From Piscirickettsiaceae bacterium CG07_land_8_20_14_0_80_44_28 (GTDB lineage Bacteria > Pseudomonadota > Gammaproteobacteria > Thiomicrospirales > Thiomicrospiraceae): a stretch of DNA of 64,000 nt. The notes below the pieces were generated by a model. The model was given only the letters and a program-made list of their open reading frames with translations. It made no database searches and was not told the DNA's origin. This document shows, in pieces, positions 1 to 64,000 of this stretch. Within the stretch, counting starts at the first letter, position 1, and every line of letters starts with the position of its first letter. A program made the translations under genes and the position numbers. Location: assembly GCA_002779995.1 (NCBI GenBank), contig PEWX01000076.1, positions 1-64,000 of the forward strand, written 5' to 3'.

Positions 1-31
1 GAAGTTGATTTTGATCTAAGTTGCTCATCAT
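1..31 (-). CDS. 5' end of an unidentified gene (runs off the window)
   Basis: On the minus strand an ATG (29-31, or the adjacent ATG at 26-28) is preceded by an AAGGAT-like ribosome binding site and opens a frame beginning M-M-S-N-L-D-Q-N-Q-L that continues past the left edge. Too little is visible to name a product. It lies just downstream of the ParDE-like pair on the same strand, so it could be co-transcribed with it. Confidence 0.3.
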   Translation of the reverse strand, partial: MMSNLDQNQL

Positions 32-102
32 TTTTATCCTTTTTGATGGATTTTAATTGATGAGCGTTTACACAGTCTAGTTTACAGGGCCGAACATCAC
101 AT

Positions 103-378
103 TTAGTGAGACTTGATGTCACGATAGAAATTTTCATGGCTACCAACTGAGAGTATCAGCAGGCAAGGCTCGTCATCTATAAAGCGATAGCCTAATAGTG
201 TGAGTTGGTTTTGCATTTTAAATTTGTATACTCTAACGCCTGTGAGATCGCCTTTTTTGAGTTCGCCAATTTCAGGGTTGTTGATGAGCTGTTTTATGGC
301 GTTGTCTAGGTCGGTTTTTTGGTTGGCATAGAGTTTTTTAACGGCTTTTTGAAAGCGGTTGGTTTGCAGGATTTTCAT
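103..378 (-). CDS. RelE/ParE-family toxin of a type II toxin-antitoxin pair
   Basis: The product is a 91-residue basic protein. It has the RelE/ParE layout: an N-terminal helical region with FQKAVKKL, a mid-protein IGELKKGDLTGVRVYKF segment, then beta strands (LTLLGYRF, LLILSVGSHENFYRD). Family members are ribosome-dependent mRNA interferases or gyrase poisons; the sequence alone does not say which. It lies 14 bp downstream of a ParD-like gene on the same strand, the usual antitoxin-first order. The ATG at 376-378 is close behind the antitoxin stop, consistent with translational coupling. The family call is fairly secure, the exact target is not. Confidence 0.8.
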   Translation of the reverse strand: MKILQTNRFQKAVKKLYANQKTDLDNAIKQLINNPEIGELKKGDLTGVRVYKFKMQNQLTLLGYRFIDDEPCLLILSVGSHENFYRDIKSH

Positions 379-392
379 TCATTGCAACCCTG

Positions 393-617
393 TTAGTTTC
401 CAAATTGGTATTCGGTTAATGTTGCTGGATTTTTGCTCTCTTCAATCGCTAACAAGGTTTCTTGAATAAAACTAAAGGGCAAATCCGGGTTTTCTTCTGC
501 CAGTTTGCCGATACGGCTCCAATACTCAATTTGTTTGGGCACTGAGCGGTGAGTAACATTGGCATACAGCTTGGCATCTTGGGCAAGCTCATCAGATAGT
601 TTGATTGCAATAGACAT
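393..617 (-). CDS. ParD-like antitoxin
   Basis: The product is a 74-residue protein opening MSIAIKLSDELAQDAKLYANVTHRSVPKQIEYW, which fits the ParD_like antitoxin family: an RHH-type N-terminus followed by a helical toxin-binding tail. It precedes the RelE/ParE-like toxin gene by 14 bp. By analogy it should neutralise that toxin and repress the shared promoter. A TATTCC-type ribosome-binding complement (AGGAATA on the coding strand) lies just upstream of the ATG. The divergent hipB gene starts about 160 bp away, so the two toxin-antitoxin modules share an upstream region. Confidence 0.8.
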   Translation of the reverse strand: MSIAIKLSDELAQDAKLYANVTHRSVPKQIEYWSRIGKLAEENPDLPFSFIQETLLAIEESKNPATLTEYQFGN

Positions 618-744
618 GGTTTGATATTCCTTATTTGTTTTTAGGTTTTATTTAATCACTAAAGGTTTCTTTTTGCAACCTTCTGTTTGTTTTTGTGTTC
701 CCGTCCGGTAATCATTAAGTTGGTTTTTTGTATCGATTGCGTTA

Positions 745-764
745 TTATTCCCGAAAGGGAATAA
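745..764. promoter_or_regulatory. Perfect inverted repeat, probable HipB operator
   Basis: TTATTCCC-GAAA-GGGAATAA is a perfect 8-bp inverted repeat with a 4-bp spacer, ending 15 bp before the hipB start codon. A matching half-site, CGGGAATAA, recurs just inside hipB (about 804-812). HipB proteins repress their own operons through such palindromes, so this is the likely autoregulatory site. That assignment is inference from position. Confidence 0.6.
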
Positions 765-779
765 AGTTGGGTGCTTATT

Positions 780-1028
780 ATGCTGGACAGAGAAAAAAAA
801 CCGTTCGGGAATAATGTTGTTTTGGGCGATGTGATTCAATTGGGTCAGGCTGTGCGCAGTAAGCGTAAGCAAGACGGTTTAACACAACAGGATTTAGCGG
901 CCATTGCGAATGTGGGTGTTCGTTTTGTATCCGATTTAGAAAACGGTAAATCGACTGTGCAACTGGATTCCGTTATGTCTGTTCTGCAAGCCTTGGGGTT
1001 AGAGTTATCTTTAGCCGAAAAGTCATAG
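780..1028 (+). CDS. hipB: HipB-type Xre antitoxin/repressor (module 1)
   Basis: The product is an 82-residue Xre-type helix-turn-helix protein. The HTH spans roughly residues 18-70 (LGQAVRSKRKQDGLTQQDLA, then VSDLENGKST). The usual HipB ending, ALGLELSL, is present. I start at ATG 780 rather than the upstream GTG 771 because ATG is the better initiator and the operator-like palindrome ends at 764. The gene is followed 12 bp later by hipA. It should bind HipA and repress the operon. Confidence 0.8.
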   Translation: MLDREKKPFGNNVVLGDVIQLGQAVRSKRKQDGLTQQDLAAIANVGVRFVSDLENGKSTVQLDSVMSVLQALGLELSLAEKS

Positions 1029-1040
1029 AGGCGTTTGTAT

Positions 1041-2255
1041 ATGCAAATACTGTACGTTTTTTATCAACAAAAACGGGTTGGTCAATTAATTAAAACCTCT
1101 GCAAGGCAAATGCAGTTTGCCTATGACCAGGCCTGGTTAAATGATCCTGAAGCATTCGCGTTGTCGATAAGCCTACCACTGAACCATGATACTTTTGACC
1201 ATGCTGAAACCTTTTTTGCCAATGTGTTGCCAGAAGGAGATGTTAGAACGGCTTTGTGTAAAAAACTGGGTTTATCTGAGAAAAACGATTTTGGTTTATT
1301 GGCCGAAATTGGGGGCGAGGTGGCAGGCGCTATTTCTATTTTTGACTCTAGTGATATTCCTGCTTACAAAACACAGCAGATCGAATTAGATGAGTCAAAA
1401 CTGGCTGAATTATTGCAATCACTGGAGAAATCACCCTTTAAGGCCTTGGACGGGGAAATACGGTTGTCTTTGGCGGGTGCTCAGAATAAATTACCGGTTA
1501 TTCAAACTGGCAATGTAGATACTCCCTTTGCCTTGCCCATTTCTCCAGATTTGGCAACGACTCATATCATTAAGTTACAGAATCCGCATTTTAGTGATTT
1601 AGTGTTAAATGAGTGGGTTTGTATGCGCTTGGCAAAAGCCGCAGGTTTAAATGTGCCACATGTGGATGTTTTGCCTATTGAGGGGCAGACCCACTTTATT
1701 ATTGAACGCTATGATCGAAGCCGTGGCAAAAGACTGCATCAAGAAGATTTTTGTCAGGCTCTAGCGATTGATGCTGACAATAAATATGAAGCCGAAGGCG
1801 GCCCGTCTTTAAAAGACTGCGCAGAGTTGATTCGTGATCACAGCCATAAACCTGCGGCTGATATTTTGCAATTTGTTCGCTGGGTTTTATTTAATGTGTT
1901 GATTGGTAATCGTGATGCACATGGTAAAAACATTGCGTTTTTGTATACATCAAGGTGTGAGCTCGCTCCATTTTATGACCTGTTATCTACCCAATGCTAT
2001 GAAGGCTTGAGTGATAAGTTCAGTATGAAAATCGGCGGTGAAAATCGACTGGATTGGTTACAAAAAAGGCATTTTGAACGATTTGCTGAAGAGATTGGGG
2101 TCAAATTCTCCCTGGTGGTAAAAGAGTTTAATAAATTAGTGAGTCTCATTGAAAAGAACCAAGGTTTATTAGATGAGTATCCGTTTTTAAGAAAAGTGAT
2201 TGATAGCAATATTAATCGCTTGAAACCAAGACTAGAAACAAAATATCAAAAGTAA
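1041..2255 (+). CDS. hipA: HipA-family serine/threonine kinase toxin (module 1)
   Basis: This is a 404-residue HipA kinase. The N-terminal couple_hipA region (about residues 1-110) is followed by a kinase-like C-terminal domain. Visible motifs are S143 in LSLAGAQNK, equivalent to the autophosphorylated Ser150 of E. coli HipA; an ATP-binding HIIKLQ; FIIERYDR; the catalytic N290-R-D-A-H-G-K-N; and the metal-binding D of FYDLLST. In E. coli the kinase phosphorylates GltX and induces persistence. ATG 1041 sits 9 bp from AGAGG; an in-frame TTG at 1035 is too close to it. The reading frame is intact. It contains one copy of the CCAGGCCTGG palindrome. Confidence 0.85.
   Translation: MQILYVFYQQKRVGQLIKTSARQMQFAYDQAWLNDPEAFALSISLPLNHDTFDHAETFFANVLPEGDVRTALCKKLGLSEKNDFGLLAEIGGEVAGAISIFDSSDIPAYKTQQIELDESKLAELLQSLEKSPFKALDGEIRLSLAGAQNKLPVIQTGNVDTPFALPISPDLATTHIIKLQNPHFSDLVLNEWVCMRLAKAAGLNVPHVDVLPIEGQTHFIIERYDRSRGKRLHQEDFCQALAIDADNKYEAEGGPSLKDCAELIRDHSHKPAADILQFVRWVLFNVLIGNRDAHGKNIAFLYTSRCELAPFYDLLSTQCYEGLSDKFSMKIGGENRLDWLQKRHFERFAEEIGVKFSLVVKEFNKLVSLIEKNQGLLDEYPFLRKVIDSNINRLKPRLETKYQK
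1127..1136. repeat. CCAGGCCTGG palindrome (in hipA)
   Basis: This is an exact copy of the iterated 10-bp palindrome. It encodes Q-A-W of hipA. The hipA relic at 5598-5654 retains CAGGCCTGG at the homologous position, so here the palindrome may simply be hipA coding sequence. Confidence 0.9.
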
Positions 2256-2256
2256 C

Positions 2257-2276
2257 TTATACGCTCGAGCGTATAA
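2257..2276. promoter_or_regulatory. Perfect 20-bp palindrome upstream of hsdM (operator 1)
   Basis: TTATACGCTCGAGCGTATAA is a perfect palindrome immediately after the hipA stop codon and 48 bp before the hsdM start. With the related site at 2285-2304 it forms a tandem operator-like pair, centre to centre 28 bp. The half-site TTATACG differs from the hipB palindrome (TTATTCCC), so a different regulator is implied. Confidence 0.65.
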
Positions 2277-2284
2277 ATCTAAAA

Positions 2285-2304
2285 TTATACGGTTAAGCGT
2301 ATAA
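2285..2304. promoter_or_regulatory. Imperfect 20-bp palindrome upstream of hsdM (operator 2)
   Basis: TTATACGGTTAAGCGTATAA repeats the TTATACG...CGTATAA arms of operator 1 with a different centre. It ends 20 bp before the hsdM ATG, so a bound protein could block transcription or translation initiation of the methylase gene. Confidence 0.6.
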
Positions 2305-2324
2305 AGCTTGTTAAAGGAATATAA

Positions 2325-3797
2325 ATGTCAGAACAAACGGCTTCAACCATTGTTAATAAGGTTTGGAACTACGCGCATGTGTTGCGTGATGATGGTGTGG
2401 GTTATGGCGATTATGTGGAGCAGATTACCTATTTAATCTTTCTAAAAATGGCGGATGAACGTGCTGAAGAAGGGTTAAATGATGTGGGTGTTCCGGAGGC
2501 TTATCAGTGGTCAAATTTGGTAAAAGCCGATGGGGATGATTTAGAGATTCAGTATCGCCATACCTTAGAGCATTTAGGCAAAATGGGCGGTATGTTGGGT
2601 ACGATTTTTCGTAAATCGCAAAACAAAATACAAGACCCGGCTAAATTAGAACGCTTAATTAAGATGATTGATAAAGAGTCTTGGGCCACTTTGCCAGTGG
2701 ATGTGAAGGGCGATATTTATGAGGGTTTGTTGGAGCGTAACGCACAGGATGTTAAAGGCGGTGCTGGACAATACTTTACACCGCGTGCATTGATTGAAGC
2801 GATGGTGGAGGTGATGCAACCCAAGCCGACGGATGTGGTGGCGGATCCTGCGACTGGAACGGGTGGGTTTTTATTGGCGGCGCATGATTATATGGCCAAG
2901 CAAGTGACCTCCAAAGCCGAAGCCAAGCATCTTAAAAATGATGCGTTGCGTGGTAATGATATTGTGGATTCGGTGGTGCGTTTATGCGCGATGAATTTGT
3001 ATTTGCATGGCATTGGCGGCACAGAATGCCCGATTGTGAATCAGGATGCGTTAGCCAAAGAAGTAACCGATAAAGTGGATATGGTGTTAGCGAATCCGCC
3101 GTTTGGTAAAAGAAGTTCGATTACCGTGATGAGCGAAAAATCCGGTAAGGCAGAAATGGAAAAGCTGACTTATGAGCGTGAGGATTTTTGGGCAACCACG
3201 TCTAACAAGCAGCTGAACTTTGTGCAACATATCGCCAATATGCTCAAAGTAAACGGTAAGGCCGCTGTGGTGGTGCCGGATAATGTGATGTTTGAAGGCG
3301 GGGCGGGTGAGACGATTCGTAAAACCTTGCTAGAACGCACCAATGTGCATACTTTATTGCGTTTGCCGACCGGCATTTTTTACGCTAACGGGGTTAAGGC
3401 GAATGTGATTTTCTTTGATGCTAAACCCGCGAGTAAAACCGCTTGGACAAAGCAACTTTGGGTTTATGATTTTCGAACGAACGTTCATAAAACCTTGAAA
3501 CAAAATCGTCTAACGAAAAATGATTTCGCTGAGTTTATTGAGCTTTATAAAGCCGGTGATTTGTCGCAACGTCAAGCGACTTGGTCGTCAGAAAGCCTAG
3601 ATGGGCGGTGGCGCGCTTATGACTATGCCGAATTAATTGCCCGTGATAAAACCAATTTGGATATTTTTTGGCTGAAAGATAAAACCCTAGAAGATTCAGA
3701 AAACCTTCCAGCACCAGAAGTGTTGGCGGCTGAAATTGTAGAGCAGTTAGAGGCCGCTTTAACTGAGTTTAAAGAAGTAGAAAACTTGCTTGGCTAA
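2325..3797 (+). CDS. hsdM: Type I restriction-modification methyltransferase subunit, orphan HsdM
   Basis: This is a 490-residue N6-adenine DNA methyltransferase. It has a helical HsdM N-terminal domain (residues about 8-140), SAM motif I DPATGTGG near residue 173, and catalytic motif IV N257-PPFG. The C-terminus LDIFWLKDKTLEDSENL is typical of full-length HsdM, so the gene looks intact. ATG 2325 follows an AAAGGAAT ribosome binding site. HsdM normally works as M2S with HsdS for specificity and HsdR for cleavage, but neither lies in this window: the next gene is hipB. Two palindromic operators precede it. Specificity would need an S subunit supplied elsewhere. Confidence 0.92.
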   Translation: MSEQTASTIVNKVWNYAHVLRDDGVGYGDYVEQITYLIFLKMADERAEEGLNDVGVPEAYQWSNLVKADGDDLEIQYRHTLEHLGKMGGMLGTIFRKSQNKIQDPAKLERLIKMIDKESWATLPVDVKGDIYEGLLERNAQDVKGGAGQYFTPRALIEAMVEVMQPKPTDVVADPATGTGGFLLAAHDYMAKQVTSKAEAKHLKNDALRGNDIVDSVVRLCAMNLYLHGIGGTECPIVNQDALAKEVTDKVDMVLANPPFGKRSSITVMSEKSGKAEMEKLTYEREDFWATTSNKQLNFVQHIANMLKVNGKAAVVVPDNVMFEGGAGETIRKTLLERTNVHTLLRLPTGIFYANGVKANVIFFDAKPASKTAWTKQLWVYDFRTNVHKTLKQNRLTKNDFAEFIELYKAGDLSQRQATWSSESLDGRWRAYDYAELIARDKTNLDIFWLKDKTLEDSENLPAPEVLAAEIVEQLEAALTEFKEVENLLG

Positions 3798-3814
3798 GGG
3801 CTTTGAGCCCTATG

Positions 3815-3837
3815 AAATGACCAGGCCTGGTTGTTTT
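3815..3837 (+). terminator. Hairpin containing CCAGGCCTGG after hsdM
   Basis: The palindrome copy at 3821-3830 is extended by AAATGA on the left and TTGTTT on the right, pairing with two G-U wobbles, and is followed by a T-rich tract. It is a plausible but weak intrinsic terminator for hsdM. Confidence 0.5.
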
Positions 3838-3916
3838 AACAACTAATTTGTTGTTAAAGTTCTACTTAAACAATTAATGTGTTGTTTTATTCTGCTTTAA
3901 CAATTAATATGTTGTT
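3838..3916. promoter_or_regulatory. Array of three 18-bp operators (AACAA-N8-TTGTT) before hipB module 2
   Basis: Three near-identical imperfect palindromes lie at 3838-3855, 3869-3886 and 3899-3916. All fit AACAAYTAATNTGTTGTT. Starts are 31 and 30 bp apart, close to three helical turns, so bound dimers would lie on one face of the DNA. The array ends 26 bp before the hipB-like start codon. Cooperative autoregulation by the Xre protein of this module is the simplest reading. Confidence 0.75.
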
Positions 3917-3942
3917 TATTGTTATTGAATGGACTTTGGCTG

Positions 3943-4296
3943 ATGAAAACCCTTTTTGAAATCTCTCAGTTGTTACGTGAACGCCGTGAAGCTTTGAATT
4001 TGAGCCAAAAAGACATGTTGATGAAAATTGGTATGTCTCAGCAGCAGTATCAGCGTATTGAGGCGGGGGGCGATACCCGTTTATCGACGTTGTTGCGTGT
4101 ATTGGAAGGGATGGATTTGGAGTTGACGTTGGTGCCTAAAAATCAGGTGGCTGACGTAAAGAAGTTAATCAATGTCACTTCTTTTGATGCAGATTCAGTT
4201 ATGTCTGACCGCTCGCTTTCAACCGAAGAGGAATTTAAACAAGACTCTGAGCCAGGAAATCGCTGGAACGAAGTTTTAAAAGGGCTTGAGGATTAA
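3943..4296 (+). CDS. hipB: HipB-type Xre regulator (module 2)
   Basis: The product is a 117-residue protein with an N-terminal Xre helix-turn-helix (residues about 8-65: LLRERREALNLSQKDMLMKI, SQQQYQRIEAGGDTRLS) and a 50-residue acidic C-terminal tail (SLSTEEEFKQDSEPGNRWNEV). That tail is longer than in module 1. I choose ATG 3943; the longer frame starting at TTG 3919 would begin right at the last operator. The hipA-like gene starts 4 bp after its stop. It should repress through the three upstream operators and bind the HipA partner. Confidence 0.75.
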   Translation: MKTLFEISQLLRERREALNLSQKDMLMKIGMSQQQYQRIEAGGDTRLSTLLRVLEGMDLELTLVPKNQVADVKKLINVTSFDADSVMSDRSLSTEEEFKQDSEPGNRWNEVLKGLED

Positions 4297-4300
4297 GTCG

Positions 4301-5596
4301 ATGTCTAATCCAGTTGAAGCGTTTAAACCTTTGGAATCGGTAGAGGCGGTGTCTTTGTCGTTGCATGGTCAGCGTATTGGGGTGTTAAGCCATTATGCGG
4401 GCGGCAAAAATATTTTGGTGTTTGACCCTGAATATAATGCGTTGCCAAGTTCGACTAAACCGACTTTTACCTTAACTCAAACCTTAGATGAAGCTTATTT
4501 AACTAAGCCGCTCATTCATGCTCAAAAATTACCTCCCGTTTTATCTAATTTATTGCCGGAAGGGGAGTTTCGCGATTGGATGGCGGCTTCTTTGAAGGTG
4601 CATAAGGAAGATGAATTTCCGTTATTGGCTTGGTCGGGCAGCAATTTACCGGGGGCGATTTTGGCCGAACCGATTGCTATAGGTGACATTCCGGTATGGG
4701 ATTTGGCGGCACGCGAGCGCAGCGAACCGGTGCAGATAGCGGTGAACCGATCGGCTCAAAAGTTTTCTTTGGCGGGTGTGCAGATGAAGTTTTCTTCAAG
4801 CCATCAAGAGGGGCGTTTTAATCTTAATAGTGAGGCGGATGGGGATAGTTGGATTATTAAAACACCTTCTACTCTTCATAAAGACGTGCCTAAAAATGAA
4901 TATTCGGCCATGAAATTGGCTGAGGCGATTGGGGTGGATATTCCTGATATACAATTGGTCGAGCTGGCCGATTTGCAAAATTTGCCGGATATTCAGTTGC
5001 CAAATGAATCTCTGGCTTATGCGATAAAACGTTTTGATCGTAAGGAAACGGATGCCGGATTTGAGCGGGTGCATACTGAAGATTTTGCCCAGGTGTTTGA
5101 GCTTTATCCCCAAGACAAGTACAGCAAACGCAATTATGAACAAATTGCGGCAGCTCTTTATCAGCAGGGCGCACAAGGTTTGGAAGATGTTCAGCAAATG
5201 GCGCGTCGCTTGTTGGCGAATATTTTATTGGCAAATGGCGATGCGCATTTAAAAAACTGGTCTTTAATTTACCCTGATACCCGACAGGCTCGCTTGTCTC
5301 CCGCTTATGATATTGTGACGACCTTGGCTTTTATAAAAGGTGAAAGATCGCTGGCTTTGAATATGGCGAAACAGAAAGATTGGTACGAAATAAACCTGCA
5401 GAGTTTTCAGACTTGGGCCGAGCGAATTGGTGTTCCCTGGCCCGCAATACGTGTGCATGTGTTGGATGCGTTAGATAAAGCGCAAACACGTTGGCCCGAT
5501 TTATTAAAAGACTTGCCGATGACAGAAACGCACCGATCTGTGTTGCAGGCGCATTGGAAGAACCTTTCAACAGATTTAAACCCGATCAAAAAATGA
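4301..5596 (+). CDS. hipA: HipA-family kinase toxin (module 2)
   Basis: This is a 431-residue HipA-like kinase, only distantly similar to the module 1 protein. Motifs: S156 in KFSLAGVQMK (autophosphorylation-loop equivalent), WIIKTPS, YAIKRFDR, catalytic N312-G-D-A-H-L-K-N and the metal-binding D of SPAYDIV. The catalytic motif reads NGDAH rather than NRDAH, as in many non-E. coli HipA proteins. ATG 4301 follows a GAGGATTAAG ribosome binding site overlapping the end of hipB; an in-frame upstream start at 4286 lacks one. The frame is full length with no disruption. Its kinase target cannot be told from sequence. Confidence 0.85.
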   Translation: MSNPVEAFKPLESVEAVSLSLHGQRIGVLSHYAGGKNILVFDPEYNALPSSTKPTFTLTQTLDEAYLTKPLIHAQKLPPVLSNLLPEGEFRDWMAASLKVHKEDEFPLLAWSGSNLPGAILAEPIAIGDIPVWDLAARERSEPVQIAVNRSAQKFSLAGVQMKFSSSHQEGRFNLNSEADGDSWIIKTPSTLHKDVPKNEYSAMKLAEAIGVDIPDIQLVELADLQNLPDIQLPNESLAYAIKRFDRKETDAGFERVHTEDFAQVFELYPQDKYSKRNYEQIAAALYQQGAQGLEDVQQMARRLLANILLANGDAHLKNWSLIYPDTRQARLSPAYDIVTTLAFIKGERSLALNMAKQKDWYEINLQSFQTWAERIGVPWPAIRVHVLDALDKAQTRWPDLLKDLPMTETHRSVLQAHWKNLSTDLNPIKK

Positions 5597-5597
5597 G

Positions 5598-5654
5598 CAG
5601 GCCTGGTTAGATACTTTAGCAGCGTTTGCTCTGTTGATAAGCCTTCCGCAAAAC
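5598..5654 (+). pseudogene. Relic fragment of a hipA gene
   Basis: Immediately after the second hipA, one frame reads QAWLDTLAAFALLISLPQN. This matches QAWLNDPEAFALSISLPLN of the module 1 HipA (residues about 30-48) at 14 of 19 positions, and the DNA is about three-quarters identical. No start codon, no further similarity on either side, and the fragment begins exactly at the CAGGCCTGG sequence. It looks like the remnant of a third hipA, or debris from recombination between hipA copies. Confidence 0.65.
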
Positions 5655-5802
5655 GCCTGCATAAAAATAATAGCGCGGGGTTCGATTTGGTCACTTGCGG
5701 TCATCAGTGCGATGCTTTAACGCCCATGAAACCGTGAAATGCGATACCATAACGCCTTCTGAATTTTAAAAATTAACTCGTTAACTCCAATAAGGAATTT
5801 CT

Positions 5803-6645
5803 ATGCTCGTTAGCCATTCTGGCCGTTTTCATGCGGATGAAGTATTTGCCATTGCCATGATTTTGATGATTGAAGATAGGGAGATAGTGCGGTCACGAGA
5901 TCAAGAAGTCATAGACCAAGCAGAAATCGTGTTGGATGTTGGCGGGGAGTATGATCCTGAGCGGTTGCGCTTTGATCATCATCAAAACAGCTTTACCCGA
6001 GCGCGTGAAGATGGGACGCCTTATGCCACCGCAGGCTTGTTCTGGGAGCACTATGGCGCGAAAATTTTGGCGGCGAAAGGGCTGGAAGGGGACTATGAAA
6101 CGCAGTTTGCATTAGAGTGGGTGGATAAAAAAATTATCCGTGATATTGATGCGGTGGATAATGGTCTGTTTACAGAAGACCCACGTCCGTCTGTGTCGAT
6201 GTTGGTCGGGATGATGAATGTGTCTTCCTCGGATGATATAGAGCGGCAAGAGGCGGCGTTTCAAGACGCGATTGCGTTTACCCGTAATATTTTAAATAAT
6301 TTTATTCAGGCGGCGATTAAAGAAGCGGAAGTGGTTGTGGCGCTGGAGGCGTGCGCCAAGAACGTGGAAGAGGGCATTTTGGTGCTGGCGGAAAATTTGC
6401 CGTTTAAAGATTTTATTCGTTCTCATCCTGAAATTACCCGAGTGGTTTACCCGAAAGGCAGTGAAGGTTATGGCGTGTTTTGTAACGGTAAAGAAAATCA
6501 TTTTCCGGAACGCTTTCGGGGTTTGAGAGAAGAAGCACTACAAGCGGCGACTGGATTGGAAGATGCTGTATTTTGTCATAAATCTGGTTTTATGTCGGTT
6601 TGTAAAAGTTTTGAGAGTGCGTTGGCAATGGCGAAAAGCCATTGA
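5803..6645 (+). CDS. MYG1 family protein (UPF0160), DHH-like hydrolase fold
   Basis: This is a 280-residue protein with the MYG1 signature: SHSGRFHADEVFAIAM at the N-terminus, LDVGGEYDPERLRFDHHQ around residues 45-65, and the C-terminal NHFPERFRGLREEAL. Eukaryotic MYG1 is a mitochondrial/nuclear 3'-5' RNA exonuclease; the role of bacterial homologues is not established. The His/Asp motifs (HAD, FDHH) expected for metal binding are present. ATG 5803 follows TAAGGAATT. It stands alone on the plus strand between the accessory island and a tRNA gene, and a palindrome/T-tract at 6674-6692 may terminate it. Confidence 0.85.
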   Translation: MLVSHSGRFHADEVFAIAMILMIEDREIVRSRDQEVIDQAEIVLDVGGEYDPERLRFDHHQNSFTRAREDGTPYATAGLFWEHYGAKILAAKGLEGDYETQFALEWVDKKIIRDIDAVDNGLFTEDPRPSVSMLVGMMNVSSSDDIERQEAAFQDAIAFTRNILNNFIQAAIKEAEVVVALEACAKNVEEGILVLAENLPFKDFIRSHPEITRVVYPKGSEGYGVFCNGKENHFPERFRGLREEALQAATGLEDAVFCHKSGFMSVCKSFESALAMAKSH

Positions 6646-6673
6646 GCACCCGCCATTTAAGCGGCTCAAACAA

Positions 6674-6692
6674 CCAGGCCTGGTGTTTTTTT
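6674..6692 (+). terminator. CCAGGCCTGG palindrome with T-tract after MYG1 gene
   Basis: This is an exact palindrome copy (6674-6683) followed by TG and seven or more T residues. The stem is short (ACCAGG/CCTGGT), so termination is plausible rather than certain. Confidence 0.5.
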
Positions 6693-6729
6693 GTGTGTAA
6701 AGCTGTTAAAATAGCGCCGCTTCAATCAA

Positions 6730-6804
6730 GCGGCCATAGTTAAAGGGATATAACCACCCCCTCCTAAGGGGTAGTTCCAGGTTCGAGTCCTGGTGGCTGC
6801 ACCA
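6730..6804 (+). tRNA. tRNA-Arg(CCU)
   Basis: A 75-nt cloverleaf can be folded by eye. The acceptor is GCGGCCA with TGGCTGC; the D stem is GTTA/TAAC; the anticodon stem is ACCCC/GGGGT with loop CTCCTAA (anticodon CCT, reads AGG); the T arm is CCAGG-TTCGAGT-CCTGG. The 3' ACCA is encoded. A TAAAAT -10-like hexamer (6707-6712) and a GCGCC discriminator lie just upstream. Confidence 0.95.
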
Positions 6805-6839
6805 TCTAGTTTCCTTTCTTTTTGATCTCAATCTAAAAT

Positions 6840-7610
6840 TTATTCTTTTAATTTTTCGGCAATGCTTTGCAGTTTGGGCAGGGTTAAGTTGTGCTGTTCG
6901 GCTAGGCTGAGTGCGCGTTTGAGTCGAGCAGGTGCCGAGCGTCCCATGCATTGATGGTTTGGATCCCCCGCAAAAGCTTCGTCGAGTCCGTTCATTAATT
7001 GTTGAACATTGTTTCTTTGTCCGGTTAGGGCATCTTGCAGTGCAATGACTTCATTTGCCACTTTTGCTAAGAGTTCTGGATGCTGTTCTTTTAAGGTTTG
7101 AACATTGCCTCCGACTTCTAAGCCCGCGATATTGGTGGTGAGAATATAGAGATTTTTTCTGACCAGTTCATAGCTGAGGTCGTTTTCTGAATCGAGTTGA
7201 AGGCAGGGTAAGTCAAGTTGTGCCAGTGCATTAAAGACCAATTGGCTACGAGGCCCAAAAACTGGAGAAGGGAGCACCACTTTGGCATCCATGCCTTTCT
7301 TTTTTTCGAACCAAACGGAGGTCACGGTTGGGTCAATCAGGTGGGTAGTTTGCCAGTCTTTGGGGAGTAATTCATTTTGGATCAGAATGGTTTTGTCGGC
7401 CCATTGTTTCGGAAGGGTTTTCAGCGTATTTTGGAGGTCTGCTTCGCCAACAGCAATTAATACGGCTTCAGGCCTGGGGATTTCTGTGGCGATTTCGGCA
7501 ATGTTGTCTTGACGGCGCACCGCTTGAACCGGGTGACCGAGTTTTAAGAATCCTCTGGCAAATACGCTGCCAAGTTCTCCCATGCCAACCACGATAATGG
7601 TGTTTTTCAT
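6840..7610 (-). CDS. Putative NAD(P)-binding dehydrogenase/reductase (Rossmann fold)
   Basis: The product is a 256-residue protein beginning MKNTIIVVGMGELGSVFARG, a GxGxxG dinucleotide-binding motif as in ketopantoate reductase and 6-phosphogluconate dehydrogenase relatives. A conserved helical C-terminal half follows (ELVRKNLYILTTNIAGLEVG). I cannot assign a substrate. ATG at 7608-7610 is preceded by AAGGAAAGTT; a longer upstream frame to 7691 lacks a good start. It is a single-gene minus-strand unit, convergent with the tRNA gene and divergent from the small membrane protein gene. Confidence 0.7.
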   Translation of the reverse strand: MKNTIIVVGMGELGSVFARGFLKLGHPVQAVRRQDNIAEIATEIPRPEAVLIAVGEADLQNTLKTLPKQWADKTILIQNELLPKDWQTTHLIDPTVTSVWFEKKKGMDAKVVLPSPVFGPRSQLVFNALAQLDLPCLQLDSENDLSYELVRKNLYILTTNIAGLEVGGNVQTLKEQHPELLAKVANEVIALQDALTGQRNNVQQLMNGLDEAFAGDPNHQCMGRSAPARLKRALSLAEQHNLTLPKLQSIAEKLKE

Positions 7611-7761
7611 AACTTTCCTTTTAACTTGCGTTGAGGTTATCGCTATTTTAGCGGAAGCGGGTGTTGATTTCGAGGCACGATTTCGGTGCAATGGGTGATT
7701 TTAAATCGAGGATTAGGGTAGAATAAAGCCAATTTATTTTGTGCAATTTTAAAGGGCGATT

Positions 7762-8016
7762 ATGTCTAACCATAAACCTAAATTTACCTGGCATTATTAT
7801 TCAATGGCATTCGGCGCTTTGGGCGCCATGCTGGCCGCGACCTTGTCTGCTTGGAGTGCATTGGTTTGTGCAATCGCTTTTGGTTTATTAAGTCATCCGG
7901 TTTTGAAATTTAAAACCGTGACCCGTAGCGTTTTTTTGGTGTTGATGTTGATTTTATATGCGTTTGCTTTTCCCGATGCGAGTGTGGTGCAAGACGTCAT
8001 GTCTTCTGGTCAATAA
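7762..8016 (+). CDS. Small membrane protein of unknown function
   Basis: The product is an 84-residue protein with a hydrophilic start (MSNHKPKFTWHYY) and two or three hydrophobic segments (MAFGALGAMLAATLSAWSALV, IAFGLLSHPVL, VFLVLMLILYAFAF). No recognisable family. It is the first gene of a plus-strand run: the DtxR-type regulator starts 21 bp after its stop. AAAGGGCG lies at a suitable distance before the ATG. A role in metal or nitrogen physiology would be a guess from position only. Confidence 0.6.
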   Translation: MSNHKPKFTWHYYSMAFGALGAMLAATLSAWSALVCAIAFGLLSHPVLKFKTVTRSVFLVLMLILYAFAFPDASVVQDVMSSGQ

Positions 8017-8037
8017 GATATTGGGTGAGATCGAGTG

Positions 8038-8703
8038 ATGGTGAGCCAAGCATTAGAAGATTATTTGAAAATGATTTATAAGCTCGAAGAGTTGAATGCG
8101 GAAGCACAGTTAGAAAAAGGGGTCTCCACCTCCTCAATAGCGGAGCGATTGGGTATTTCTCAAGCATCCGTTTCTAATATGTTAAAAAAGCTTTCTGATA
8201 AAGACTTGATTGAATATGCGCCTTATTATGGTGTCACTTTAACCTCTCAAGGTCGAAAGATTGCTTTGCAGATGTTGCGTCGTCACCGTGTTTTGGAACT
8301 GTATCTGGTTGAGCGTTTAGGGTATCAATGGGACGAGGTGGATGCAGAAGCGGAAGTCTTGGAACATGCCGTCTCCGATCGGCTGGTGAATCGTATGTGG
8401 GAAGAACTGGGTCGGCCAACACAAGATCCACATGGTTCGCCCATTCCTGATCAAGATGGCAATATGGAAGTGCAAACGATGGTGAGTTTGTGCGAAGCTG
8501 CTTCAGGTGCGCACTGTCAGATTGTTCGCATTCAAAACCGTACCCCGGAGGAATTGCGTTATTTATTTTCAATTGGGTTGGTGAAAGGGGCGCAAGTGAA
8601 AGTGTTTGAGAAGGCTCCTTTTGAAGGCCCTTTATCGGTTGAGGTGAAAGGGGAACAGTTGGCGCTGGATTTTAGATTGGCGCAATCTATTTTTGTGGCT
8701 TAA
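8038..8703 (+). CDS. DtxR/MntR-family metal-dependent transcriptional regulator
   Basis: The product is 221 residues: an N-terminal winged helix (residues about 5-70: EDYLKMIYKLEE, SIAERLGISQASVSNMLKKL), a dimerisation/metal domain (RRHRVLELYLVERLG, AEVLEHAVSD) and a C-terminal FeoA/SH3-like domain. The metal-binding helix reads E-x-x-E-H, as in manganese-sensing MntR (E99, E102, H103 of the B. subtilis protein), rather than the C-x-x-E-H of iron-sensing DtxR. Manganese is therefore the better guess, though the SH3-like domain is more DtxR-like. ATG 8038 is preferred over GTG 8035. It is only 9 bp upstream of ntrB, an unusual neighbour for this family. Confidence 0.8.
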   Translation: MVSQALEDYLKMIYKLEELNAEAQLEKGVSTSSIAERLGISQASVSNMLKKLSDKDLIEYAPYYGVTLTSQGRKIALQMLRRHRVLELYLVERLGYQWDEVDAEAEVLEHAVSDRLVNRMWEELGRPTQDPHGSPIPDQDGNMEVQTMVSLCEAASGAHCQIVRIQNRTPEELRYLFSIGLVKGAQVKVFEKAPFEGPLSVEVKGEQLALDFRLAQSIFVA

Positions 8704-8712
8704 GGAATCGTT

Positions 8713-9798
8713 ATGACGAACCAGATTACCCAGTCGATTAGTGAGCATGAAATTTTAGCGGGATTGACCACGGCCGTGGTTTGGATTGATAAAAATGAAA
8801 ATATTGGTTATATCAATCTTGCGGGTGCAGAGTTGCTGCAATTAAGTGCGCAACGAGTGATTGGCATGAATTGGCGTTATATTTTGCCAAAGTTATTGGA
8901 CGATATTCATGCTTGCGGCACCGGACGGTTAACCATTCATGAATATACCATCCGTTTGCCGGATGCACAGAAGTTACATGTGACCTGTACGATTTCTTAT
9001 TATGAAATGGCTGATGAAGATGGCTGGTTGATTGAGTTATACAATACTGAACGCCATCACCGCATTGCCGAAGAAGATGAGCGTTGGCACCAGTATGAAG
9101 CGGGAAATCTATTGGTGCGAACGCTGGCGCATGAAATTAAAAACCCCTTAGCCGGCATTTATGGTTCGACTCAGTTATTGAGTCGACGTTTTCCGGATAA
9201 TGCTAAAGCAGAACCTTTTTTAGAGGTGATACAAAAAGAAGTCAAGCGCCTGCAAAATTTGGTGGATCGGATGTTGGGCCCTAGAGGGGATGCTGACAAG
9301 GAGCTGGTGAATATTCATGAACTCATCAGTTATGTTTTGGAAGTGGTACGGGGTGAAAAGCCCGATCATATCTTTATTAAATTGGACTATGATCCGAGTA
9401 TTCCGGAAATTTCCATGGATTTTGAAGCCATGGTTCAGGCCTTATTAAACTTAGTGAAAAACGCCATGCAAGCGATGGAAACACACGGTGGCATGTTAAC
9501 CCTAAAAACCCGTGTGGAATCGAAGTTCACCCTTGGCACAAAAACTTTCCCATTGGTTGCGGTGATTAGCGTCATTGACGAAGGTGAAGGGATTGATAAA
9601 TCGGTGTTTGATTCCATTTTTTACCCAATGGTGACCAGTAAGAAAAATGGTTCTGGTTTGGGGTTATCTGTGTCGCAAAATATTGTGCGTCAGCATGGTG
9701 GTTTGATTGTCGCTGAAAGCGAACCGGGCCATACCGTGTTTAATATTTATTTACCTTTTGATCACAATCGTGTGATTTCATCCCGACATAATCAATAG
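8713..9798 (+). CDS. glnL: Nitrogen regulation sensor histidine kinase NtrB
   Basis: This is a 361-residue soluble kinase. It has a PAS domain (residues about 12-120: LAGLTTAVVWIDKNENIGYI), a HisKA segment with phospho-acceptor H140 in LAHEIKNPLAGIYG, and a HATPase domain (NLVKNAMQAM N-box; DEGEGID and GSGLGLS). No transmembrane segment. NtrB phosphorylates NtrC under nitrogen limitation and is switched to phosphatase by unmodified PII (GlnB, 12.1 kb here). The downstream ntrC starts 14 bp after its stop. Unlike the enteric arrangement, no glnA is next to it. Confidence 0.93.
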   Translation: MTNQITQSISEHEILAGLTTAVVWIDKNENIGYINLAGAELLQLSAQRVIGMNWRYILPKLLDDIHACGTGRLTIHEYTIRLPDAQKLHVTCTISYYEMADEDGWLIELYNTERHHRIAEEDERWHQYEAGNLLVRTLAHEIKNPLAGIYGSTQLLSRRFPDNAKAEPFLEVIQKEVKRLQNLVDRMLGPRGDADKELVNIHELISYVLEVVRGEKPDHIFIKLDYDPSIPEISMDFEAMVQALLNLVKNAMQAMETHGGMLTLKTRVESKFTLGTKTFPLVAVISVIDEGEGIDKSVFDSIFYPMVTSKKNGSGLGLSVSQNIVRQHGGLIVAESEPGHTVFNIYLPFDHNRVISSRHNQ

Positions 9799-9812
9799 AG
9801 ATTGGAAATTCT

Positions 9813-11264
9813 ATGCAAAATGAAACCGCTACTGCCTCTTCCGTCCCCACTATTTGGATAGTGGATGATGACGCCTCAATTCGGTGGGTTTTAACCGAAG
9901 CGTTGGATGATCGTCCTTATGAAGTGCGTAGTTTTGATTCGGCAATTGAAGCCATGCGCCATTTGCATTCAGCGCCACCAACAGTGGTGATTTCGGATGT
10001 GCGTATGCCCGGCATGGATGGCTTGGAGTTTATGGATACGTTACATGACTTTGATAAGCAGATTCCGGTGATTATGATGACGGCGCATGCGGATTTGGAT
10101 ACGGCGGTAAAATCGTTTCAAAACAGCGCCTTTGAATATTTACCCAAGCCATTTGAAATTGATGATGCGCTGATGATTATTGACCGAGCCGTTAAGCGCC
10201 AGATGTCGGGTGGTCGGCGCGTTAAAAAATCTAAGCACACCAAACAGCCGCTGAATATTATTGGTTCAGCTCCGGCGATGCAGGAAGTTTTTCGTATCCT
10301 TGGACGCGTATCGCAGTTAGATGTGACGGTGCTGATTACCGGGGAAACCGGAACGGGGAAAGAGTTGGTGGCGCGTGCATTGTATGAATTGAGCGGTCGA
10401 GCGAATCAACCCTTTGTGGCGATTAATACCGCCGCGATTCCAAGGGATTTATTAGAGTCGGAATTATTTGGTCATGAAAAAGGCGCTTTTACAGGGGCGC
10501 ATACTCAACGAGTCGGGCGTTTTGAGGAGGCGAATGGCGGCACCTTGTTCTTGGATGAAATTGGCGATATGCCGGTGGATTTACAGACACGATTATTGCG
10601 CGTACTCAATGATGGCACCTTTTATCGGGTGGGCGGAAAAACCCCAATTAAAACCGATGTACGTATTGTCGCGGCAACCCATCAAAATATGCAGAAATTG
10701 GTGAAGGAAGGGCGCTTTCGTGAAGATTTATTGTATCGCCTGAACGTGATTCGCATTAAGGTGCCGCCATTACGTGAGCGTAAGGAAGATATTTTACCGA
10801 TTGTGCGTTATTACCTTTCAGAGGAAGCGAAAGCCTATGGTTTGGAAGAGAAGCGGTTGAGTAAGTCGCTGGAGAAGTTTTTAATGGGGTTAAGTTGGCC
10901 CGGAAATGTTCGGCAAGTACGAAGCTTGTGTACCTGGTTAACCATCATGGCGCCCGACAAAATTGTGCACTTGGAAGATTTGCCTTTAGAGTTGCAACAG
11001 GGCTTTGAAACTTCTGCCAGCGAGCAGGTTGAGGCCGGCTCTTCGATTGAAGATTGGGAAACACCGTTAAGAGTTTGGGCGACCCAGTTTTTAGCCAATG
11101 GTAAAACCGAATTGCATACCGAAGCCGAGAAGCGCTTTGAAAAAGTATTGATTGAAGTGGCTATGCATGCCAGTTTAAATCATCGCCAAAAAGCCGCCCA
11201 GTTGTTGGGTTGGGGACGCAACACCTTAACGCGTAAAACACAAGCCTTAGGTCTGGATGGGTGA
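9813..11264 (+). CDS. glnG: Nitrogen regulation response regulator NtrC
   Basis: This is a 483-residue sigma-54 activator: receiver domain (residues about 12-130, [13 protein letters not shown], phosphorylation site D62 in [11 protein letters not shown]), AAA+ domain (Walker A GETGTGKE, sigma-54-contacting GAFTGA, Walker [13 protein letters not shown]-finger region VRIVAATH) and a C-terminal Fis-type HTH ([20 protein letters not shown]). GAFTGA is intact, so sigma-54 activation should be functional. Likely target in this window: the glnK-amtB promoter at 33.4 kb. Its TGA overlaps the GTG start of the next gene. Confidence 0.94.
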
Positions 11265-12037
11265 TTGTTGAATGGTTTAAATATCTCTCTACGCCGTGCA
11301 TGCCTTATGCCCGAAAGATGGGGTATTTAACAGAGGCGATTGCCATGCAGTCGCGTCATAAGCGTTGCTATCGTCAATGGCAATCCCATTTTCAGTCTTG
11401 TCAAAATGCCATTCTAGAAGCGGTATCACAGTGTCAACAAAACCGCCATCTCGTGATAATGGGCGCGGGTTCTTTAGCCGATATTCCTTTAGCGCAGTTG
11501 GCTGAGAAATTTCAGCAAGTTGATTTGGTTGATTTGGTTTTTCTAAAACCAGCAAGGCAAACGGCAAAACAGTATGCCAATGTGACCCTGATAGAAGCAG
11601 ATGTGTCGGGTGTGTTGTCACAGGTGTGCGTTGGAGAGAAAACCAATCCCGATAAGGCTTACTGGCTGCCGGATCAGTTGGGGCAGGTGGATGCCGTCGT
11701 GTCATTGAATTTGGCGACACAATTGCCTTTAATTCCGGTTCGTTGGTTAATGAAGCATTTTGAGATGAGTGAAGCGGCTGCTGATCGACTGGGGAAGTCT
11801 TTAATTGAAGCCCACTTAAAGCAGTTGAATGAATTTTCGGGGGTAAAATGTTTAATTGCTGATCGGCAGATTCAGGAATATAACGCAGAAGGGACTTTAT
11901 TGGATCAATTTGATGCGGCGTGGGATATTTGCTTGCCAGATCTTAGCTCGGCATGGGATTGGGAAGTGATTCCGCTTGGAGAGTCGGTGCATAAAACGCG
12001 ACAAATCAATCGTGTTGGCGTGTCTATTTGGGGTTAG
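11261..12037 (+). CDS. Protein of unknown function, possibly SAM-binding Rossmann fold
   Basis: The product is 258 residues, starting at GTG 11261 and overlapping the ntrC stop by 4 bp, which suggests translational coupling. The segment HLVIMGAGSLADIPLAQLAE followed by VDLVDL and VTLIEADV resembles a class I methyltransferase nucleotide-binding region, but other motifs are too weak to be sure. A later start (for example ATG 11300) would shorten it by about 13 residues. It is the last gene of the ntrBC run, ending at the bidirectional hairpin 12044-12069. No known partner role in nitrogen control. Confidence 0.55.
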   Translation: MIVEWFKYLSTPCMPYARKMGYLTEAIAMQSRHKRCYRQWQSHFQSCQNAILEAVSQCQQNRHLVIMGAGSLADIPLAQLAEKFQQVDLVDLVFLKPARQTAKQYANVTLIEADVSGVLSQVCVGEKTNPDKAYWLPDQLGQVDAVVSLNLATQLPLIPVRWLMKHFEMSEAAADRLGKSLIEAHLKQLNEFSGVKCLIADRQIQEYNAEGTLLDQFDAAWDICLPDLSSAWDWEVIPLGESVHKTRQINRVGVSIWG

Positions 12038-12043
12038 GGGGAT

Positions 12044-12069
12044 AAAAACGACCAGGCCTGGTCGTTTTT
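12044..12069. terminator. Bidirectional terminator built on CCAGGCCTGG
   Basis: A perfect 26-bp palindrome consists of CCAGGCCTGG (12052-12061) extended by AAAAACGA on the left and TCGTTTTT on the right. It lies between the convergent ntrBC-run gene and glnB and supplies a stem plus U-tract on both strands. Confidence 0.85.
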
Positions 12070-12086
12070 AGGGTTAAAGGGTGTTT

Positions 12087-12443
<357 letters not shown>

Positions 12444-13319
12444 TTAATTATTAGTTAAATTGTCGCTATATTGTGCCAGCATTGCGCCCATTTTGATAGG
12501 GGTATTTTGTGCGATTTTGCCCAGGCCTGGTATTTTTTCGGCAGGGGCAAGCAATACCACGGTGGAACCCATATTAAAACGACCCAATTCTTGACCTTTT
12601 TGAAAGTGCAGATTGTCTGATTGGTAATCCCAATGTCGAATGGTGGGGCCATATTCCGGGGTAATTTTGCCTTCCCAGACAGTTTCCATGCTGCCAACAA
12701 AAATGGCACCGACCATAATTAAACAGAAGTCGCCATGATCGTTACTAAAACGAATAATGAGGCGTTCATTGCGGGCAAATAATCCCGGAATAGAACGCAC
12801 TGTGGCAGGATTGACTGCAAATAAGTCCCCTGGAACATACGTCATCGACAGTAACTGGCCATCGGTGGGCATGTGAATCCGGTGATAATCTTTTGGGGAT
12901 AAATAGATGACCGCCGCATCGCCATTGATAAAGTTTTGAGCATAACAAATGTCTCCACCCAAAAGGGCTTCAAGCGTATAGTCGTGACATTTGGCTTGAA
13001 TGAGTTGATTGCCATTGATGGGGTGTGATTGGCTGATGACACCATCTACCGGGCTACACCAATTTTGAGGATCGTCATCAATCGGTCTGGCTTCCGCTTT
13101 AAGCGCACGGGTAAAAAAAGCATTGAAGTGCGGATAGCTTTCCAAGTCTTCATTGTCAGCTTCGCTAATGTTGATTTTATAGAGTTTGGTGAGCAGTTTG
13201 ATGCTGGTGTTTTTAATCCAGGAGGTTTCTACTTGCATAAACCAATGCATGGCTTGGGAGAGCAGGTGCTTGGGGATGAGGTATTGTGGTACCACTTTGA
13301 GTAAATCGAAAAAACGCAT
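12444..13319 (-). CDS. psd: Phosphatidylserine decarboxylase proenzyme
   Basis: This is a 291-residue pyruvoyl-dependent enzyme that converts phosphatidylserine to phosphatidylethanolamine at the inner membrane. The self-cleavage site G251-S252 ([10 protein letters not shown]) would give a beta chain of about 251 residues and an alpha chain of about 40 starting with the pyruvoyl group. Catalytic-triad motifs are visible as SPVDGVIS and the [13 protein letters not shown] histidine. The C-terminus contains an in-frame CCAGGCCTGG palindrome (12521-12530; I-P-G-L). ATG at 13317-13319 follows AAGGAATTTTC. Length is normal for the family. Confidence 0.95.
12521..12530. repeat. CCAGGCCTGG palindrome (in psd)
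   Basis: This is an exact copy inside the psd coding sequence, encoding I-P-G-L near the C-terminus of the alpha chain. On the plus strand it is followed by TATTTTTT, like the intergenic copies. Confidence 0.9.
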
Positions 13320-13518
13320 GAAAATTCCTTAGGTGAATATTTGAAAGCGTCAAAAAGCGTCAAGCAGTTTAGCGGCTGTATTATAAAAGTATTCACCGCT
13401 TAAGGCGATGTTCATTTTAAAAAAAAGCTTGGGTTTAAGGTATAATGCCTCGCAATGACAACTTAGGGTTTGAGCCTGTTATTTTATGGTGGCAGGCCGG
13501 TAGATTAGGAGAAAACGA

Positions 13519-14736
13519 ATGTCTGATATTAAAAAGGTGGTGTTAGCGTATTCCGGCGGTTTAGATACGTCTATTATTGCGAAATGGCTGCAAGATGAAT
13601 ATCAATGTGAAGTGGTGACATTTACCGCCGATATCGGTCAGGGTGAGGAAGTGGAACCCGCGCGTGCTAAGGCGCAAGCCATGGGTATTAAAGAGATTTA
13701 TATCGAAGATTTACGTGAAGAATTTGCCCGTGATTTTGTTTACCCGATGATGCGTGCCAATGCGATGTATGAAGGGGAATACCGTTTGGGGACGTCAATT
13801 GCGCGCCCTCTGATTTCTAAACGATTGGTTGAAATTGCCAAGGAAGTTGGTGCAGACGCGATTTCGCATGGTGCAACGGGTAAGGGCAATGATCAGGTTC
13901 GCTTTGAGTTGAATGCCTATGCCTTGATGCCGGACGTAAAAGTGATTGCTCCTTGGCGTGAATGGGATTTGTTGTCGCGTGAAAAATTGATGGCGTATGC
14001 TGAAAAACACAATATTGCCATTGAAAAGAAAAAAGGCAAAAAATCGCCTTATTCAATGGATGCGAACTTATTACATATTTCATATGAAGGGGGCATTATT
14101 GAAGATCCGGCCAATGAGCCGGAAGCAGAGATGTGGTTGTGGACGGTTTCACCTGAAAATGCGCCAAATGAGCCGACCTATTTGGAAATTGGTTTTGAAA
14201 AGGGGGATATTGTGTCGATCAATGGTGAAGCCATGTCACCTGCAACTGTGATGGAAACCCTGAATAAGGTTGGCGGAGCCAATGGAATTGGTCGCGATGA
14301 TATTGTTGAAAACCGTTTTGTGGGCATGAAAGCGCGAGGCTGTTATGAAACCCCTGCGGGCACTATTATGTTAAAAGCGCATCGAGCAATTGAGTCTTTA
14401 ACCTTGGATCGGAATGCCGCCCATTTAAAAGATGAGTTGATGCCTAAATATGCTGAAATGATTTATAACGGTTTCTGGTTTAGCCCGGAGCGTGAAATGT
14501 TGCAAGCCTTGATTGATCAATCTCAAGCTTATGTTTCCGGAGAAGTTCGCCTGAAACTCTATAAGGGCAATGTTATTGTTGTGGGTCGAACGTCTGAAAA
14601 CAGTTTGTTTGATGAAGACATAGCGACGTTTGAAGAAGATGGTGGGGCTTATAATCATAAAGATGCCGAAGGCTTTATTAAGTTGAATGCATTACGTTTA
14701 AGAACGGCGGCTAAAAAACGTCTAAAAAAGGTCTAA
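13519..14736 (+). CDS. argG: Argininosuccinate synthase
   Basis: This 405-residue enzyme joins citrulline and aspartate using ATP in arginine biosynthesis. The N-terminal P-loop AYSGGLDTS (residues about 9-17) and the [15 protein letters not shown] motif near residues 115-130 identify the family, and the length is typical. ATG 13519 follows TAGGAGAAAACG. A TATAAT hexamer at 13441-13446 is a candidate -10 but I see no good -35 at the right distance, giving a leader of about 65 nt. It is separated from divergent psd by 200 bp and followed 11 bp later by pgpA. Confidence 0.97.
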
Positions 14737-14747
14737 AAAGCATCTAA

Positions 14748-15233
14748 ATGCATTCAATCCCCACTTTCCGAACCTTGCTTAAACACCCTGTGATGTTGTT
14801 GGGGTTTGGGTTTGGTTCGGGATTATCCCCCAAAGCCCCCGGTACGGTCGGAACCCTGTTGGGGTTAGTGCTTTTTATCCCTTTATTGGTTTGGTTACCG
14901 TTGGCTGCGTGGGCGTTATTGGTTGCGGGAACGCTAATGGGCGCAGCCATCTGTGGTCGTTCAGCTCAGCTGGTTGGGGTGCATGATCATGGCGGGATTG
15001 TCTGGGATGAATTTATTGGTATTTGGATGGTGCTGGTTTGTTTGCCGGAACAGTCTTGGTTATATTGGGGGCTCGCCTTTGTCACTTTTAGAGTGTTTGA
15101 TATCTTTAAACCTTGGCCTATTCGCTGGGCAGATGAAAGCATTGGCGGTGGACTGGGTATTTTATTGGACGATATAATGGCAGCTTGTTATGCCATAATG
15201 ATTATTTGGGGATTGCAAACTGGTTTTTTGTAG
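14748..15233 (+). CDS. pgpA: Phosphatidylglycerophosphatase A
   Basis: This is a 161-residue inner-membrane phosphatase that makes phosphatidylglycerol from phosphatidylglycerophosphate. The N-terminal GFGSGLSPKAPGTVGTLLG, VHDHGGIVWDEFIGIW and the FRVFDIFKPWPI segment are the PgpA signature, with four hydrophobic segments. The ATG is 11 bp after argG, so the two may be co-transcribed although functionally unrelated. Length matches the family. With psd at 12.4 kb it is the second phospholipid-headgroup gene in this neighbourhood. Confidence 0.93.
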   Translation: MHSIPTFRTLLKHPVMLLGFGFGSGLSPKAPGTVGTLLGLVLFIPLLVWLPLAAWALLVAGTLMGAAICGRSAQLVGVHDHGGIVWDEFIGIWMVLVCLPEQSWLYWGLAFVTFRVFDIFKPWPIRWADESIGGGLGILLDDIMAACYAIMIIWGLQTGFL

Positions 15234-15263
15234 TGTCATCAGTTATATTTCCCCCGTTTAAAA

Positions 15264-15581
15264 ATGAAGAGTATCGATGAGATGTTTATTGCGTGTGAAG
15301 AAGTAAAGAGATTAATTAAAGAACAAAATGCCCAATTGGTTGATGTGCGGACGCCTGAAGAATTTGCAATGAGTCAATTGCCCGGGGCTCTGAATTTGCC
15401 TTTGCATGAAATTCATATTACCGCTGAAACCAAGTTGGATAGAAACTTGCCGGTGATTGTATTTTGTCGTTCTGGCCAAAGGTCGCATATGGCAATGCAG
15501 ATTTTGCAATCTTTAGGGTTTTCAACGGTCTATAATATGGGACCTTATCAGGCTTGGTATCAATGTCCGGACGTGGCCTAA
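15264..15581 (+). CDS. Rhodanese-like domain protein
   Basis: This is a 105-residue single-domain rhodanese. The line LVDVRTPEEFAMSQLPGALNLPLHEI and the active-site loop CRSGQRS, with its catalytic cysteine in VFCRSGQRSHMAMQ, are clear. No signal peptide is visible, so it should be cytoplasmic. Such domains move sulfane sulfur; in a sulfur oxidiser that is plausible but unproven. It starts at ATG 15264, 30 bp after pgpA, and ends at a strong terminator (15601-15625). Confidence 0.85.
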   Translation: MKSIDEMFIACEEVKRLIKEQNAQLVDVRTPEEFAMSQLPGALNLPLHEIHITAETKLDRNLPVIVFCRSGQRSHMAMQILQSLGFSTVYNMGPYQAWYQCPDVA

Positions 15582-15600
15582 TCTGTTGAATATTTTTCTA

Positions 15601-15625
15601 AAAAGCACCTACGGGTGCTTTTTTT
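15601..15625 (+). terminator. Intrinsic terminator after the rhodanese gene
   Basis: AAAAGCACC and GGTGCTTTT form a perfect stem around a TACG loop, followed by a run of T residues. Confidence 0.9.
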
Positions 15626-15656
15626 GTATAATCAACCGCAAACAAATTGTGATTGC

Positions 15657-15666
15657 CCAGGCCTGG
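15657..15666. repeat. CCAGGCCTGG palindrome (intergenic)
   Basis: This is an exact copy between the rhodanese terminator and the symporter start codon, followed by CTATTTTT. It lies in the symporter leader, so it is not a simple end-of-gene terminator. Confidence 0.85.
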
Positions 15667-15722
15667 CTATTTTTGCCAAAGAGCACCCGTCAAATCAACC
15701 TCGCGTTAGGAGACAATCGAAC

Positions 15723-16988
15723 ATGAAATTAGCATTACATTGGCAAATACTCATTGCACTGTTTCTGGCAATTTTTATGGGGATTTGGACCGGTACGGAC
15801 GCAATGTTGTTTGGCGTGAGCTGGTTAGCCATTTACAGCTTTATGGGTACGCTCTTTTTGAACGCGTTGAAAATGATTGTGGTGCCCTTGGTGGTGTCGG
15901 CGATTATTACCGGTGTGGCGAATGTCGGCGATCAAGGCGGTTTTGGTCGGCTGGGCGCCAAGACAATCAGCTATTATGTTGCCACCAGCTTTATTGCGAT
16001 TATGATTGGTTTGATATTGGTTAATGTTATTCAACCGGGCGTTTCCGAAAATCAAACCGTTCCGGTTTTGGTAGCAGATGAAGCCGTTATGAGCTCGGTT
16101 GCCGGTAAATCCGCAGGGGATGTGGTAGATATTTTCTTAAGAATGATTCCGGTCAATGTGGTGGATGCAGCAGCGCAAGGTCAAATGTTAGGGTTGATCT
16201 TTTTCAGTTTGTTGTTTGGTTACTTTATGACGCGCTTAGACGGGAACACTAAAGCCACTATGAATCAATTTTGGCAGGGCATTTTTGAAGTGATGATGTT
16301 GATTACCGGCTGGGTGATGAAGTTTGCGCCTATCGGGGTGTTTGGGTTAGTGGCAGCATCCGTGGCGAAAACGGGCTTAGATCAATTTGAAAATTTAGCT
16401 TGGTTTTTCCTGACGGTGGTATTGGCTTTGGCAATGCATATGCTGGTAGTCATGCCGCTACTGTTACGCTTTGTTGGGAAAGTAACCAATCCTTGGTTGC
16501 ATTTTCAAGCCATGGCACCTGCATTATTAACGGCTTTTTCAACCAGCTCCTCTTCTGCTACTTTGCCGATCACCTTGAATGCTTTAGAAAATCGCGCAGG
16601 GGTTTCCAATCGGGTGTCGAGTTTTGTGTTGCCATTGGGAGCGACCGTGAATATGGATGGCACCGCACTTTATGAATGTGTTGCGGCGGTGTTTATTGCG
16701 CAATTATTTGGGGTGCCATTGGATTTTTCAACACAGTTATTAATTGTGGTGATTGCTTTGACAACGTCGATTGGGGTTGCGGGCATTCCCTCTGCCAGTT
16801 TGGTGGCAATCAGTATTATTTTGGTGGCAGTGGGATTGCCGGCAGAAGCGATTGGGCTATTATTGGTGGTGGATCGTTTATTGGATATGATGCGAACCAT
16901 GGTCAATATTTTTAGTGATTCGGTCGGCGCGGTGATTATCGCCCGATCTGAAGGTGAAGATCAGGTTCTGGTTTCCAAAAACTTTTGA
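15723..16988 (+). CDS. Dicarboxylate/amino acid:cation symporter (DAACS family)
   Basis: This is a 421-residue inner-membrane transporter of the GltP/DctA type. It begins MKLALHWQILIALFLAIFMGIW and has about eight transmembrane segments plus re-entrant loops. Signatures are TAFSTSSSSATLPITLNALE (serine-rich re-entrant loop), GATVNMDGTALYE and GIPSASLVAISIIL with VDRLLDMMRTMVNIFSD. It should take up glutamate/aspartate or C4-dicarboxylates with sodium or protons; which one is unclear. I start at ATG 15723, preceded by TTAGGAGACAAT; a longer frame from 15615 would run through the palindrome. Confidence 0.9.
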   Translation: MKLALHWQILIALFLAIFMGIWTGTDAMLFGVSWLAIYSFMGTLFLNALKMIVVPLVVSAIITGVANVGDQGGFGRLGAKTISYYVATSFIAIMIGLILVNVIQPGVSENQTVPVLVADEAVMSSVAGKSAGDVVDIFLRMIPVNVVDAAAQGQMLGLIFFSLLFGYFMTRLDGNTKATMNQFWQGIFEVMMLITGWVMKFAPIGVFGLVAASVAKTGLDQFENLAWFFLTVVLALAMHMLVVMPLLLRFVGKVTNPWLHFQAMAPALLTAFSTSSSSATLPITLNALENRAGVSNRVSSFVLPLGATVNMDGTALYECVAAVFIAQLFGVPLDFSTQLLIVVIALTTSIGVAGIPSASLVAISIILVAVGLPAEAIGLLLVVDRLLDMMRTMVNIFSDSVGAVIIARSEGEDQVLVSKNF

Positions 16989-17022
16989 TATAAAATAAGA
17001 GCTTTCTAAGAGAGTGAAACTT

Positions 17023-17139
17023 ATGCAAATGCACCGTTTTATTTGGCGAAGTGTTCTGCTATTGGCCACGCTGCCGGGTGCTGCCGCAGTCTTAGTCACT
17101 TCAATTCAATCTTATTATGACCATGCCATTGCTGTTTAG
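17023..17139 (+). CDS. Possible 38-residue membrane microprotein
   Basis: This short frame starts at ATG 17023 after AAGAGAGTGAAA and ends at TAG 17139. It encodes a basic start (MQMHRFIWR) and one hydrophobic segment (SVLLLATLPGAAAVLVTSI), ending YYDHAIAV. Its ribosome binding site and single predicted membrane helix make translation plausible. It lies 34 bp after the symporter gene and 31 bp before the next, so it may belong to their transcript. No family recognised. Confidence 0.45.
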   Translation: MQMHRFIWRSVLLLATLPGAAAVLVTSIQSYYDHAIAV

Positions 17140-17170
17140 GTTAATGGTTAGGCGCAGATGAGGCGATCCT

Positions 17171-17518
17171 ATGCAAAACATTAAAGTTCCAAACTGCAAA
17201 GATTTTAATCGCTTATCAACCGATGCAGCAGAAGATTTGCTGTATCAGTTATTGATTGAGAAGCTAGTGCTGATTGAGCAAGATCTCGTGCCGGATTTGT
17301 CTCATATCAGTCATTTTGCAAGTTATACCGGTGGCATGAAGGTTGATCGAGTCGAGTTTGTGCGACAAGGGCGTTTTCGGTTGTGTTATCAAGTGCCTTG
17401 GGAAATTAACTGGAGTTGTGCTGATCAGTCGCAATCGGGTGTTGCCGGTGAAAAGGTGCATTTCACCGTTTCTGAATCGGGACATTTATCTTTTTTATGG
17501 CTAGGAAAATCATTATGA
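17171..17518 (+). CDS. Hypothetical protein
   Basis: The product is a 115-residue protein without recognisable family motifs. It has a helical N-terminal half (LSTDAAEDLLYQLLIEKLVLIEQ by inspection) and a beta-rich C-terminal half (RFRLCYQVPWEINWSC, VHFTVSESGHLSFLW). The ATG follows GATGAGGCG. Its stop overlaps the start of the metal exporter gene by 4 bp (ATGA type), strongly suggesting one operon. A helper role in metal handling would be inference from that coupling. Confidence 0.6.
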   Translation: MQNIKVPNCKDFNRLSTDAAEDLLYQLLIEKLVLIEQDLVPDLSHISHFASYTGGMKVDRVEFVRQGRFRLCYQVPWEINWSCADQSQSGVAGEKVHFTVSESGHLSFLWLGKSL

Positions 17519-18426
17519 ATGAAGAACAGATTAAAAGTTTTCAGCATGCACATCAATTTGTTCGGCATTCCAAAAAGAATGAGCGTCAGGTTTGGATTGT
17601 GTTGATTTTGACGGCGCTGACCATGTTGGCAGAAATCATTGCCGGTACGGTCTATGGCTCGATGGCGTTGTTAGCAGATGGTTGGCATATGAGTACCCAT
17701 TTGGTGGCTTTTGGGGTGACGTTATTTGCCTGGCGTTATGCTTATGCACGTCAGTCGGATCCCAGATTTAGTTTTAGTACCGGTAAGGTTTCGGTTTTAG
17801 CCGCTTATAGCAGCGCGATTTTTTTGGGTGTGGTTGCCGTTTTGATGATTATTGAATCGGTTTTGCGGTTTTTTCATCCACAATCGATTGCGTTTGATCA
17901 GGCTTTAATCGTTGCAGCCGTGGGGTTGGTTGTGAATTTGGTTTCGGCGTTGTTACTGCATCATGACCACACAGAAAACCATGATCACCAGGGTCATATC
18001 AATAAAGACCATAATCACCAAGCGGCGTATTTGCATGTGTTGGCAGATGCGCTAACCTCTTTAGCGGCGATTATTGCGTTGTTGGCCGGGAAATGGTACG
18101 GCTGGGGTTGGATGGATCCCATGATGGGAATTTTGGGTGGGATTATTATTTTTATTTGGGTGAAACGACTCACGATGGATACCTCTAAAATTTTATTGGA
18201 TTACAGTATTTCGCCTCATATCGAAACTCAAATTGTGGAAACGTTGGAAGCCTTTCCGGAAACCAAAGTAGTTGACTTTCACGCATGGAAATTGAATGCG
18301 GAAGATTATGCAGTAATTATTGGTTTGGTTTCTACTTCACCTGCATTGCCTGAAAGCTATAAAGAGATGCTACGAGGTTTTAATCAGTTAAAACACATAA
18401 CCATTGAAGTAAATCATTTAGTGTAA
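17515..18426 (+). CDS. Cation diffusion facilitator, DmeF-like divalent metal exporter
   Basis: This is a 303-residue CDF transporter with six predicted transmembrane helices. Metal-site motifs are LADGWHMSTHL in helix II and HVLADALTSLAA in helix V. A long histidine-rich cytoplasmic loop lies between helices IV and V (HHDHTENHDHQGHINKDHNH), as in DmeF-type cobalt/nickel/zinc exporters. A C-terminal cytoplasmic domain follows. I start at ATG 17515, spaced from AGGAAA; ATG 17497 in the same frame lacks a site. It is coupled to the preceding hypothetical gene. The substrate metal is not determined by sequence. Confidence 0.88.
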   Translation: MNEEQIKSFQHAHQFVRHSKKNERQVWIVLILTALTMLAEIIAGTVYGSMALLADGWHMSTHLVAFGVTLFAWRYAYARQSDPRFSFSTGKVSVLAAYSSAIFLGVVAVLMIIESVLRFFHPQSIAFDQALIVAAVGLVVNLVSALLLHHDHTENHDHQGHINKDHNHQAAYLHVLADALTSLAAIIALLAGKWYGWGWMDPMMGILGGIIIFIWVKRLTMDTSKILLDYSISPHIETQIVETLEAFPETKVVDFHAWKLNAEDYAVIIGLVSTSPALPESYKEMLRGFNQLKHITIEVNHLV

Positions 18427-18436
18427 GTTGCCACCG

Positions 18437-19192
18437 TTAAACGGCTGGAAAAGCAATCAGTTTCAACGTTTGATCGCTTTGAATTTTTAAGATTTGTGCT
18501 TGAGGCCGCCAATCTCCAACGACCCAACGATGTTTAACTTGGTGGTTAAGGGTGAGTTGATGGTGGGCGGGTTGATGGGTGTGACCATGAATGAGGTGAT
18601 TGCTCTGTGGGTTTTGTTGAAAGAACTTTGTTATCGCTGACCGGGTCACATTCATATAACGCATGGGTTTATTTTGGCTAGCGGTTTTCGAGCTGTTTCG
18701 CATCGCTTCACCGATGGCTAAACGTCTTTTTTGGGGGAGCCATAAAAACAATTTTTGAACCCAAGGATGACGAAGCAGTCGCCGCATTCTTTGATAGCCT
18801 TTGTCATCTTGACAAAATATATCGCCATGAGATATCAGCAAGGGTAGGTCATAAAGGGTGATCTGATTAACATCCTTGCTAAGGGGTTGGATGCCGGTGG
18901 CTTGCCAGAACGCATCCCGCATTAAAAAATCGCGATTGCCATAAAGTGCATAAATAGCAACCCCGCTGTCATTCAGCGCTTTAAGGGCTTTTATGGCATG
19001 ATGATATTGAATCAGTCCGATATCATCTCCTACCCACATTTCAAATAAGTCGCCTAAAATGTAGAGTGCGTCGGCATGGCGTGCGTCGGTTTGCAGGAAC
19101 TCAATAAAGGTTTGATTAATGGGGTGGGTCTCATCCGGCTGCAAATGAATATCTGCAACCATCAGGGTGTAAGGCGCTGCTGAAGCAGACAT
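18437..19192 (-). CDS. lpxH: UDP-2,3-diacylglucosamine diphosphatase LpxH
   Basis: This is a 251-residue calcineurin-like phosphoesterase that produces lipid X in lipid A synthesis. Metal-site motifs in order: VADIHLQPDETHP (LpxH usually DLHL), GDLFEMWVGDD, YGNRDFL, SHGDIFC and HGHTHQP. The hydrophobic substrate-cap region follows VQKLFLWLPQKRR. It lies 2 bp downstream of ppiB on the minus strand, the common ppiB-lpxH pairing of gammaproteobacteria. Convergent with the metal exporter, with only 10 bp between. Confidence 0.94.
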   Translation of the reverse strand: MSASAAPYTLMVADIHLQPDETHPINQTFIEFLQTDARHADALYILGDLFEMWVGDDIGLIQYHHAIKALKALNDSGVAIYALYGNRDFLMRDAFWQATGIQPLSKDVNQITLYDLPLLISHGDIFCQDDKGYQRMRRLLRHPWVQKLFLWLPQKRRLAIGEAMRNSSKTASQNKPMRYMNVTRSAITKFFQQNPQSNHLIHGHTHQPAHHQLTLNHQVKHRWVVGDWRPQAQILKIQSDQTLKLIAFPAV

Positions 19193-19194
19193 GC

Positions 19195-19704
19195 TTAGTC
19201 GGATTCAATCACGCGGGTTTTTTCGATGATAATGTCTTCAACCGGGACATCTTGATGACCACGGCGCGAAGTGGTTTTGACTTTTGCCATTTCGTCAATC
19301 ACATCTAAGCCCTTAACAATTTGACCAAACACGGCATAGCCCCAGCCATTCATGTCTTTAGAGCGGTGGTCTAAAAAATCGTTATCCACCAAGTTCATAA
19401 AAAACTGGGTTGTGGCTGAATGCGGATCCATGGTGCGGGCATAAGACAGGCTACCGCGCACATTTTTTAAGCCATTGTCAGCTTCATTTTCAATTGGGTC
19501 TCCGGCAGGTTTTTCTTCCATACCAGGCAACATACCGCCGCCCTGCACCATAAAGCCGGGGATAATGCGGTGGAAAATCGTGCCATTGTAGTAGCCTTCC
19601 ATTGCGTAATGAACAAAGTTTTCTGCGCCGATAGGCGCTTTTTCAGGGTCAACTTCAATGGTGATATCGCCCATAGAGGTTTCAAAAATGATTTGTGTGG
19701 TCAT
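19195..19704 (-). CDS. ppiB: Cytoplasmic peptidyl-prolyl cis-trans isomerase (cyclophilin B)
   Basis: This is a 169-residue cyclophilin without signal peptide. Signatures: NFVHYAMEGYYNGTIFHRIIPGFMVQGG, then SYARTMDPHSATTQFFMNLVDNDFLD. I prefer the second ATG (19702-19704) because AGGA abuts the upstream ATG at 19713 and sits about 8 bp from the second. It is followed directly by lpxH. It should speed proline isomerisation in cytoplasmic protein folding. Confidence 0.93.
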   Translation of the reverse strand: MTTQIIFETSMGDITIEVDPEKAPIGAENFVHYAMEGYYNGTIFHRIIPGFMVQGGGMLPGMEEKPAGDPIENEADNGLKNVRGSLSYARTMDPHSATTQFFMNLVDNDFLDHRSKDMNGWGYAVFGQIVKGLDVIDEMAKVKTTSRRGHQDVPVEDIIIEKTRVIESD

Positions 19705-19729
19705 AGCGTTCATCCTATTTTATTCGTAA

Positions 19730-19773
19730 AAAAGCCGCTAAAACCACCAGGCCTGGGCGTTTTAGCGGCTTTT
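19730..19773. terminator. Bidirectional hairpin with 15-bp stem and CCAGGCCTGG in the loop region
   Basis: Perfect 15-bp arms (AAAAGCCGCTAAAAC at 19730-19744 and its complement at 19759-19773) enclose a copy of the palindrome (19747-19756). It lies between ppiA and ppiB, both minus strand, and should end ppiA transcription. Confidence 0.85.
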
Positions 19774-19779
19774 AAGAGG

Positions 19780-20355
19780 TTATTTAATTTGAGAAACTTT
19801 GGTCATAATAATCGGTGAAAGCGGAACATCGCCCATGCCGCTGTTAAAGCCTGTTTTGGCTTGGCGGATTTGGTTTACCGCGCGCATGCCATTAATGACG
19901 CGGCCGAAAACGGCATAGCCGTAAGCGCGCTCAGTTTTTTCACGAAAGTCGAGGAAGCTATTTTGAGCGACGTTAATAAAAAATTGCGAAGAAGCCGAGT
20001 GGGGGTCATTGGTGCGAGCCATTGCCACGGTACCGATTTGATTTTTGAGCCCGTTGTCAGCTTCATTTTGAATGGGATCGTGGGCGGGTTTTTGGTGCAT
20101 TTCTGGGGTGAACCCGCCGCCTTGAATCATGAAATTAGCAATGACACGGTGAAAAATGGTGCCATCATAAAAACCTTCATTAACATAGCGTAAAAAGTTT
20201 TCGACAGATTTAGGGGCTTTATCGGGATACAGTTCTAAAATGATATTGCCTTTGTTGGTTTCAATTAAAACCTGCGGAAGGGATTTGTCGGCGGCAAATG
20301 CCTGGTTAAATATAAAAAGCTGACTCAGTAGTGCCCAAACTAAAAAACGTTTCAT
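19780..20355 (-). CDS. ppiA: Periplasmic peptidyl-prolyl cis-trans isomerase (cyclophilin A)
   Basis: This is a 191-residue cyclophilin with a Sec signal peptide (MKRFLVWALLSQLFIFNQAFA, cleavage after AFA). The catalytic domain carries NFLRYVNEGFYDGTIFHRVIANFMIQGG and AMARTNDPHSASSQFFINVAQNSFLD. I start at the ATG at 20353-20355, preceded by GGGAGA; the longer frame to 20442 would mask the signal peptide. Exported folding catalyst. Paralogue of the adjacent cytoplasmic ppiB; the pair looks like a local duplication given the close similarity and matching order. Confidence 0.92.
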   Translation of the reverse strand: MKRFLVWALLSQLFIFNQAFAADKSLPQVLIETNKGNIILELYPDKAPKSVENFLRYVNEGFYDGTIFHRVIANFMIQGGGFTPEMHQKPAHDPIQNEADNGLKNQIGTVAMARTNDPHSASSQFFINVAQNSFLDFREKTERAYGYAVFGRVINGMRAVNQIRQAKTGFNSGMGDVPLSPIIMTKVSQIK

Positions 20356-20478
20356 TTGATCTCTCCCAATAATAATTGGCGTGTATTTTAGCATGATGTG
20401 TGCAACGGATGAACCGAAAACCTTTCGCAAATCTTGGCGCATTCTTTTAGAATAGCTGTTTATCTTAAGGAGTGGCCT

Positions 20479-20934
20479 TTGAACGCCAAACGTTTGTCTG
20501 CAAAGTTGTTATTTTCTTATGCTTTGGTTTTGATTCAGTTTTCAATGATCGGCGCCTTATTGCTAACGGGATCTCTATTGGCCAATGGTGTGGGTCTTGT
20601 GGTTCAGATTTTGGGGGTATTGTTAGGGCTTTGGTCACTGCATACCATGCATTGGGGAAAGTTTAACATTACGCCGGATCCTCGCCCTGATGCAATGTTG
20701 GTTCAAGTCGGTCCTTATGCCTTTATTCGTCATCCCATGTATCTGTCGATTGGGCTGTTTTTTGTGCCGTTGGTGATCAGCGAGCCAACCGTTGAGCGCT
20801 GGGTGATATTAATGATGTTATGCGTTGACCTATTGATCAAGCTTCACTATGAAGAACAGCTTCTGCGCCAAAAATTTGAGCATTATGCCCATTATTCAAC
20901 CAAAACCCATAAGTTAATCCCGTTTGTTTTTTGA
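20479..20934 (+). CDS. Isoprenylcysteine/phospholipid-type membrane methyltransferase family protein
   Basis: The product is 151 residues with three or four membrane segments and the family signature PDPRPDAMLVQVGPYAFIRHPMYLSIGLFF followed by YEEQLLRQKFEHYAHY. This is the ICMT/PEMT (NnrU-like) membrane methyltransferase fold; the substrate is unknown in bacteria. I choose TTG 20479 because AAGGAG lies 6 bp upstream; the ATG of the longer frame at 20434 has no ribosome binding site and would overlap ppiA's leader. It stands alone upstream of glnS. Confidence 0.7.
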   Translation: MNAKRLSAKLLFSYALVLIQFSMIGALLLTGSLLANGVGLVVQILGVLLGLWSLHTMHWGKFNITPDPRPDAMLVQVGPYAFIRHPMYLSIGLFFVPLVISEPTVERWVILMMLCVDLLIKLHYEEQLLRQKFEHYAHYSTKTHKLIPFVF

Positions 20935-20967
20935 GTATATTTTATCAATGGGCGAATTCGGCGCTCA

Positions 20968-20976
20968 TGTTATAAT
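20968..20976 (+). promoter_or_regulatory. Extended -10 promoter for glnS
   Basis: TGTTATAAT is an extended -10 element (TGnTATAAT) about 40 bp before the glnS start. It is flanked by a 7-bp inverted repeat, GCGAATT (20952-20958) and AATTCGC (20974-20980), which could be an operator or chance. Confidence 0.5.
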
Positions 20977-21014
20977 TCGCGGTTATTATTAAAACGAGAT
21001 AGGTTTTATTGCAG

Positions 21015-22694
21015 ATGACTCAGAATACAGAAACGCCCCTCGACAAACCCACCAATTTTATTCGCAATATTATTGATGCGGATTTGGCAAACCAGCGTGT
21101 CAAAAAAGTTCAAACGCGCTTTCCTCCTGAACCAAATGGTTATTTGCATATTGGTCATGCTAAATCGATTTGCCTGAATTTTGGATTGGCGGAGGATTAT
21201 CAAGGGCTTTGCAATTTACGTTTTGATGATACCAATCCGACTAAAGAAGAGGTGGAATATGTCGAGGCGATTAAACAAGATGTGGCTTGGTTAGGGTTTG
21301 AATGGGCGGGCGAGCCTCGCTATTCCTCCAATTATTTTGACCGTTTTTATCAATATGCGGTGGAGTTGATAGAAAAAGACTTGGCTTATGTTTGTTTTTT
21401 AAATGCCGAAGAAACGCGTGCTTATCGAGGAACCTTAACGGAGCCGGGTAAAGACAGCCCGTATCGTAACACGTCAGTGGCTGAAAATTTGGCACTTTTT
21501 GCCAGGATGAAAGCAGGCGAGTTTAAAGAGGGGGAATGTGTTTTAAGAGCCAAAATCGATATGGCCTCAGCGTTTATGTGTATGCGTGATCCGACGTTAT
21601 ACCGTATTCGATTTGCGTATCATCACCAAACGGGCAATGACTGGTGTATTTATCCAATGTATGATTTTGCACATTGTCTTTCGGATGCTATTGAAGGGGT
21701 GACCCATTCTTTATGTACGCTTGAGTTTCAGGATAATCGCCGGTTGTATGATTGGGTATTAGAGCATCTGAACGATTTTAATCGTCCGGATCGTCCTTAT
21801 CAGTATGAATTCTCTCGGCTGAATCTTGAATATACCATGATGTCCAAACGTAAATTACACCAGTTGGTTCAAGATGAATTGGTCTCCGGTTGGGACGACC
21901 CGCGCATGCCAACGATATCCGGGATGAGGCGCCGTGGTGTGACGCCTGCCGCGATTCGAGATTTTGCAGATCGTATTGGTATTTCAAAAGTCGATAGTAT
22001 GACGGAAATGGGGATTTTGGAAGCGGCTATTCGAGACGATTTGAATGGGGTCGCACCAAGAACCATGGGGGTGATTGAGCCGGTTGAATTGATTATCGAG
22101 AATTATCCGGAGGACAAGCTAGAAACCCTTTCTGCGCCATTGCACCCGCAAAATGAAGCGATGGGGCAACGAGAAATCTATTTTGGTCGCCGTTTATATA
22201 TGGATCGTGCTGATTTTGTAGAAGAGGCTCCGAATAAAAAATGGAAACGTTTGGCGTTAGAGAAAGAAGTCCGCTTGAGAAATGCTTATGTGATTAAGGC
22301 GCACCGAGTGGAAACCGATTCAGAAGGGCTGGCCGTGAAAATATATGCCACTTATGATCCTGAGACTTTGGGGAAAAACCCGGCAGATGGTCGTAAAGTG
22401 AAAGGGGTGATTCATTTTGTTGAGGCGACCACGGCATTGGCGGCAGAATTTAGGATTTATGATCGTTTGTTTAGTGTTCCAAATCCTGCTAAAGCAGAGG
22501 ATTTTGAAGCGGTTATCAATCCTCAATCTCTGGTCATTAAGCAAGGGTTTGTGGAGGCAAATATGGCCGAAGTTGAACCGGAAGTGGCTTATCAATTTGA
22601 ACGAGAAGGTTATTTTTGTCGTGATAATCAAGCCAAACAAGCTTTAGTTTTTAATAAGACGGTTGGGTTAAGAGATACATGGAGTCAAGCTTAA
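21015..22694 (+). CDS. glnS: Glutaminyl-tRNA synthetase
   Basis: This is a 559-residue class I synthetase charging tRNA-Gln. HIGH motif in [25 protein letters not shown] equivalent MMSKRKL (residues about 275-281), and the C-terminal anticodon-binding beta barrels are all present. Its presence implies direct glutaminylation. ATG 21015 is preferred over TTG 21009. The stop overlaps the cysS start region, and the two synthetase genes form an apparent operon. Confidence 0.97.
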
Positions 22695-24097
22695 TGGAGA
22701 AGGTTTCTTTAGGCTCTGAGCCGTTAAAACTTTACAATACCGAAAAGCGTCAAAAAGAGATTTTTAAGCCCATTAAAGACAATCAAGTTGGGCTTTATGT
22801 CTGTGGTGTCACCGTTTATGACTATTGTCATGTAGGACATGCTCGGGTGATGGTGGTGTTTGATACTTTGGTGCGTCATTTGCGGCAACTGGGGTATGAT
22901 GTCACTTATGTCAGAAATATCACCGATATTGATGACAAAATTATTAAAAGAGCGTTAGAAAACCAACAATCCATTCAGACGCTGACCCAACGATTTATTG
23001 CGGCAATGCATGAGGATGAAAAGTCTTTGAATGTATTGCGTCCCGATATCGAACCAAAAGCCACTGACTATATGCCGCAAATCGAGCAGATGATTGCTAA
23101 GCTAGTCGAAAAGGGCTTTGCTTATGTGGCTGAAAATGGTGATGTCTATTTTCACGTGAAAGCAGATGAGGATTATGGTCGTTTATCAGGCAAAACACTA
23201 GACGATTTAGCGTCAGGTGCACGGGTTGAAATCAATACAGCAAAACAGGATCCGCTGGATTTTGTCTTATGGAAAGCGTCCAAGGTCAATGAGCCTGCGT
23301 GGGCATCCCCTTGGGGAGAAGGCCGACCCGGTTGGCATATTGAATGTTCTGCCATGTCGACACAGTGCTTAGGTAATCATTTTGATATTCATGGCGGCGG
23401 CATGGATTTAAGCTTTCCACATCACGAAAATGAAATTGCCCAGTCTGAATGTGCCACGGGTGAAACCTATGTAAATTTATGGATGCATTGTGGGTTTGTG
23501 CGCATCGACGATGAAAAAATGTCTAAATCCTTGGGGAACTTTTTTACCATTCGTGAAGTGTTAAAACAATATCATCCGGAAGTGATTCGCTATTTTCTAC
23601 TGGCGAGTCATTATCGGAGTCCGGTGAATTATTCTGAGGAAAATCTCAATAATGCCAAAGCCAGTGTCGGGCGACTGTATTCTGCACTCGAAACCATTCC
23701 TGCGGATGCTTTGAGCGGGGCTTCAAAAGCGGCGTCTGTATTAGAAGCAGAATTTATGGCCGCAATGAATGATGACTTGAATACCCCCCAAGCGTTGGCC
23801 GCTTTATTTGAGTTGGCAAAGCAGGTGAATATCCAAAAACAGCCAGGCCTGGCTGTTTTATTACAAAAGTTAGCCAATCAACTCGGGTTATTAGAACAGA
23901 CTCCGGAGCAGTTTTTTAAATCGCAACCTTCCTCATCAAACCTGGATGAACAGGCGATTGAGGCGTTAATTGAGCAAAGGTCAGCGGCACGTCAAGCAAA
24001 GGATTTTGCTCGTTCAGATGCGATTCGGGATGAATTGTTGGCGCAAGGCATTGAACTATTAGATAGTGCTTCAGGGACGACTTGGCGAAAAATATAA
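22694..24097 (+). CDS. cysS: Cysteinyl-tRNA synthetase
   Basis: This is a 467-residue class I synthetase charging tRNA-Cys. HIGH equivalent HVGH in YDYCHVGHARV, KMSKS intact, and zinc-site residues in LYVCGVT, ECSAMS and FPHHENE. I start at ATG 22694, which shares its A with the glnS stop; an upstream in-frame ATG at 22679 would overlap glnS by 16 bp. Near the C-terminal third an in-frame CCAGGCCTGG lies in a 22-bp palindrome (23837-23858), encoding Q-P-G-L-A-V in a loop region that varies among CysS proteins. Confidence 0.96.
   Translation: MEKVSLGSEPLKLYNTEKRQKEIFKPIKDNQVGLYVCGVTVYDYCHVGHARVMVVFDTLVRHLRQLGYDVTYVRNITDIDDKIIKRALENQQSIQTLTQRFIAAMHEDEKSLNVLRPDIEPKATDYMPQIEQMIAKLVEKGFAYVAENGDVYFHVKADEDYGRLSGKTLDDLASGARVEINTAKQDPLDFVLWKASKVNEPAWASPWGEGRPGWHIECSAMSTQCLGNHFDIHGGGMDLSFPHHENEIAQSECATGETYVNLWMHCGFVRIDDEKMSKSLGNFFTIREVLKQYHPEVIRYFLLASHYRSPVNYSEENLNNAKASVGRLYSALETIPADALSGASKAASVLEAEFMAAMNDDLNTPQALAALFELAKQVNIQKQPGLAVLLQKLANQLGLLEQTPEQFFKSQPSSSNLDEQAIEALIEQRSAARQAKDFARSDAIRDELLAQGIELLDSASGTTWRKI
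23837..23858. repeat. 22-bp palindrome with CCAGGCCTGG inside cysS
   Basis: CCAGGCCTGG (23843-23852) is extended perfectly by AAACAG on the left and CTGTTT on the right. The result is a terminator-like hairpin inside a coding sequence, with TTTTA following on the plus strand. Confidence 0.9.
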
Positions 24098-24139
24098 GGA
24101 TTGCTTATGAAGTTTTTGGAATAATTTTAATATTAGCAT

Positions 24140-24168
24140 TTGACAATATAAATTATTTCTATTAAACT
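24140..24168 (+). promoter_or_regulatory. Sigma-70 type promoter in the cysS-slt intergenic region
   Basis: TTGACA (24140-24145), exactly 17 bp of AT-rich spacer, then TAAACT (24163-24168). The -35 is a perfect consensus. No good open reading frame follows, only a short stretch and a strong terminator. Confidence 0.65.
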
Positions 24169-24174
24169 GTGCTC

Positions 24175-24269
24175 AATTCATGGTTTTTTCATGAGTATCC
24201 TCCTCTGATTATTTCTCGAAAGGGAATTAATGCATTTCAAGCCCCAGGTGTCCCTGGGGCTTTTTTTTT
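24175..24269 (+). ncRNA. Predicted small RNA (about 95 nt)
   Basis: A consensus promoter at 24140-24168 and a strong intrinsic terminator at 24241-24269 bracket about 95 nt without a plausible protein. The transcript would contain a pyrimidine-rich stretch, ATCCTCCTCTG (about 24195-24205), complementary to Shine-Dalgarno sequences, and the terminator stem GCCCCAGG/CCTGGGGC with nine T residues, typical of Hfq-type sRNAs. Alternative: the terminator simply ends a long cysS 3' UTR. No homologue recognised. Confidence 0.5.
24241..24269 (+). terminator. Strong intrinsic terminator
   Basis: GCCCCAGG (24241-24248), TGTC loop, CCTGGGGC (24253-24260), then nine T residues. It is the strongest non-palindromic terminator in the window. 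Confidence 0.92.
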
Positions 24270-24389
24270 AGCTCTTTCTTGGTTTTTTACCCATTCAGAT
24301 CAATATCCATTTTCAAATGATACTTGGGGCACTTCGATTAACCGAGGGTTCATCAAGCTAACTTTGGGTGAGCGTGGCAATTTAATAAT

Positions 24390-26345
24390 TTATTTGCCCC
24401 CAATGGGGTGCATAAAGTTTTCTAAGCGATCATATTTTTGATTCAGGATCGACTTGAAAATGGTGGTATATTCGAGAACCGCTTTAACATAAGCGCGAGT
24501 TTCGGAAAAAGGGATGGTATCAATCCATCGGTCTGCCGCCATTGATTGATGTTGTGGGATCCATTGATCAACCCGTTTAGGGCCTGCATTATAAGCTGCG
24601 GTGGCCAGGATTCGGCTACCATTATATTTTTGATGTAGATAGCTAAGATAAGCGCTGCCCAAGCTTATATTCTCATTAGGCCGGGTAAGTTGATTGTATT
24701 GCCATTTTTTGAAGCCGATTTTTTGACCAATGTAACGGGCGGTAGTGGGCATGAGTTGCATGAGTCCAATGGCGCCGGCAGACGAACTGATATTGCTTGA
24801 AAAAGCACTTTCACGGCGCATAACACCGTAAACCCAAGCGGGATCAATGGTGTTTTTGTTAGCCGCTTGCATAACAGGTTCTTTATAGGGGGTGGGAAAT
24901 CGTAATGTTAAGTCATCCCATTTTTTAACTTTGGAAATGGTTTGTATCGCAAGATGGTGCTGATTCCAGTCTGACATCAGGTTGGCAATGGCTTCAAAAT
25001 CTTCTTCATCTGTGTGTTCAAGTAGATGATACCATTCTCTTTTTAAGCTGATTTTCCAATCAATGGCGAGCAATTCTTCAATAATCCGTAGTTGTGGATA
25101 TTTTTTCTGTAAGCTAGATTTTGTTTGGGTTTGACTGGGTTTTGGGTTGAATCGGTAGGGTTGTTTTAAAATGTCAGCGGATAAAAATCCGTAAAAATTG
25201 CGTTGCTTAGCAAGGCGCTGGTAGATTTCTTGAGCTTCGTTGTTACGATTCAGTTTGGCGAGCGAACGAGCACGCCAGTATTGCCAGCGTTTTTTATGTT
25301 GGTAGGCCATAGGCATCCGCTCGAATAAATCGAGGTAACGCAACCAATCGCCATTGCGAATAGTGAGTTGTAACTGCCATTCAATGGTTTGGTGATCTTG
25401 ACTGGCTTGATCAATTTGATCCAAGGTTTCACTTGCTGTCGGGTCATAACGATAAGCGAGTCTTAGACCAATGGTCTTTGTGATGGCGCCCACTTCTTCA
25501 TGGTTTAAGCCATATTGTGATGCGCGTTGTCCGAGTAACGCGAGTGCTTTTTGCGGTTCAGTATAGGCGTAGCGTAAAACCCCTTGTTTGAATATTTGTT
25601 GGCGAATAACCGGGGAAATGCCGGCAGGCATTGCGCGTTGGACTAAATCGGGTGTTTGGTAGACTTTTATCCAATAGTCGAGTGCGTTTTGTTCCAGTTT
25701 GGATAGGTCTCGGCCAGCTTGCTTGGCGAGTGATAATTTACCTTTTTGCATTGCGCTTACAATCTTTTTCCAAACCATTGAACCGGTTAACGCTTTGTTT
25801 TGTCGTAAGTATTGATCCAATGGTTGACAAGCCGATGCGTTATTAAATGATTTAACCCAGAGTTGTTTAACTTGGTTTAACATGGAATCGGATGGCGCCT
25901 TTGCAATTTTGGCTCTAAGGGCGTAACACTGTAGGGGCGTTGAGTCTTGTTGTGAATCTTGATGATGCTTAAGGAACAATGACCATTGTTGCGTTTTGCC
26001 AAGGTGATAAAGCCACTTGCGTTTTAGAAAAGCGGGTAGCGGGCTGTTAGGGGTGTTGTTAAGGTAGGTTTCAATCAAAGGTGCCGGCGTATTTTCCAGA
26101 TGAAACATATAGTCTAAGTAAGGTAAATAGTGATAGAGGGTATAGTTTGCTAATTGTTGTTTATAGGTTGCGATTAAGGGTCGGTCATTCGCTTTTATGG
26201 CGTCATACGCCTTTAAAAAAGTTTGTTGATTGGTCGTGAGTTGGCTGCGGTCTAGTGTTGCTAAGCTTGGTGTCAGGGTGAAGAGTAGGATTAAAATGGC
26301 AATGAGACGTTGGAAACGCCGGGTGAGAAGCGATGATGGTATCAT
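24390..26345 (-). CDS. slt: Soluble lytic murein transglycosylase (Slt70-like)
   Basis: This is a 651-residue exported enzyme: signal peptide (LIAILILLFTLTPSLA), a long alpha-superhelical U-domain (residues about 30-480), then the SLT catalytic domain with the catalytic glutamate in GVMRRESAFS, SSAGAIGLMQLMPTTA and the AAYNAGPKRV motif. It cleaves peptidoglycan between MurNAc and GlcNAc forming 1,6-anhydro ends in the periplasm. The ATG shares one base with the mltD stop (TAATG), so mltD and slt are translationally coupled. Length is typical for Slt70. Confidence 0.92.
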   Translation of the reverse strand: MIPSSLLTRRFQRLIAILILLFTLTPSLATLDRSQLTTNQQTFLKAYDAIKANDRPLIATYKQQLANYTLYHYLPYLDYMFHLENTPAPLIETYLNNTPNSPLPAFLKRKWLYHLGKTQQWSLFLKHHQDSQQDSTPLQCYALRAKIAKAPSDSMLNQVKQLWVKSFNNASACQPLDQYLRQNKALTGSMVWKKIVSAMQKGKLSLAKQAGRDLSKLEQNALDYWIKVYQTPDLVQRAMPAGISPVIRQQIFKQGVLRYAYTEPQKALALLGQRASQYGLNHEEVGAITKTIGLRLAYRYDPTASETLDQIDQASQDHQTIEWQLQLTIRNGDWLRYLDLFERMPMAYQHKKRWQYWRARSLAKLNRNNEAQEIYQRLAKQRNFYGFLSADILKQPYRFNPKPSQTQTKSSLQKKYPQLRIIEELLAIDWKISLKREWYHLLEHTDEEDFEAIANLMSDWNQHHLAIQTISKVKKWDDLTLRFPTPYKEPVMQAANKNTIDPAWVYGVMRRESAFSSNISSSAGAIGLMQLMPTTARYIGQKIGFKKWQYNQLTRPNENISLGSAYLSYLHQKYNGSRILATAAYNAGPKRVDQWIPQHQSMAADRWIDTIPFSETRAYVKAVLEYTTIFKSILNQKYDRLENFMHPIGGK

Positions 26346-28060
26346 TAACTTTTGACCCAGACAGTGATTTTGGTGCCTGGCTGGAGAATGTCAGATCGTT
26401 TAATGCCATTCCAATTGCAGAGTTCCTGCGTGGTCACTTGGTATTTTTTAGCCACCAGCCAAAGGCTTTCACCCGTTTTTAAGGTGTGTGACAGCTCCTT
26501 GCCGTAACGGTCTGAATGAATGATTAAATGCTGACCTTTTCGAATGGGGTTACGGATGCTAATCCGGTTCCATTCACAGAGCTTACGCGGTGTGGTGTTG
26601 TAGTAGCGGGCAATCGTCCATAAGCTTTCGCCCGATCGCACTTCATGGATATGCTGTTGACCTTGATAGCGCTTTGATTTTTGCAAGGGTTGTCTGGCCA
26701 AAGTGTGGCTTTGAGGGAGCGGAATCAGTAAGGTCTTGCCGGCACGTAAAAAACTGGTTTTCATTCCGTTTAGTTTTTTGATTTCCTTGCTAGAGGTTCG
26801 GTATCGGTGCGCAATGACACTGAGACTTTCTCCTGAACGAATTTTATGTTGAACCCAGTTGACCGCAAAATATTGGGGGTTTTCTTGGTATTTTTTGTGA
26901 AACTTTTCAATTTTGTCGATGGGTAATAATAGAGAATATTCCTCTGAACGGTGAGGCGGGGTTGCCAGTCGTAAATAGCCGGGATTAAGGGTTTTTAGGG
27001 TGTCGATGCGGGTGTCTAAAGCTTGAGAAAGTTTCGTTAAACTGATTTGGTTTGATAAGGGGGTTTTGGCGAAATAAGGTTCATTGGGAATCGTCTCAAG
27101 TTCAATGCCAAATTGGTTGCGGTGTCGAACCAAATAGGTAATCGCTAACAGTTGTGGTACATAGTGTTGGGTTTCTTTTGGTAAGTAAGTGCGAATGTTC
27201 CAAAAGTTTGCTGAGCCGTTAGGGTGTTTTTGAAGGTACTGCTTTTGGGCTTTTAGAATATTGCCATAACCACTGTTATAAGCAGCCAATGCTAATAGCC
27301 AGTCATAATTATTTTGTTTATAGAGCACTTGTAAATAGTCTAAAGCGGCTAGGGTGCTGCGTTCAATATCTTGACGTCCGTCATACCACCAATTTTTTTT
27401 AAGGCCGTACATATATCCCGTTGCGGGCATGAACTGCCAAAGGCCAGCCGCATCGACATAGGATCGAGCATAAGGGTAATAACCACTTTCAACAATGGGT
27501 AAAAGCGCAATTTCGTATGGCATGTTACGTTGTTTGACCGCATTTAAAATAAAATGTAAATAAGGTTTAGCCCGAATGGATACCCGCTTAAAGTAATTGG
27601 GTCTTTTTTGATAATAATTTAAATAATCTTCAAAGTGAGTGATGTGTGCCGGTTCAATAAAGAAGTGATCACTCAATTCATTCCAGAGATTTTGATAAGC
27701 TTTGGTGTTGGGTGCAAAAACAGTTTCTGTATTTTCATTCGGAAAACTGTCTAAACGGGGTTGTGCGAACTGGTTTTTGGTTTGAATAATGGCCAGTTTA
27801 AACGGGTTTATAAAGGCTTCATCGTGTGGAACATGGGGTTCGTTGATGGGTAAAGGGGGTAGTGGCGGGCGCGTTGCTTCTGTTGGGTCGAGAGCCCCTT
27901 CTGTAACCTCTGCGGTGGCGGCCTGTTCCGGGGTGCTTTGCGCTGTCCTTGTCAAGGTTTCAGACAAGTTAGTTAATTGAGGAAGTTGTGCGCAAGCACT
28001 CAAGCCGAATAGTAAAGTGATTGTTATCAGGGTTAAGAAGGTTGTGCGAAGTTTAGTCAT
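26345..28060 (-). CDS. mltD: Membrane-bound lytic murein transglycosylase D with LysM repeats
   Basis: This is a 571-residue lipoprotein: signal ending at lipobox LSAC (C22), a linker rich in Ala/Pro/Glu, an SLT domain (IALLPIVESGYYPYARSYVD; AAGLWQFMPATGYMYGL; ALAAYNSGYGN) and three C-terminal LysM modules (VQHKIRSGESLSVIAHRYRT, HEVRSGESLWTIARYYNT, HTLKTGESLWLVAKKYQV) that bind peptidoglycan. It should act on the cell wall from the outer membrane. The start overlaps the gloB stop by 8 bp, giving the order gloB-mltD as in E. coli, with slt added behind. Confidence 0.93.
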   Translation of the reverse strand: MTKLRTTFLTLITITLLFGLSACAQLPQLTNLSETLTRTAQSTPEQAATAEVTEGALDPTEATRPPLPPLPINEPHVPHDEAFINPFKLAIIQTKNQFAQPRLDSFPNENTETVFAPNTKAYQNLWNELSDHFFIEPAHITHFEDYLNYYQKRPNYFKRVSIRAKPYLHFILNAVKQRNMPYEIALLPIVESGYYPYARSYVDAAGLWQFMPATGYMYGLKKNWWYDGRQDIERSTLAALDYLQVLYKQNNYDWLLALAAYNSGYGNILKAQKQYLQKHPNGSANFWNIRTYLPKETQHYVPQLLAITYLVRHRNQFGIELETIPNEPYFAKTPLSNQISLTKLSQALDTRIDTLKTLNPGYLRLATPPHRSEEYSLLLPIDKIEKFHKKYQENPQYFAVNWVQHKIRSGESLSVIAHRYRTSSKEIKKLNGMKTSFLRAGKTLLIPLPQSHTLARQPLQKSKRYQGQQHIHEVRSGESLWTIARYYNTTPRKLCEWNRISIRNPIRKGQHLIIHSDRYGKELSHTLKTGESLWLVAKKYQVTTQELCNWNGIKRSDILQPGTKITVWVKS

Positions 28061-28859
28061 TGATGTTCATTTCCAAAATACCGGCAGCGTCACATTCATC
28101 CTTCCAAGCTCTTAAAGTGGCAAACAGACTGGCTGGGTTATTTGCCTCTGCGCCCTTTTCGGTAAGGGTCGCTTTTAAGGGAAACTGATCAAATCTTAAA
28201 AAGGGGTTGGTTTGTTTTTCGATGCCTAAAAGAGCGGGTACGCAAGGTTGCTGCATGAGGGTTTTTTGAGTGACTTCATTGAGTCTAGCTTGAATCGTTA
28301 TATTGTCAGGTTCCGCTAAGGTTGCAAACCTTAAATTAGCGTAAGTATACTCATGACCACAATAAACTGAGCAATCATCGGGCAAATTTCGCAAGGTAAG
28401 CAGTGATTGGCTCATGCGTTCAGGTGGATAATCCCAAATTTTGCCACAGCCCCCCGTAAACAAGACATCACCACAAAATAAGGCTTGTGGGTGATAAAAG
28501 CTCAGATGTTCCGGACAGTGTCCGGGGGTTTCGATAACTTTAAAAGGTTCTGCGAAAATGCGGATATGATCGCCGTCTGTTACGGCTTGATTAATGCCTT
28601 TAAACGGCCCTGATGCATTGCCGATAACCGGAATTTTTCCGAAAGTCTCCACTAGGTCGGATACGCCATCAACATGATCATAATGGTGGTGGGTAATTAA
28701 GATACCTGCTAATTCAAGGTCATGCGCTTGAAAATATTGGTTAACCGTTTGCGACTCGCCCGGATCAACGACCCACGCATGGGTGGCGATTGTTGGGTCG
28801 TCATCGAGAATAACCCAAGTGTAATTGTCTGATAAAGTCGGAATCCCAACGATTTTCAT
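28053..28859 (-). CDS. gloB: Hydroxyacylglutathione hydrolase (glyoxalase II)
   Basis: This is a 268-residue metallo-beta-lactamase-fold hydrolase that splits S-lactoylglutathione to glutathione and D-lactate, completing methylglyoxal detoxification. The metal motif is THHHYDHVDG (residues about 55-64), with TPGHCPEHLSF, DVLFTGGCG and CGHEYTYAN downstream, and C-terminal substrate-binding basics are present. Divergent from the methyltransferase gene with 57 bp between. The gloB / methyltransferase / rnhA neighbourhood is conserved in many gammaproteobacteria. Confidence 0.95.
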   Translation of the reverse strand: MKIVGIPTLSDNYTWVILDDDPTIATHAWVVDPGESQTVNQYFQAHDLELAGILITHHHYDHVDGVSDLVETFGKIPVIGNASGPFKGINQAVTDGDHIRIFAEPFKVIETPGHCPEHLSFYHPQALFCGDVLFTGGCGKIWDYPPERMSQSLLTLRNLPDDCSVYCGHEYTYANLRFATLAEPDNITIQARLNEVTQKTLMQQPCVPALLGIEKQTNPFLRFDQFPLKATLTEKGAEANNPASLFATLRAWKDECDAAGILEMNIND

Positions 28860-28916
28860 GTCTGTCCTGTTAATTGCTATAATGCCAGTATTCTAACAAA
28901 TCTGACCTCTAATAGA

Positions 28917-29693
28917 ATGACGAATCAACAGTTTCAAGCCTTTTTAACCGACTTCTTTTATTCACCGCAAGGACAAGCGCTGTTAAAAGAGGAACAAGCG
29001 ATTATTGATCGAACACTTAGCCAAGTGTTTGGACTTTATTTAGTTCAGTTGGGTCGAATTTGTGAAGAGGATTTGCTGGTCAATTCACGGGTAACGAATA
29101 AAGTATTGGTGGATGACTGTTTACCCAGTGTCGCTAACAAATGCTTTATCCAGGCAGATATTGATTACTTGCCCATTAAAGCCGATTCGATTGATGTTTT
29201 TGTCTTGCCGCATACCTTAGAATCAGTGATTGATCCTTATCATTTGTTACGTCAAGTTGATCAAATGTTAATACCGGAAGGACATTTATTAATTACCGGA
29301 TTTAATCCTTTAGGGTGCCGGACGATTTCAAATCGATTACAAAATACCCAAGGTGGATTTAAGCAGGCACATTTAATTCGGGTGCATCGATTGGTCGATT
29401 GGTTAAGTTTGCTCGGCTATGATATTGAATTAATTACATACAGTTCAGCCAGTTGCTTTAGTCAGAAACCGGCAGGACGGTGGTTGCAATCCATTGAGCA
29501 AGGTTTAGGGCGCGCCGGTTTGCACTTTGGGAACCTCTATGCAATTTTGGCCAAGAAAAGAATTTTTTCGCCGACGCCTGTTGGCTTGAATTGGCGTTTG
29601 AAAAACTGGCTGACGGTCAGCAAAGGTCAAAGACCAGTCGCCACCAGTCGCAGTCACAAGCAATCACGACAAGCTTTGAAGGATAAAAATTAA
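28917..29693 (+). CDS. Class I SAM-dependent methyltransferase (YafS-like)
   Basis: This is a 258-residue methyltransferase-11 type protein: a central region with [23 protein letters not shown] (motif II-like acidic strand) and [14 protein letters not shown] (post-motif III). The canonical glycine-rich motif I is degenerate, as in YafS relatives. Substrate unknown. Context is the usual one, between gloB (divergent) and rnhA, whose ATG follows its TAA by 1 bp, so the pair is probably co-transcribed. The Arg/Lys-rich C-terminal tail ([15 protein letters not shown]) is unusual and could touch nucleic acid. Confidence 0.75.
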
Positions 29694-29694
29694 C

Positions 29695-30135
29695 ATGCAA
29701 GAAGTGGAAATCTTTACCGACGGTGGATGCAGAGGTAATCCGGGTATTGGTGGTTGGGGGGCATTATTGCGCTTCGGTAATATTGAAAAGGAACTCAGTG
29801 GATCGGCGCAACAAGCAACCAATAATCGTATGGAGTTAACGGCTGCGATCGAAGCGTTGCGCGCATTAAAGCGCCCTTGTAAAGTCACCTTAACAACCGA
29901 CTCGCAATATGTCAAAAATGGCGTGAGTCAGTGGATGGCAAATTGGAAGCGTAATAACTGGAAAACAGCGGCTAAAAAACCCGTTAAGAACCAAGATTTA
30001 TGGCAGGCTTTAGATGAAGCTTTAGCGCAACATGAAGTCTGTTGGCAATGGGTCAAAGGCCATTCAGGCCATTCAGAGAATGAGCGGGTTGATGCTTTGG
30101 CGAATGCGGCAATGGATGCGTTGGAAACCCGCTAA
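29695..30135 (+). CDS. rnhA: Ribonuclease HI
   Basis: This is a 146-residue endonuclease degrading the RNA strand of RNA-DNA hybrids. The catalytic D-E-D-D set is visible: D10 region in [13 protein letters not shown] in [13 protein letters not shown] in [11 protein letters not shown] and the last D in [13 protein letters not shown]. Full length, starting at ATG 29695. It ends just before a palindrome-derived terminator at 30134-30157. Confidence 0.96.
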
Positions 30136-30157
30136 AACGACCAGACCTGGTCGTTTT
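30134..30157. terminator. Bidirectional terminator with variant CCAGACCTGG
   Basis: A one-mismatch copy of the palindrome (30141-30150) is extended by AAAACGA / TCGTTTT into a 24-bp inverted repeat. It lies between convergent rnhA and the flagellin gene. The extensions match those of the 12044-12069 terminator. Confidence 0.8.
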
Positions 30158-30172
30158 GGCGGGAAGGAGGGT

Positions 30173-30964
30173 CTAACTTAACAGCGAGAGAACGTTACTA
30201 AAGTTTTGGTTGTTTTGTGCTTGCATAGCCAAAGATGTTTGATTCAAAATTTGCAAACGAGACTGTTCCAGCACAGCACCGGCATAATTGGTGTCGTTAA
30301 TTTGGCTGCGGGTACTTTGTGTATTGATATTTTGGTTAGCGAGATTTGAAGCAGAAGCGCTTAAGCCATTTTGCTGTGCGCCAAATTGAGCACGGCTATC
30401 GGAAACCAGTCCGAGAGCATCGGAAAGTTGTGATTGGATTGCCAACGCATTGTTTGGGTTGGAAATGTCTGCCCCTGTTAGTCCTAACGCATCGGTGGTT
30501 AGATTTGGGAGTGTTAGGCTGGCTGAGCTGTCACTGCCTAATGCAATATCAACTGAAGCGGTATCTGCATTTAACAGATTCATGCCATTGAAAGAGGTCG
30601 ATTCAGCAAAGTCGTTGATACTTTTTAAGCCTTGCTGGAATTCAGCATTTAAGGCAGCTCTTTGAGAGCTGTTATAAGTCCCGTTTAATGATTGAATGCT
30701 CAGTTCACTCAAGCGTTGCAGTTGCTCAGTGATTTGGCTGGCACCGCCATCGGCAGTTTGGAGCAAATTGCCGCCGGTCGTGGCATTTTGAATACCGATG
30801 TCTTGTGTATTAATTTTAGAGGTTAAGGATGTGACGATGGCACTACCGGCAGCATTATCTGCAGCACTGTTAATTTGTGAGCCGGAGGTCAGACTTTGAT
30901 TGGTTTTATTTAAGCTGCTCATCATTGAGCTGTTATCCACTGCATTTAACGATTCGATAGCCAT
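30173..30964 (-). CDS. Flagellin (short, D0/D1 only)
   Basis: This is a 263-residue flagellin. The conserved N-terminal D0/D1 helices (SSLNKTNQSLTSGSQINSAADNAAG; LQTADGGASQITEQLQRLSELSIQS) and the C-terminal helix (RSQINDTNYAGAVLEQSRLQILNQT) are present, with almost no variable D2/D3 between. Flagellins self-assemble into the filament after type III export. ATG at 30962-30964 follows AAAAGGAGTC. No other flagellar gene is nearby, so it may be an accessory flagellin; I cannot see a sigma-28 promoter in its 240-bp upstream region. Confidence 0.85.
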   Translation of the reverse strand: MAIESLNAVDNSSMMSSLNKTNQSLTSGSQINSAADNAAGSAIVTSLTSKINTQDIGIQNATTGGNLLQTADGGASQITEQLQRLSELSIQSLNGTYNSSQRAALNAEFQQGLKSINDFAESTSFNGMNLLNADTASVDIALGSDSSASLTLPNLTTDALGLTGADISNPNNALAIQSQLSDALGLVSDSRAQFGAQQNGLSASASNLANQNINTQSTRSQINDTNYAGAVLEQSRLQILNQTSLAMQAQNNQNFSNVLSLLS

Positions 30965-31208
30965 GATAGACTCCTTTTCTGGGCTTTGGGAGGTGAATAG
31001 TCACACTTTAAAATAGCTGTGCTTTCATCTTTTTGTAAAATTTATTTTACCCCTTTTCATTGAAATTAAAAGATTTTTTTAATATGGCCTTGACAGTATG
31101 TTAGCCGTCTGGTGTTTTAACGCTGTTTATTGACGGGGTAAATCGATTAAAATGCATCAGGGTTTAATCAAGGTACCCAAAATGATAGTTTGGTTTTGAA
31201 GGAGGCAT

Positions 31209-31637
31209 ATGTCTTGTTGTTCGGGTCGGTATTGTCAGTTTCAGTTTCCGGAAGGACCGCCATTAACGGATTATCCGGTGACTCAATTGTCGGCGAATTA
31301 TTTATTTTTACCTTATGGTACCTTGTTGGAGGAAGAAGAAGTCATTCGAATTTGGACTGAATCGGGTAAGACAGAAACGGTGATTTTGGAACAAAAAATT
31401 CCGCTGACGATTCTCCCGGGTGGGCCTGTTGCGAAACAAGGCGAGCCGTTTTTACCTTGGCAGTTGATTGCATTGGATTCGGGAATGGAATTAGAAACCA
31501 TTGAGAATTGGATAAGTCACCCGTTACATAACCCAGACGCAGAAGCGGTCGTTTTGAAGTTTCGACACCCCATTGTTATGAAAACCAGTCTAAAAGTGTG
31601 GTGGTTGAAATGTCTGTATAAAATACGAAATTTGTGA
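31209..31637 (+). CDS. Hypothetical protein with N-terminal cysteine cluster
   Basis: The product is a 142-residue protein starting MSCCSGRYCQFQFPEGPP, with three cysteines in the first nine residues, then a beta-rich middle. Its ATG has an excellent ribosome binding site (GAAGGAGG). I recognise no family. The cysteines could bind metal, or they could be redox-active; that is inference. It is a single gene between flagellin (divergent) and amtB (convergent). Confidence 0.65.
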   Translation: MSCCSGRYCQFQFPEGPPLTDYPVTQLSANYLFLPYGTLLEEEEVIRIWTESGKTETVILEQKIPLTILPGGPVAKQGEPFLPWQLIALDSGMELETIENWISHPLHNPDAEAVVLKFRHPIVMKTSLKVWWLKCLYKIRNL

Positions 31638-31670
31638 CGTTTGACGTTTTTAAGGAGTTTTCTGAAATAA

Positions 31671-31692
31671 AAAACCCCTGCATAGGCAGGGG
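31671..31692 (-). terminator. Intrinsic terminator of amtB
   Basis: CCCCTGC (31675-31681), ATAG loop, GCAGGGG (31686-31692). On the minus strand it is followed by TTTTTTATTTC. It lies 25 bp past the amtB stop. Confidence 0.85.
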
Positions 31693-31717
31693 TCTGATCG
31701 TTAAGCGTGTTATCCGC

Positions 31718-32962
31718 TTATTTAGAGAACTCTGGGTAGGCTTCCATGCCACACTCAGATTGGTCAGCACCTTCGAACTCATCTTCTTCAGAGATTCGAA
31801 TGCCCATGACCGCTTTAACGATGCTCCAGACAATCAAGCTTGCGATGAAGACCCAGGCAAAGATTGAAATAATACCAATTAACTGTGCAACCAAGCTAGC
31901 ATCAGGATTGGTGAAGGTCACAGCGATTAGACCATAAATCCCAACCACCCCATGCACTGAGATAGCACCAACCGGATCGTCAATTTTCAACTTGGTATCC
32001 AATACGATGATGGCAATCACAACAATCATCCCGCCCACTAAACCAATCAGGGTGGCTTCTAAAGCACTCGGTGTTAAAGGTTCTGCTGTAATGGCAACAA
32101 GACCCGCTAATGCACCATTTAACATCATGGTTAAGTCAGCCTTACCAAACTTGATTTTAGACACAGCGAGCGCACCAACAACCCCGGCAGCAGCAGCTAG
32201 AAGCGTGTTGACAAAGATCATTGCAACAGCATTCGCTTCTTCTACGTTTGAGATTTTAAGCTCAGAACCCCCGTTAAATCCAAACCAGCCTAACCATAGG
32301 ATAAAGGTTCCTAAAGTCGCTAAAGGTAGGTTTGCACCCGGGATTGCACGAGACTCTCCATCCGGACCATATTTACCTTTACGAGCGCCAAGTAAGAGCA
32401 CGCCAGCCAAAGCTGCTGCTGCACCAGCCATGTGAACAACCCCTGAACCGGCAAAGTCTAAGAAACCAAGACCGTCTAGGAAACCACCGCCCCATTTCCA
32501 AAAACCTTGGACAGGATAGATAACAGAGGTAAAGACAATGGCAAACACAAAGAATGACATTAACTTCATCCGCTCTGCAACCGCACCCGAAACAACCGAC
32601 ATCGCTGTGGCAACAAAGACCACTTGGAAGAAGAAGTCAGACATGTTTGAGTAGTAAGGTGCATCATCACCACCGGCAATAACCGCAGTCGTTGCATTGT
32701 CACCGCTGATTAAAAAGCTTAATCCGGGGATAACGGAGTTGAGTGAATCGCCATACATAATGTTATAACCCACTAACATATACATAATACAAGCGATGGC
32801 AAATAGCCCAATGTTTTTCGCTAAAATTTCAGTGGTGTTCTTTGAGCGAACCAGTCCTGCTTCCAGCATTGCAAAACCGGCAGCCATCCACATGACCAGA
32901 GCGCCGGACATTAGAAAGTAGAAAGTATCTAATGCGTAGCTTAATTCTAATATTTGTTCCAT
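31718..32962 (-). CDS. amtB: Ammonium transporter AmtB
   Basis: This is a 414-residue inner-membrane ammonium channel with eleven predicted helices. Family landmarks: FYFLMSGALVMWMAAGFAMLEAGL near the N-terminus, DFAGSGVVHMAGAAAALAG with one pore histidine, and HGVVGIYGLIAVT with the twin-histidine partner. No cleavable signal peptide is evident. It follows glnK by 49 bp on the same strand; GlnK binding blocks the pore when nitrogen is plentiful. Transcription probably comes from the sigma-54 site upstream of glnK. Confidence 0.95.
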   Translation of the reverse strand: MEQILELSYALDTFYFLMSGALVMWMAAGFAMLEAGLVRSKNTTEILAKNIGLFAIACIMYMLVGYNIMYGDSLNSVIPGLSFLISGDNATTAVIAGGDDAPYYSNMSDFFFQVVFVATAMSVVSGAVAERMKLMSFFVFAIVFTSVIYPVQGFWKWGGGFLDGLGFLDFAGSGVVHMAGAAAALAGVLLLGARKGKYGPDGESRAIPGANLPLATLGTFILWLGWFGFNGGSELKISNVEEANAVAMIFVNTLLAAAAGVVGALAVSKIKFGKADLTMMLNGALAGLVAITAEPLTPSALEATLIGLVGGMIVVIAIIVLDTKLKIDDPVGAISVHGVVGIYGLIAVTFTNPDASLVAQLIGIISIFAWVFIASLIVWSIVKAVMGIRISEEDEFEGADQSECGMEAYPEFSK

Positions 32963-33011
32963 AATTAAAGTTCCTTATCGTTTAACAAAAGATGCGTGGA
33001 GAAAGTCTTAT

Positions 33012-33365
<354 letters not shown>

Positions 33366-33394
33366 TTAATTGAAAAAATGTTCAAACGGACTAA

Positions 33395-33410
33395 AGCTTT
33401 GTGTGTGCCA
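33395..33410 (-). promoter_or_regulatory. Sigma-54 promoter of glnK-amtB
   Basis: On the minus strand TGGCACACACAAAGCT carries GG and GC with exactly 10 bp between, the invariant -24/-12 spacing. It starts 45 bp upstream of the glnK ATG. The -12 element is AAGCT rather than TTGCA, so it is an imperfect match. Confidence 0.75.
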
Positions 33411-33484
33411 TAAGGTAAAAAACTTTTTTAAACAAGAGGTTATACCTTTTTTGGTTAAAATTGTATGGGGTAGTAATGTTTGAA

Positions 33485-33512
33485 TGGTGCAGTCTTGTTT
33501 TTTTATGGTGCA
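33485..33512. promoter_or_regulatory. Two NtrC-type half sites (TGGTGCA)
   Basis: TGGTGCA occurs at 33485-33491 and 33506-33512, 21 bp apart (two helical turns), about 100-125 bp upstream of the predicted glnK transcription start. TGGTGCA is the right half of the NtrC consensus. Full palindromes are not visible, so these may be weak enhancer sites. Confidence 0.5.
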
Positions 33513-33527
33513 AAATAAGAGGTGATG

Positions 33528-34304
33528 ATGAAGCGCGTTCCTAAAATTGTGTTGGCTTTATTGATTCAAGGGTTGGCGCTGCTCATTTTGGCAGCCGTAG
33601 TAAAGGGGGCAAGTTATTGGGTAACGCCTCCTTATCCGCTCTGGGCGCTAGCGGTTGCGCAAGGGGTTTTAGCGGCTTTTTTAAGCTGCCGATTGGGTTT
33701 GCCGTGTTGGTGGCGCTTGATTCAATTTGGTTTGCCTGTCGGGCTTTATTTTGGCTTGCATTTTCAAATTAACCCTTGGTGGGCATTGTTGATATTTGTG
33801 GTGCTTTGGATGATCTTTTTTAATGCCATTAAAGAGAGAGTTCCATTATATTTAACCAATAGCACGACCCGTCAGGCATTGAAGAAATTGATAAAAAGAA
33901 GGCAGCAAGTTCGGTTTTTAGATTTGGGTTGTGGGTTAGGAGGCAACGTGGTGTTCATGAGTCAGCTGGTGAACGTTGAGCGTGCAGATGGTGTTGAAAC
34001 AGCGCCTATTCCGTATTTGGTCTCGAAGTTTTTTACGTTATTACGTGGTGGTCAGGTCTTTGCGATGGATATTTGGAAAACGCAATTAGGGTATTACGAT
34101 GTGGTTTATGCCTTTTTGTCCCCCGACCCCATGCCGAAATTGTGGCAAAAAGTCATTGCCGAAATGCACCCGGATGCTATTTTCGTGTCGAACAGTTTTG
34201 CGGTGCCTGAGGTTGAACCATCGGAAATATGGGAACTGGATGATCGTCGAAAAACCAAATTATATTTATACCGAATGCAAGATTTTCAGGCCAAAATGGG
34301 TTAA
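33528..34304 (+). CDS. Membrane-anchored class I SAM methyltransferase-like protein
   Basis: The product is 258 residues. The N-terminal half has three or four hydrophobic segments (IVLALLIQGLALLILAAVV; FGLPVGLYFGLHF; WALLIFVVLWMIFF). The C-terminal half is a methyltransferase domain with motif I LDLGCGLGGNVVFM and a YDVVYAFLSPDP segment. The substrate is unknown. I start at ATG 33528, 5 bp after AAGAGG; GTG 33522 and ATG 33525 are alternatives. It is divergent from glnK and shares the region carrying the NtrC half sites. A hairpin with the CCAGGCCTGG palindrome follows. Confidence 0.7.
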   Translation: MKRVPKIVLALLIQGLALLILAAVVKGASYWVTPPYPLWALAVAQGVLAAFLSCRLGLPCWWRLIQFGLPVGLYFGLHFQINPWWALLIFVVLWMIFFNAIKERVPLYLTNSTTRQALKKLIKRRQQVRFLDLGCGLGGNVVFMSQLVNVERADGVETAPIPYLVSKFFTLLRGGQVFAMDIWKTQLGYYDVVYAFLSPDPMPKLWQKVIAEMHPDAIFVSNSFAVPEVEPSEIWELDDRRKTKLYLYRMQDFQAKMG

Positions 34305-34328
34305 AAATGCCCAGGCCTGGCTGTTTTT
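34304..34328 (+). terminator. Hairpin with CCAGGCCTGG after the methyltransferase gene
   Basis: The palindrome at 34311-34320 is flanked by AAAAATGC and CTGTTTTTA, giving a long stem with one mismatch and two wobbles plus a U-tract. It lies just after the stop codon and 42 bp before glnE. Confidence 0.75.
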
Positions 34329-34369
34329 AATCCTTTTTAGCGGCCTAATGGTTAAGGAAGAGAGAAAAA

Positions 34370-37123
34370 ATGACAATGCCGATTTCTATTGAAAAAATCC
34401 GGGCGTGGAGTTTGTTTGTTGAACGTGAAGGACGTCGCTTTCCTGAGTTATTGGCGTCATCGCATTGGCAGCATGCCTATCAAGCGGATGCGCTTCAACA
34501 TAAGGTGACGCAAGCCATTAAAGCCTGTGACAGCTTGGTGTCTCTGAATCAAACATTGCGTACACTTCGCCGTGCCGAAATGGTGCGCATTGCGATTCGA
34601 GACTTGAATGGTTTGGCGAGTGTGGATGAAACGCTGCATGATTTATCAGATTTAGCTGATGCGTTAGTGGCGTCAACCGTTGATTGGCATTACCAGCAAA
34701 TGATTTTGAAATCCGGCACGCCGATAGGGGCGGAGTCGGGTGAGCCACAAACATTATTAGTATTAGCTATGGGAAAGCTTGGCGGGCAGGAACTCAATTT
34801 TTCGTCCGATATTGATTTGATTTTTGTGTATCCGGAAAAGGGTCAAACCCAAGGAGGGGTTAGAAATATTCCGAATGATCATTTTTTTATTCGCTTAGGA
34901 CAAGCGGTTAATAAGTCTCTGACCGAATTAACTCACGATGGCATGGTGTATCGAGTTGATATGCGCTTGCGACCTTTTGGACAGTCAGGGCCTTTAGCCG
35001 TTAGTTTTACTGAGATGGAGAATTATTATCAAATTCATGGTCGAGCATGGGAACGCTATGCCTTGGTTAAGGCACGAATAATTGCAGGAGACCCTAAAAA
35101 AGGGCGTGAACTGTTTGAGATTCTCAGGCCTTTTATTTATCGAAAATATGTCGATTTCTCGGCGATTGAATCGTTACGAGAATTAAAGGTGATGATCAAT
35201 ACAGAGGTCAAGAAAAAAGATAAACATCGTAATATCAAACTCGGTCCCGGCGGGATTCGAGAAATAGAATTTATTGTTCAAGCATTTCAATTGGTACATG
35301 GTGGGCGCGATCTGTTACTACAAGGTCGCCAATTGGTGCCGATGTTGCAAACCTTAGGGGATAGGCAGTATATGGATTCACATCCTCAGCAAGGTTTGTT
35401 GGCTGCCTATTATTTTTTGCGTAAAGCCGAGAATCATTTACAAGAGTGGAACGATCAACAAACCCATGATCTACCTGTGGATGAAGGCCAGCAAACAGCC
35501 CTGGCCAACTCGATGGGGTTTGAAAATTATGACGATTTTTTTGAAGTGCTGTCACAGCATTTGCAGTTTGTTCAGTCGGAGTTTGATAGCGTTTTTGCGG
35601 AAGATACGATTGCAGAAACCGACAACGAAGATACCCGTTTAAAAGAAGCGTGTTTATCAGATCAAATTGACGTTGAAGTGCTGGTAAATCAAGGCTTAGC
35701 CAAACCAGAAGCCTTAGAGCAACTTTTAAATCAGTTTTTTAGCTCGCGTGCTTATACGCATGCCAGTGCAGATGCCGTCAGTCGTTTTAAAGCGGTGTTG
35801 CCGGGTATTTTGACAGGTTTAAAGCAGATTGAAGATCCGGTGGTGGCGCTGGAACGCGCCTTAAAAGTCATCAGCAGTGTGATGAACCGGAGTGTTTATT
35901 TAGTCTTACTGAAAGAAAATACTCAAGCCATTCCGCACTTATTGCAACTGTGTTCTCTCAGCGCTTGGACCGCAGAAATGTTGGTTAAATATCCGGCGCT
36001 TTTGGATCAATTGCTTGACGAACGAATTTTGTATGAGCCATTAAAACTGACCGAACTCAAAGCAGAAGCAATGAAAATATTGGCCGAAAATGCATTGGAT
36101 GATGAAGCCTTTATGAATCAATTGCGACAATGGAAGCATTCGCAAGTGTTTCGAGTGGCAGCGGCCGATATCACCGGCCATTTGCCGATAATGAAGGTAA
36201 GTGATTATTTGACTTGGATTGCAGAGGCCGTTTTGGAGGTGACCACGCAATATGCTTGGCAATTTATGCAACATCGCAATGGACTGCCGGGCGGGGTAGC
36301 GTCAACCGAGGATTTACCTTTTTTGATTATTGGTTATGGCAAACTCGGTGGGATTGAGTTGGGTTATGGTTCCGACTTGGATATTGTTTTTCTTTATGAT
36401 GACGTTGAACCATCAGCGAAAAGCCAAGGAAAGAAGCCATTGGAAAATAATTTATATTTTATCCGAATGACACAAAAAATTATTTCATTGTTAACAACCT
36501 TTATGCCATCCGGCACTTTATATGAAGTGGATACACGATTAAGACCGAATGGTGCCAGCGGCATGATTGTAACGGATCTGGCCGCATTTCAGGCTTACCA
36601 ACAAAATAAGGCCTGGGTGTGGGAGCATCAAGCCTTGGTTAGAACGCGTGCGATTGTTGGTTCTAAAAAGCTCAAAGCGAGCTTTGAAACCTTTAAGCAG
36701 CAATTTATTTCTCAAGCGCGTTCTTTAACCGCATTGAGAAAAGAAGTGGTTGAAATGCGTCAAAAAATGCAAACGTCTTTAGATAAAACCAATGCGGATG
36801 AATTTGATTTAAAGCAAGGTGCGGGTGGGATTGTCGATATTGAATTTTTGGTGCAGTATGTGGTGTTAGGCTATGCCCATCAGTTTAATCGGTTGACTTT
36901 TTGGTCGGACAATATTCGGCTATTAGAAGAAATCAAAACCATCGGTATTTTGCCGGAAGCAGAGGTCGAAAATTTAGAAGAAGTCTATCGCCAATATCGT
37001 GCGACTTATCACAGATTGGCATTGCAGAATGAGAAGTCACTTGTGCCGATTGAATGGTTTTCGAGTGAAAAAGCAGCGGTGATTGCCGCTTGGAAAAAAG
37101 TGATGTTATCAACTAATTTGTGA
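34370..37123 (+). CDS. glnE: Glutamine synthetase adenylyltransferase/deadenylylase
   Basis: This is a 917-residue bifunctional enzyme that adenylylates glutamine synthetase (inactivation) and removes the AMP, under P-II control. Two nucleotidyltransferase domains are visible: N-terminal deadenylylase (AMGKLGGQELNFSSDIDLIF, residues about 134-153) and C-terminal adenylylase (GYGKLGGIELGYGSDLDIVF, residues about 659-678), separated by helical linkers, each with the paired G-S-D-x-D style aspartates. ATG 34370 follows AAGGAAGAGAG. It completes a set with glnB, glnK, amtB and ntrBC in this window. Confidence 0.96.
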   Translation: MTMPISIEKIRAWSLFVEREGRRFPELLASSHWQHAYQADALQHKVTQAIKACDSLVSLNQTLRTLRRAEMVRIAIRDLNGLASVDETLHDLSDLADALVASTVDWHYQQMILKSGTPIGAESGEPQTLLVLAMGKLGGQELNFSSDIDLIFVYPEKGQTQGGVRNIPNDHFFIRLGQAVNKSLTELTHDGMVYRVDMRLRPFGQSGPLAVSFTEMENYYQIHGRAWERYALVKARIIAGDPKKGRELFEILRPFIYRKYVDFSAIESLRELKVMINTEVKKKDKHRNIKLGPGGIREIEFIVQAFQLVHGGRDLLLQGRQLVPMLQTLGDRQYMDSHPQQGLLAAYYFLRKAENHLQEWNDQQTHDLPVDEGQQTALANSMGFENYDDFFEVLSQHLQFVQSEFDSVFAEDTIAETDNEDTRLKEACLSDQIDVEVLVNQGLAKPEALEQLLNQFFSSRAYTHASADAVSRFKAVLPGILTGLKQIEDPVVALERALKVISSVMNRSVYLVLLKENTQAIPHLLQLCSLSAWTAEMLVKYPALLDQLLDERILYEPLKLTELKAEAMKILAENALDDEAFMNQLRQWKHSQVFRVAAADITGHLPIMKVSDYLTWIAEAVLEVTTQYAWQFMQHRNGLPGGVASTEDLPFLIIGYGKLGGIELGYGSDLDIVFLYDDVEPSAKSQGKKPLENNLYFIRMTQKIISLLTTFMPSGTLYEVDTRLRPNGASGMIVTDLAAFQAYQQNKAWVWEHQALVRTRAIVGSKKLKASFETFKQQFISQARSLTALRKEVVEMRQKMQTSLDKTNADEFDLKQGAGGIVDIEFLVQYVVLGYAHQFNRLTFWSDNIRLLEEIKTIGILPEAEVENLEEVYRQYRATYHRLALQNEKSLVPIEWFSSEKAAVIAAWKKVMLSTNL

Positions 37124-37127
37124 GAAA

Positions 37128-37160
37128 AAATGACCAGGCCTGGTAAAAACCAGGCTTGGT
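37128..37160. terminator. Paired CCAGGCCTGG / CCAGGCTTGG hairpin between glnE and ppa
   Basis: An exact copy (37134-37143) and a one-mismatch copy (37150-37159) are separated by a few A residues. The two 12-mers (ACCAGGCCTGGT and ACCAGGCTTGGT) can pair with each other over 12 bp with an AAAA loop. On the minus strand a U-rich tract follows, so this should terminate ppa; it may also end glnE. Confidence 0.75.
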
Positions 37161-37174
37161 TTGCATCAGTCAGA

Positions 37175-37708
37175 CTATTTTTTTGAAGATTCGTATTGCG
37201 CAATGCCATCCAGGATTTCTTTGCGAGCCGCATCAACATCCCCCCAGCCTTCAACTTTGACCCACTTTCCGGGTTCAATGTCTTTGTAATGGCTAAAGAA
37301 TAATTCAACTTGTTCCTTGAGTAATGGAATGTCTTCAACCTTTTCCACGTTTTTATAAATGGGGGTGAGTTTATCAACCGGTACAGCAATCACTTTGGCA
37401 TCTTCGCCACCATCATCGGTCATGTGAAAAATGCCAATCGGCCGACAACGAATCACAGAGCCAATCATTAATGGGTGAGGGGTAACAACCAATACATCTA
37501 CGGGATCGCCATCATTCGATAGGGTGTCGTTAATATAGCCGTAGTTTGCCGGATATTGCATGGTGGCGCCTTGAAGGCGGTCAACCCATACTAAATCGGT
37601 TTCTTTATCCACTTCATATTTAATTGGCGGCGCAAAAGCCGGAATTTCGATAATAACGTTAATATCATTTGGTACGTCTTTGCCAGCGGCAACAGCAGCA
37701 TAACCCAT
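37175..37708 (-). CDS. ppa: Inorganic pyrophosphatase (family I)
   Basis: This is a 177-residue soluble pyrophosphatase that pulls biosynthetic reactions forward by hydrolysing PPi. The signature DGDPVDVLV (metal-binding aspartates) and substrate residues in [16 protein letters not shown] and YPANYGYI are present. Length matches the hexameric bacterial type. Minus strand, convergent with glnE and downstream of fbp, from which it is separated by a terminator. Confidence 0.96.
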
Positions 37709-37740
37709 CAGTGTATCCTTTAAAGAGTTTGATTCAAACG

Positions 37741-37764
37741 AAAAACACCCGCACTAAGCGGGTG
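37741..37764 (-). terminator. Intrinsic terminator of fbp
   Basis: CACCCGC (37746-37752), ACTAA loop, GCGGGTG (37758-37764). On the minus strand it is followed by TTTTT. It lies 24 bp past the fbp stop. Confidence 0.88.
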
Positions 37765-37787
37765 AATTGACTGAAGTTCCGTGTTGA

Positions 37788-38762
37788 TTACTTAGTATGG
37801 TAAGCAACCACTTTAGCAACTTCATTCTTAGATCCGAGTACAACCGGAACACGGTCATGAATGCCTTTAGGTTCAACATCCATAATGTCCATGCGACCCG
37901 TTGAAGAGGCCCCACCGGCTTGTTCAACCAACATTGACATTGGGTTCCCTTCGTACATTAAACGTAATTTACCGGCTTTTGAAGGGTCACGGCTGTCATA
38001 AGGGTACATAAAAATTCCACCACGAACCAAAATACGGTGAACTTCAGCAACCATTGATGCGACCCAACGCATATTGTAACGTTTGGCCAGAGGCCCTTCT
38101 TCACCCAGTAAGCAATCATCAATATATTGCTTCATTTCAGGTTCCCAGAAGCGTTGGTTTGACATATTGATAGCAAATTCAGACGTGTCTTCAGGAATGG
38201 TGACATTTCTTTTGGTTAGGGTGAATTCGCCAATGGTGGTATCGAGTGTAAAGAAGTTGACACCGTTACCAGTAGTCATGACCAAGATAACAGAAGGACC
38301 ATAAAGCACATAGCCGGCAGCAACTTGCTTGCGTCCTGTTTGTAAGAAGACTTCTTGTTGATCGCCGCTACGGTCATCAGCAGGAGCTTCTAAAATTGAA
38401 AAGATGGTTCCAACTGACAAGTTGACATCAATATTTGAAGAACCGTCTAACGGATCAAAGGTTACCAAGTATTTCCCCTTGTTGTTACCCGCAATAGTGT
38501 AGTCTTCTTCTTCGGAACCGACACCTTTTACATAAGGGTTGCTGACCAAAATTTCTTTTAATAAATCATTAGAAATAACATCCAATTTCTTTTGGGTTTC
38601 ACCCTGGATGTTTTCATCTTCAGTCGTGCCTAGAATCCCGGCTAGTTCACCTTGACGAAGCTTAAAAGCGATATCTTTACAGGCAAACATAATATGGTCA
38701 ATAACCAGCTCTAAATCTGCCGGAACTTTGTCGTTAGCCAAAACTTGGTCTAATCTTTTCAT
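37788..38762 (-). CDS. fbp: Fructose-1,6-bisphosphatase class I
   Basis: This is a 324-residue enzyme hydrolysing fructose-1,6-bisphosphate in gluconeogenesis and the Calvin cycle. Metal/active-site motifs: GSEEEDY (residues about 91-97), TFDPLDGSSNIDVNLSVGTIF and GGIFMYPYDSRDPSKAGKLR with YEGNPMSMLVEQAGG. Complete and intact. In an autotroph it would serve CO2 fixation, but no rubisco genes are in view. ATG at 38760-38762; minus strand, separated from the carbonic anhydrase gene by 136 bp. Confidence 0.96.
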   Translation of the reverse strand: MKRLDQVLANDKVPADLELVIDHIMFACKDIAFKLRQGELAGILGTTEDENIQGETQKKLDVISNDLLKEILVSNPYVKGVGSEEEDYTIAGNNKGKYLVTFDPLDGSSNIDVNLSVGTIFSILEAPADDRSGDQQEVFLQTGRKQVAAGYVLYGPSVILVMTTGNGVNFFTLDTTIGEFTLTKRNVTIPEDTSEFAINMSNQRFWEPEMKQYIDDCLLGEEGPLAKRYNMRWVASMVAEVHRILVRGGIFMYPYDSRDPSKAGKLRLMYEGNPMSMLVEQAGGASSTGRMDIMDVEPKGIHDRVPVVLGSKNEVAKVVAYHTK

Positions 38763-38898
38763 GGGAAGGTCTCTCTTTAATTAAAGGTCAAAATTTTGCC
38801 TAATCATAGCAGTAGAACTGAAAAAATTCAAGCCGAACCGTCTTAGCTTGATGATTAGGGGGTTGTTGAGTGCGTTCAAGGAACCCTTTGGCAAGATT

Positions 38899-39735
38899 TT
38901 AAATTGAAGGGGTGGTGTCAGCCTCTATCGTTCGATCATTCAATTGTTGGATTGGACGGGTATTGCCATCAAATAAGGTCTGAAATACCGCTAATTGCTT
39001 TTGTGAAAATTCAATGGGCGTTTGCATGATAATCCAGTTTACATTTTCAGCACAAGCGGGGGTTGTGAAGGATCCGGAATAGCGATAACTTGCTCTTTGT
39101 GATTCTGGTGGTAAGAGGGTTGTCAAATCAAAACTAAATTCAGGAATCTCCGCCAAAAGGACTGAATCAGGCAGGTGATCGATGAGTGTTGCTATATTTT
39201 CATTGCTAGCGCCGACTTGAAGTAATACCGCCACAAATGTGTAAGCCCCTGTGGTATCTTTGTGAACAAAATGGATAGCACCATCATAAGGTTTGCCATC
39301 GATTTGATGATCGCTTGGGGTGTGTAAATGAATCTGTTGCAGTTCAGATTTTACGCCATTCACGACAATTGCGTTATGCGTTGGTTCCTCTTGAAGGTCA
39401 AAACCATAAATACCAAAGCCTAGCGTGGTGCTTTTGACGGCCGTTGGTTGATATTGAAAATCGACATTGGGCAGGTCTAATGGGGATAAACTAGCCGCTG
39501 TAATGTTGATAGGCGACTGCCTTTGACCATATTTACAGGTAGTATAAGGTTCTCCATTACGGTCAACCACCAGATGCCAAAACTCGGGGCCATTACTGCC
39601 TGAAAAGCTCCAGGTCGTCATCGGCGAAACTGAGCTGCTATCGCCACCGCCACAAGCTGATAGGATAAGTGTCGTGGATACTAATAGCATACTAGAGAGT
39701 GGTTTTTTGAGTAAGTTCAGCATAAATAATGTCAT
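38899..39735 (-). CDS. Alpha-class carbonic anhydrase, predicted lipoprotein
   Basis: The product is about 278 residues with a lipoprotein signal ending LILSAC-GGG. The alpha-CA domain shows QSPINI, zinc ligands of the H-x-H pair in QIHLHTPSDH, a third histidine in AIHFVH and the Thr199 region GSFTTPAC. Compared with human CA II numbering, Glu106 is Asp (SDH) and Glu117 is Ala (GAIH). It would interconvert CO2 and bicarbonate at the cell envelope, relevant to carbon uptake. The start is uncertain: candidate ATGs at 39735 and 39723, or a GTG at 39780, and none has a convincing ribosome binding site. Confidence 0.88.
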   Translation of the reverse strand: MTLFMLNLLKKPLSSMLLVSTTLILSACGGGDSSSVSPMTTWSFSGSNGPEFWHLVVDRNGEPYTTCKYGQRQSPINITAASLSPLDLPNVDFQYQPTAVKSTTLGFGIYGFDLQEEPTHNAIVVNGVKSELQQIHLHTPSDHQIDGKPYDGAIHFVHKDTTGAYTFVAVLLQVGASNENIATLIDHLPDSVLLAEIPEFSFDLTTLLPPESQRASYRYSGSFTTPACAENVNWIIMQTPIEFSQKQLAVFQTLFDGNTRPIQQLNDRTIEADTTPSI

Positions 39736-39843
39736 CGCTTTTAAAGACTGAAACCGGTCAGATCTAAAAATAAAGCACACCTTTTAAAAGAATGCATTAT
39801 CTCATGATTTAAATGAAATGGGCACCGCGCTATAGAAAATTGA

Positions 39844-39853
39844 CCAGGCATGG
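39844..39853. repeat. Variant palindrome CCAGGCATGG
   Basis: One-mismatch copy in the gap between the carbonic anhydrase and folM genes. The flanks TTGA and TTGATTT match those of other copies, but it is not clearly a terminator. Confidence 0.6.
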
Positions 39854-39889
39854 TTGATTTCGAGTAATATTTTGTGAGAAGAAACTGCG

Positions 39890-40660
39890 TTGAATAACCT
39901 TTGGCTTTTCAATGAAAGTGGTGGTTGGCACTTACGAAAAAAGGGGGTGACATTGCAAGAAGCGATTTTAATTACGGGGGCGGGTCAGCGGATTGGCTAT
40001 TATTTGGCTGAGCAATTTCTGGCACAAGGTGTGCCAGTGGTGTTTAGCTATCGTCAGCATCGATCTGCGGTTGATGCACTGAAAGCCAAAGGCGCTTTAG
40101 GGTTTCAGGTGGATTTTAACGATATTGTCAGCTTGGCAGCTTTTTTAGAAGAGCTCCCGACAAAAGTGCGAAGCTTGAGAGCGGTGATTCATAATGCTTC
40201 GATTTGGGTAACGGATGCACAAATAACGGGAACCCCAAGTTTATTAGAAGCGTTATTAAGGGTCCATATTTCCGCCCCTTATCAAATCAATCAGGTGTGT
40301 TATCCATTACTGTGTCAAAGTCAGGCAAAGTTTGCGGATGTGATCGCGATGTCAGATGCGCGTGTGGCAGCGGGGCATCCCGATTATAGCGCTTATCTTG
40401 CCTCGAAAGCGGGTCTGGAAACCCTGACCAAAAGTCTGGCCAAGGCTTGGGCACCTAAAGTGAAATTGAATGTATTAGCGCCAGGCCTGGTGGTTTTTAA
40501 TGAGCAGGATAGCGAAGCACAAAGGTTAGCACGCCTTGCCGAAAATGCCATTCCACAACCTATTGGTTTTGAAGGGATTTGGCAAGCGGTGCAATATCTT
40601 TTGAATAGCGAGACATCAACCGCCACTCGGTTAGCATTAGGCCATTGCTCAAAGGGTTGA
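39890..40660 (+). CDS. folM: Short-chain dehydrogenase, dihydromonapterin reductase-like (FolM)
   Basis: The product is up to 256 residues: TGAGQRIGYYLAEQF (cofactor glycine motif), HNASIWV, active-site YSAYLASKAG (Tyr/Lys pair) and APGLVVFNE followed by GHCSKG at the end. The RIG and NASIW features and the last block resemble E. coli FolM, which reduces dihydromonapterin and dihydrofolate. The start is ambiguous: TTG 39890, GTG 39947 or TTG 39953, the last spaced 5 bp from AAGGGGG. The sequence from residue 22 (LQEAILITGAG) aligns with the family start. An in-frame CCAGGCCTGG is at 40491. Confidence 0.75.
   Translation: MNNLWLFNESGGWHLRKKGVTLQEAILITGAGQRIGYYLAEQFLAQGVPVVFSYRQHRSAVDALKAKGALGFQVDFNDIVSLAAFLEELPTKVRSLRAVIHNASIWVTDAQITGTPSLLEALLRVHISAPYQINQVCYPLLCQSQAKFADVIAMSDARVAAGHPDYSAYLASKAGLETLTKSLAKAWAPKVKLNVLAPGLVVFNEQDSEAQRLARLAENAIPQPIGFEGIWQAVQYLLNSETSTATRLALGHCSKG
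40491..40509 (+). repeat. 19-bp repeat CCAGGCCTGGTGGTTTTTA (in folM)
   Basis: The palindrome plus 9 extra bases is repeated exactly at 57516-57534 and 60155-60173. Here it encodes P-G-L-V-V-F of the SDR protein, in a different frame from the 57516 copy. Confidence 0.9.
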
Positions 40661-40669
40661 CGTTTATTG

Positions 40670-41650
40670 TCACGGATGACCATTTGGCGGTCTGGCGGTT
40701 TTGATGTCTTGCATCATTTTCTGTTGCGTTTGCTGTTGCTGGCGTTGTAATGCTTTTTGTTGTTGGTGAATGGCATTCTGCTCATGTTGTATTTGCATCA
40801 GTTGCCGGGTTTGGTTTTGTCGTGCCGAAGGTCTTGGTTGTATAGCCGAATTTACAGGAGATAATCGCCGATTGTGGTTCGGGTTGTTAAATTGATAAAC
40901 GTCCTGTTTTGAATCGGTTTTTTGCATTTTGTGGCTGCCCTGGCGTGTTTCTAGGGTCGCGTTGCGTTTTAAACCGCGCAGTATTGACCAAGGGTTGTGC
41001 TGAATGAGCTTGGGTTCGACAATCCAACGCGAAACGGTTTCACTCAATGCGAACTGGGGTTCAGGTTGATAGAAGACCTTTTGCTGAGGGTTCTGGTTCA
41101 ATCGAGTCGCTGTCCAACTTTGGTCTGCATTTTTAAAACCGTTGATCGCAATATAGTGCCCAGGAATCAGTTGGATTCCTTGATCTTGATGGCTTTGTGG
41201 ATTCAGTCGAATCTGGTGCTGATGCTCTACAACGATGGTGGTATCTGTGGTCGCCGTAATTTGCCCCGCGATTGGATAGTGGATCGAAATTTCGCCCGTT
41301 AAGGTTTGATCCTCAAGTGGCAAAGTTTCTAGAATGACTTGTTGTCCCAACTTTAAGGTGTCGGTTGAAGATAAATTGGAAACGATACGGGTTTGTTCGC
41401 CATAACCGATTTCAATGTCATTCACCCAGATGCTGCCAAATGCTTCAACGGTGCCGATGATGCCGGTTCCACCAAAGCCGGAAGCGCTGTGTCCTGTGCC
41501 GCCAAATCCGCTGGTATCTTCAAGCTGAGCGATCACCGGTGCGCCCGTGCCCCCAAACCCTGATTCAGTGAGTGTTTGATTTGACTGGCAGGCGCTTAGC
41601 AGCAGTGCGGTCAGCCAAAATGCTAGGTGGTGGAAGCTAGATGTTTTCAT
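40670..41650 (-). CDS. GFGGTG-repeat lipoprotein with DUF5666-like domain
   Basis: The product is 326 residues with a lipoprotein signal (LTALLLSAC) and three SGFGGTG repeats in the next 50 residues. A beta-rich DUF5666-like region follows (GTVEAFGSIWVNDIEIGYGE; LKLGQQVILETL; GHYIAINGFKNADQSWTATR). The tail is Gln-rich and coiled (QQQKALQRQQQQTQQKMM). Envelope location is predicted; function unknown. The ATG at 41648-41650 overlaps the DUF6502 gene end by 14 bp, so they are coupled. It is the last gene of a three-gene minus-strand operon with the barrel and DUF6502 genes. Confidence 0.7.
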   Translation of the reverse strand: MKTSSFHHLAFWLTALLLSACQSNQTLTESGFGGTGAPVIAQLEDTSGFGGTGHSASGFGGTGIIGTVEAFGSIWVNDIEIGYGEQTRIVSNLSSTDTLKLGQQVILETLPLEDQTLTGEISIHYPIAGQITATTDTTIVVEHQHQIRLNPQSHQDQGIQLIPGHYIAINGFKNADQSWTATRLNQNPQQKVFYQPEPQFALSETVSRWIVEPKLIQHNPWSILRGLKRNATLETRQGSHKMQKTDSKQDVYQFNNPNHNRRLSPVNSAIQPRPSARQNQTRQLMQIQHEQNAIHQQQKALQRQQQQTQQKMMQDIKTARPPNGHP

Positions 41651-42488
41651 GATCAGGCTCTTGGTGTTTGTTGAAATAAGCACCCAAATGAAACGAGTGC
41701 GAGGCTTCGGCGTTTGCTTTTTCAGCCGTTTGTAAACGATTGGCCTTTTGGTTAATGTCCATCAACGCTTGCAACAGTTTTTCTTTCGCCAGCGTTTCCA
41801 ATTCGTTTAGGCTCTGTTGCGTTAGGTGATCGTAGTAAACCGCACGATCAAATAGGGGCGGCGTATTGTTTGACAAATTGTTGGCAATGACTTCAAGGTG
41901 TTCGCCAATATTTTTGCCGGCAAAAAACAATTTCTCTTCAAAATCCGCTTCGGGTACATAGCCTTTTTCGTTCAGAAAAATCCACTCCTGATTTTGTTCG
42001 ATTTTTATTTCGATAATGCCTTGATTGAGCCATTCGTCCATCAGTGAACGTGGATGCTTATCTTTGGAAACCGACAGCACCAGATCTTCAAAATTAGCTT
42101 GAGGATTTTCGGTTGAGGCGGATTTTAATAGTGGTTTGGGGCGCTGTTGAGGATCGAGATAGTCTGGATCACCTGTCCATTTTGCAATCATTTGCGCGCT
42201 TAACCCCGCTTTAATTTCTTTTTCAGTAAGTTGGCCTGGGGCTTCGTGACGAATGCGCTTGACATCGGCACGATGAATGCCGGTGAGCAAGCTAATGCGG
42301 CTATCGGTGAGTTTTTTGTTTTTTAAGCAAAAGGATTCTTCAGCGACTTCAATATAGGTGCGCTTTAACAAATTTTGCAAGCCAACAAAAGTGATATTTT
42401 GTTGAATTAATAGTCGCACTAATGGCTTCAGCATTTTTCTAACGGCTTTGATTAAGGCTGTTTCTTGTGGTTCAGAATCCGTAGTCAT
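41637..42488 (-). CDS. DUF6502 family protein, probably DNA-binding
   Basis: The product is 283 residues beginning MTTDSEPQETALIKAVRKMLKPLVRLLIQQNITF and matching the DUF6502 pattern: a helical region, then LKNKKLTDSRISLLTGIHRADVKRIRHE, which looks like a helix-turn-helix, and a longer mixed C-terminal domain. No signal peptide, so cytoplasmic. A natural hypothesis is regulation of the envelope cluster it sits in, perhaps through the TGTAA-N5-TTACA sites; that is inference. Starts 17 bp after the barrel gene stop on the same strand. Confidence 0.7.
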   Translation of the reverse strand: MTTDSEPQETALIKAVRKMLKPLVRLLIQQNITFVGLQNLLKRTYIEVAEESFCLKNKKLTDSRISLLTGIHRADVKRIRHEAPGQLTEKEIKAGLSAQMIAKWTGDPDYLDPQQRPKPLLKSASTENPQANFEDLVLSVSKDKHPRSLMDEWLNQGIIEIKIEQNQEWIFLNEKGYVPEADFEEKLFFAGKNIGEHLEVIANNLSNNTPPLFDRAVYYDHLTQQSLNELETLAKEKLLQALMDINQKANRLQTAEKANAEASHSFHLGAYFNKHQEPDHENI

Positions 42489-42505
42489 CCAAAAAGTCTC
42501 TTAAG

Positions 42506-43240
42506 TTAAAAGGTTCTGACGATTGACGCGCCGATGCTATAGGTATTGCTGGTGTCGTAACGACCTAAGCCCGAGAGCGACCAGCGAGGATTAATTGTGT
42601 AATTAGCCGATAAGGATAGATTAAAAATATCATCCAAATCGCTATATTGGCTTTGAAAATAGTCGAATGATAAACTGATTAAGGTCGAGGATGTTAGCGC
42701 TTGACCAAATCCTACGCCGCTATACAGGCTGTTTTGCATGTTTAAACTGTTAACTTTACCAACCCATTCATAGCCCAGTGTGTAAAACATAAAACGTTGT
42801 GAGTCTAGGGCGAAAAAATAATCGAGCTGTAATGCGGTATCATTTTCGCCAGTGCTAAACCCTTTGTCGCTATTGCCAGTTGCGAATTTCTCTTTTATTT
42901 GAAAACGCCAGCGGCCATCTTCCGTTAGGTTATAGCCAACAGCGAGGGTTAAATCGCCCAGGCCTGCTGAATTTTCAAGGGTATTGTCTGCTAAAGTTGG
43001 CGAGCTGAGTTGTGCCCAATAGCTACTGAGTGCGGTATAAAAACGTTGATGTTGCGTCGAAATCATAAAAGGGACTGCAAAGCTACTGGTGTTTGGTAAA
43101 CCCGTCTCCTGGCTTTGTCCCTGACTATAAAACAGACCCGTTGAGAGGGTGGATACGATTTGATCTGCGGATTGCGCATGGGCGCTCCATAGCAAGCTAC
43201 TCAGGGGGAGAAGATAGCGTTTTACTTGACCAAATGGCAT
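42506..43240 (-). CDS. Putative outer-membrane beta-barrel protein
   Basis: The product is 244 residues: signal peptide (LLPLSSLLWSAHAQS, cleavage near AHA), then alternating strands rich in aromatics and ending in a terminal Phe (GASIVRTF), the mark of outer-membrane barrels inserted by BAM. Strands such as LGDLTLAVGYNLTEDGRWRF and LISLSFDYFQSQYSD are typical. About 10 strands can be guessed. The ligand or channel function is unknown. It heads an operon with DUF6502 and the GFGGTG lipoprotein. A TGTAA-N5-TTACA site lies 80 bp upstream. Confidence 0.65.
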   Translation of the reverse strand: MPFGQVKRYLLPLSSLLWSAHAQSADQIVSTLSTGLFYSQGQSQETGLPNTSSFAVPFMISTQHQRFYTALSSYWAQLSSPTLADNTLENSAGLGDLTLAVGYNLTEDGRWRFQIKEKFATGNSDKGFSTGENDTALQLDYFFALDSQRFMFYTLGYEWVGKVNSLNMQNSLYSGVGFGQALTSSTLISLSFDYFQSQYSDLDDIFNLSLSANYTINPRWSLSGLGRYDTSNTYSIGASIVRTF

Positions 43241-43320
43241 TTACTTTCTCGCACTCCTTGCGTTTTGAATCAGAATAACCACCGCCATTTTATCAACTTT
43301 TGAATGGAAACGGCGCTTTC

Positions 43321-43335
43321 TGTAAAGTTTTTACA
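43321..43335. promoter_or_regulatory. Operator-like TGTAA-N5-TTACA upstream of the barrel gene
   Basis: TGTAAAGTTTTTACA is a 15-bp inverted repeat (TGTAAA...TTTACA). The same pattern appears at 44732-44746 and, with one change, at 44787-44801, upstream of the DUF2202 gene. This ties the two transcription units of the cluster together. Confidence 0.65.
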
Positions 43336-43369
43336 TCTTCTGTAGCCAGCTAAAGCAGCATTCTGTAAT

Positions 43370-44704
43370 TTAGTGTCTCCCCATACCAAGACCATTCCCC
43401 ATGGTGGATGAGGCATTGCTGTGGGATGGATATTCAGGATGACAGAAGTCAGCGCCGAGCGAACAACATCCATCGGTCACACCTTGTTTTTTAAGGGCAT
43501 TATCGAAAGCCCAATAATGGTTGTCACTGCCACGACGTAGATTTTCAAATACCATTTTCAAATCTTGCGCATCACCCGCAATTTCAATTTGTTGCGTTAG
43601 ATCATCGATATCCGTGACTTCCACTTGGCAGCCCACTTCAAGACTGGCTCTTGCAGAGCTTGCTCCTGTTGCATAAAGGCTGTCATAGAGTGACTGGATG
43701 TCAGTGAGCGTGTAGCTGCCTGCGGCGTAACTGTCTAATACGCTTTGAGTATACGGATAACTTGCGTCATCATAATGCTCAACATCAATATTGTATTTTT
43801 GCAACAGAGATTCCATGCTCAATTGATGTTGAGATTCAGCATTGTTTGCAATGTTATTTAGCGTATTACTCGGGTACAAAAGATTGAGCGCAAGATAGAG
43901 ATCCTTTGCCATTTTTTCTTCATTCCACAAAAAAGCCAATGACCGTTTTTGTGTATTGTCTAGGGCGTAATTCGGCAAACTGGCCAATGTTGTATCCAAA
44001 CTGGTTCCTTGTGTAGCCATGCTATTCAGGTCGTCTGCTTCGCTTCGCAACAAAGGCAAGACCCTGCCTGAAAGTTCATTGGTGACTAAGTTTTGCTCTA
44101 GTTCAGACGCTGCTTGCGGTGAATGGGTGTAGAGATCAATACGATTTTGAATCGGAATGGAAAGGGTCTGCCATTGCGTTTCGGTCAGGGTTGCCGCATC
44201 GGTAATGTTATTTTCGATGCAATACTTGAAAACTTCATCACTCAAGGCGGCTATGGCTTTATCGGTAGAAGGGGTTTGATTGAAAATAGTGTCTTCCGAT
44301 AAGTTGAGTTCGGAAATTAATTTTTGTTTAAGTGTCTCGTTGCTCGCTAAAGTGGTGGCAAGGGTGACGACTCTGCCGTTATTGGCTTTGAGTTTAATAT
44401 CATTGGTTTTGAGGTCACCTTCATCAATAATGCCATTGCGATTCAAGTCAATAATGCCACCCGTGGTTTCAATCGGGTATTGGATATCGCCTGAAAAACG
44501 GTATACCCCCTGACCAACGGCTTCTGCACGATTGCCGGTGGCATCTTGCAATACGGCATTGAGTAAAGGGCCTCTTTCTGCAACGATATCTGTTGTTGAA
44601 AGTTCAAGTGAACTGGAGGTGCCGTTGGGATTGGTGCAGCCAGCGAGTAAGGTCAGACTGAGACTTATGGGCATAATTAGGTGTTTGGGTGTGTTGGCTA
44701 ACAT
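43370..44704 (-). CDS. DUF2202 ferritin-like lipoprotein
   Basis: The product is 444 residues: lipoprotein signal ending LTLLAGC-TN, a 200-residue N-terminal part of unknown fold with an EF-like calcium motif (DLNRNGIIDEGD), and a C-terminal DUF2202 helical bundle with NEEKMAKDLYLAL, ESQHQLSMESLL and NHYWAFDNALKKQG. The carboxylates and histidines suggest a ferritin-like di-metal site. It ends with a Cys/His-rich tail (CCSLGADFCHPEY; GMGRH) that could bind metal. ATG at 44702-44704 has AGGAG 9 bp upstream, and the longer frame to 44752 overlaps the operator. Confidence 0.75.
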   Translation of the reverse strand: MLANTPKHLIMPISLSLTLLAGCTNPNGTSSSLELSTTDIVAERGPLLNAVLQDATGNRAEAVGQGVYRFSGDIQYPIETTGGIIDLNRNGIIDEGDLKTNDIKLKANNGRVVTLATTLASNETLKQKLISELNLSEDTIFNQTPSTDKAIAALSDEVFKYCIENNITDAATLTETQWQTLSIPIQNRIDLYTHSPQAASELEQNLVTNELSGRVLPLLRSEADDLNSMATQGTSLDTTLASLPNYALDNTQKRSLAFLWNEEKMAKDLYLALNLLYPSNTLNNIANNAESQHQLSMESLLQKYNIDVEHYDDASYPYTQSVLDSYAAGSYTLTDIQSLYDSLYATGASSARASLEVGCQVEVTDIDDLTQQIEIAGDAQDLKMVFENLRRGSDNHYWAFDNALKKQGVTDGCCSLGADFCHPEYPSHSNASSTMGNGLGMGRH

Positions 44705-44728
44705 GGTTTGGCACTCCTGGGTTATAGT

Positions 44729-44801
44729 AAATGTAAAAATGTTACATTTCATATTGTAGCGATAAAGTAGCGCGCGTCAATAAAAAAGTAAAATATTTAC
44801 A
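44729..44801. promoter_or_regulatory. Two TGTAA-N5-TTACA operators upstream of the DUF2202 gene
   Basis: At 44729-44749 a perfect 8-bp inverted repeat (AAATGTAA-N5-TTACATTT) contains TGTAAAAATGTTACA. At 44787-44801 AGTAAAATATTTACA keeps nine of the ten core arm positions. Their starts are 55 bp apart, and the nearer site is about 28 bp before the start codon, so a bound protein would overlap the promoter or leader. The geometry is like HexR sites but the inner bases do not fit that consensus. Confidence 0.65.
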
Positions 44802-44847
44802 TTTTATGCAGCTTGGGATGGGTCGTTTAAAGTGAGGGGTTGATTGC

Positions 44848-44872
44848 AAAACAACCAGGCCTGGCTGTTTTG
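44848..44872. terminator. Hairpin with CCAGGCCTGG between hemH and the DUF2202 gene
   Basis: Palindrome copy at 44855-44864, extended by CAAAACA on the left and TGTTTTG on the right with one internal mismatch. It lies 58 bp past the hemH stop. The U-tract is poor on the minus strand, so terminator function for hemH is only moderately supported. Confidence 0.55.
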
Positions 44873-44929
44873 CGTTTTAGAAGGATCTGAATTTGGCTTG
44901 AAAATGGCAATTAAAAGTGTGAGGAGGGG

Positions 44930-46090
44930 TTATTTCTTGTTTGGATAAATAATATCTTGGCCAAATTCGCTGATTAAGGATTGTTCTAATTTGTTTGCAC
45001 GTTCCGCTTGAATTTTGCGTTCTGCTTCTGCCTTTGCAACGTCAAAACCATCTCTTTCCGGCCAGCCTTGGGTGTGTTGCAAAATCAATTCAGCTAACAT
45101 ATCTGTGTGATCTTGGCGGGCATTTAAAGCGGGAATATAACTGTAGTGTTCGCCCCCCGCACTTTCAAAATAGTCACGGTTTTCTTGGTCAATTTCTTCA
45201 ATGGTTTCCAAACAGTCGGCAGAAAACCCGGGACAAATCACTTGTACATGTTTAATGCCTTGATCCGGGAGGCTTTTTAAGGTGGCATCTGTGTAAGGTT
45301 TGATCCATTCTTCTCGGCCAAATAGCGATTGGAAAGTCACTTTATAATCTTGATCAGACAATCCCAGTTCTTCAGCCACTAAGCGTGAAGTGGCATGGCA
45401 TTCACAAGGATAAGGGTCGCCGTTGTTGTAATAACGTTGTGGAATGCCATGATAAGACATGATTAATAAATCGGGTTTACCATGGTCGGCTTGATGCTCG
45501 CGAATGCTATTGGCCAGTGCTTTTATATAGCCGGGGTGTTTATGATAGTTTTTAATAAACCGAAATTCGGGTAGCCAGCGCCAAGTTTGCAGTTCTGAGG
45601 TCACGGCGTCAAATGTTGATGCGGTAGTGGCTGCGGCATAGTGAGGATACAGGGGCAAAACCAAAAGTTTTTGGACATTGCGCTCTTGCAAGGATTTCAA
45701 CGCATTGGCAATGGATGGATTGCCATAACGCATTGCCAATGCAAACTCGACGCGACCACTAAAGGCTTGCGATACTTTATTTTGAACGGCTGTTAATTGC
45801 TGATTACCGATATCCAGTAAAGGCGATCCGTCACCGTAATGTCCCCAAACTTGCTGATAAGCCTCAGCAGATTTAGCCGGACGGGTGTTTAAGATAATGA
45901 GATTTAGGATGGTTTTCCATAACCAGCGCGCCGGTGGCGGCTCGACGACGCGAGGATCCATTAAAAATTCTTTTAAATAAGGTTTTAAGGCCTGTTTGGT
46001 CGGTGCATCCGGGGTGCCTAGGTTGGTCATCAGAATCCCTACCGCAGGTTCGGTGCCATGTTGATAAGCTGTATAATTTTTATAGGCCAT
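44930..46090 (-). CDS. hemH: Ferrochelatase
   Basis: This is a 386-residue enzyme that inserts ferrous iron into protoporphyrin IX, the last step of protoheme synthesis. Signatures: GILMTNLGTPDAPTK at the N-terminus, LLIMSYHGIPQRYYNNGDPY with the active-site histidine, TFQSLFGREEWIKPYTD and the CPGFSADCLETIEEI block. A C-terminal charged helix (KAEAERKIQAERANKLEQS) extends it. I start at ATG 46088-46090, preceded by GGAAG; the longer frame lacks one. Divergent from the YbgA-type gene with 111 bp between, containing the TTGTATAA repeats. Confidence 0.95.
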   Translation of the reverse strand: MAYKNYTAYQHGTEPAVGILMTNLGTPDAPTKQALKPYLKEFLMDPRVVEPPPARWLWKTILNLIILNTRPAKSAEAYQQVWGHYGDGSPLLDIGNQQLTAVQNKVSQAFSGRVEFALAMRYGNPSIANALKSLQERNVQKLLVLPLYPHYAAATTASTFDAVTSELQTWRWLPEFRFIKNYHKHPGYIKALANSIREHQADHGKPDLLIMSYHGIPQRYYNNGDPYPCECHATSRLVAEELGLSDQDYKVTFQSLFGREEWIKPYTDATLKSLPDQGIKHVQVICPGFSADCLETIEEIDQENRDYFESAGGEHYSYIPALNARQDHTDMLAELILQHTQGWPERDGFDVAKAEAERKIQAERANKLEQSLISEFGQDIIYPNKK

Positions 46091-46154
46091 GTAAACTTCC
46101 CGTTTTAAAATCTGCAAAAGAGGTGCTAATGATACCAAATCTTAATTACTCATG

Positions 46155-46173
46155 TTGTATAATTCTTGTATAA
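46155..46173. promoter_or_regulatory. Direct repeats TTGTATAA x2 overlapping a -10 element
   Basis: TTGTATAA occurs at 46155-46162 and 46166-46173, exactly 11 bp apart, between divergent hemH and the YbgA-type gene. The first copy contains a perfect TATAAT (46158-46163). Repeats one turn apart over a -10 suggest an operator, for example for a MerR-type (LitR/CarH-like) protein; the regulator is not in the window. Confidence 0.5.
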
Positions 46174-46201
46174 CAAGATTAAAGGTGTAAAGGAGTCAAT
46201 A

Positions 46202-47200
46202 ATGGCGCACTATAGTTGGTCAAATGAAGTCTACCCACAATTAAGACTTGCTGTTTCAGATTGCCTGCGTGGTACCGAGTGCCGATATAATGGTGGGCAC
46301 GCTCAAGAAGATTTTATCAATCGTTCGTTACAATCTTATGCGGTTTTTTTCCCTTTTTGCCCGGAAGCACCCGTATTAGGTGTCCCAAGAGAAACCATTC
46401 GGTTGGTGAATGTGGATGGAAACATACGGGTTAGAGGCACTCGCACAGAAACGGATGTGACTGACTCATTGCAAACTTATATCGACAAAGTGATTCCCCA
46501 TCTTTTAAAGCAAGATTTAGATGGTGTAATTGTTAAATCGCGTTCACCGACTTGTGGACTTGAACGAATAAAACAGTATCGACCCACCGGAGAGTGGTTT
46601 GGCTCTCAAGACAAAATGGGGCAAGGCCTGTTTACCCATCGTTTGCTTGAAAAAGTACCGAGTTTGGCTGTGGAAGATGAAGGACGGTTGCAAGACGCTT
46701 GGTTGCGGGAAACGTTTATACTGCGAGTCTATACGCAAGCAAGGTGGCGAATGTTTTTGCAGTCAGAGCCCAGTGTTACGCAATTTCAAGCGTTTCATCG
46801 AGATCACAAATATTTATTACTCTCCAAGTCGGAAGTGATTTACCGTGAAATGGGGAAATTGGTTGCCGATGCAACTGCCCAAAACCTGCCGGAACAGCTA
46901 AAAGCCTATGCGCAAAAACTTCATGCGGCTTTGGCGTGTCGAACCACAACGGGCGTGATGATCAATGTATTGGATCATATTTATGGCTATTTCAAAAAGT
47001 TATTGTCTGAAGAGGAGAGGCAACTCTATATTGAAACTCGCGAGGAATTTCGGCAGAAAATTATTCCACTCATTGCGGTGATAAAGTTGCTGCAACAATT
47101 TTTAAAGCATTATGGTTCAGAATATTTATCGACACAGGTTATTTTGGATCCCTATCCTGCGGATTTAGCTTTACGATCAAAAACCACTGCTTACCGATAA
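46202..47200 (+). CDS. DUF523/DUF1722 protein (YbgA family)
   Basis: The product is a 332-residue two-domain protein. An N-terminal DUF523 domain carries conserved cysteines (SDCLRGTECRYNG, FPFCPE, KSRSPTCGLERI); the C-terminal DUF1722/YbgA domain carries HRDHKYLLLSKSEVIYREMG and DHIYGYFKKLLSEEER. ATG 46202 has AAAGGAG well placed; the frame from 46166 has none. In many gammaproteobacteria YbgA sits with photolyase and light or oxidative-stress genes; here it is next to hemH. Biochemical function is unclear, possibly thiol or metal dependent. Confidence 0.85.
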   Translation: MAHYSWSNEVYPQLRLAVSDCLRGTECRYNGGHAQEDFINRSLQSYAVFFPFCPEAPVLGVPRETIRLVNVDGNIRVRGTRTETDVTDSLQTYIDKVIPHLLKQDLDGVIVKSRSPTCGLERIKQYRPTGEWFGSQDKMGQGLFTHRLLEKVPSLAVEDEGRLQDAWLRETFILRVYTQARWRMFLQSEPSVTQFQAFHRDHKYLLLSKSEVIYREMGKLVADATAQNLPEQLKAYAQKLHAALACRTTTGVMINVLDHIYGYFKKLLSEEERQLYIETREEFRQKIIPLIAVIKLLQQFLKHYGSEYLSTQVILDPYPADLALRSKTTAYR

Positions 47201-47306
47201 TTGAGATGCCCAACTGATTCTAGGCGAGATCATTCGCTTGAAGCTGCGGCAAATTAAATTTTTTTTAAAAAAACAATAAATACTCATTTTTCTAAAACAT
47301 TTTCAT

Positions 47307-47312
47307 TATAAT
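47307..47312 (+). promoter_or_regulatory. -10 element of the cold-shock gene
   Basis: A perfect TATAAT lies 92 bp before the start codon, giving a leader of about 85 nt, as is usual for cold-shock mRNAs with structured 5' UTRs. The -35 is weak. Confidence 0.4.
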
Positions 47313-47403
47313 GAAATTGCTAAAGTATTTTTCTGATGCAGTTCATCTGAGCCGTTGATGGATTACACTTTGGTTTTAATTATTTGTTATATAAGGAAAA
47401 AGC

Positions 47404-47613
47404 ATGTCAGAGTTAGTTACAGGTACAGTGAAATGGTTTAATGATGAAAAAGGTTTCGGATTTATCGAGCAAGAAGGTGGAAAAGATGTCTTTGTTCATT
47501 TCTCAGCCATTAACGGTGGTGGTCGCAAATCATTGATGGAAGGCCAAACAGTGACCATGGAAGTTACACAGGGTCAAAAAGGACCTCAAGCAGAAAACGT
47601 TACTGCTCAGTAA
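47404..47613 (+). CDS. Cold-shock domain protein (CspA family)
   Basis: This is a 69-residue single cold-shock domain. RNP1-like motif [11 protein letters not shown] and RNP2-like DVFVHFSAI are both present, after the standard [10 protein letters not shown]. It binds single-stranded RNA/DNA and melts RNA structure. ATG 47404 follows TAAGGAAAAAGC. A 5' UTR of about 85 nt and a good terminator give a single-gene transcript. Whether it is cold-induced or constitutive cannot be told; the family has several paralogues in most genomes. Confidence 0.95.
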
Positions 47614-47625
47614 ATCTCCTCTCAA

Positions 47626-47658
47626 GCCCTTTACTGAATTTTCACTGAAGGGTTTTTT
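47626..47658 (+). terminator. Intrinsic terminator of the cold-shock gene
   Basis: A long stem (CCCTTTACTGAA pairing with TTCACTGAAGGG, one mismatch and one wobble) is followed by six T residues. Confidence 0.85.
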
Positions 47659-47659
47659 C

Positions 47660-47858
47660 TCTAGTTTCTCAATCCCCATTCAAATTATTTTTTATAAATT
47701 GGTTCAGGCTTCTAATTTGAATCCATTTTTTAAAACTCATTATTTCAAGATTTAATCTTACTATTTATTTTATAGGCAATTTTTTTTGCTAATATGTCCC
47801 TGTTTGTCACAGGGTATTTAGCCTTTTGATAAAGTCAGGTTGGGTTGGATCTTAAAAG
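47660..47858. other. AT-rich intergenic stretch without a gene
   Basis: About 200 bp between the cold-shock terminator and the minus-strand tRNA gene. I see only a small CCCTG/CAGGG hairpin near 47800-47816 and no coding frame with a ribosome binding site. Confidence 0.6.
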
Positions 47859-47935
47859 TGGTGCGCCCGAGAGGATTCGAACCTCAGACCCCTGCCTCCG
47901 GAGGGCAGTGCTCTATCCAGCTGAGCTACGGGCGC
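47859..47935 (-). tRNA. tRNA-Arg(CCG)
   Basis: This 77-nt minus-strand cloverleaf has acceptor GCGCCCG with CGGGCGC, anticodon stem CTGCC/GGCAG with loop CTCCGGA (anticodon CCG), T loop GTTCGAATC within GAGG stems, and encoded ACCA. It is the second arginine tRNA in the window, both reading rare-type codons (AGG and CGG). Confidence 0.96.
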
Positions 47936-47950
47936 GGAATTTTGAGTGCT

Positions 47951-47956
47951 ATTATA
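47951..47956 (-). promoter_or_regulatory. -10 element for tRNA-Arg(CCG)
   Basis: A perfect TATAAT on the minus strand, 15 bp before the tRNA 5' end. A weak -35 (ATACAA) lies at a 17-bp spacing. Confidence 0.5.
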
Positions 47957-48072
47957 AAGGTTCTATTCTCAATTTGTATCAAATTTTATATTGGCACCTT
48001 TGACAAGAGCTAGACCGTGAAAATACGCTAAGGTGAAGCGGTTGCTCATTATGTCAACTCATAAGGAATTCT

Positions 48073-50994
48073 ATGAAAAAACAGAAACAAGTGACGACAG
48101 TATCAGATGAAGACGCGTTAGAAAAGTTGTATTGGGTTGTCATTGGTGCCTCAGCAGGTGGTTTAGAAGCCCTAAAAGAGTTTTTGAAGGTATTAGAGCC
48201 GCAAACGCCAGCCATCTATATTATTGCTCAGCACCTCGATCCTAAACATCCTACCATTCTTAAAGATTTATTGGAAAGAGTTTCTAATATGCCCGTGGAA
48301 TTGGTGAATAAAGATATGACCCCCATTCCTAATACGATATATATCGTCTCACCGGGTCATAATGCACAAATTAAAAATGGCAAAATCGTTCTTTCTCCTG
48401 CGGCGACTATCGGTCCTAAACCCTCTATTAATCTCTTGCTTGACTCGCTCGCTGAAGAGGTCAGTGAAAGGGCGATTGCGGTTATTTTATCTGGCACTGG
48501 ATCGGATGGCTCACAAGGCGTTGCATCAATAAAAGCCAGTTCGGGATTGATTATTGTTCAGGATGAGCAGACGGCAAAATATGCCAGTATGCCCAATTCA
48601 GCGATTGAAACCGGCTTTGTTGATTTGGTGCTACCCCCCTCAAAAATTGCGCAAGAGCTGGGGCAATATATTCAGTCGTCTGGTAAATTGCTATCGAATT
48701 TGGCAATGCCAAAGTCATCAACCAGTTTACAAAAGCTGTTTAAGCGTTTACTGGATGAAACCGGATATGATTTTAGTGGTTATAAATTGAAGACCGTTCA
48801 ACGTCGAATTGCTCGGCGCATGGCGGTTCATAAAATATTAACACTGGACGACTATGTTTCGTTATTAAACACGTCCTCTTCTGAAGTCGAAAATCTATTT
48901 CGAGATTTACTGATTTCAGTGACAGATTTTTTTAGAGATACTGAAGCCTTTAGTGGGCTCGAAAGAGTCATTTTTGAGGTGGTCAAGCAACATGATGAAA
49001 ATGATCAATTGCGTATTTGGGTACCGGGTTGTGCGAATGGTGAAGAAGCTTATTCTATTTCTATCTTGTTTCAAAAAGCGCGCATGGCGCTTAGAAAAGA
49101 GATTAATTATCAGATTTTTGCCACCGATATTGATGAATTTGCTCTATCGCAAGCACGCAAAGCGACCTTTACCGAAACCCAAGTTAAAAACGTAGATCCA
49201 CAAATACTCGATAGCTATTTTTATTTAAAAGAAGGCGCTTACATCATTAAAAAAATGGTTAGAGACCATGTTGTATTTGCACGCCAAAATGTGGTGATGG
49301 ATCCGCCTTTTTCACGTTTGGATCTGATTAGCTGTCGGAATGTGATGATCTATTTTTCGATTGACTTACAACGTCAAGTATTACAAACCTTCCATTTTGC
49401 CCTAAAACCAAATGGTTTTTTATTTTTGGGTAAAGCCGAATCGGCGAATTCGGTGACACCAGAGTTGTTTGACGCTTACGATAAAGTCAGTCAGATATTT
49501 AAGCGCAAACAGACCAGTATTTCTCAGCGAATTGATCATGTCTCCAGTGCGGTATCGGTTTCAATAAGCCGAAGGCGGCAAGATTCCACTATGCCATTGA
49601 TGTTGCAAGAGAAAAATCGATTGGTTGGGCAGCTTGATCAGGCTTTGCTTGATCAATTGATTCCAACCGCTGTGGTGATTGATGATCAAGGTCAAGTGAT
49701 GCATATTCGAGGGGATGTCAGTTATTATTTGACTTTTCCGCAAGGCCGTATTGATACCAATATCCTTACATTGGTCCGTGATGAACTTAAAGTGGATGTA
49801 CGCACATTGATTCAAAAGGCCAAACGGGATGGTAGTGCCACCACGCAAGCACTGTTTTATGAAGAGGTTTCTAAAAAAAATGCGCTGTTTTTATCCGTGC
49901 AGCGAATGTCTGTTGAAGGGATGTCACAAGATGTTTATGTGTTGAGTTTTACGAAAGTTGATCTCAGTGACGCATTTATTAGTGGCACCAGCTTAATTGA
50001 TAATAAAGAAGGCATTAGTAATGAAACCTTACGCCAAGAAGTATCGATTTTTAAAGAGCGGTTACAAACGGCGGTGGAAGAGTTAGAGACCACCAACGAA
50101 GAATTACAATCGACCAACGAGGAATTACAGTCATCTAATGAAGAATTGCAGTCTGCCAATGAAGAATTACAAACTTCTAATGAGGAAATGCAGTCAACGA
50201 ATGAAGAACTGTCTACCGTTAATGAAGAATTAGAAGTGAAAACTTTTGAGTTGGAACAGGTAAACAATGATTTAGAAAATATGTTGGCGATGATGAAAGA
50301 GCCGATTGTCATGGTCGACAATCGATTGAAAGTGCAAAGATTTACGAAAGCAGCAAGTCAAATTTTCAATTTAACTCAAAAAGACATTGGCCAAATTATT
50401 ACCACCTTAGATTTAGGGGTTGAAATTGTAAATTTACGTCAAGAATTACTTAATGTGATTGAGTCAACTTCGGAACATGACTTACCGATTCGGAAACGAG
50501 ATCAAGAGTTTGTGATTCGTCTTTCACCTTATAAAACCGATTCGGTCTCACAGGTTGGTGTGATGATGTTTGTTGAGGAGGTGGCTTTGACAACCCCTCT
50601 TCCTTCTGAATACAATCAACAGCAATGGCAGGTCGTCGAGTTATGTGGCAAAGTGGTTCCTTATGCACAAATTGTCATTGATCAAAAAGGCATTATAGTC
50701 GCTGTCAATGAGAGATCCGAGTCGTTATTCGGCTACAGTGCTAAGGAATTGTTATATCAAAATGTCAAAATATTAATGCCCAATCCTTATAGTCAACATC
50801 ATGATGATTATATTCGAGACTATCTGAATGGTAACAGTGCAGGCTCTTTAGGCATTTGGCGAGATGTAACGGGTCTGATGAAGAGTGGGGAGCGTTTATT
50901 ATTGAAGCTGTATGTTGAATCCACTTTATTAAATGGGAAGCCATATTTTATGGGGTATTTAACTAAACCGGAGATTTTGGATGCGTTTAAATAA
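48073..50994 (+). CDS. CheB-CheR fusion with coiled coil and PAS domains
   Basis: The 973-residue protein has, in order, a CheB methylesterase domain (GASAGG with S27, AQHLDP with H54, GTGSDG with D145) without a receiver domain; a CheR methyltransferase domain (residues about 215-480: VTDFFRD, VPGCANGEEAYSI, ISCRNVMIYF); a seven-residue-repeat coiled coil (residues about 669-730, NEELQSTNEELQSSNEEL); and PAS domains near 735-830 and 860-965. Such fusions modify chemoreceptors or signal through PAS. It overlaps the next gene by 14 bp, linking it to c-di-GMP turnover. ATG 48073 follows TAAGGAATT. Confidence 0.92.
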   Translation: MKKQKQVTTVSDEDALEKLYWVVIGASAGGLEALKEFLKVLEPQTPAIYIIAQHLDPKHPTILKDLLERVSNMPVELVNKDMTPIPNTIYIVSPGHNAQIKNGKIVLSPAATIGPKPSINLLLDSLAEEVSERAIAVILSGTGSDGSQGVASIKASSGLIIVQDEQTAKYASMPNSAIETGFVDLVLPPSKIAQELGQYIQSSGKLLSNLAMPKSSTSLQKLFKRLLDETGYDFSGYKLKTVQRRIARRMAVHKILTLDDYVSLLNTSSSEVENLFRDLLISVTDFFRDTEAFSGLERVIFEVVKQHDENDQLRIWVPGCANGEEAYSISILFQKARMALRKEINYQIFATDIDEFALSQARKATFTETQVKNVDPQILDSYFYLKEGAYIIKKMVRDHVVFARQNVVMDPPFSRLDLISCRNVMIYFSIDLQRQVLQTFHFALKPNGFLFLGKAESANSVTPELFDAYDKVSQIFKRKQTSISQRIDHVSSAVSVSISRRRQDSTMPLMLQEKNRLVGQLDQALLDQLIPTAVVIDDQGQVMHIRGDVSYYLTFPQGRIDTNILTLVRDELKVDVRTLIQKAKRDGSATTQALFYEEVSKKNALFLSVQRMSVEGMSQDVYVLSFTKVDLSDAFISGTSLIDNKEGISNETLRQEVSIFKERLQTAVEELETTNEELQSTNEELQSSNEELQSANEELQTSNEEMQSTNEELSTVNEELEVKTFELEQVNNDLENMLAMMKEPIVMVDNRLKVQRFTKAASQIFNLTQKDIGQIITTLDLGVEIVNLRQELLNVIESTSEHDLPIRKRDQEFVIRLSPYKTDSVSQVGVMMFVEEVALTTPLPSEYNQQQWQVVELCGKVVPYAQIVIDQKGIIVAVNERSESLFGYSAKELLYQNVKILMPNPYSQHHDDYIRDYLNGNSAGSLGIWRDVTGLMKSGERLLLKLYVESTLLNGKPYFMGYLTKPEILDAFK

Positions 50995-53182
50995 AGAGGA
51001 CGTTCCTGAAGTTTGTCAGCACTTACTTCGTGATATTGAAGCTTATCAAGACGAAAATGCCAGATTACTTGATCAACATATTACCTTAGAACATCAGTTC
51101 AATTTGCTGGAACAGCAACTTACTGAAATAGAAGCTGAAGCACAAGATAACCTGCAATCCAATCAAAAAACTTTGGACTCCAATAATCAATATGAGCAAA
51201 TGTTTCTTCAATCGCCTATTGCTTTGGTTGAAGTTGATGAAAACGGGTTAATTATAGCTGCCAATCAGATGGCAGTTGAATTACTGCAAAAAAAGAGCTT
51301 GATATTAAAAAACACCAATATTAGAACTTTTTTAGTTGCAAAAAGTCGTGTCAATTTTATAAAAACAATTCAATCAATGATTTCAGACCTCAATGTCAAG
51401 CGAAACCAGCAGGTATTGACTTTCAAGGATGGTCGTTTGGTAGATGCTCAATTTCAAATTATTGATTCTGCCGTGATTCAAAACACAACTATTTTAATGT
51501 CATTAAATTTAATTGACCTTAACGTACCGTCTCCCCATTCATATCGATTGTTTTCAGTGATGTTTGAGCAGTCGAATGAAGGCGTCATTATCACCGATAG
51601 GGATGGCACCATTGTCAATGTCAATCATGCTTTTTGCGAAATTACGGGTTACAGCCAAATTGAAGCGATTGGTCAAAATCCTAAGCTGCTGCATTCTGGT
51701 TATCATAATGAAGCATTTTACAAAAAAATGTGGCAGCAGTTGTTGGATATAGGTTGGTGGTCTGGAGAAATTTGGAATAAGCGCAAAAATGGTGAGATTT
51801 ATCCAGAATGGTTATCGATTTATCGGGTGTATGATGAACAGTTGGCGCATACTTATTATATTGCTAATTTTTCCGATTTAACCCAACGAAAACATCATCA
51901 ACAACAGTTAGATCGATTGGCTTTTTATGATGCATTAACGGGGTTACCGAACCGAACTCGGCTCCACAACTTTATTGAAGATAAATTAGCCAGTGCCAAA
52001 TCGGCGGATAAAGTGGCGGTTTTGTTTTTGGATTTAGATAAATTTAAAGATGTTAATGATCAGTATGGCCATCCAGAAGGGGATCGGGTTCTAAGAGAAG
52101 CCGCCCAAAGAATCTTGTCGAGAATTCGAGAGGGGGATATGGCTTGTCGGGTAGGTGGTGATGAGTTCGTTGTGGTATTAACGCGTATTCATAAGCCGGA
52201 TGATGCTATTACAGTCGCTAAAGATATGGTGGAAGTTTTGTCTAAAGCGTTTGTAACTGAGCATAATCGGCACCGTTTATCTGTCTCTATTGGTCTGTCG
52301 TTTTCATCCAAACACGGAAAGAATTTCAGTGATTTGATGCGTCGCGCCGATTCAGCAATGTATAAAGCCAAACATCTGGGGCGTAATCGATTCCAAGTTT
52401 TTCAGCTTGAAGATGACGATCAACTCAATCATATTGCGACGGTTATTGCCCATATCTGGCGTGCGATTGATCGCCCGTTGCAAGCTATTGAGATGCACTA
52501 TCAACCCGTTTATAGTGCAGAAAATACGCTTTGCCCGCGTCATTTTGAAGCGCTGGTTCGCATTAAGACAGAAGATGACCAATTAATTTTCCCAGGGGAT
52601 TTTATTGAATTGGCTGAGCAGCATGGGTTGATGGATGAATTGGGCATGGCCATTTTTGAAGCCGTTTGCCGAGATATCGTCAAACATCGGCTTGATTCTG
52701 CTTTACGGGTTGCGGTTAACCTATCGCAACAGCAATTTTATAATGGCAATTTAATCGAGCACCTAGAGTTGAAAGCCAAAGAATTCCAATTAGATTTAAG
52801 TCGTTTTCAATTTGAAGTCACTGAAACCGCGACCATGGAAAATATCCATTCGATGAGAAAATTACTTGAAGGGTTAAAAAATAAGCAAGCTGATATTTTG
52901 TTAGATGATTTTGGAACGGGATATGCTTCCTTGTCCATTTTAAAAAATCTGCCAGTGAATATTCTTAAAATTGATCAAAGTTTTGTAAACGACATTGGCT
53001 GTTCGGTTGAGGTGGAAACACTGATTACGGCCATTATTGCTATGGCAAAAGCACTGGGCTTAGAGCTGGTTGCCGAAGGCGTTGAAACGGAAGCACAGTT
53101 GAAATGGTTAACGGCGCAAAAGGTCGATTATCTGCAAGGGTATTTTTTAGCCAAACCACAACTGCCTTTTAAATTAACTTAA
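50981..53182 (+). CDS. PAS-GGDEF-EAL c-di-GMP signalling protein
   Basis: The product is 733 residues: an N-terminal coiled coil, PAS (about 70-170), PAS with PAC (about 190-305), GGDEF (about 310-475) with an intact GGDEF at residues 392-396 and an RxxD I-site (R-E-G-D) five residues before it, then EAL (about 490-730) with EALVR and LLDDFGTGYASLSIL. Both cyclase and phosphodiesterase active sites look intact, so net activity cannot be predicted. No transmembrane segment. It is translationally coupled to the CheB-CheR gene. Its last codons and stop lie inside the left arm of the inverted-repeat element. Confidence 0.92.
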   Translation: MRLNKEDVPEVCQHLLRDIEAYQDENARLLDQHITLEHQFNLLEQQLTEIEAEAQDNLQSNQKTLDSNNQYEQMFLQSPIALVEVDENGLIIAANQMAVELLQKKSLILKNTNIRTFLVAKSRVNFIKTIQSMISDLNVKRNQQVLTFKDGRLVDAQFQIIDSAVIQNTTILMSLNLIDLNVPSPHSYRLFSVMFEQSNEGVIITDRDGTIVNVNHAFCEITGYSQIEAIGQNPKLLHSGYHNEAFYKKMWQQLLDIGWWSGEIWNKRKNGEIYPEWLSIYRVYDEQLAHTYYIANFSDLTQRKHHQQQLDRLAFYDALTGLPNRTRLHNFIEDKLASAKSADKVAVLFLDLDKFKDVNDQYGHPEGDRVLREAAQRILSRIREGDMACRVGGDEFVVVLTRIHKPDDAITVAKDMVEVLSKAFVTEHNRHRLSVSIGLSFSSKHGKNFSDLMRRADSAMYKAKHLGRNRFQVFQLEDDDQLNHIATVIAHIWRAIDRPLQAIEMHYQPVYSAENTLCPRHFEALVRIKTEDDQLIFPGDFIELAEQHGLMDELGMAIFEAVCRDIVKHRLDSALRVAVNLSQQQFYNGNLIEHLELKAKEFQLDLSRFQFEVTETATMENIHSMRKLLEGLKNKQADILLDDFGTGYASLSILKNLPVNILKIDQSFVNDIGCSVEVETLITAIIAMAKALGLELVAEGVETEAQLKWLTAQKVDYLQGYFLAKPQLPFKLT

Positions 53183-53279
53183 AGAGACCTTTGCACGGGT
53201 GGGGCGCGAAAGAAAATATGGGAAATTTTAACCCTTTTTATTCGTGACTTTATCTCGTGCAAAGGTCTCTTTAAGTTAA
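53174..53279. mobile_element. Small IS-derived inverted-repeat element (MITE-like)
   Basis: Perfect 24-bp inverted repeats at 53174-53197 and 53256-53279 enclose 58 bp. The core arms read AGAGACCTTTGCACG, flanked on both sides by TTAA, as expected for insertion with a 4-bp TTAA (YTAR-type) target duplication, giving an element of 88 bp (53183-53270). No transposase is present. IS5-like origin is suggested by the target pattern but not confirmed. The hairpin may also stop transcription. Confidence 0.7.
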
Positions 53280-53495
53280 AACGCTATCAATGGTTATGCG
53301 TATGAGTCGGATAATCAATACGCCGCTTTGTGATTCACTGACGTAAAGTGCTGGAGCGTGAATGTTTTTAAGCACCTGATTTCTTGTTATCGTTGCGTTC
53401 ACAGGGCATAATCAAGTTTAATGAATTAGTAAACTCTAATATAAAATGATATTATAAGCGTTTATCGATTCAAGTCCTTACCTTCGGATTTCTTT
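53280..53495. other. Intergenic stretch upstream of the diguanylate cyclase
   Basis: About 215 bp between the inverted-repeat element and the cyclase gene. I see no gene; AT-rich sequence near 53440-53460 (CTAATATAAAATGATATTAT) could hold its promoter. Confidence 0.5.
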
Positions 53496-55355
53496 ATGCT
53501 TTCATTCCTCTCGGCAAATTTTTTGGCGACAAAACGATTTTTATACAGGAGCATCCTTTTTTGTTGTGTGATCGCTGTGACTGTGTATGGTTTGTATCAG
53601 TGGCAGCTTGATAGTGCCCGTCAACAAGAATATCAATTCTACAAGAAACAATTAAACGATAAATTATCGGCGTTAATTCAAGGCAAAGCAGAAATAACTC
53701 AGGCTATTGCCATTTCCATCACCACTTTGCCCGTGTTAAAGCAGGCTATCCAGCATAGAGATATACCGATTCACCCGATTTTGGCTGCTTATAGTCAACG
53801 TATAAAAGCGCATACGCCTTACAAAGAAGTGTGGATTCAATTAATTGATGCTCAAGGCATTAGTATTGGACGTAGTTGGACAAAACACGTTAATGACGAC
53901 TTGAGTTTAATACGACAAGATGTTGCCTCATTGATTGAACACCCCCGTTATTTAAATAACTTCAGTGTGGGAAAATTTGCGCTGACTTTTAAGTCATTGG
54001 TTCCTATTTATGACAAAACCCATGAGTTGATGGGGATTTTAGAAGTGATTTCGCATGTCAATTCTATTGACCGTATGTTGTCATCTACGAATGGTGTGCG
54101 TTCAGTCGTATTGGTGAATCGCGATTATCGATCGCAGTTAACGCGCTCTAAAACAGGTAAGTTTATTGAAGATTATTATATTGCTAATGATGCGGCTACG
54201 GATCGTGATATGGCAAGGATTCAACAAGCTGGCGTAATGCGCGTTTTTGAAAATGCTGAATATATGGTATTTGATGATCATTTATTGCTGAGCCATCCGT
54301 TATGGGATCTGGAGGGCAAAAGGATAGCAAACTGGGTCATGGTGCTTCCGATAGCGTCTTTTCAGTTTGCAAATTTGCAACAAACTAAGCGCCAATTTGT
54401 TGTTATAACGGGGTTTATTATTGTTTTAATGTTGTTGCTGGCGGCGATGGTGTATTTCAAACATCGATCTGATTTTGAGCGGAGATTCTTTTTTGATGTA
54501 TTCGATACCGCAACGGAAATGATTTATGTGTTAAAGTCCGGCCGGATTATGTTGGCCAATAAACAGTTTTTTGAGTTTTTCCATTCGTTTAAAAGTGTGG
54601 CGGAATTTCATCAAAAGCATGACTGTATTTGTGAGTTCTTTGTGCCTGAAGACGGTTATTTAAAGGCACATATGGGTCAGGAATATTGGTTGGATTATTT
54701 GTTGAATCATCCTGAAAAAATGCACTATGTCAAAATTCAACAAGCCGACAAGGTCTCAATATTTTTAATTAAGGCTTCAGATGTTCGGAATGAACTTAAC
54801 GATCAATATGTCAGCGTAATAATGTCAGATGTGACGGAAGAAGTGCATTATAAAAATCAGCTTGAACATCTTATTATTCAAGATGAATTAACAGGGATTT
54901 ATAATCGCCATTATTTTAATCAGGCGCTTAATCGTGAAATTAAGCGCCATCATCGTTACCAAACTTCCTTATCGATTGCCTTTTTAGATATTGATCACTT
55001 TAAGACGATCAATGATTTATATGGTCATGATGTGGGGGATGCGGTACTACGAGATATAACGAAAGTTATTGGTGACAGCTTGCGTGACACTGATATTTTT
55101 TGTCGGATTGGCGGTGAAGAATTTGTGGTGATTATGCCGCAAACAAACTTGAGAAATGCTAGGGAGATTGCTGAACGTATTCGGGTGTCAGTAGAGCGTA
55201 TTGCCAGTGATCATGTGCCCAAAACGGTGACCGTTAGTATAGGGGTTGCTGAATTATTAGAAAATATGTCCGCTAATCAGTTATACAAAGTGGCCGATAG
55301 AGCGCTCTATCAGGCTAAAGAAAAGGGTCGAAATCGCGTTGAACCCAAAGTCTAA
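53496..55355 (+). CDS. Membrane sensor diguanylate cyclase (dCACHE-like/PAS/GGDEF)
   Basis: The product is 619 residues: TM1 (about 15-35), a periplasmic sensor of about 265 residues with a CACHE-like pattern (LPVLKQAI; VWIQLIDAQGISIGRSW; SLVPIYDKTHELMGILEV), TM2 (about 302-325), a PAS-like segment (about 340-455) and a GGDEF domain with GGEEF at residues 539-543. The RxxD I-site (R-D-T-D) is five residues earlier. No EAL, so c-di-GMP synthesis is expected. The ligand is unknown. It starts 313 bp after the previous c-di-GMP gene and is probably a separate unit. ATG 53496. Confidence 0.9.
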   Translation: MLSFLSANFLATKRFLYRSILFCCVIAVTVYGLYQWQLDSARQQEYQFYKKQLNDKLSALIQGKAEITQAIAISITTLPVLKQAIQHRDIPIHPILAAYSQRIKAHTPYKEVWIQLIDAQGISIGRSWTKHVNDDLSLIRQDVASLIEHPRYLNNFSVGKFALTFKSLVPIYDKTHELMGILEVISHVNSIDRMLSSTNGVRSVVLVNRDYRSQLTRSKTGKFIEDYYIANDAATDRDMARIQQAGVMRVFENAEYMVFDDHLLLSHPLWDLEGKRIANWVMVLPIASFQFANLQQTKRQFVVITGFIIVLMLLLAAMVYFKHRSDFERRFFFDVFDTATEMIYVLKSGRIMLANKQFFEFFHSFKSVAEFHQKHDCICEFFVPEDGYLKAHMGQEYWLDYLLNHPEKMHYVKIQQADKVSIFLIKASDVRNELNDQYVSVIMSDVTEEVHYKNQLEHLIIQDELTGIYNRHYFNQALNREIKRHHRYQTSLSIAFLDIDHFKTINDLYGHDVGDAVLRDITKVIGDSLRDTDIFCRIGGEEFVVIMPQTNLRNAREIAERIRVSVERIASDHVPKTVTVSIGVAELLENMSANQLYKVADRALYQAKEKGRNRVEPKV

Positions 55356-55445
55356 TCCGATCTCCTAAGCCGTTGGTATTTGTTCTCATTTCGGTAAACG
55401 TTTTCCTGATAAAGATAACCAAAATGGCAAGGGTTTTATTGGCTA

Positions 55446-55469
55446 AAATGACTAGGCTTGGTCATTTTT
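55446..55469. terminator. Variant palindrome hairpin (CTAGGCTTGG)
   Basis: A two-mismatch copy of the palindrome (55452-55461), flanked by AAAATGA and TCATTTTT, forms a stem with a U-tract between the cyclase gene and rlmI. Confidence 0.65.
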
Positions 55470-55524
55470 GGTATGATGTTCCATTCATTTACGACAACAC
55501 CACCAACACATAAGGAACCCAGGC

Positions 55525-56718
55525 ATGACAGCCAGTATTCGCTTGAAAAAAAATGAAGATAAACGCTTAAAGCAAGGGCATTTGTGGATATTTAGTAATG
55601 AAGTCGATATTCAGAAAACGCCTTTAAAAGAATTACAGGCGGGGGAGGTGGTTACGGTTGAAGCCGATAATGGCAAACCTTTAGGGGTTGCTTATATCAA
55701 TCCCCAAACCTTGATTTGTGGTCGTTTATTATCCCGTAATCCCAAGGTTCAGTTTAATCAAGCGTTTTTAAAGAAACGTATTCAAGCGGCACAAGTTTTA
55801 AGAGAGATGAGTTTTGATCGACCTTACTATCGCTTGGTTTTTGGTGAATCGGATGGACTTCCCGGGTTGGTTATCGACCGATTTGGCGACGTGTTTGTGG
55901 CGCAAATCACCACTGCCGGAATGGAAAATCTAAAAGCTGAACTGATTCAAACCCTTGAAAATTTATATCACCCAAAAGCCTTGCTGTTGCGAAATGATAG
56001 CAAAAGTCGTGAATTGGAAGGGTTGCCGCTTTATACAGAAGTGGCAATAGGCTCGATGCCCTCGCAAATTTTAATCGAAGAAAATGGCGCACAGTTCGCT
56101 ATTCCGGCTGAACTCGGTCAGAAAACCGGTTGGTTTTATGATCATCGAATGGCGCGTCGTCGGTTACAAGACTTTGTTAAAGAGAAAACTGTCTTAGATG
56201 TGTTTAGTTATTTAGGGGGCTGGGGGATTGAAGCGGCTGTGGCGGGTGCAAAAGAAGTGACTTGTGTGGATGCCTCGAGTTTCGCATTAGATGGGGTGGA
56301 TGCCAATGCTGTGCTAAATGGTGTGGCAGAAAAAGTCATCACCATTGAAGGCAATGCCTTTGATGTGTTAAAAGCGCTGTCGGCTGAATGTCATAAATAT
56401 GATGTGGTGATTGTCGATCCACCTGCTTTTGTTAAGCGTAAAAAAGATTTAAAGGCGGGCGCAGATGGCTATCGTCGAATTAATGAGTTGGCGATGCGGC
56501 TCCTCAATCCAGATGGTATTTTGGTTTCCGCTTCGTGTTCGCATCATATGAGTCGGGACGCACTTTTAAAACAAATCCAACTGGGTGCGCGTCATATTGA
56601 TCGGACGGTACAATTATTTGAACAGGCGCACCAATCGCCGGATCATCCCGTTCACCCAGCGATTCCGGAAACGGAATATATTAAAACCTTCTTTTTTAAA
56701 GTGACGAAGTCGTTGTAA
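55525..56718 (+). CDS. rlmI: 23S rRNA (cytosine1962-C5)-methyltransferase RlmI
   Basis: The product is 397 residues: N-terminal PUA domain (about 1-75: SIRLKKNEDKRLKQGHLWIF), an EEHEE-like linker, and a C-terminal Rossmann methyltransferase with motif I VLDVFSYLGGWGIEAA, VDPPAFVKRKKD and the catalytic cysteine in SASCSHHMS. The match to RlmI is strong in length and domain order. ATG 55525 follows AAGGAACCCAGGC. The next gene starts at the base after its stop, suggesting an operon. Confidence 0.92.
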   Translation: MTASIRLKKNEDKRLKQGHLWIFSNEVDIQKTPLKELQAGEVVTVEADNGKPLGVAYINPQTLICGRLLSRNPKVQFNQAFLKKRIQAAQVLREMSFDRPYYRLVFGESDGLPGLVIDRFGDVFVAQITTAGMENLKAELIQTLENLYHPKALLLRNDSKSRELEGLPLYTEVAIGSMPSQILIEENGAQFAIPAELGQKTGWFYDHRMARRRLQDFVKEKTVLDVFSYLGGWGIEAAVAGAKEVTCVDASSFALDGVDANAVLNGVAEKVITIEGNAFDVLKALSAECHKYDVVIVDPPAFVKRKKDLKAGADGYRRINELAMRLLNPDGILVSASCSHHMSRDALLKQIQLGARHIDRTVQLFEQAHQSPDHPVHPAIPETEYIKTFFFKVTKSL

Positions 56719-57882
56719 ATGAAACCGACTTTATCTGCCCCTCAGAAGCAATTAGCCAAGCACTGTTATTGGGATGCTGAAGCGCAAACCTTATGGTTGG
56801 ACTGTCGGCAATGGTTACCAAAATATGGTGTGGTTTCCATACCGAGTTGGGATGCGATGATGCTGTCTGCTGATCCCATAGCGGATTATCCGGCGGAGTT
56901 ACAGATTTTCAATTGGTCCAATCAGCCGCAGTTGGCGTTTTGGCGAAAACAGATACCCAATTGGGTCAAAGAAAGTTGTGCTTTATTTCCCAGTTATCAA
57001 TTGCGATTATTGCATTTTGTGGCGCGTTATCCTCAGTTATTGGAATTATTAGATCATTCGCCGATGTTGGCATGGCGGTTGGTCAGCTCGTCTTTGACTG
57101 AATCCGAAATCGTTCAAGTATTACAGGACAAAAGAACCCACCTGATGGCAAAGTTGGGGTGGCCGGGCAGTCATGAGGCGGTGAGCTTTTTGCAAAAACT
57201 TCGGTTGCGATTTGTTAACAGCAATATTGTCGAATCGGTTGAAACCTGCCTATTGGATGATGAGCGTTTGCAGGGGTTGCAAAGTTTGCCAAGGGTTAAT
57301 TCCATGGCGTTGTCCTTGGCTGCACGTTTCCCGGCATTAATTGGCGCTCGGTTACATCAAAATTTAGCAAAATTACCCTGTCGCCCGTTACAGTGCCAAA
57401 AAATGATTGCATGCTTGGAAGATGTTTATCGTGCCGCAGCGGTTTTACAGCCACCGGAAACGGATTTGAAGGCGATTGCTTCTGCACGTTATTTAGTCGA
57501 TGTTGAGAAAATTTACCAGGCCTGGTGGTTTTTAGCCGCCCAGCAGGCCAGTTCGACTGTGGATTTAGGGTTGACCCAACAGCCGGTTCGTTTAACACTT
57601 AAACAACAGTGGCAAGCATTGAGTGTGTTGCAACACCATTATTGGTTAACCGATTGGTCAGATTTTGAAGCGGGTAAGGTGTCGTTATGGGTAAGGCATG
57701 CTGAGCAGGGTATAGAGGCTATATTGTTATTGCATCCATCAGCAGCCGAGAAGTCGCAGGATCAGCAGAATAATATGAGTGGGGCGATTGTGCGAGGCCG
57801 TCAAGCAGATAATCAATTGCTCAATGCTGAGCAATTAAGCTATTGGCATTGTTGGTTAGCGGGGGGCGAGCAAGCTGACTAG
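56719..57882 (+). CDS. Protein of unknown function
   Basis: The product is a 387-residue mostly helical protein with many Trp and Leu residues, no signal peptide and no membrane segment. No family recognised; the C-terminal LTLKQQWQALSVLQHHYW segment recalls PcfJ-like proteins but this is weak. The ATG directly follows the rlmI stop, and no ribosome binding site other than within rlmI is needed for coupling. An in-frame CCAGGCCTGG lies at 57516. It ends 20 bp from the convergent lysA gene. Confidence 0.6.
   Translation: MKPTLSAPQKQLAKHCYWDAEAQTLWLDCRQWLPKYGVVSIPSWDAMMLSADPIADYPAELQIFNWSNQPQLAFWRKQIPNWVKESCALFPSYQLRLLHFVARYPQLLELLDHSPMLAWRLVSSSLTESEIVQVLQDKRTHLMAKLGWPGSHEAVSFLQKLRLRFVNSNIVESVETCLLDDERLQGLQSLPRVNSMALSLAARFPALIGARLHQNLAKLPCRPLQCQKMIACLEDVYRAAAVLQPPETDLKAIASARYLVDVEKIYQAWWFLAAQQASSTVDLGLTQQPVRLTLKQQWQALSVLQHHYWLTDWSDFEAGKVSLWVRHAEQGIEAILLLHPSAAEKSQDQQNNMSGAIVRGRQADNQLLNAEQLSYWHCWLAGGEQAD
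57516..57534 (+). repeat. 19-bp repeat CCAGGCCTGGTGGTTTTTA (in the hypothetical gene)
   Basis: Identical to 40491-40509 and 60155-60173. Here it encodes Q-A-W-W-F-L, a frame different from the folM copy, so conservation is at the DNA and not the protein level. Confidence 0.9.
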
Positions 57883-57902
57883 CTTGCCGACTGCCAAACG
57901 GT

Positions 57903-59165
57903 TTAGGGCAACTGCTTTTCTGAGCCCATTAAGTCGTCTAAGGTTTCTCTCGGGCGAATTTCAAATGCCTGATCACCATCCACTAAGATCTCAGCGGCAC
58001 GAGGGCGGCTGTTGTAATTTGAGCTCATGGTGAAGCCGTAAGCACCAGACGACATCACGGCTAACAAATCGCCCGCTTTTAGATTAAGGGAGCGATCTTT
58101 TCCAAGAAAATCTCCCGTTTCACAAACGGGGCCGACCAAATCCCAGCTTGCTTGAACACCATCTTCTCTTGGCGTCACCGGAAGGATCGCTTGGTGCGAT
58201 TGGTAAAGCGCGGGACGAATCAAATCATTCATGGCAGCATCAATAATCGCAAATTTTTTGTGAGCGGTGGGTTTCAGGTATTCCACTTCTGTGAGCAATA
58301 CTCCCCCATTGCCGGCAATGGCACGACCCGGTTCAATAATGACTTCTATATTTGGATCATGGAGTTCATCAACCAAGGCTTGAATATAGCTTTGAATTTC
58401 TGGTGGGGTTTCATCGGTATATTGAATGCCTAAGCCCCCGCCCAAATCTAAGTGATGAATGGCAATCCCTTGCGCTTCAAGTTGGCGTTTCAGGTCTAAA
58501 ACCCTCTTAAGGGCATCGACAAAGGGTGACAGTTCGGTTAATTGAGAGCCGATATGGCAATCAAGACCTAGAATTTGAATATGGGAGCAAGCCTGAGCGT
58601 CGGCATAAAGTTGAGGCGCTGTTTCAATATCAACCCCAAATTTATTGTCTTTTAAGCCCGTCGAAATATAGGGATGGGTCTTGGCATCGACATCCGGATT
58701 GACACGAATTGAAATCGGTGCAACCTGGTTACAGCGTTTGGCAACCGCTTGAATGCGATCCAATTCTGCATGAGATTCAAGATTAAAACAGCGAATACCC
58801 GCTTCAAGTGCCTGTTGAATTTCGGCAGATTTTTTGGCAACCCCGGAGAAAACCACTTTGCTGGGATCCCCCCCGGCGCGCAATACTCTTTCCAATTCAC
58901 CACCGGAGACAATATCAAATCCGGATCCCAAACGGGCTAATAGGTTTAGAATGGCGAGATTGGAATTGGTTTTGACCGCATAACAGACTAAATGGGGCTG
59001 TTTGCCAAAAGCCTGGTCGAAAGCCTGCCATTGTTGTTCTATAGCCGAACGAGAGTAGACGTAAAGGGGCGTGCCATATTGACTGGCAAGCTCGGATAAA
59101 GCCAGGTTTTCGACATAAAGGGTTTGATGTTGTGGATGATAATGGAAGCTACCAAAGGCTGTCAT
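57903..59165 (-). CDS. lysA: Diaminopimelate decarboxylase
   Basis: This is a 420-residue PLP enzyme making lysine from meso-diaminopimelate. The PLP lysine lies in CYAVKTNSN, followed by GSGFDIVSGGELERV, the HIGSQL loop, a glycine-rich phosphate site (LGGGLGI), EPGRAI and the active-site CETGDFLGKDR. Intact and of usual length. The start overlaps the lptM stop by 4 bp (ATGA), so lptM-lysA are coupled, the arrangement common in gammaproteobacteria where dapF often follows; here the gene downstream on the opposite strand is unrelated. Confidence 0.96.
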   Translation of the reverse strand: MTAFGSFHYHPQHQTLYVENLALSELASQYGTPLYVYSRSAIEQQWQAFDQAFGKQPHLVCYAVKTNSNLAILNLLARLGSGFDIVSGGELERVLRAGGDPSKVVFSGVAKKSAEIQQALEAGIRCFNLESHAELDRIQAVAKRCNQVAPISIRVNPDVDAKTHPYISTGLKDNKFGVDIETAPQLYADAQACSHIQILGLDCHIGSQLTELSPFVDALKRVLDLKRQLEAQGIAIHHLDLGGGLGIQYTDETPPEIQSYIQALVDELHDPNIEVIIEPGRAIAGNGGVLLTEVEYLKPTAHKKFAIIDAAMNDLIRPALYQSHQAILPVTPREDGVQASWDLVGPVCETGDFLGKDRSLNLKAGDLLAVMSSGAYGFTMSSNYNSRPRAAEILVDGDQAFEIRPRETLDDLMGSEKQLP

Positions 59166-59347
59166 GGGGTATCCTGTGTTGTCGATGAATGAGGGGCGTT
59201 TTCGGGTGCAGTTGGCTTAGGGTCATCAGGTAAATAAAGCGGGCCTTTTTTACCACAACCACTGAGTACAGAGAGCAGTAAGCACAATGTGAGTAGGGTT
59301 AGCAGGTGGCGAAATAGATTGATTTTGCCAGTGTGATAGATAGGCAT
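59162..59347 (-). CDS. lptM: LptM (YifL)-like small lipoprotein
   Basis: This is a 61-residue lipoprotein: signal with lipobox LSGC, then GKKGPLYLPDD, the conserved LptM motif following the lipidated cysteine, and a Pro/Thr-rich tail. In E. coli LptM assists maturation of the LptDE lipopolysaccharide translocon. It sits directly upstream of and overlapping lysA, matching the conserved lptM-lysA/dapF neighbourhood. ATG 59345-59347 is preceded by AAAGAGAGTC; a second ATG is not available, so the start is fairly secure. Confidence 0.85.
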   Translation of the reverse strand: MPIYHTGKINLFRHLLTLLTLCLLLSVLSGCGKKGPLYLPDDPKPTAPENAPHSSTTQDTP

Positions 59348-59479
59348 GATGACTCTCTTTTTTTATAAGGTGTTATTTTATCGCAACTGAAGTGGTTTTT
59401 TGTAAACAATTGATTGCCTTTCTCTGGCCGCTTTTGGTTAAAATGATTTGATAGAACCTTAAACCATGAGGCAAAAAGA

Positions 59480-60151
59480 ATGCAGAAAACAATGGATGCG
59501 GTGGTGGTTGATCCGCCAAGCAAAGTGGATTCGACAATGATTTGGTTACATGGCCTAGGAGCGGATGGTCATGACTTTGAAGGCATTGTACCGCAATTCG
59601 CATTACCGCCCAATCATGGGATTCGTTTTATATTTCCGCATGCCCCCATTCAAGCGGTGACGGTCAATGGCGGCATGAAAATGCGCGCATGGTATGATAT
59701 TCGTCAAGTCGATTTAACCCAACAAGTGGATTGGCAAGGCATTGAGCAAAGTGTTGCCTTACTGGATGAATTGGTTTCGCAGCAGGTATCAGCAGGTATT
59801 GCGACGCAACATATTATGATCGCAGGGTTTTCTCAAGGGGGTGTGATTGCTTTGCATGCTGGGTTGCAAAGACCAGAGCCATTGGCCGGGATTATTGCAT
59901 TATCGACGTATTTCCCCGAACGATCAAAAACCCGTTATCAACAACCGGAAAGTTGTCCGATTTTTATGGCGCATGGCTTAATGGATCCGATTTGTCCATA
60001 TAAAAGTGCTAAAGTTGCTTTATCTCATTTACAGGGTCAAGGATTTTCACCCAGTTGGCATGCGTACCCAATGCAACATCAAGTTTGTCTGGAAGAGATT
60101 GAGGCTTTATCCAAATTTATTCAGCAGCGGTTGGTGAGCAATCAACAATGA
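59480..60151 (+). CDS. Carboxylesterase/lysophospholipase (alpha/beta hydrolase)
   Basis: This is a 223-residue alpha/beta hydrolase of the phospholipase/carboxylesterase family: MIWLHGLGADGHDFEGIVPQF (oxyanion HG motif), nucleophile serine in GFSQGGVIALHAG, aspartate in AHGLMDPICPY and histidine in YPMQHQVCLEEI. No signal peptide, so cytoplasmic. Likely hydrolyses short acyl esters or lysophospholipids. ATG 59480. A palindrome-based terminator begins right at its stop codon. Confidence 0.88.
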   Translation: MQKTMDAVVVDPPSKVDSTMIWLHGLGADGHDFEGIVPQFALPPNHGIRFIFPHAPIQAVTVNGGMKMRAWYDIRQVDLTQQVDWQGIEQSVALLDELVSQQVSAGIATQHIMIAGFSQGGVIALHAGLQRPEPLAGIIALSTYFPERSKTRYQQPESCPIFMAHGLMDPICPYKSAKVALSHLQGQGFSPSWHAYPMQHQVCLEEIEALSKFIQQRLVSNQQ

Positions 60152-60173
60152 TGACCAGGCCTGGTGGTTTTTA
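60150..60173 (+). terminator. Palindrome hairpin with the third 19-bp repeat copy
   Basis: CCAGGCCTGGTGGTTTTTA (60155-60173) directly after the esterase stop codon. The stem is short and imperfect beyond the palindrome, but a U-tract follows. It matches the two coding copies exactly over 19 bp. Confidence 0.6.
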
Positions 60174-60189
60174 ATAGAAAAGGATCGTT

Positions 60190-61185
60190 ATGGGGAATGT
60201 AAGACGCTATTTTCGATATGATGTTGAAATTCCAATTTTCTTTGAAACAGCGGATGAGCAAGAAAGCTATCAGCAGCAAACCTATGAACATTTAATGACG
60301 GCTAAGGAAGCGGCCTATTTAAAAAAATTAAATCGAGATATTCAACTGCTCTTGGGTGAGGCCTTTTCAGGCGGTTCCGAAACCTTGCAAATTTTTCAAA
60401 TGCTAAATCATCGAATTGATTTTATGGCCTGGATATTAAGTGCCTTAATGCGTGCTGAAGATCCCCGTAAACAACCAGAGTATCAATTTAGGGTCCGTTC
60501 GGATAAAAATACCCGTTTACCGGAAACTCGTAAAAAAACCAAAATCATGCCGCTTATTGAAGGCATGGTTGTTCAGATAAATGAACATTTACACGAGTTG
60601 ATTGAAGTGGTTCAAAACAGTATTGAGGGCAAGATCTTTTTGTATCCACGCAAAATCCGCCCATTGTTTAAAGCAAAAGATTATGTGAAAAATCTTCAAG
60701 AACTTGCTGATAATGGGTTTGCACCTGCTCAAGTGTTAAACCTATTAATTGAAAAACTGAATGCTTATGAACGGTTGCTGATTGAATTGAAACGGGCATA
60801 TTTGGCTAAAACCAATAATGAAACCTGGGCAGTGCAAAAGGTGAATTTGTCTGCGGGGGGGTTTAGTTTTAATACCCCAAGTAAATTTGCATTTTTTGCC
60901 AAGATGAATGTATTTATGAAATTGGGTGAGGATATTTTAGTGTGTCGAGGGCGGGTGGTATTGAATAAGTTTTTACCCTCGATCTCGCTTTATAAAGTGG
61001 GTGTGGAGTTTGAGTCTTTATCTAAAGCGCATGAAAGGCTGATTACCTTGTATGTTCAGCATCAGGAGTTACGCGATGCCATGCGCTCACTTGAAGAACC
61101 TCAAACCGATAATGAAATGGATGAGACGGTCAGTCGAGAAGTCGGTGACGAAACCGATGAACCGTTTGAAATAGAAGAAATTTAG
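60190..61185 (+). CDS. Split-PilZ-like protein (putative c-di-GMP receptor) 1
   Basis: The product is 331 residues. The N-terminus RRYFRYDVEIPIFF has the PilZ RxxxR signature (R5, R9), while the second PilZ signature N219-x-S-x-x-G (NLSAGG) comes 210 residues later, with a PilZ-like beta pattern after it (LGEDILVCRGRVVLNKF; YKVGVEFESL). The intervening 200 residues look entirely helical. The C-terminal tail is acidic. It should bind c-di-GMP if the two parts fold together. Two paralogues lie at 61.7 and 62.7 kb on the other strand. ATG 60190 follows AAAGGATCG. Confidence 0.7.
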   Translation: MGNVRRYFRYDVEIPIFFETADEQESYQQQTYEHLMTAKEAAYLKKLNRDIQLLLGEAFSGGSETLQIFQMLNHRIDFMAWILSALMRAEDPRKQPEYQFRVRSDKNTRLPETRKKTKIMPLIEGMVVQINEHLHELIEVVQNSIEGKIFLYPRKIRPLFKAKDYVKNLQELADNGFAPAQVLNLLIEKLNAYERLLIELKRAYLAKTNNETWAVQKVNLSAGGFSFNTPSKFAFFAKMNVFMKLGEDILVCRGRVVLNKFLPSISLYKVGVEFESLSKAHERLITLYVQHQELRDAMRSLEEPQTDNEMDETVSREVGDETDEPFEIEEI

Positions 61186-61213
61186 GGATGATGCGCGTTT
61201 TTGTATTAGCCGT

Positions 61214-61651
61214 TTATGCTTTTGATCGAGCGAGGCCTTTTGCTTTAGCGATTTTTAAAATCTCTTCGCGAACCGTTTGAACTTTTTTGAGCCAAGAGGC
61301 AAAGTAGGGATAATGTCGTTCAACTTGTTTATAGAGCCCTGATAAAGTGGGTTTCGGTTCGTGAAGGGCAAATGCAGTAATTTCAATAAGACGGTTGATA
61401 TGTTTTGGGCTCATTTGCGGGGTGACTTCAAAGTAGCTGACTTTGGTTAAAATGACAGCATCCAGCACTTTTTGCCATTCGGTTGGCGATAATGCAAATT
61501 GATTGGATAAATAGCCATCAACGCCCTTAAAGTGCATTTCAAGCAGTTGCTTTAAACGGTAGTAATGGAGTAAATCTGCGGCAGGGGCGCGTAATGAGAC
61601 GGGTAACTCATCCAAAAAACCTGCTTCTATGGTGTGGTTTCTACCTGGCAT
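61214..61651 (-). CDS. Hypothetical helical protein
   Basis: The product is a 145-residue basic, mostly helical protein (LHYYRLKQLLEMHF; MSPKHINRLIEITAFAL; WLKKVQTVREEILKIAKAKG), with no signal peptide and no recognised family. It lies 9 bp downstream of the second PilZ-like gene on the same strand, so it is probably co-transcribed with it and could share its pathway. Convergent with the first PilZ-like gene. The ATG at 61649-61651 has no strong ribosome binding site, which also fits translational coupling. Confidence 0.55.
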   Translation of the reverse strand: MPGRNHTIEAGFLDELPVSLRAPAADLLHYYRLKQLLEMHFKGVDGYLSNQFALSPTEWQKVLDAVILTKVSYFEVTPQMSPKHINRLIEITAFALHEPKPTLSGLYKQVERHYPYFASWLKKVQTVREEILKIAKAKGLARSKA

Positions 61652-61660
61652 AGTTCTACA

Positions 61661-62605
61661 TTATGTGAGCTTAATGCTCATACATTCCTCAATTTCAAAA
61701 CGTTGAATTTCATTTTGCAATTTATTTTGGTTTTTTCCATCCGGAAAATCAAAGTTTATCGCAACCCTTTCTTGTTTGCCATCGGCCATTTTTCGAGTGT
61801 CAACAATGGAGCCGTTAAAAAATAAGATTTCTTTATTCAGCGGAAGCTGGATCATGACATCCACTTTCTCGAAAAGTTTAAACTGCTTATTAAAATGGAG
61901 CGCAACCCCGGAAGCACTGATATTGGTGTTGTGAACAGTCCAGCCTTCAGGGTGTTGGCGTAAAACATTATCGTCATTTATCTGCCGGTAAGCATCAGTA
62001 TAAACCGTTAATAGTCGGTTAAGGTTTAAAATGGCTTGCACGAGTGGGATTTTTTCAACTTCCTCACCGGAAAAAACGGTTTCGATGCGATCACTTTTAA
62101 ATTTTTTGGGCAAGTTAGGGTCACCATAAAATTTGTCGGGTGTGGAGTTCATGACGGCTTCACCAATCGCATACATGAATACCATGTATTTTTCTTCGAT
62201 CATTTTAAAGTAATTGTAGGTTTTGGGCGCAGAATCATGGATGGATTCAATGGTGGAGAAACCCCGTAAGTGGTGGTTTAACGTTTCTGTAAAATTGGCC
62301 TCTTTACGCGGGTTTAAGCCACGGGTCATGGTTCTGATGCAGTGACCGAGAAAATCAATGTCATTCAGGCATTCGTGAAACAGCGCAGAGGTCACTTGCT
62401 TGTGTTCTTGAATGCGTTCCATCCAATATAGGGTTTGATCGGTATGTTTTTCAATGGCTTTTTCGATATAGTCCGGAAAATAATTAATACCGGACGCATA
62501 AATTTCATAGTCCTTTATCGGCGAAGACGGAATGATGAATATTTTGATGGGCATATCGATCCGGAAGAAGCGTCTGGAATTGCCTTTGTGAAACCATCTA
62601 TTCAT
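61661..62605 (-). CDS. Split-PilZ-like protein 2
   Basis: The product is 314 residues. The N-terminus MNRWFHKGNSRRFFRIDMPIKIF carries RxxxR at R11 and R15; NISASG at N228 supplies the second PilZ motif, followed by beta strands (FEKVDVMIQLPL; ILFFNGSIVDTRK; ERVAINFDFPDGK). The middle region is helical. It is close to the neighbouring protein at 62690-63643, with shared start, motifs and the ending IQRFEIEE, so the two are tandem duplicates. Role inferred as a c-di-GMP effector. Confidence 0.7.
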   Translation of the reverse strand: MNRWFHKGNSRRFFRIDMPIKIFIIPSSPIKDYEIYASGINYFPDYIEKAIEKHTDQTLYWMERIQEHKQVTSALFHECLNDIDFLGHCIRTMTRGLNPRKEANFTETLNHHLRGFSTIESIHDSAPKTYNYFKMIEEKYMVFMYAIGEAVMNSTPDKFYGDPNLPKKFKSDRIETVFSGEEVEKIPLVQAILNLNRLLTVYTDAYRQINDDNVLRQHPEGWTVHNTNISASGVALHFNKQFKLFEKVDVMIQLPLNKEILFFNGSIVDTRKMADGKQERVAINFDFPDGKNQNKLQNEIQRFEIEECMSIKLT

Positions 62606-62689
62606 GATTGACAGTGTCCGATTGGTAAGCGTGAAGAAAACATCGCTTCTTGATGCAAATTTGATGCCAAAAATCTATTTCCCTTGATA

Positions 62690-63643
62690 TTAGACACTGG
62701 CATTGAGGTCTATCTCCAGGGTTTCTTCAATTTCAAAACGCTGAATTTCATTTTGCAACAAGTTTTGGTTCTTCGAGTCCGGGAACTCAAAATTAATGGC
62801 AATTCGTTCTTTGTGTTGATTCTCTATAGTACGGATATCGACGATAGAACCATTAAAGTTGCAGACTGCTTTTCGGATGGGAATAAATATAAAAATGTCT
62901 ACTTTTTCAAAGGGTTTAAACCTTTTTGCCATCACCATTGATAAGCCTGACGCACTGACATTAACCTTTTGTTGTATCCAGTCTTCAGGGAAGTCGCGCA
63001 AAATATTGTCATCGTTTATTTGACGATAGGCTTCGATATAGGTTTCCATATAACTGGCTAAGGATAATATGGCTTGTATTAGCGGGATTTTGCTGAATTT
63101 TTCGGCTTTGAATTGTTGCAAAATTTCATCAATTTTAAAGCCATAAGGTAAGTTCCTTTGCGCAGCAAACAAGTTTGGTGTGGATTTCTCAATTGAGGTA
63201 ATCAGTGTATTTAGGAAAAAAAGGTATTTTTCTTCAATTAATTTGAAATATCGATAGGTTTTAGGCGCCGATTGACTGAGTGGTTCAATGGTGGTGAACC
63301 CTTGTTGATATTGTTTAATGGTCATCCAATAGTTGGGATCCAACTTTGGGTTGATCCCTTTGGAAACGGCTTCAGCGCAACGCCCAAAAAACTCGATGGT
63401 ATTGATGGTTTCTTCAAAAAGCGTGGTCATCAACACCTTTTGATCTTGAATACGCTTTATCCAATAAAAAGCCTCATTTTTTTGAATTTCAATCAATTGT
63501 TTAATGGTCGGCGGAAAGTAGTCGATACCCGTGGCAAATATGTCTCTATCTCGAATGGGGGATGCGGGGGAGATAAAAACTTTTAGGGGCATATCCAATC
63601 GATAAAATCTTCTGGAGTTGCCTTTATGAAACCATCTATTCAT
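62690..63643 (-). CDS. Split-PilZ-like protein 3
   Basis: The product is 317 residues, paralogous to the previous gene: same MNRWFHKGNSRRFYRLDMPLKVFI start with R11 and R15, second motif NVSASG at N228, and ending QNEIQRFEIEETLEI. The helical insertion between them differs more in sequence than the ends, which fits conservation of the binding motifs. It lies 84 bp upstream of protein 2, so both may share a promoter upstream of 63643. Function as c-di-GMP receptor is inferred only from motifs. Confidence 0.7.
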   Translation of the reverse strand: MNRWFHKGNSRRFYRLDMPLKVFISPASPIRDRDIFATGIDYFPPTIKQLIEIQKNEAFYWIKRIQDQKVLMTTLFEETINTIEFFGRCAEAVSKGINPKLDPNYWMTIKQYQQGFTTIEPLSQSAPKTYRYFKLIEEKYLFFLNTLITSIEKSTPNLFAAQRNLPYGFKIDEILQQFKAEKFSKIPLIQAILSLASYMETYIEAYRQINDDNILRDFPEDWIQQKVNVSASGLSMVMAKRFKPFEKVDIFIFIPIRKAVCNFNGSIVDIRTIENQHKERIAINFEFPDSKNQNLLQNEIQRFEIEETLEIDLNASV

Positions 63644-63710
63644 TCATCACTCTGTGTTGGATAATCATGATTGCTGTCATTGATAAGCTGTTACGTAAGA
63701 AGCATTTATT

Positions 63711-64000
63711 TTAGTTGATTTGAATGGGAATAGGTAGGGGCCTGAGGGGTTTTTCGCACCAAAGAATCAGCTTGGGAGCCGGGAGTTTACAGTTCGTGGC
63801 ACACTGGCCTGTATGACAGGTTGCGCCTGCTGAGTGGGGTTGAGACTGTGTTTCGATAACATGACCTTGTGCAATCAACGGCGCTAAAAGCCCGTCTAAC
63901 GCATCAGGTTGTAAATCGAAATGATTGATTAATGCCTGACGACTGACCGCTTGATGTTGGCGTATATAGTCTTTGATGGCTAAGAGAATCAAATCAGCGT
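63711..64000 (-). CDS. feoC: FeoC-like protein (5' end beyond the window)
   Basis: At least 93 residues: a small winged-helix domain (AIKDYIRQHQAVSRQALINHFDLQPDALDGLLAPLIAQGHVIE) followed by a cysteine cluster CHTGQCATNC, as in FeoC of the ferrous-iron uptake system. The frame stays open to the right edge (GAT, GCT codons before the TTG at 63990-63992), so the true start is probably upstream, outside the window. FeoC normally follows feoAB; those genes would be expected just beyond 64000 on the minus strand, but that cannot be seen here. Confidence 0.65.
   Translation of the reverse strand, partial: ADLILLAIKDYIRQHQAVSRQALINHFDLQPDALDGLLAPLIAQGHVIETQSQPHSAGATCHTGQCATNCKLPAPKLILWCEKPLRPLPIPIQIN

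What the first reader, a model, noticed from the sequence alone, without database searches (positions are those of the whole stretch)
5598..5654. hipA relic joined at the CAGGCCTGG sequence
A 57-bp piece encoding 19 residues matches HipA module 1 (14 of 19 identical) and starts exactly at the palindrome, right after the second hipA stop. It shows gene decay in the island and suggests the palindrome may be a recombination or breakage point.
Basis: seen in the sequence. Interest (0 to 1): 0.5.

Follow-up and report, generated by a model that had tools for sequence, protein, structure and literature searches.

The report
hipA scrap at an iterated palindrome
The 57 bases are a real scrap of a dead hipA toxin gene, and the palindrome where the scrap begins is one of about 400 identical copies scattered through this bacterium's genome that look like a palindromic "take up this DNA" tag, absent or spelled differently in some relatives.

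Summary
Window 5598-5654 matches hipA1 1128-1184 at 41 of 57 bases and 13 of 19 residues (not 14), beyond chance, and is about equally close to hipA1 homologues of other genera.

CAGGCCTGG is part of hipA's own coding sequence (codons Q-A-W, kept in 6 of 7 close homologues). It is also one copy of an element present 404 times in this genome; intergenic copies mostly lie just after stop codons. So the join needs no special breakpoint. The simplest account is a short-homology deletion between an element at the hipA2 stop and one inside a lost third hipA; that fits this one join and is not shown to be general.

The element is the more interesting object: a 10-bp palindrome with A/T tracts repeating every 10.5 bp on both sides, inside genes too. 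Copies avoid each other and are conserved. 26 of 62 family genomes have at least 200 copies and 30 have 8 or fewer; one relative has 1025 ACCGGCCGGT instead. It works most like a DNA uptake sequence; uptake itself was not tested.

The parts
5598..5654 (+). hipA relic: 19 codons of the N-terminal part of a third, divergent hipA
   Evidence: 41/57 bases and 13/19 residues to hipA1; 34-39/57 to six homologues
5597..5606 (.). element copy GCAGGCCTGG (9 of 10) one base after the hipA2 stop; left arm ideal, right arm hipA-like
5655..5709 (.). unassigned DNA between the relic and the sequence shared with relatives
   Evidence: blastn sharing with G006 begins at 5710 and with G008 at 5714; no convincing hipA match
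4301..5596 (+). hipA2 (open frame from 4286; ATG at 4301)
   Evidence: HipA_C 1.2e-49, Couple_hipA 3.1e-15
3919..4296 (+). hipB2-like antitoxin (HTH_3)
3821..3830 (.). element CCAGGCCTGG after the hsdM-like gene
2325..3797 (+). hsdM-like methyltransferase (named by eye, not searched)
1041..2255 (+). hipA1, closest intact homologue in the window
   Evidence: HipA_C 4.7e-59, Couple_hipA 1.4e-24
1127..1136 (.). element CCAGGCCTGG inside hipA1 (codons Q-A-W)
771..1028 (+). hipB1-like antitoxin (HTH_3)
5803..6645 (+). MYG1 family gene right of the island, shared with relatives
   Evidence: aligned to G006 and G008
6674..6683 (.). element CCAGGCCTGG after the MYG1 gene, conserved in G006

Best explanation
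5598-5654 is the last visible piece of a third, divergent hipA that decayed at the right end of a hip/hsdM island. It begins at CAGGCCTGG because that word is a genome-wide iterated element, native both just after gene ends (here the hipA2 stop) and inside hipA (the Q-A-W codons). A deletion using those roughly ten identical bases as short homology would fuse the end of hipA2 to the inside of hipA3; later loss removed the rest (inferred). The element is a DNA-level recognition site: a palindrome plus A/T tracts phased to the helix on both sides, kept in number and spelling by something that differs between species. Its best-fitting role is a self-recognition tag for natural DNA uptake, working like the USS of Pasteurellaceae, with some intergenic copies also able to form terminator hairpins (inferred). 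Shown: the relic, the iterated element, its anatomy, spacing, conservation and dialects. Not shown: the deletion event, and any uptake.
For: Relic. Element native to hipA in 6 of 7 homologues and missing in the one from a genome with 3 copies. Left arm at 5598 scores highest of 178 half-sites, right arm in the lowest 6%. 404 copies, reversed word 0; 90 perfect against 24 one-mismatch copies in 464 kb. A/T tracts at 10.5, 21 and 31.5 bp from the centre, in coding and non-coding sites alike, 0 of 1000 permutations each. 3 of 83 gaps under 1 kb against 15.1 expected. Conserved at 8 of 11 alignable places in G006 and 4 of 5 in G008, controls 3-19%. Copy number 200 or more in 26 of 62 genomes, 8 or fewer in 30; G031 has 1025 ACCGGCCGGT, the other 61 at most 15. 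ComEC in 26 of 26 rich genomes.
Against: No intact third hipA was found at this place, and homologues of hipA2 (33-55% identity) have no element at their ends in the DNA held. Four other intergenic sites have one weak arm, so a hybrid look is not proof of a join. ComEC is also in 30 of 36 other genomes, so it does not discriminate. Known uptake sequences are not palindromes and are described as not biased to positions downstream of genes (PMC1939737 passages), and close neighbours are described as common among USS (PMC7811141 passage); the element differs on each point. No receptor was looked for.
Confidence: 0.55

Rival explanations
1. Chance: the similarity is the shared palindrome plus luck in 48 further bases.
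For: The first three residues come from the element; genome blastn E is only 0.0027, hardly better than bare element copies; Pfam sees nothing.
Against: 32 of 48 bases beyond the core, next best 28 over the 464-kb sample on both strands; the same register matches six hipA homologues, three of them found independently by blastn.
Confidence: 0.06
2. The element is a HIP1-like methylation site kept by an orphan DNA methyltransferase.
For: Palindromic, highly iterated, absent or respelled in some genomes, as described for HIP1 (PMC4390886 passages).
Against: 14 of 26 rich genomes have no hit at E<=1e-10 to either PF00145 or PF01555; phased A/T tracts on both sides are not part of HIP1 as I recall it. 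Other methyltransferase families were not searched.
Confidence: 0.12
3. The element binds an intracellular symmetric DNA-bending or wrapping protein (chromosome organiser, or a strong gyrase site).
For: Dyad symmetry and three helical turns of phased A/T on each side; preference for gene ends.
Against: A full change of spelling in G031 and near absence in 4 of 11 genomes of the window's genus are odd for a housekeeping protein.
Confidence: 0.22
4. The element is a transcription terminator.
For: 37 of 47 distances from intergenic copies to a neighbouring 3' end are 38 bp or less; fully symmetric spacers at 12 of 37 non-coding against 5 of 53 coding sites; 12033-12080 folds at -14.7 kcal/mol, z -2.8.
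Against: 53 of 90 sampled sites are inside genes with the same phased flanks; 5 sites were folded and the one at 5598 folds worse than its shuffles (z 1.5).
Confidence: 0.05

Closest known systems
USS (uptake signal sequence) of Pasteurellaceae
   Same: Short sharp core in high copy in and between genes, with A/T tracts at helical spacing (PMC12616744 passage; PMC7811141 passages)
   Different: Palindromic core, tracts on both sides over three turns, lower density (about one per 5.6 kb); uptake untested
DUS (DNA uptake sequence) of Neisseriaceae and its dialects
   Same: Spelling differs between related species, some genomes lack it, and intergenic copies are linked to terminators (PMC3630211 passages)
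   Different: DUS gain a hairpin by inverted pairs, here one copy is its own inverted repeat; no ComP-like receptor was looked for
HIP1 of cyanobacteria
   Same: Highly iterated palindrome (PMC4390886 passages)
   Different: Other word, phased A/T flanks, and no common partner among the two methyltransferase families searched
hipA/hipBA toxin-antitoxin genes
   Same: The relic and two intact neighbours belong here
   Different: The relic is a 19-codon remnant without the kinase part

Membership tests
hipA (as a relic) | Sequence homology to HipA N-terminal part | tested here: met
   13/19 residues, 41/57 bases to hipA1; 34-39/57 to six homologues; Pfam no hit
hipA (as a relic) | HipA_C kinase domain | tested here: not met
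   nothing hipA-like convincing after 5654
USS/DUS uptake sequences | Extreme over-representation of a 9-12 bp word in and between genes | tested here: met
   404 copies, reversed word 0; 53 in genes, 35 between
USS/DUS uptake sequences | Dialects between related species | tested here: met
USS/DUS uptake sequences | Helically spaced A/T tracts (USS only) | tested here: met
   but on both sides
USS/DUS uptake sequences | Non-palindromic core (as described for the known ones) | tested here: not met
   CCAGGCCTGG is its own reverse complement; PMC1939737 passage
USS/DUS uptake sequences | Raises DNA uptake; bound by a competence pilus receptor | not testable with these tools
   only ComEC presence was checked
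HIP1-type iterated palindrome | Internal site of a resident orphan methyltransferase | tested here: inconclusive
   two Pfam families searched, neither hit in 14 of 26 rich genomes; other families not searched, no methylome
Intrinsic terminator | Confined to gene ends with a stable hairpin | tested here: not met
   53 of 90 sites intragenic; 5598 has no stable hairpin

The most novel reading that the evidence does not exclude
The palindrome is a third, independently evolved natural DNA uptake tag, and the first that is palindromic and flanked symmetrically by helically phased A/T tracts, with dialects that switch on, off and change spelling among Hydrogenovibrio, Thiomicrorhabdus and Thiomicrospira relatives; the hipA scrap records a recombination that used two copies of it.
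Probability: 0.42. Interest if true: 0.8.

Novelty: new variant of a known kind. Interest (0 to 1): 0.55.

Why it matters
The relic alone is ordinary gene decay. If the element is an uptake tag, self-specific DNA uptake would extend beyond Pasteurellaceae and Neisseriaceae to free-living sulfur-oxidising chemolithoautotrophs, and the family's mosaic of carriers, non-carriers and one respelled genome would let one ask how such tags arise, die and change partner. A symmetric tag would also constrain how an uptake pore grips and bends DNA.

Tried and rejected
Rejected: similarity by chance; the palindrome as a feature of this island (404 copies genome-wide); hipA similarity going on past 5654 (best stray hit E 0.019 to one locus, not in the hipA register). 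A 26-base match of 5649-5674 to the 3' end of a CheW-like gene (named by eye) in G057 (24 of 26; 60 random intergenic 26-mers reached at most 21 in the same 200 kb) was picked as one of the best over 62 genomes (E 5e-4 in one genome) and is left as chance or unexplained. A half repeat beside the element at L044 6521 may be truncated there or may be a whole copy in which the element arose; the alignment does not decide. Synteny gaps against G006 were looked at, not put to a formal test.

Literature: the word itself (49 papers, 20 listed, none of these 20 titles about a bacterial genome element); Hydrogenovibrio with DNA uptake sequence (0) or natural transformation (2, not on this by title and abstract start); Thiomicrospira crunogena with competence (3, not relevant by title); highly iterated palindrome (14); broader listings of which 20 or fewer rows were seen. 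None of these listings showed the element described. Subscription papers and preprints are not in that library. One viral scan for the flanked element found nothing.

Full report
What was checked. hipA2 stops at 5594-5596, one G follows, and CAGGCCTGG starts at 5598. The frame starting there reads QAWLDTLAAFALLISLPQN; hipA1 reads QAWLNDPEAFALSISLPLN. That is 13 of 19 residues and 41 of 57 bases; without the 9-base core, 32 of 48.

Is it more than chance? The first three residues are not evidence, because the palindrome itself encodes Q-A-W and sits in many genes. The rest is. Sliding the 48-base hipA1 segment over 464 kb of this genome on both strands, the relic scores 32 and the next best place 28. 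Among 19,110 pairs of element-anchored flanks the mean is 14.3 (sd 3.4). Five pairs score 31 or more: this one, a duplicated gene end in L056, two genes that read as MoxR-like paralogues, and two pairs among three neighbouring genes in L050 whose kinship I did not test. The same register is hit in hipA1 homologues of other genera: in G019, G082 and G030 by blastn (places inside the hipA homologues), and at 34-39 of 57 bases in six homologues by direct comparison. So the piece is hipA-derived and about equally far from every copy compared: a third, divergent hipA. Results that weigh less or against: the genome-wide blastn E is 0.0027, bare element copies reach 0.005; blastp E is 0.007; Pfam sees nothing; similarity ends at 5654.

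Where the palindrome belongs. Of seven full-length hipA1 homologues of 72% identity or more, hipA1 included, six have CAGGCCTGG at the Q-A-W codons. The exception is from G057, which has 3 copies of CCAGGCCTGG in its genome; the other five relatives have 298 to 747. The word is thus native to hipA in element-rich genomes, and it is also what is found just after stop codons. At 5598 the left arm is the best of 178 half-sites (score 10.0) and the right arm is in the lowest 6%; four other intergenic sites also have one weak arm, so this look is suggestive only. The simplest history is a deletion between two native copies sharing about ten bases. That is inferred: six homologues of hipA2 (33-55% identity) have no element at their ends in the DNA held, and no genome with an intact third hipA at this place was seen. 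Sequence shared with relatives begins at 5710 (G006) or 5714 (G008); there the left neighbours are other genes (a queC-like gene and a tRNA-like stretch in G006, a deacetylase-like gene in G008; named by eye) and the island is absent at this place.

Is the palindrome a breakpoint in general? Flanks of 39 intergenic elements were translated and compared with the 402 genes called in the 464-kb sample, about a fifth of the genome. Five rows score better than the relic: a duplicated gene end (L056 294), a decayed ORF fragment that does not touch its element (L056 1426), the start of an apparently mis-called gene (L041 7205), and two matches made by the element's own codons (window 19748, 3822). 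Only the relic begins at an element. The L056 duplicate is 196 bp, 91% identical, with its element 39 bp from the edge and an antitoxin-like ORF (by eye) between the copies. A half repeat ending beside an element is ambiguous. Against G006, 1 of 7 gaps between aligned blocks (15628-15706) holds an element.

The element. CCAGGCCTGG occurs 14 times in the window (0.07 expected) and 404 times in the 2.28-Mb genome, with 0 for the reversed word. In 464 kb there are 90 perfect copies and 24 with one mismatch. By a home-made gene caller 53 are in genes, 35 between genes and 2 at edges; 12 intergenic ones are in convergent gaps (3.5 of 48.4 kb) and none in divergent gaps (12.8 kb); 37 of 47 distances to a neighbouring 3' end are 38 bp or less. 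A+T is 0.97 at 9.5 bp from the centre, 0.37 at 16.5, 0.74 at 21.5 and 0.69 at 31.5. Coding and non-coding sites show the same 10.5-bp wave, with 0 of 1000 permutations reaching it in either class. Fully symmetric spacers, which would lengthen a hairpin, are found at 12 of 37 non-coding and 5 of 53 coding sites. Copies avoid each other: 3 of 83 gaps are under 1 kb against 15.1 expected, not reached in 2000 simulations; the coefficient of variation is less striking (3.6% of simulations as low). Of 11 window copies alignable to G006, 8 are intact, and 4 of 5 to G008; other GC-rich 10-mers are intact in 5.2% (coding) and 18.6% (non-coding) of cases for G006 and 3.0% and 12.7% for G008.

Distribution and dialects. 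Of 62 family genomes, 26 have 234-856 copies, 6 have 15-106 and 30 have 8 or fewer; in the window's genus 7 of 11 are rich and 4 have 0 or 1. Of the 55 genomes, those outside the family have at most 35, some with comparable control counts. The 26-base consensus was found in 11 stretches of the 84,980-species collection: seven of Hydrogenovibrio sp. SC-1 and one each of a Thiomicrospira, a Thiomicrorhabdus, a Thiotrichales MAG and a gammaproteobacterial MAG; the window's genome is therefore probably a Hydrogenovibrio or near relative (inference). G031, with no CCAGGCCTGG, has 1025 ACCGGCCGGT; the other 61 genomes have at most 15. G025 favours CAGGCCTG with other outer bases. In G031 and G025 the first A/T tract is present but the wave beyond it is weak or absent in these small samples (64 and 54 half-flanks). 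Samples of 40-80 kb from G001, G003, G010, G018, G057 and G061 show no comparable word once local repeats are set aside (for G001, G057 and G061 only palindromic words were ranked).

What it works like. A sharp core, A/T tracts at helical spacing, presence in and between genes, terminator-like copies between genes, and dialects with absences are what is described for uptake sequences: USS with AT-rich regions at helical spacing (PMC12616744 passage; PMC7811141 passages), DUS dialects, genomes without DUS and terminator pairs (PMC3630211 passages), DUS spacing matched to conversion fragments (PMC2397512 passages). It differs: known uptake sequences are said not to be palindromes and not biased to positions downstream of genes (PMC1939737 passages), and USS often lie close together (PMC7811141 passage). 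ComEC is found in 26 of 26 rich genomes but also in 30 of 36 others, which is compatible and no more. Against a HIP1-type reading, 14 of 26 rich genomes have no hit to PF00145 or PF01555 at E<=1e-10; other methyltransferase families were not searched, and this genome has hits to both (for PF00145 only two pieces at contig ends). A symmetric intracellular DNA-bending protein remains possible. I therefore do not file the element as an uptake sequence; I say it works most like one.

Verdict. The larger finding is the element. Odds of the uptake reading were lowered slightly in checking (0.45 to 0.42, and 0.55 overall) because the wave is weak in the other dialects and the spacing rule is not that described for USS.

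Noticed in passing
G031 whole genome (samples L099-L102): 1025 copies of ACCGGCCGGT and none of CCAGGCCTGG: a complete change of spelling in one relative.
   Followed up: partly
G025 (samples L087-L090): CAGGCCTG core with varied outer bases, 27 sites in 80 kb, only 27 CCAGGCCTGG genome-wide.
   Followed up: partly
L056 254-449 and 1387-1581 (G000:C17): 196-bp, 91% duplicate of the 3' end of a gene that reads like dihydrolipoamide dehydrogenase, element included, with an antitoxin-like ORF between the copies (names by eye).
   Followed up: partly
window 53174-53279 and other places in the sample: A roughly 105-bp interspersed repeat with inverted ends (MITE-like); 24 blastn pieces in 464 kb.
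   Followed up: partly
window 2325-3797: An hsdM-like gene (by eye) between two hipBA pairs; no hsdS or hsdR was looked for outside the open frames.
   Followed up: no
window 5649-5674: 26 bases match the 3' end of a CheW-like gene in G057 at 24 of 26; chance or unexplained.
   Followed up: partly
window 1: The window begins at the first base of contig C50, so the left end of the island is not visible.
   Followed up: no

Follow-up and report, generated by a model that had tools for sequence, protein, structure and literature searches.

DUF6502 proteins as likely autoregulating transcription factors for a set of exported proteins

In the Piscirickettsiaceae bacterium CG07_land_8_20_14_0_80_44_28, four neighboring genes of little-described families, which form an envelope cluster, are accompanied by copies of a single inverted repeat, which raises the question of what reads this repeat and to what end. 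The window analyzed here is a 64,000-nucleotide stretch (PEWX01000076.1:1-64000). Gene calls and Pfam profiles confirmed the coordinates of a DUF2202 ferritin-like lipoprotein, an outer-membrane barrel, a DUF6502 protein and a DUF5666 lipoprotein, which lie contiguously as the initial annotation had placed them, all on the minus strand (Table 1). The longest DUF2202 frame opens at 44752, and an ATG with a Shine-Dalgarno sequence stands at 44704, which puts the start of the gene downstream of the site at 44732. The DUF2202 gene appears to be its own transcription unit, and the barrel, DUF6502 and DUF5666 genes appear to form a second, running from 43240 down to 40670, in which the end of DUF6502 overlaps the start of the lipoprotein gene by 14 nt. 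DUF5666 is represented by this single gene in the source genome; the protein repeats SGFGGTG three times and ends in a C-terminal tail rich in Gln. The DUF6502 protein scored 93.4 bits against a curated family cut-off of 27, and its residues 11-246 covered most of the model.

Table 1. Features of the cluster, in coordinates of the window
Feature	Position	Strand	Evidence or remark
Operator A	44784-44804 (core 44787-44801)		Directly upstream of -35; core with one mismatch
Sigma-70-like promoter of DUF2202 gene, TTGACG-16-TACAAT	44753-44780	-	Bracketed by operators A and B
Operator B	44729-44749 (core 44732-44746)		Directly downstream of -10; perfect AAATGTAA-N5-TTACATTT
DUF2202 ferritin-like lipoprotein, Cys/His C-terminal tail	43370-44704	-	PF09968, E 1.1e-20
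Operator C	43318-43338 (core 43321-43335)		Upstream of barrel-DUF6502-DUF5666; exact TGTAA-N5-TTACA
Outer-membrane beta-barrel, signal peptide, Phenol_MetA_deg/FapF/TodX-like	42506-43240	-	PF04338/PF13505, weak
DUF6502 protein, proposed transcription factor	41637-42488	-	PF20112, E 1.4e-26
Predicted helix-turn-helix of DUF6502, residues 62-81	42246-42305	-	Model and alignment
DUF5666 GFGGTG lipoprotein	40670-41650	-	PF18914, E 7.3e-10; lipobox

All three copies of TGTAA-N5-TTACA that had been reported upstream of these units were found, two of them exact. At operators A and B, upstream of the DUF2202 lipoprotein, the palindrome extends to 21 bp, AAATGTAA-N5-TTACATTT; operator C is a weaker match to this 21-mer (12 of 16 positions) and has a counterpart at the same position in the two closest relatives. 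Within the window, the 15-mer with one mismatch was not significant (6 found, 2.7 expected; 6 of 100 shuffles reached 6), and genome-wide it lay just slightly above the control. Exact 15-mers number four in the 2.28-Mb genome, two of them in this cluster and 1.4 kb apart. With at most one mismatch, the 21-mer occurred in the whole genome at operators A and B only (control, 0). Because there is no further 21-mer site, the regulon of this genome appears to consist of this cluster only. The argument that the sites are not due to chance rests, in our reading, on their phylogenetic conservation.

We searched for 5-mer dyads enriched upstream of DUF6502, with no motif assumed, in 39 loci comprising the DUF6502 neighborhoods from 35 of 75 related genomes and a few loci from a scan of GTDB genomes. 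The top dyad, AAATG-N11-CATTT, nested with TGTAA-N5-TTACA, was present at 16 of the 39 loci and 0-1 times in 322 kb of other DNA. The flanking genes vary among many of the operator-bearing loci, and conservation of the operator is thus not just conserved synteny. Across 59 genomes of the family, the 21-mer with one mismatch allowed gave 50 sites, compared with 5 for the reversed control, and DUF6502 was encoded in all 18 genomes that had the 21-mer but in only 17 of the 41 that lacked it (p=8e-6). The genome scan did not place the operator upstream of many unrelated genes controlled by a known regulator.

The GTDB scan yielded at least 527 DUF6502 relatives. A separate unbiased dyad search directly upstream of DUF6502 at 57 distant proteobacterial loci recovered GGGA-N5-TCCC at 42 of them, in the same layout. 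The usual form is the perfect 17-mer GTGGGA-N5-TCCCAC, of which a locus often has two. This palindrome lies directly upstream of DUF6502 across the Alpha-, Beta- and Gammaproteobacteria; in 12 whole genomes we counted 26 copies of the 17-mer (control, 4), of which hardly any lay away from the DUF6502 locus. Some subgroups have versions of their own, namely TTTGGGA-N6-TCCCAAA (6/6), GTGGTA-N5-TACCAC (4/4), ATGGGA-N5-TCCCAT and hybrids of the type ATGTAA..CCAT. Altogether, we examined 101 distinct loci and found a site on or beside the DUF6502 promoter in at least 77 of them; the corresponding figures for control windows are 18 of 1940 and 0 of 470. A few of the misses (three loci) have their site just beyond the searched interval, and in some subgroups (six loci) the operator was not found. 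The weak showing of the 15-mer, in the window and genome-wide, would fit a palindrome that arose by chance or from base composition in AT-rich intergenic DNA. We rejected this explanation as having next to no probability, since across genomes the 21-mer shows strong enrichment and a specific position, and AT drift cannot account for the GTGGGA form, which bears GC.

We then turned to the DUF6502 protein, the sole constant DNA-binding-like gene product of the operator loci. An AlphaFold2 model of the window protein (pLDDT 88) contains a predicted helix-turn-helix made up of helices 62-69 and 73-81, the latter being the recognition helix. This stretch is highly conserved (TDSRIS..TGIHRxxVKR), and T69, G70, R73, K77 and R78 are invariant in the alignment. 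Pfam and NCBIfam gave no match for the protein beyond its own DUF, and the PDB contained no sequence relative. Our literature search found no paper describing DUF6502 or GFGGTG lipoproteins and nothing usable on DUF2202 or on a metal response in Hydrogenovibrio.

The operator class follows the DUF6502 tree: on a quick tree it required 5 changes, compared with a shuffled mean of 21.6, and none of 200 shuffles was as low. GGGA looks ancestral, with the hybrid and then the TGTAA form seeming to have arisen in the Thiomicrospira-type family, on a tree whose root is unsure. Of 37 GGGA-class proteins, 34 have KD as the dipeptide that follows HR in the recognition helix (residues 74-75), compared with 0 of 24 TGTAA or hybrid ones (raw counts, uncorrected for descent); AD or GD is the counterpart in the other class. 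Among the DUF6502 columns, the helix-turn-helix did not stand out in mutual information with operator class; many columns outside it separate the classes equally well.

Two known regulators invite comparison. The TyrR box is TGTAAA-N6-TTTACA, and its half-site letters resemble those of the window operator, but its centre is N6 whereas N3 separates TGTAAA from TTTACA here, and DUF6502 matches no Pfam family besides its own. The second is HetR, the heterocyst regulator of cyanobacteria, a protein of DBD-flap-hood fold, which took the first six places among the PDB fold matches of the window DUF6502 model (PDB 4j00, 4yrv, 3qod, 4izz), at weak scores (TM 0.25-0.35, E 1.4e-3 to 5e-3). The two proteins are of similar length (283 aa for DUF6502, 299 aa for HetR), and both have an N-terminal helix-turn-helix. 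HetR regulates its own gene and depends on a GGG/CCC inverted repeat (PMC4192349, PMC4649674), and one of its lysines contacts the GGG half-site (PMC4649674); placed by eye, this lysine would be equivalent in position to that of the KD dipeptide. However, HetR was absent from the fold matches of a second DUF6502 model, of lower quality, and hhalign against two HetR sequences gave a probability of 0.1 percent (the HetR query was checked against PDB entries). The search for HetR in plasmids and phages gave none. The HetR site is GGG-N5-CCC, whereas DUF6502 sites are GGG-N7-CCC or TGTAA-N5-TTACA. Because the fold match failed these two checks and the operator spacing differs, we did not file DUF6502 as HetR and kept the likeness as a lead. 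HetR works with a small peptide, PatS. By analogy, DUF6502 might be a HetR-type regulator outside the cyanobacteria that works with the 44-aa HHM peptides of its own regulon (see below) in a feedback or cell-cell signaling loop, which we think very unlikely.

The initial annotation had suggested that DUF6502 itself might be the regulator, and the co-occurrence and apparent co-evolution of operator and protein, together with the site directly upstream of DUF6502 in distant lineages, argue for this. One could suppose instead that another, unlinked regulator reads the operator and that DUF6502 is merely one target or cofactor, given that regulators are often unlinked from their targets, that binding of the operator by DUF6502 is a prediction from sequence, and that the operator went undetected in some DUF6502 subgroups. 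Such an arrangement is improbable in view of the palindrome directly upstream of DUF6502 in three proteobacterial classes, the shift of the operator sequence along the DUF6502 tree, the near absence of the 17-mer from the rest of the 12 distant genomes, and the predicted helix-turn-helix in the one constant DNA-binding-like protein of the loci. DUF6502 thus remains our preferred reader of the operator, which it very probably recognizes. A DUF6502 dimer, as the palindrome implies, would bind an inverted repeat of 17-21 bp with 6-bp half-sites and a 5-bp centre; its target would be AAATGTAA-N5-TTACATTT in this genome and GTGGGA-N5-TCCCAC in most other Proteobacteria.

The placement of the sites bears on the sign of regulation. 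In relatives, the sites normally occur in twos, 55-69 bp apart. The bracketed layout of operators A and B around the DUF2202 promoter was found in 17 of 17 canonical site pairs, with promoters that match 8-11 of 12 positions (at least 10 in 12 of the 17). At about 19 GGGA-class loci, the 17-bp spacer from TTGACG to the -10 element of a divergent promoter is taken up by a single site. Since the sites bracket or fill sigma-70-like promoters, we infer that binding most likely represses, and DUF6502 would probably act as a repressor of the bracketed promoters, its own included, until a signal, likewise conjectural, relieves repression.

What, then, does the system control? GxGGTG occurs in the product of the gene after DUF6502 in 63/71 and 29/40 loci, compared with 11/673 and 0/316 other proteins, and 38/56 and 14/35 loci have a barrel no more than 3.5 kb away from DUF6502. 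Both the GFGGTG lipoprotein and the barrel thus show strong co-occurrence with DUF6502. The DUF2202 gene, counted as a member of the same cluster, does share the operator but adjoins DUF6502 in a handful of loci only; in other genomes a small Gln/Met-rich exported protein takes its place. The DUF2202 domain aligns over the whole of the MJ0754 domain (E 4e-15; PDB 3q4n), and the ferritin-like ligand stretches EEK.A.D, ExxH and GS.NH are in register, but MJ0754 is a stand-alone domain, whereas the window protein is a long lipoprotein with an extra N-terminal domain and a Cys/His tail. In a separate observation, a second DUF6502 type in the family adjoins genes for superoxide dismutase and an AhpC/TSA protein.

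Operator copies away from the DUF6502 locus in relatives extend this set. They precede genes for exported DUF2202 proteins in 5 genomes and, in 6, genes for small Gln-rich proteins that are exported and for the most part have GGGKR-like tails. In 8 genomes, all of which encode DUF6502, they precede arrays of tandem genes for 44-aa exported peptides (MKKIIFAALLTFG..ASA-HHM..), with 2-7 copies in most genomes. The unlinked sites match the class of the genome's own DUF6502: peptide-gene sites are TGTAA in genomes with a TGTAA-class protein, and the three hybrid-operator genomes have sites of the ATGGGA or ATGGAA type at their peptide genes, with one TGTAA-type site besides in one of these genomes. 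We withdrew a CN-hydrolase gene as a target after the paired sites were found to belong to tandem 44-aa peptide genes. Sites were also seen at tolQ (3 genomes), a gene for an exported EF-hand Met-rich protein (1 genome) and a gene for an unfamiliar membrane protein (1 genome); tolQ and the membrane protein look unrelated as targets, and we counted them against a regulon. That the sites imply one regulon, as had been proposed from the window, agrees with what relatives show, in which the same operator precedes DUF2202, Gln-rich and peptide genes at unlinked positions, and on this sequence evidence we take the unlinked copies to be a true regulon. The controlled set would comprise the GxGGTG lipoprotein, usually a FapF/TodX-like barrel, and DUF2202 proteins, Gln/Met-rich proteins or tandem 44-aa HHM peptides.

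We concluded that the proteins under this control function outside the cytoplasm; the leading candidates for their role are metal binding and polymer export. Only the kinds of exported proteins suggest the possible metal or oxidant handling that was proposed at the outset. Our preferred guess is that the exported proteins bind metal (copper or iron) outside the cytoplasm; the barrel and lipoprotein would then help to export them or attach them to the surface. This role, which we hold tentatively, rests on composition, that is, on Met-rich, N-terminal HHM and ferritin-like proteins; the Gln/Asn-rich versions fit a polymer equally well. In the polymer alternative, the barrel would secrete repetitive Gln/Asn/Met-rich fibers, the GxGGTG lipoprotein would anchor them, and DUF6502 would regulate assembly. 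The barrel family profile matched FapF, the exporter of the Pseudomonas Fap amyloid (PDB 5o65), at 2.3e-7, small Q/N/Y/M-rich low-complexity exported proteins are more frequent among the small ORFs of the cluster and its surroundings (15 of 198) than elsewhere (4 of 422), and some DUF5666 lipoproteins have Gln/Glu-rich coiled-coil-like tails. Yet the barrel matches TodX, a hydrocarbon channel, equally well (6.5e-8), the repeats look helical rather than amyloid-like, and a polymer leaves the DUF2202 proteins and the HHM peptides unexplained. None of the Fap partners (FapA-E, including the cysteine protease), nor any Fap-type chaperone, was seen among the annotated DUF6502 neighbors. We know of no Fap system that includes DUF5666, DUF6502 or DUF2202. 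We regard a surface polymer as rather unlikely.

Taken together, and leaving the metal role out of this judgment, the results make it likely that the DUF6502 proteins constitute a new family of transcription factors that control their own genes along with a regulon of exported proteins. This would give PF20112, a family of so far unassigned function, a proposed function, a DNA target and a regulon, and it would join the exported DUF5666, DUF2202, Gln/Met-rich and tandem micropeptide families in one regulon. The operator series GGGA, GGTA, hybrid and GTAA accompanies changes in the recognition helix, so that the putative co-evolution of protein and DNA is directly testable.

Just before the gene for DUF6502, the proposed transcription factor, only ~7 nt separate TATACT from the ATG at several loci (L141, L154, L112, and similar ones), which suggests that the DUF6502 transcripts are leaderless. 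Locus L125 carries the contig title of a Klebsiella pneumoniae MAG, places with aquatic Gammaproteobacteria in the DUF6502 tree, and is probably a mislabelled bin.

Upstream of tandem arrays of up to seven near-identical genes for 44-aa exported peptides, with HHM as the predicted mature N-terminus, we found operators, the proposed DUF6502 targets; the peptide genes are small enough for gene callers to overlook. A perfect 21-mer operator likewise lies 5′ of the gene for a membrane protein (410 aa) that had no Pfam match. In Pseudohongiella-like bacteria, the cluster is adjoined by a TPR-plus-barrel protein that recalls the Slam-type surface-lipoprotein exporters and has a separate operator in L155. 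A repetitive, curlin-like exported protein of ~130 aa is encoded ~2.9 kb from the DUF6502 gene in L142, and an exported alpha-type carbonic anhydrase lipoprotein is encoded close to the window cluster.

Genes at or near operators and DUF6502 (L numbers, compared stretches from other genomes)
Feature	Location	Strand	Match
44-aa peptide arrays	L268, L269, L270, L271, L274, L283, L296, L297		
Membrane protein	L202:3120-4352		
TPR + barrel protein	L112:10712-12058; L118:11010-12386; L155: from 11214		DUF2860
Carbonic anhydrase	window 38899-39723	-	PF00194, E 2e-33
Second DUF6502 type, superoxide dismutase, AhpC/TSA-family protein	L051:3835-8038; also L052, L075, L076, L077		

In five genomes, DUF6502 of a second type, which has an N6 palindrome, is encoded next to an Fe/Mn superoxide dismutase and a member of the AhpC/TSA family, and these neighbours hint at a connection of this type to oxidative stress.
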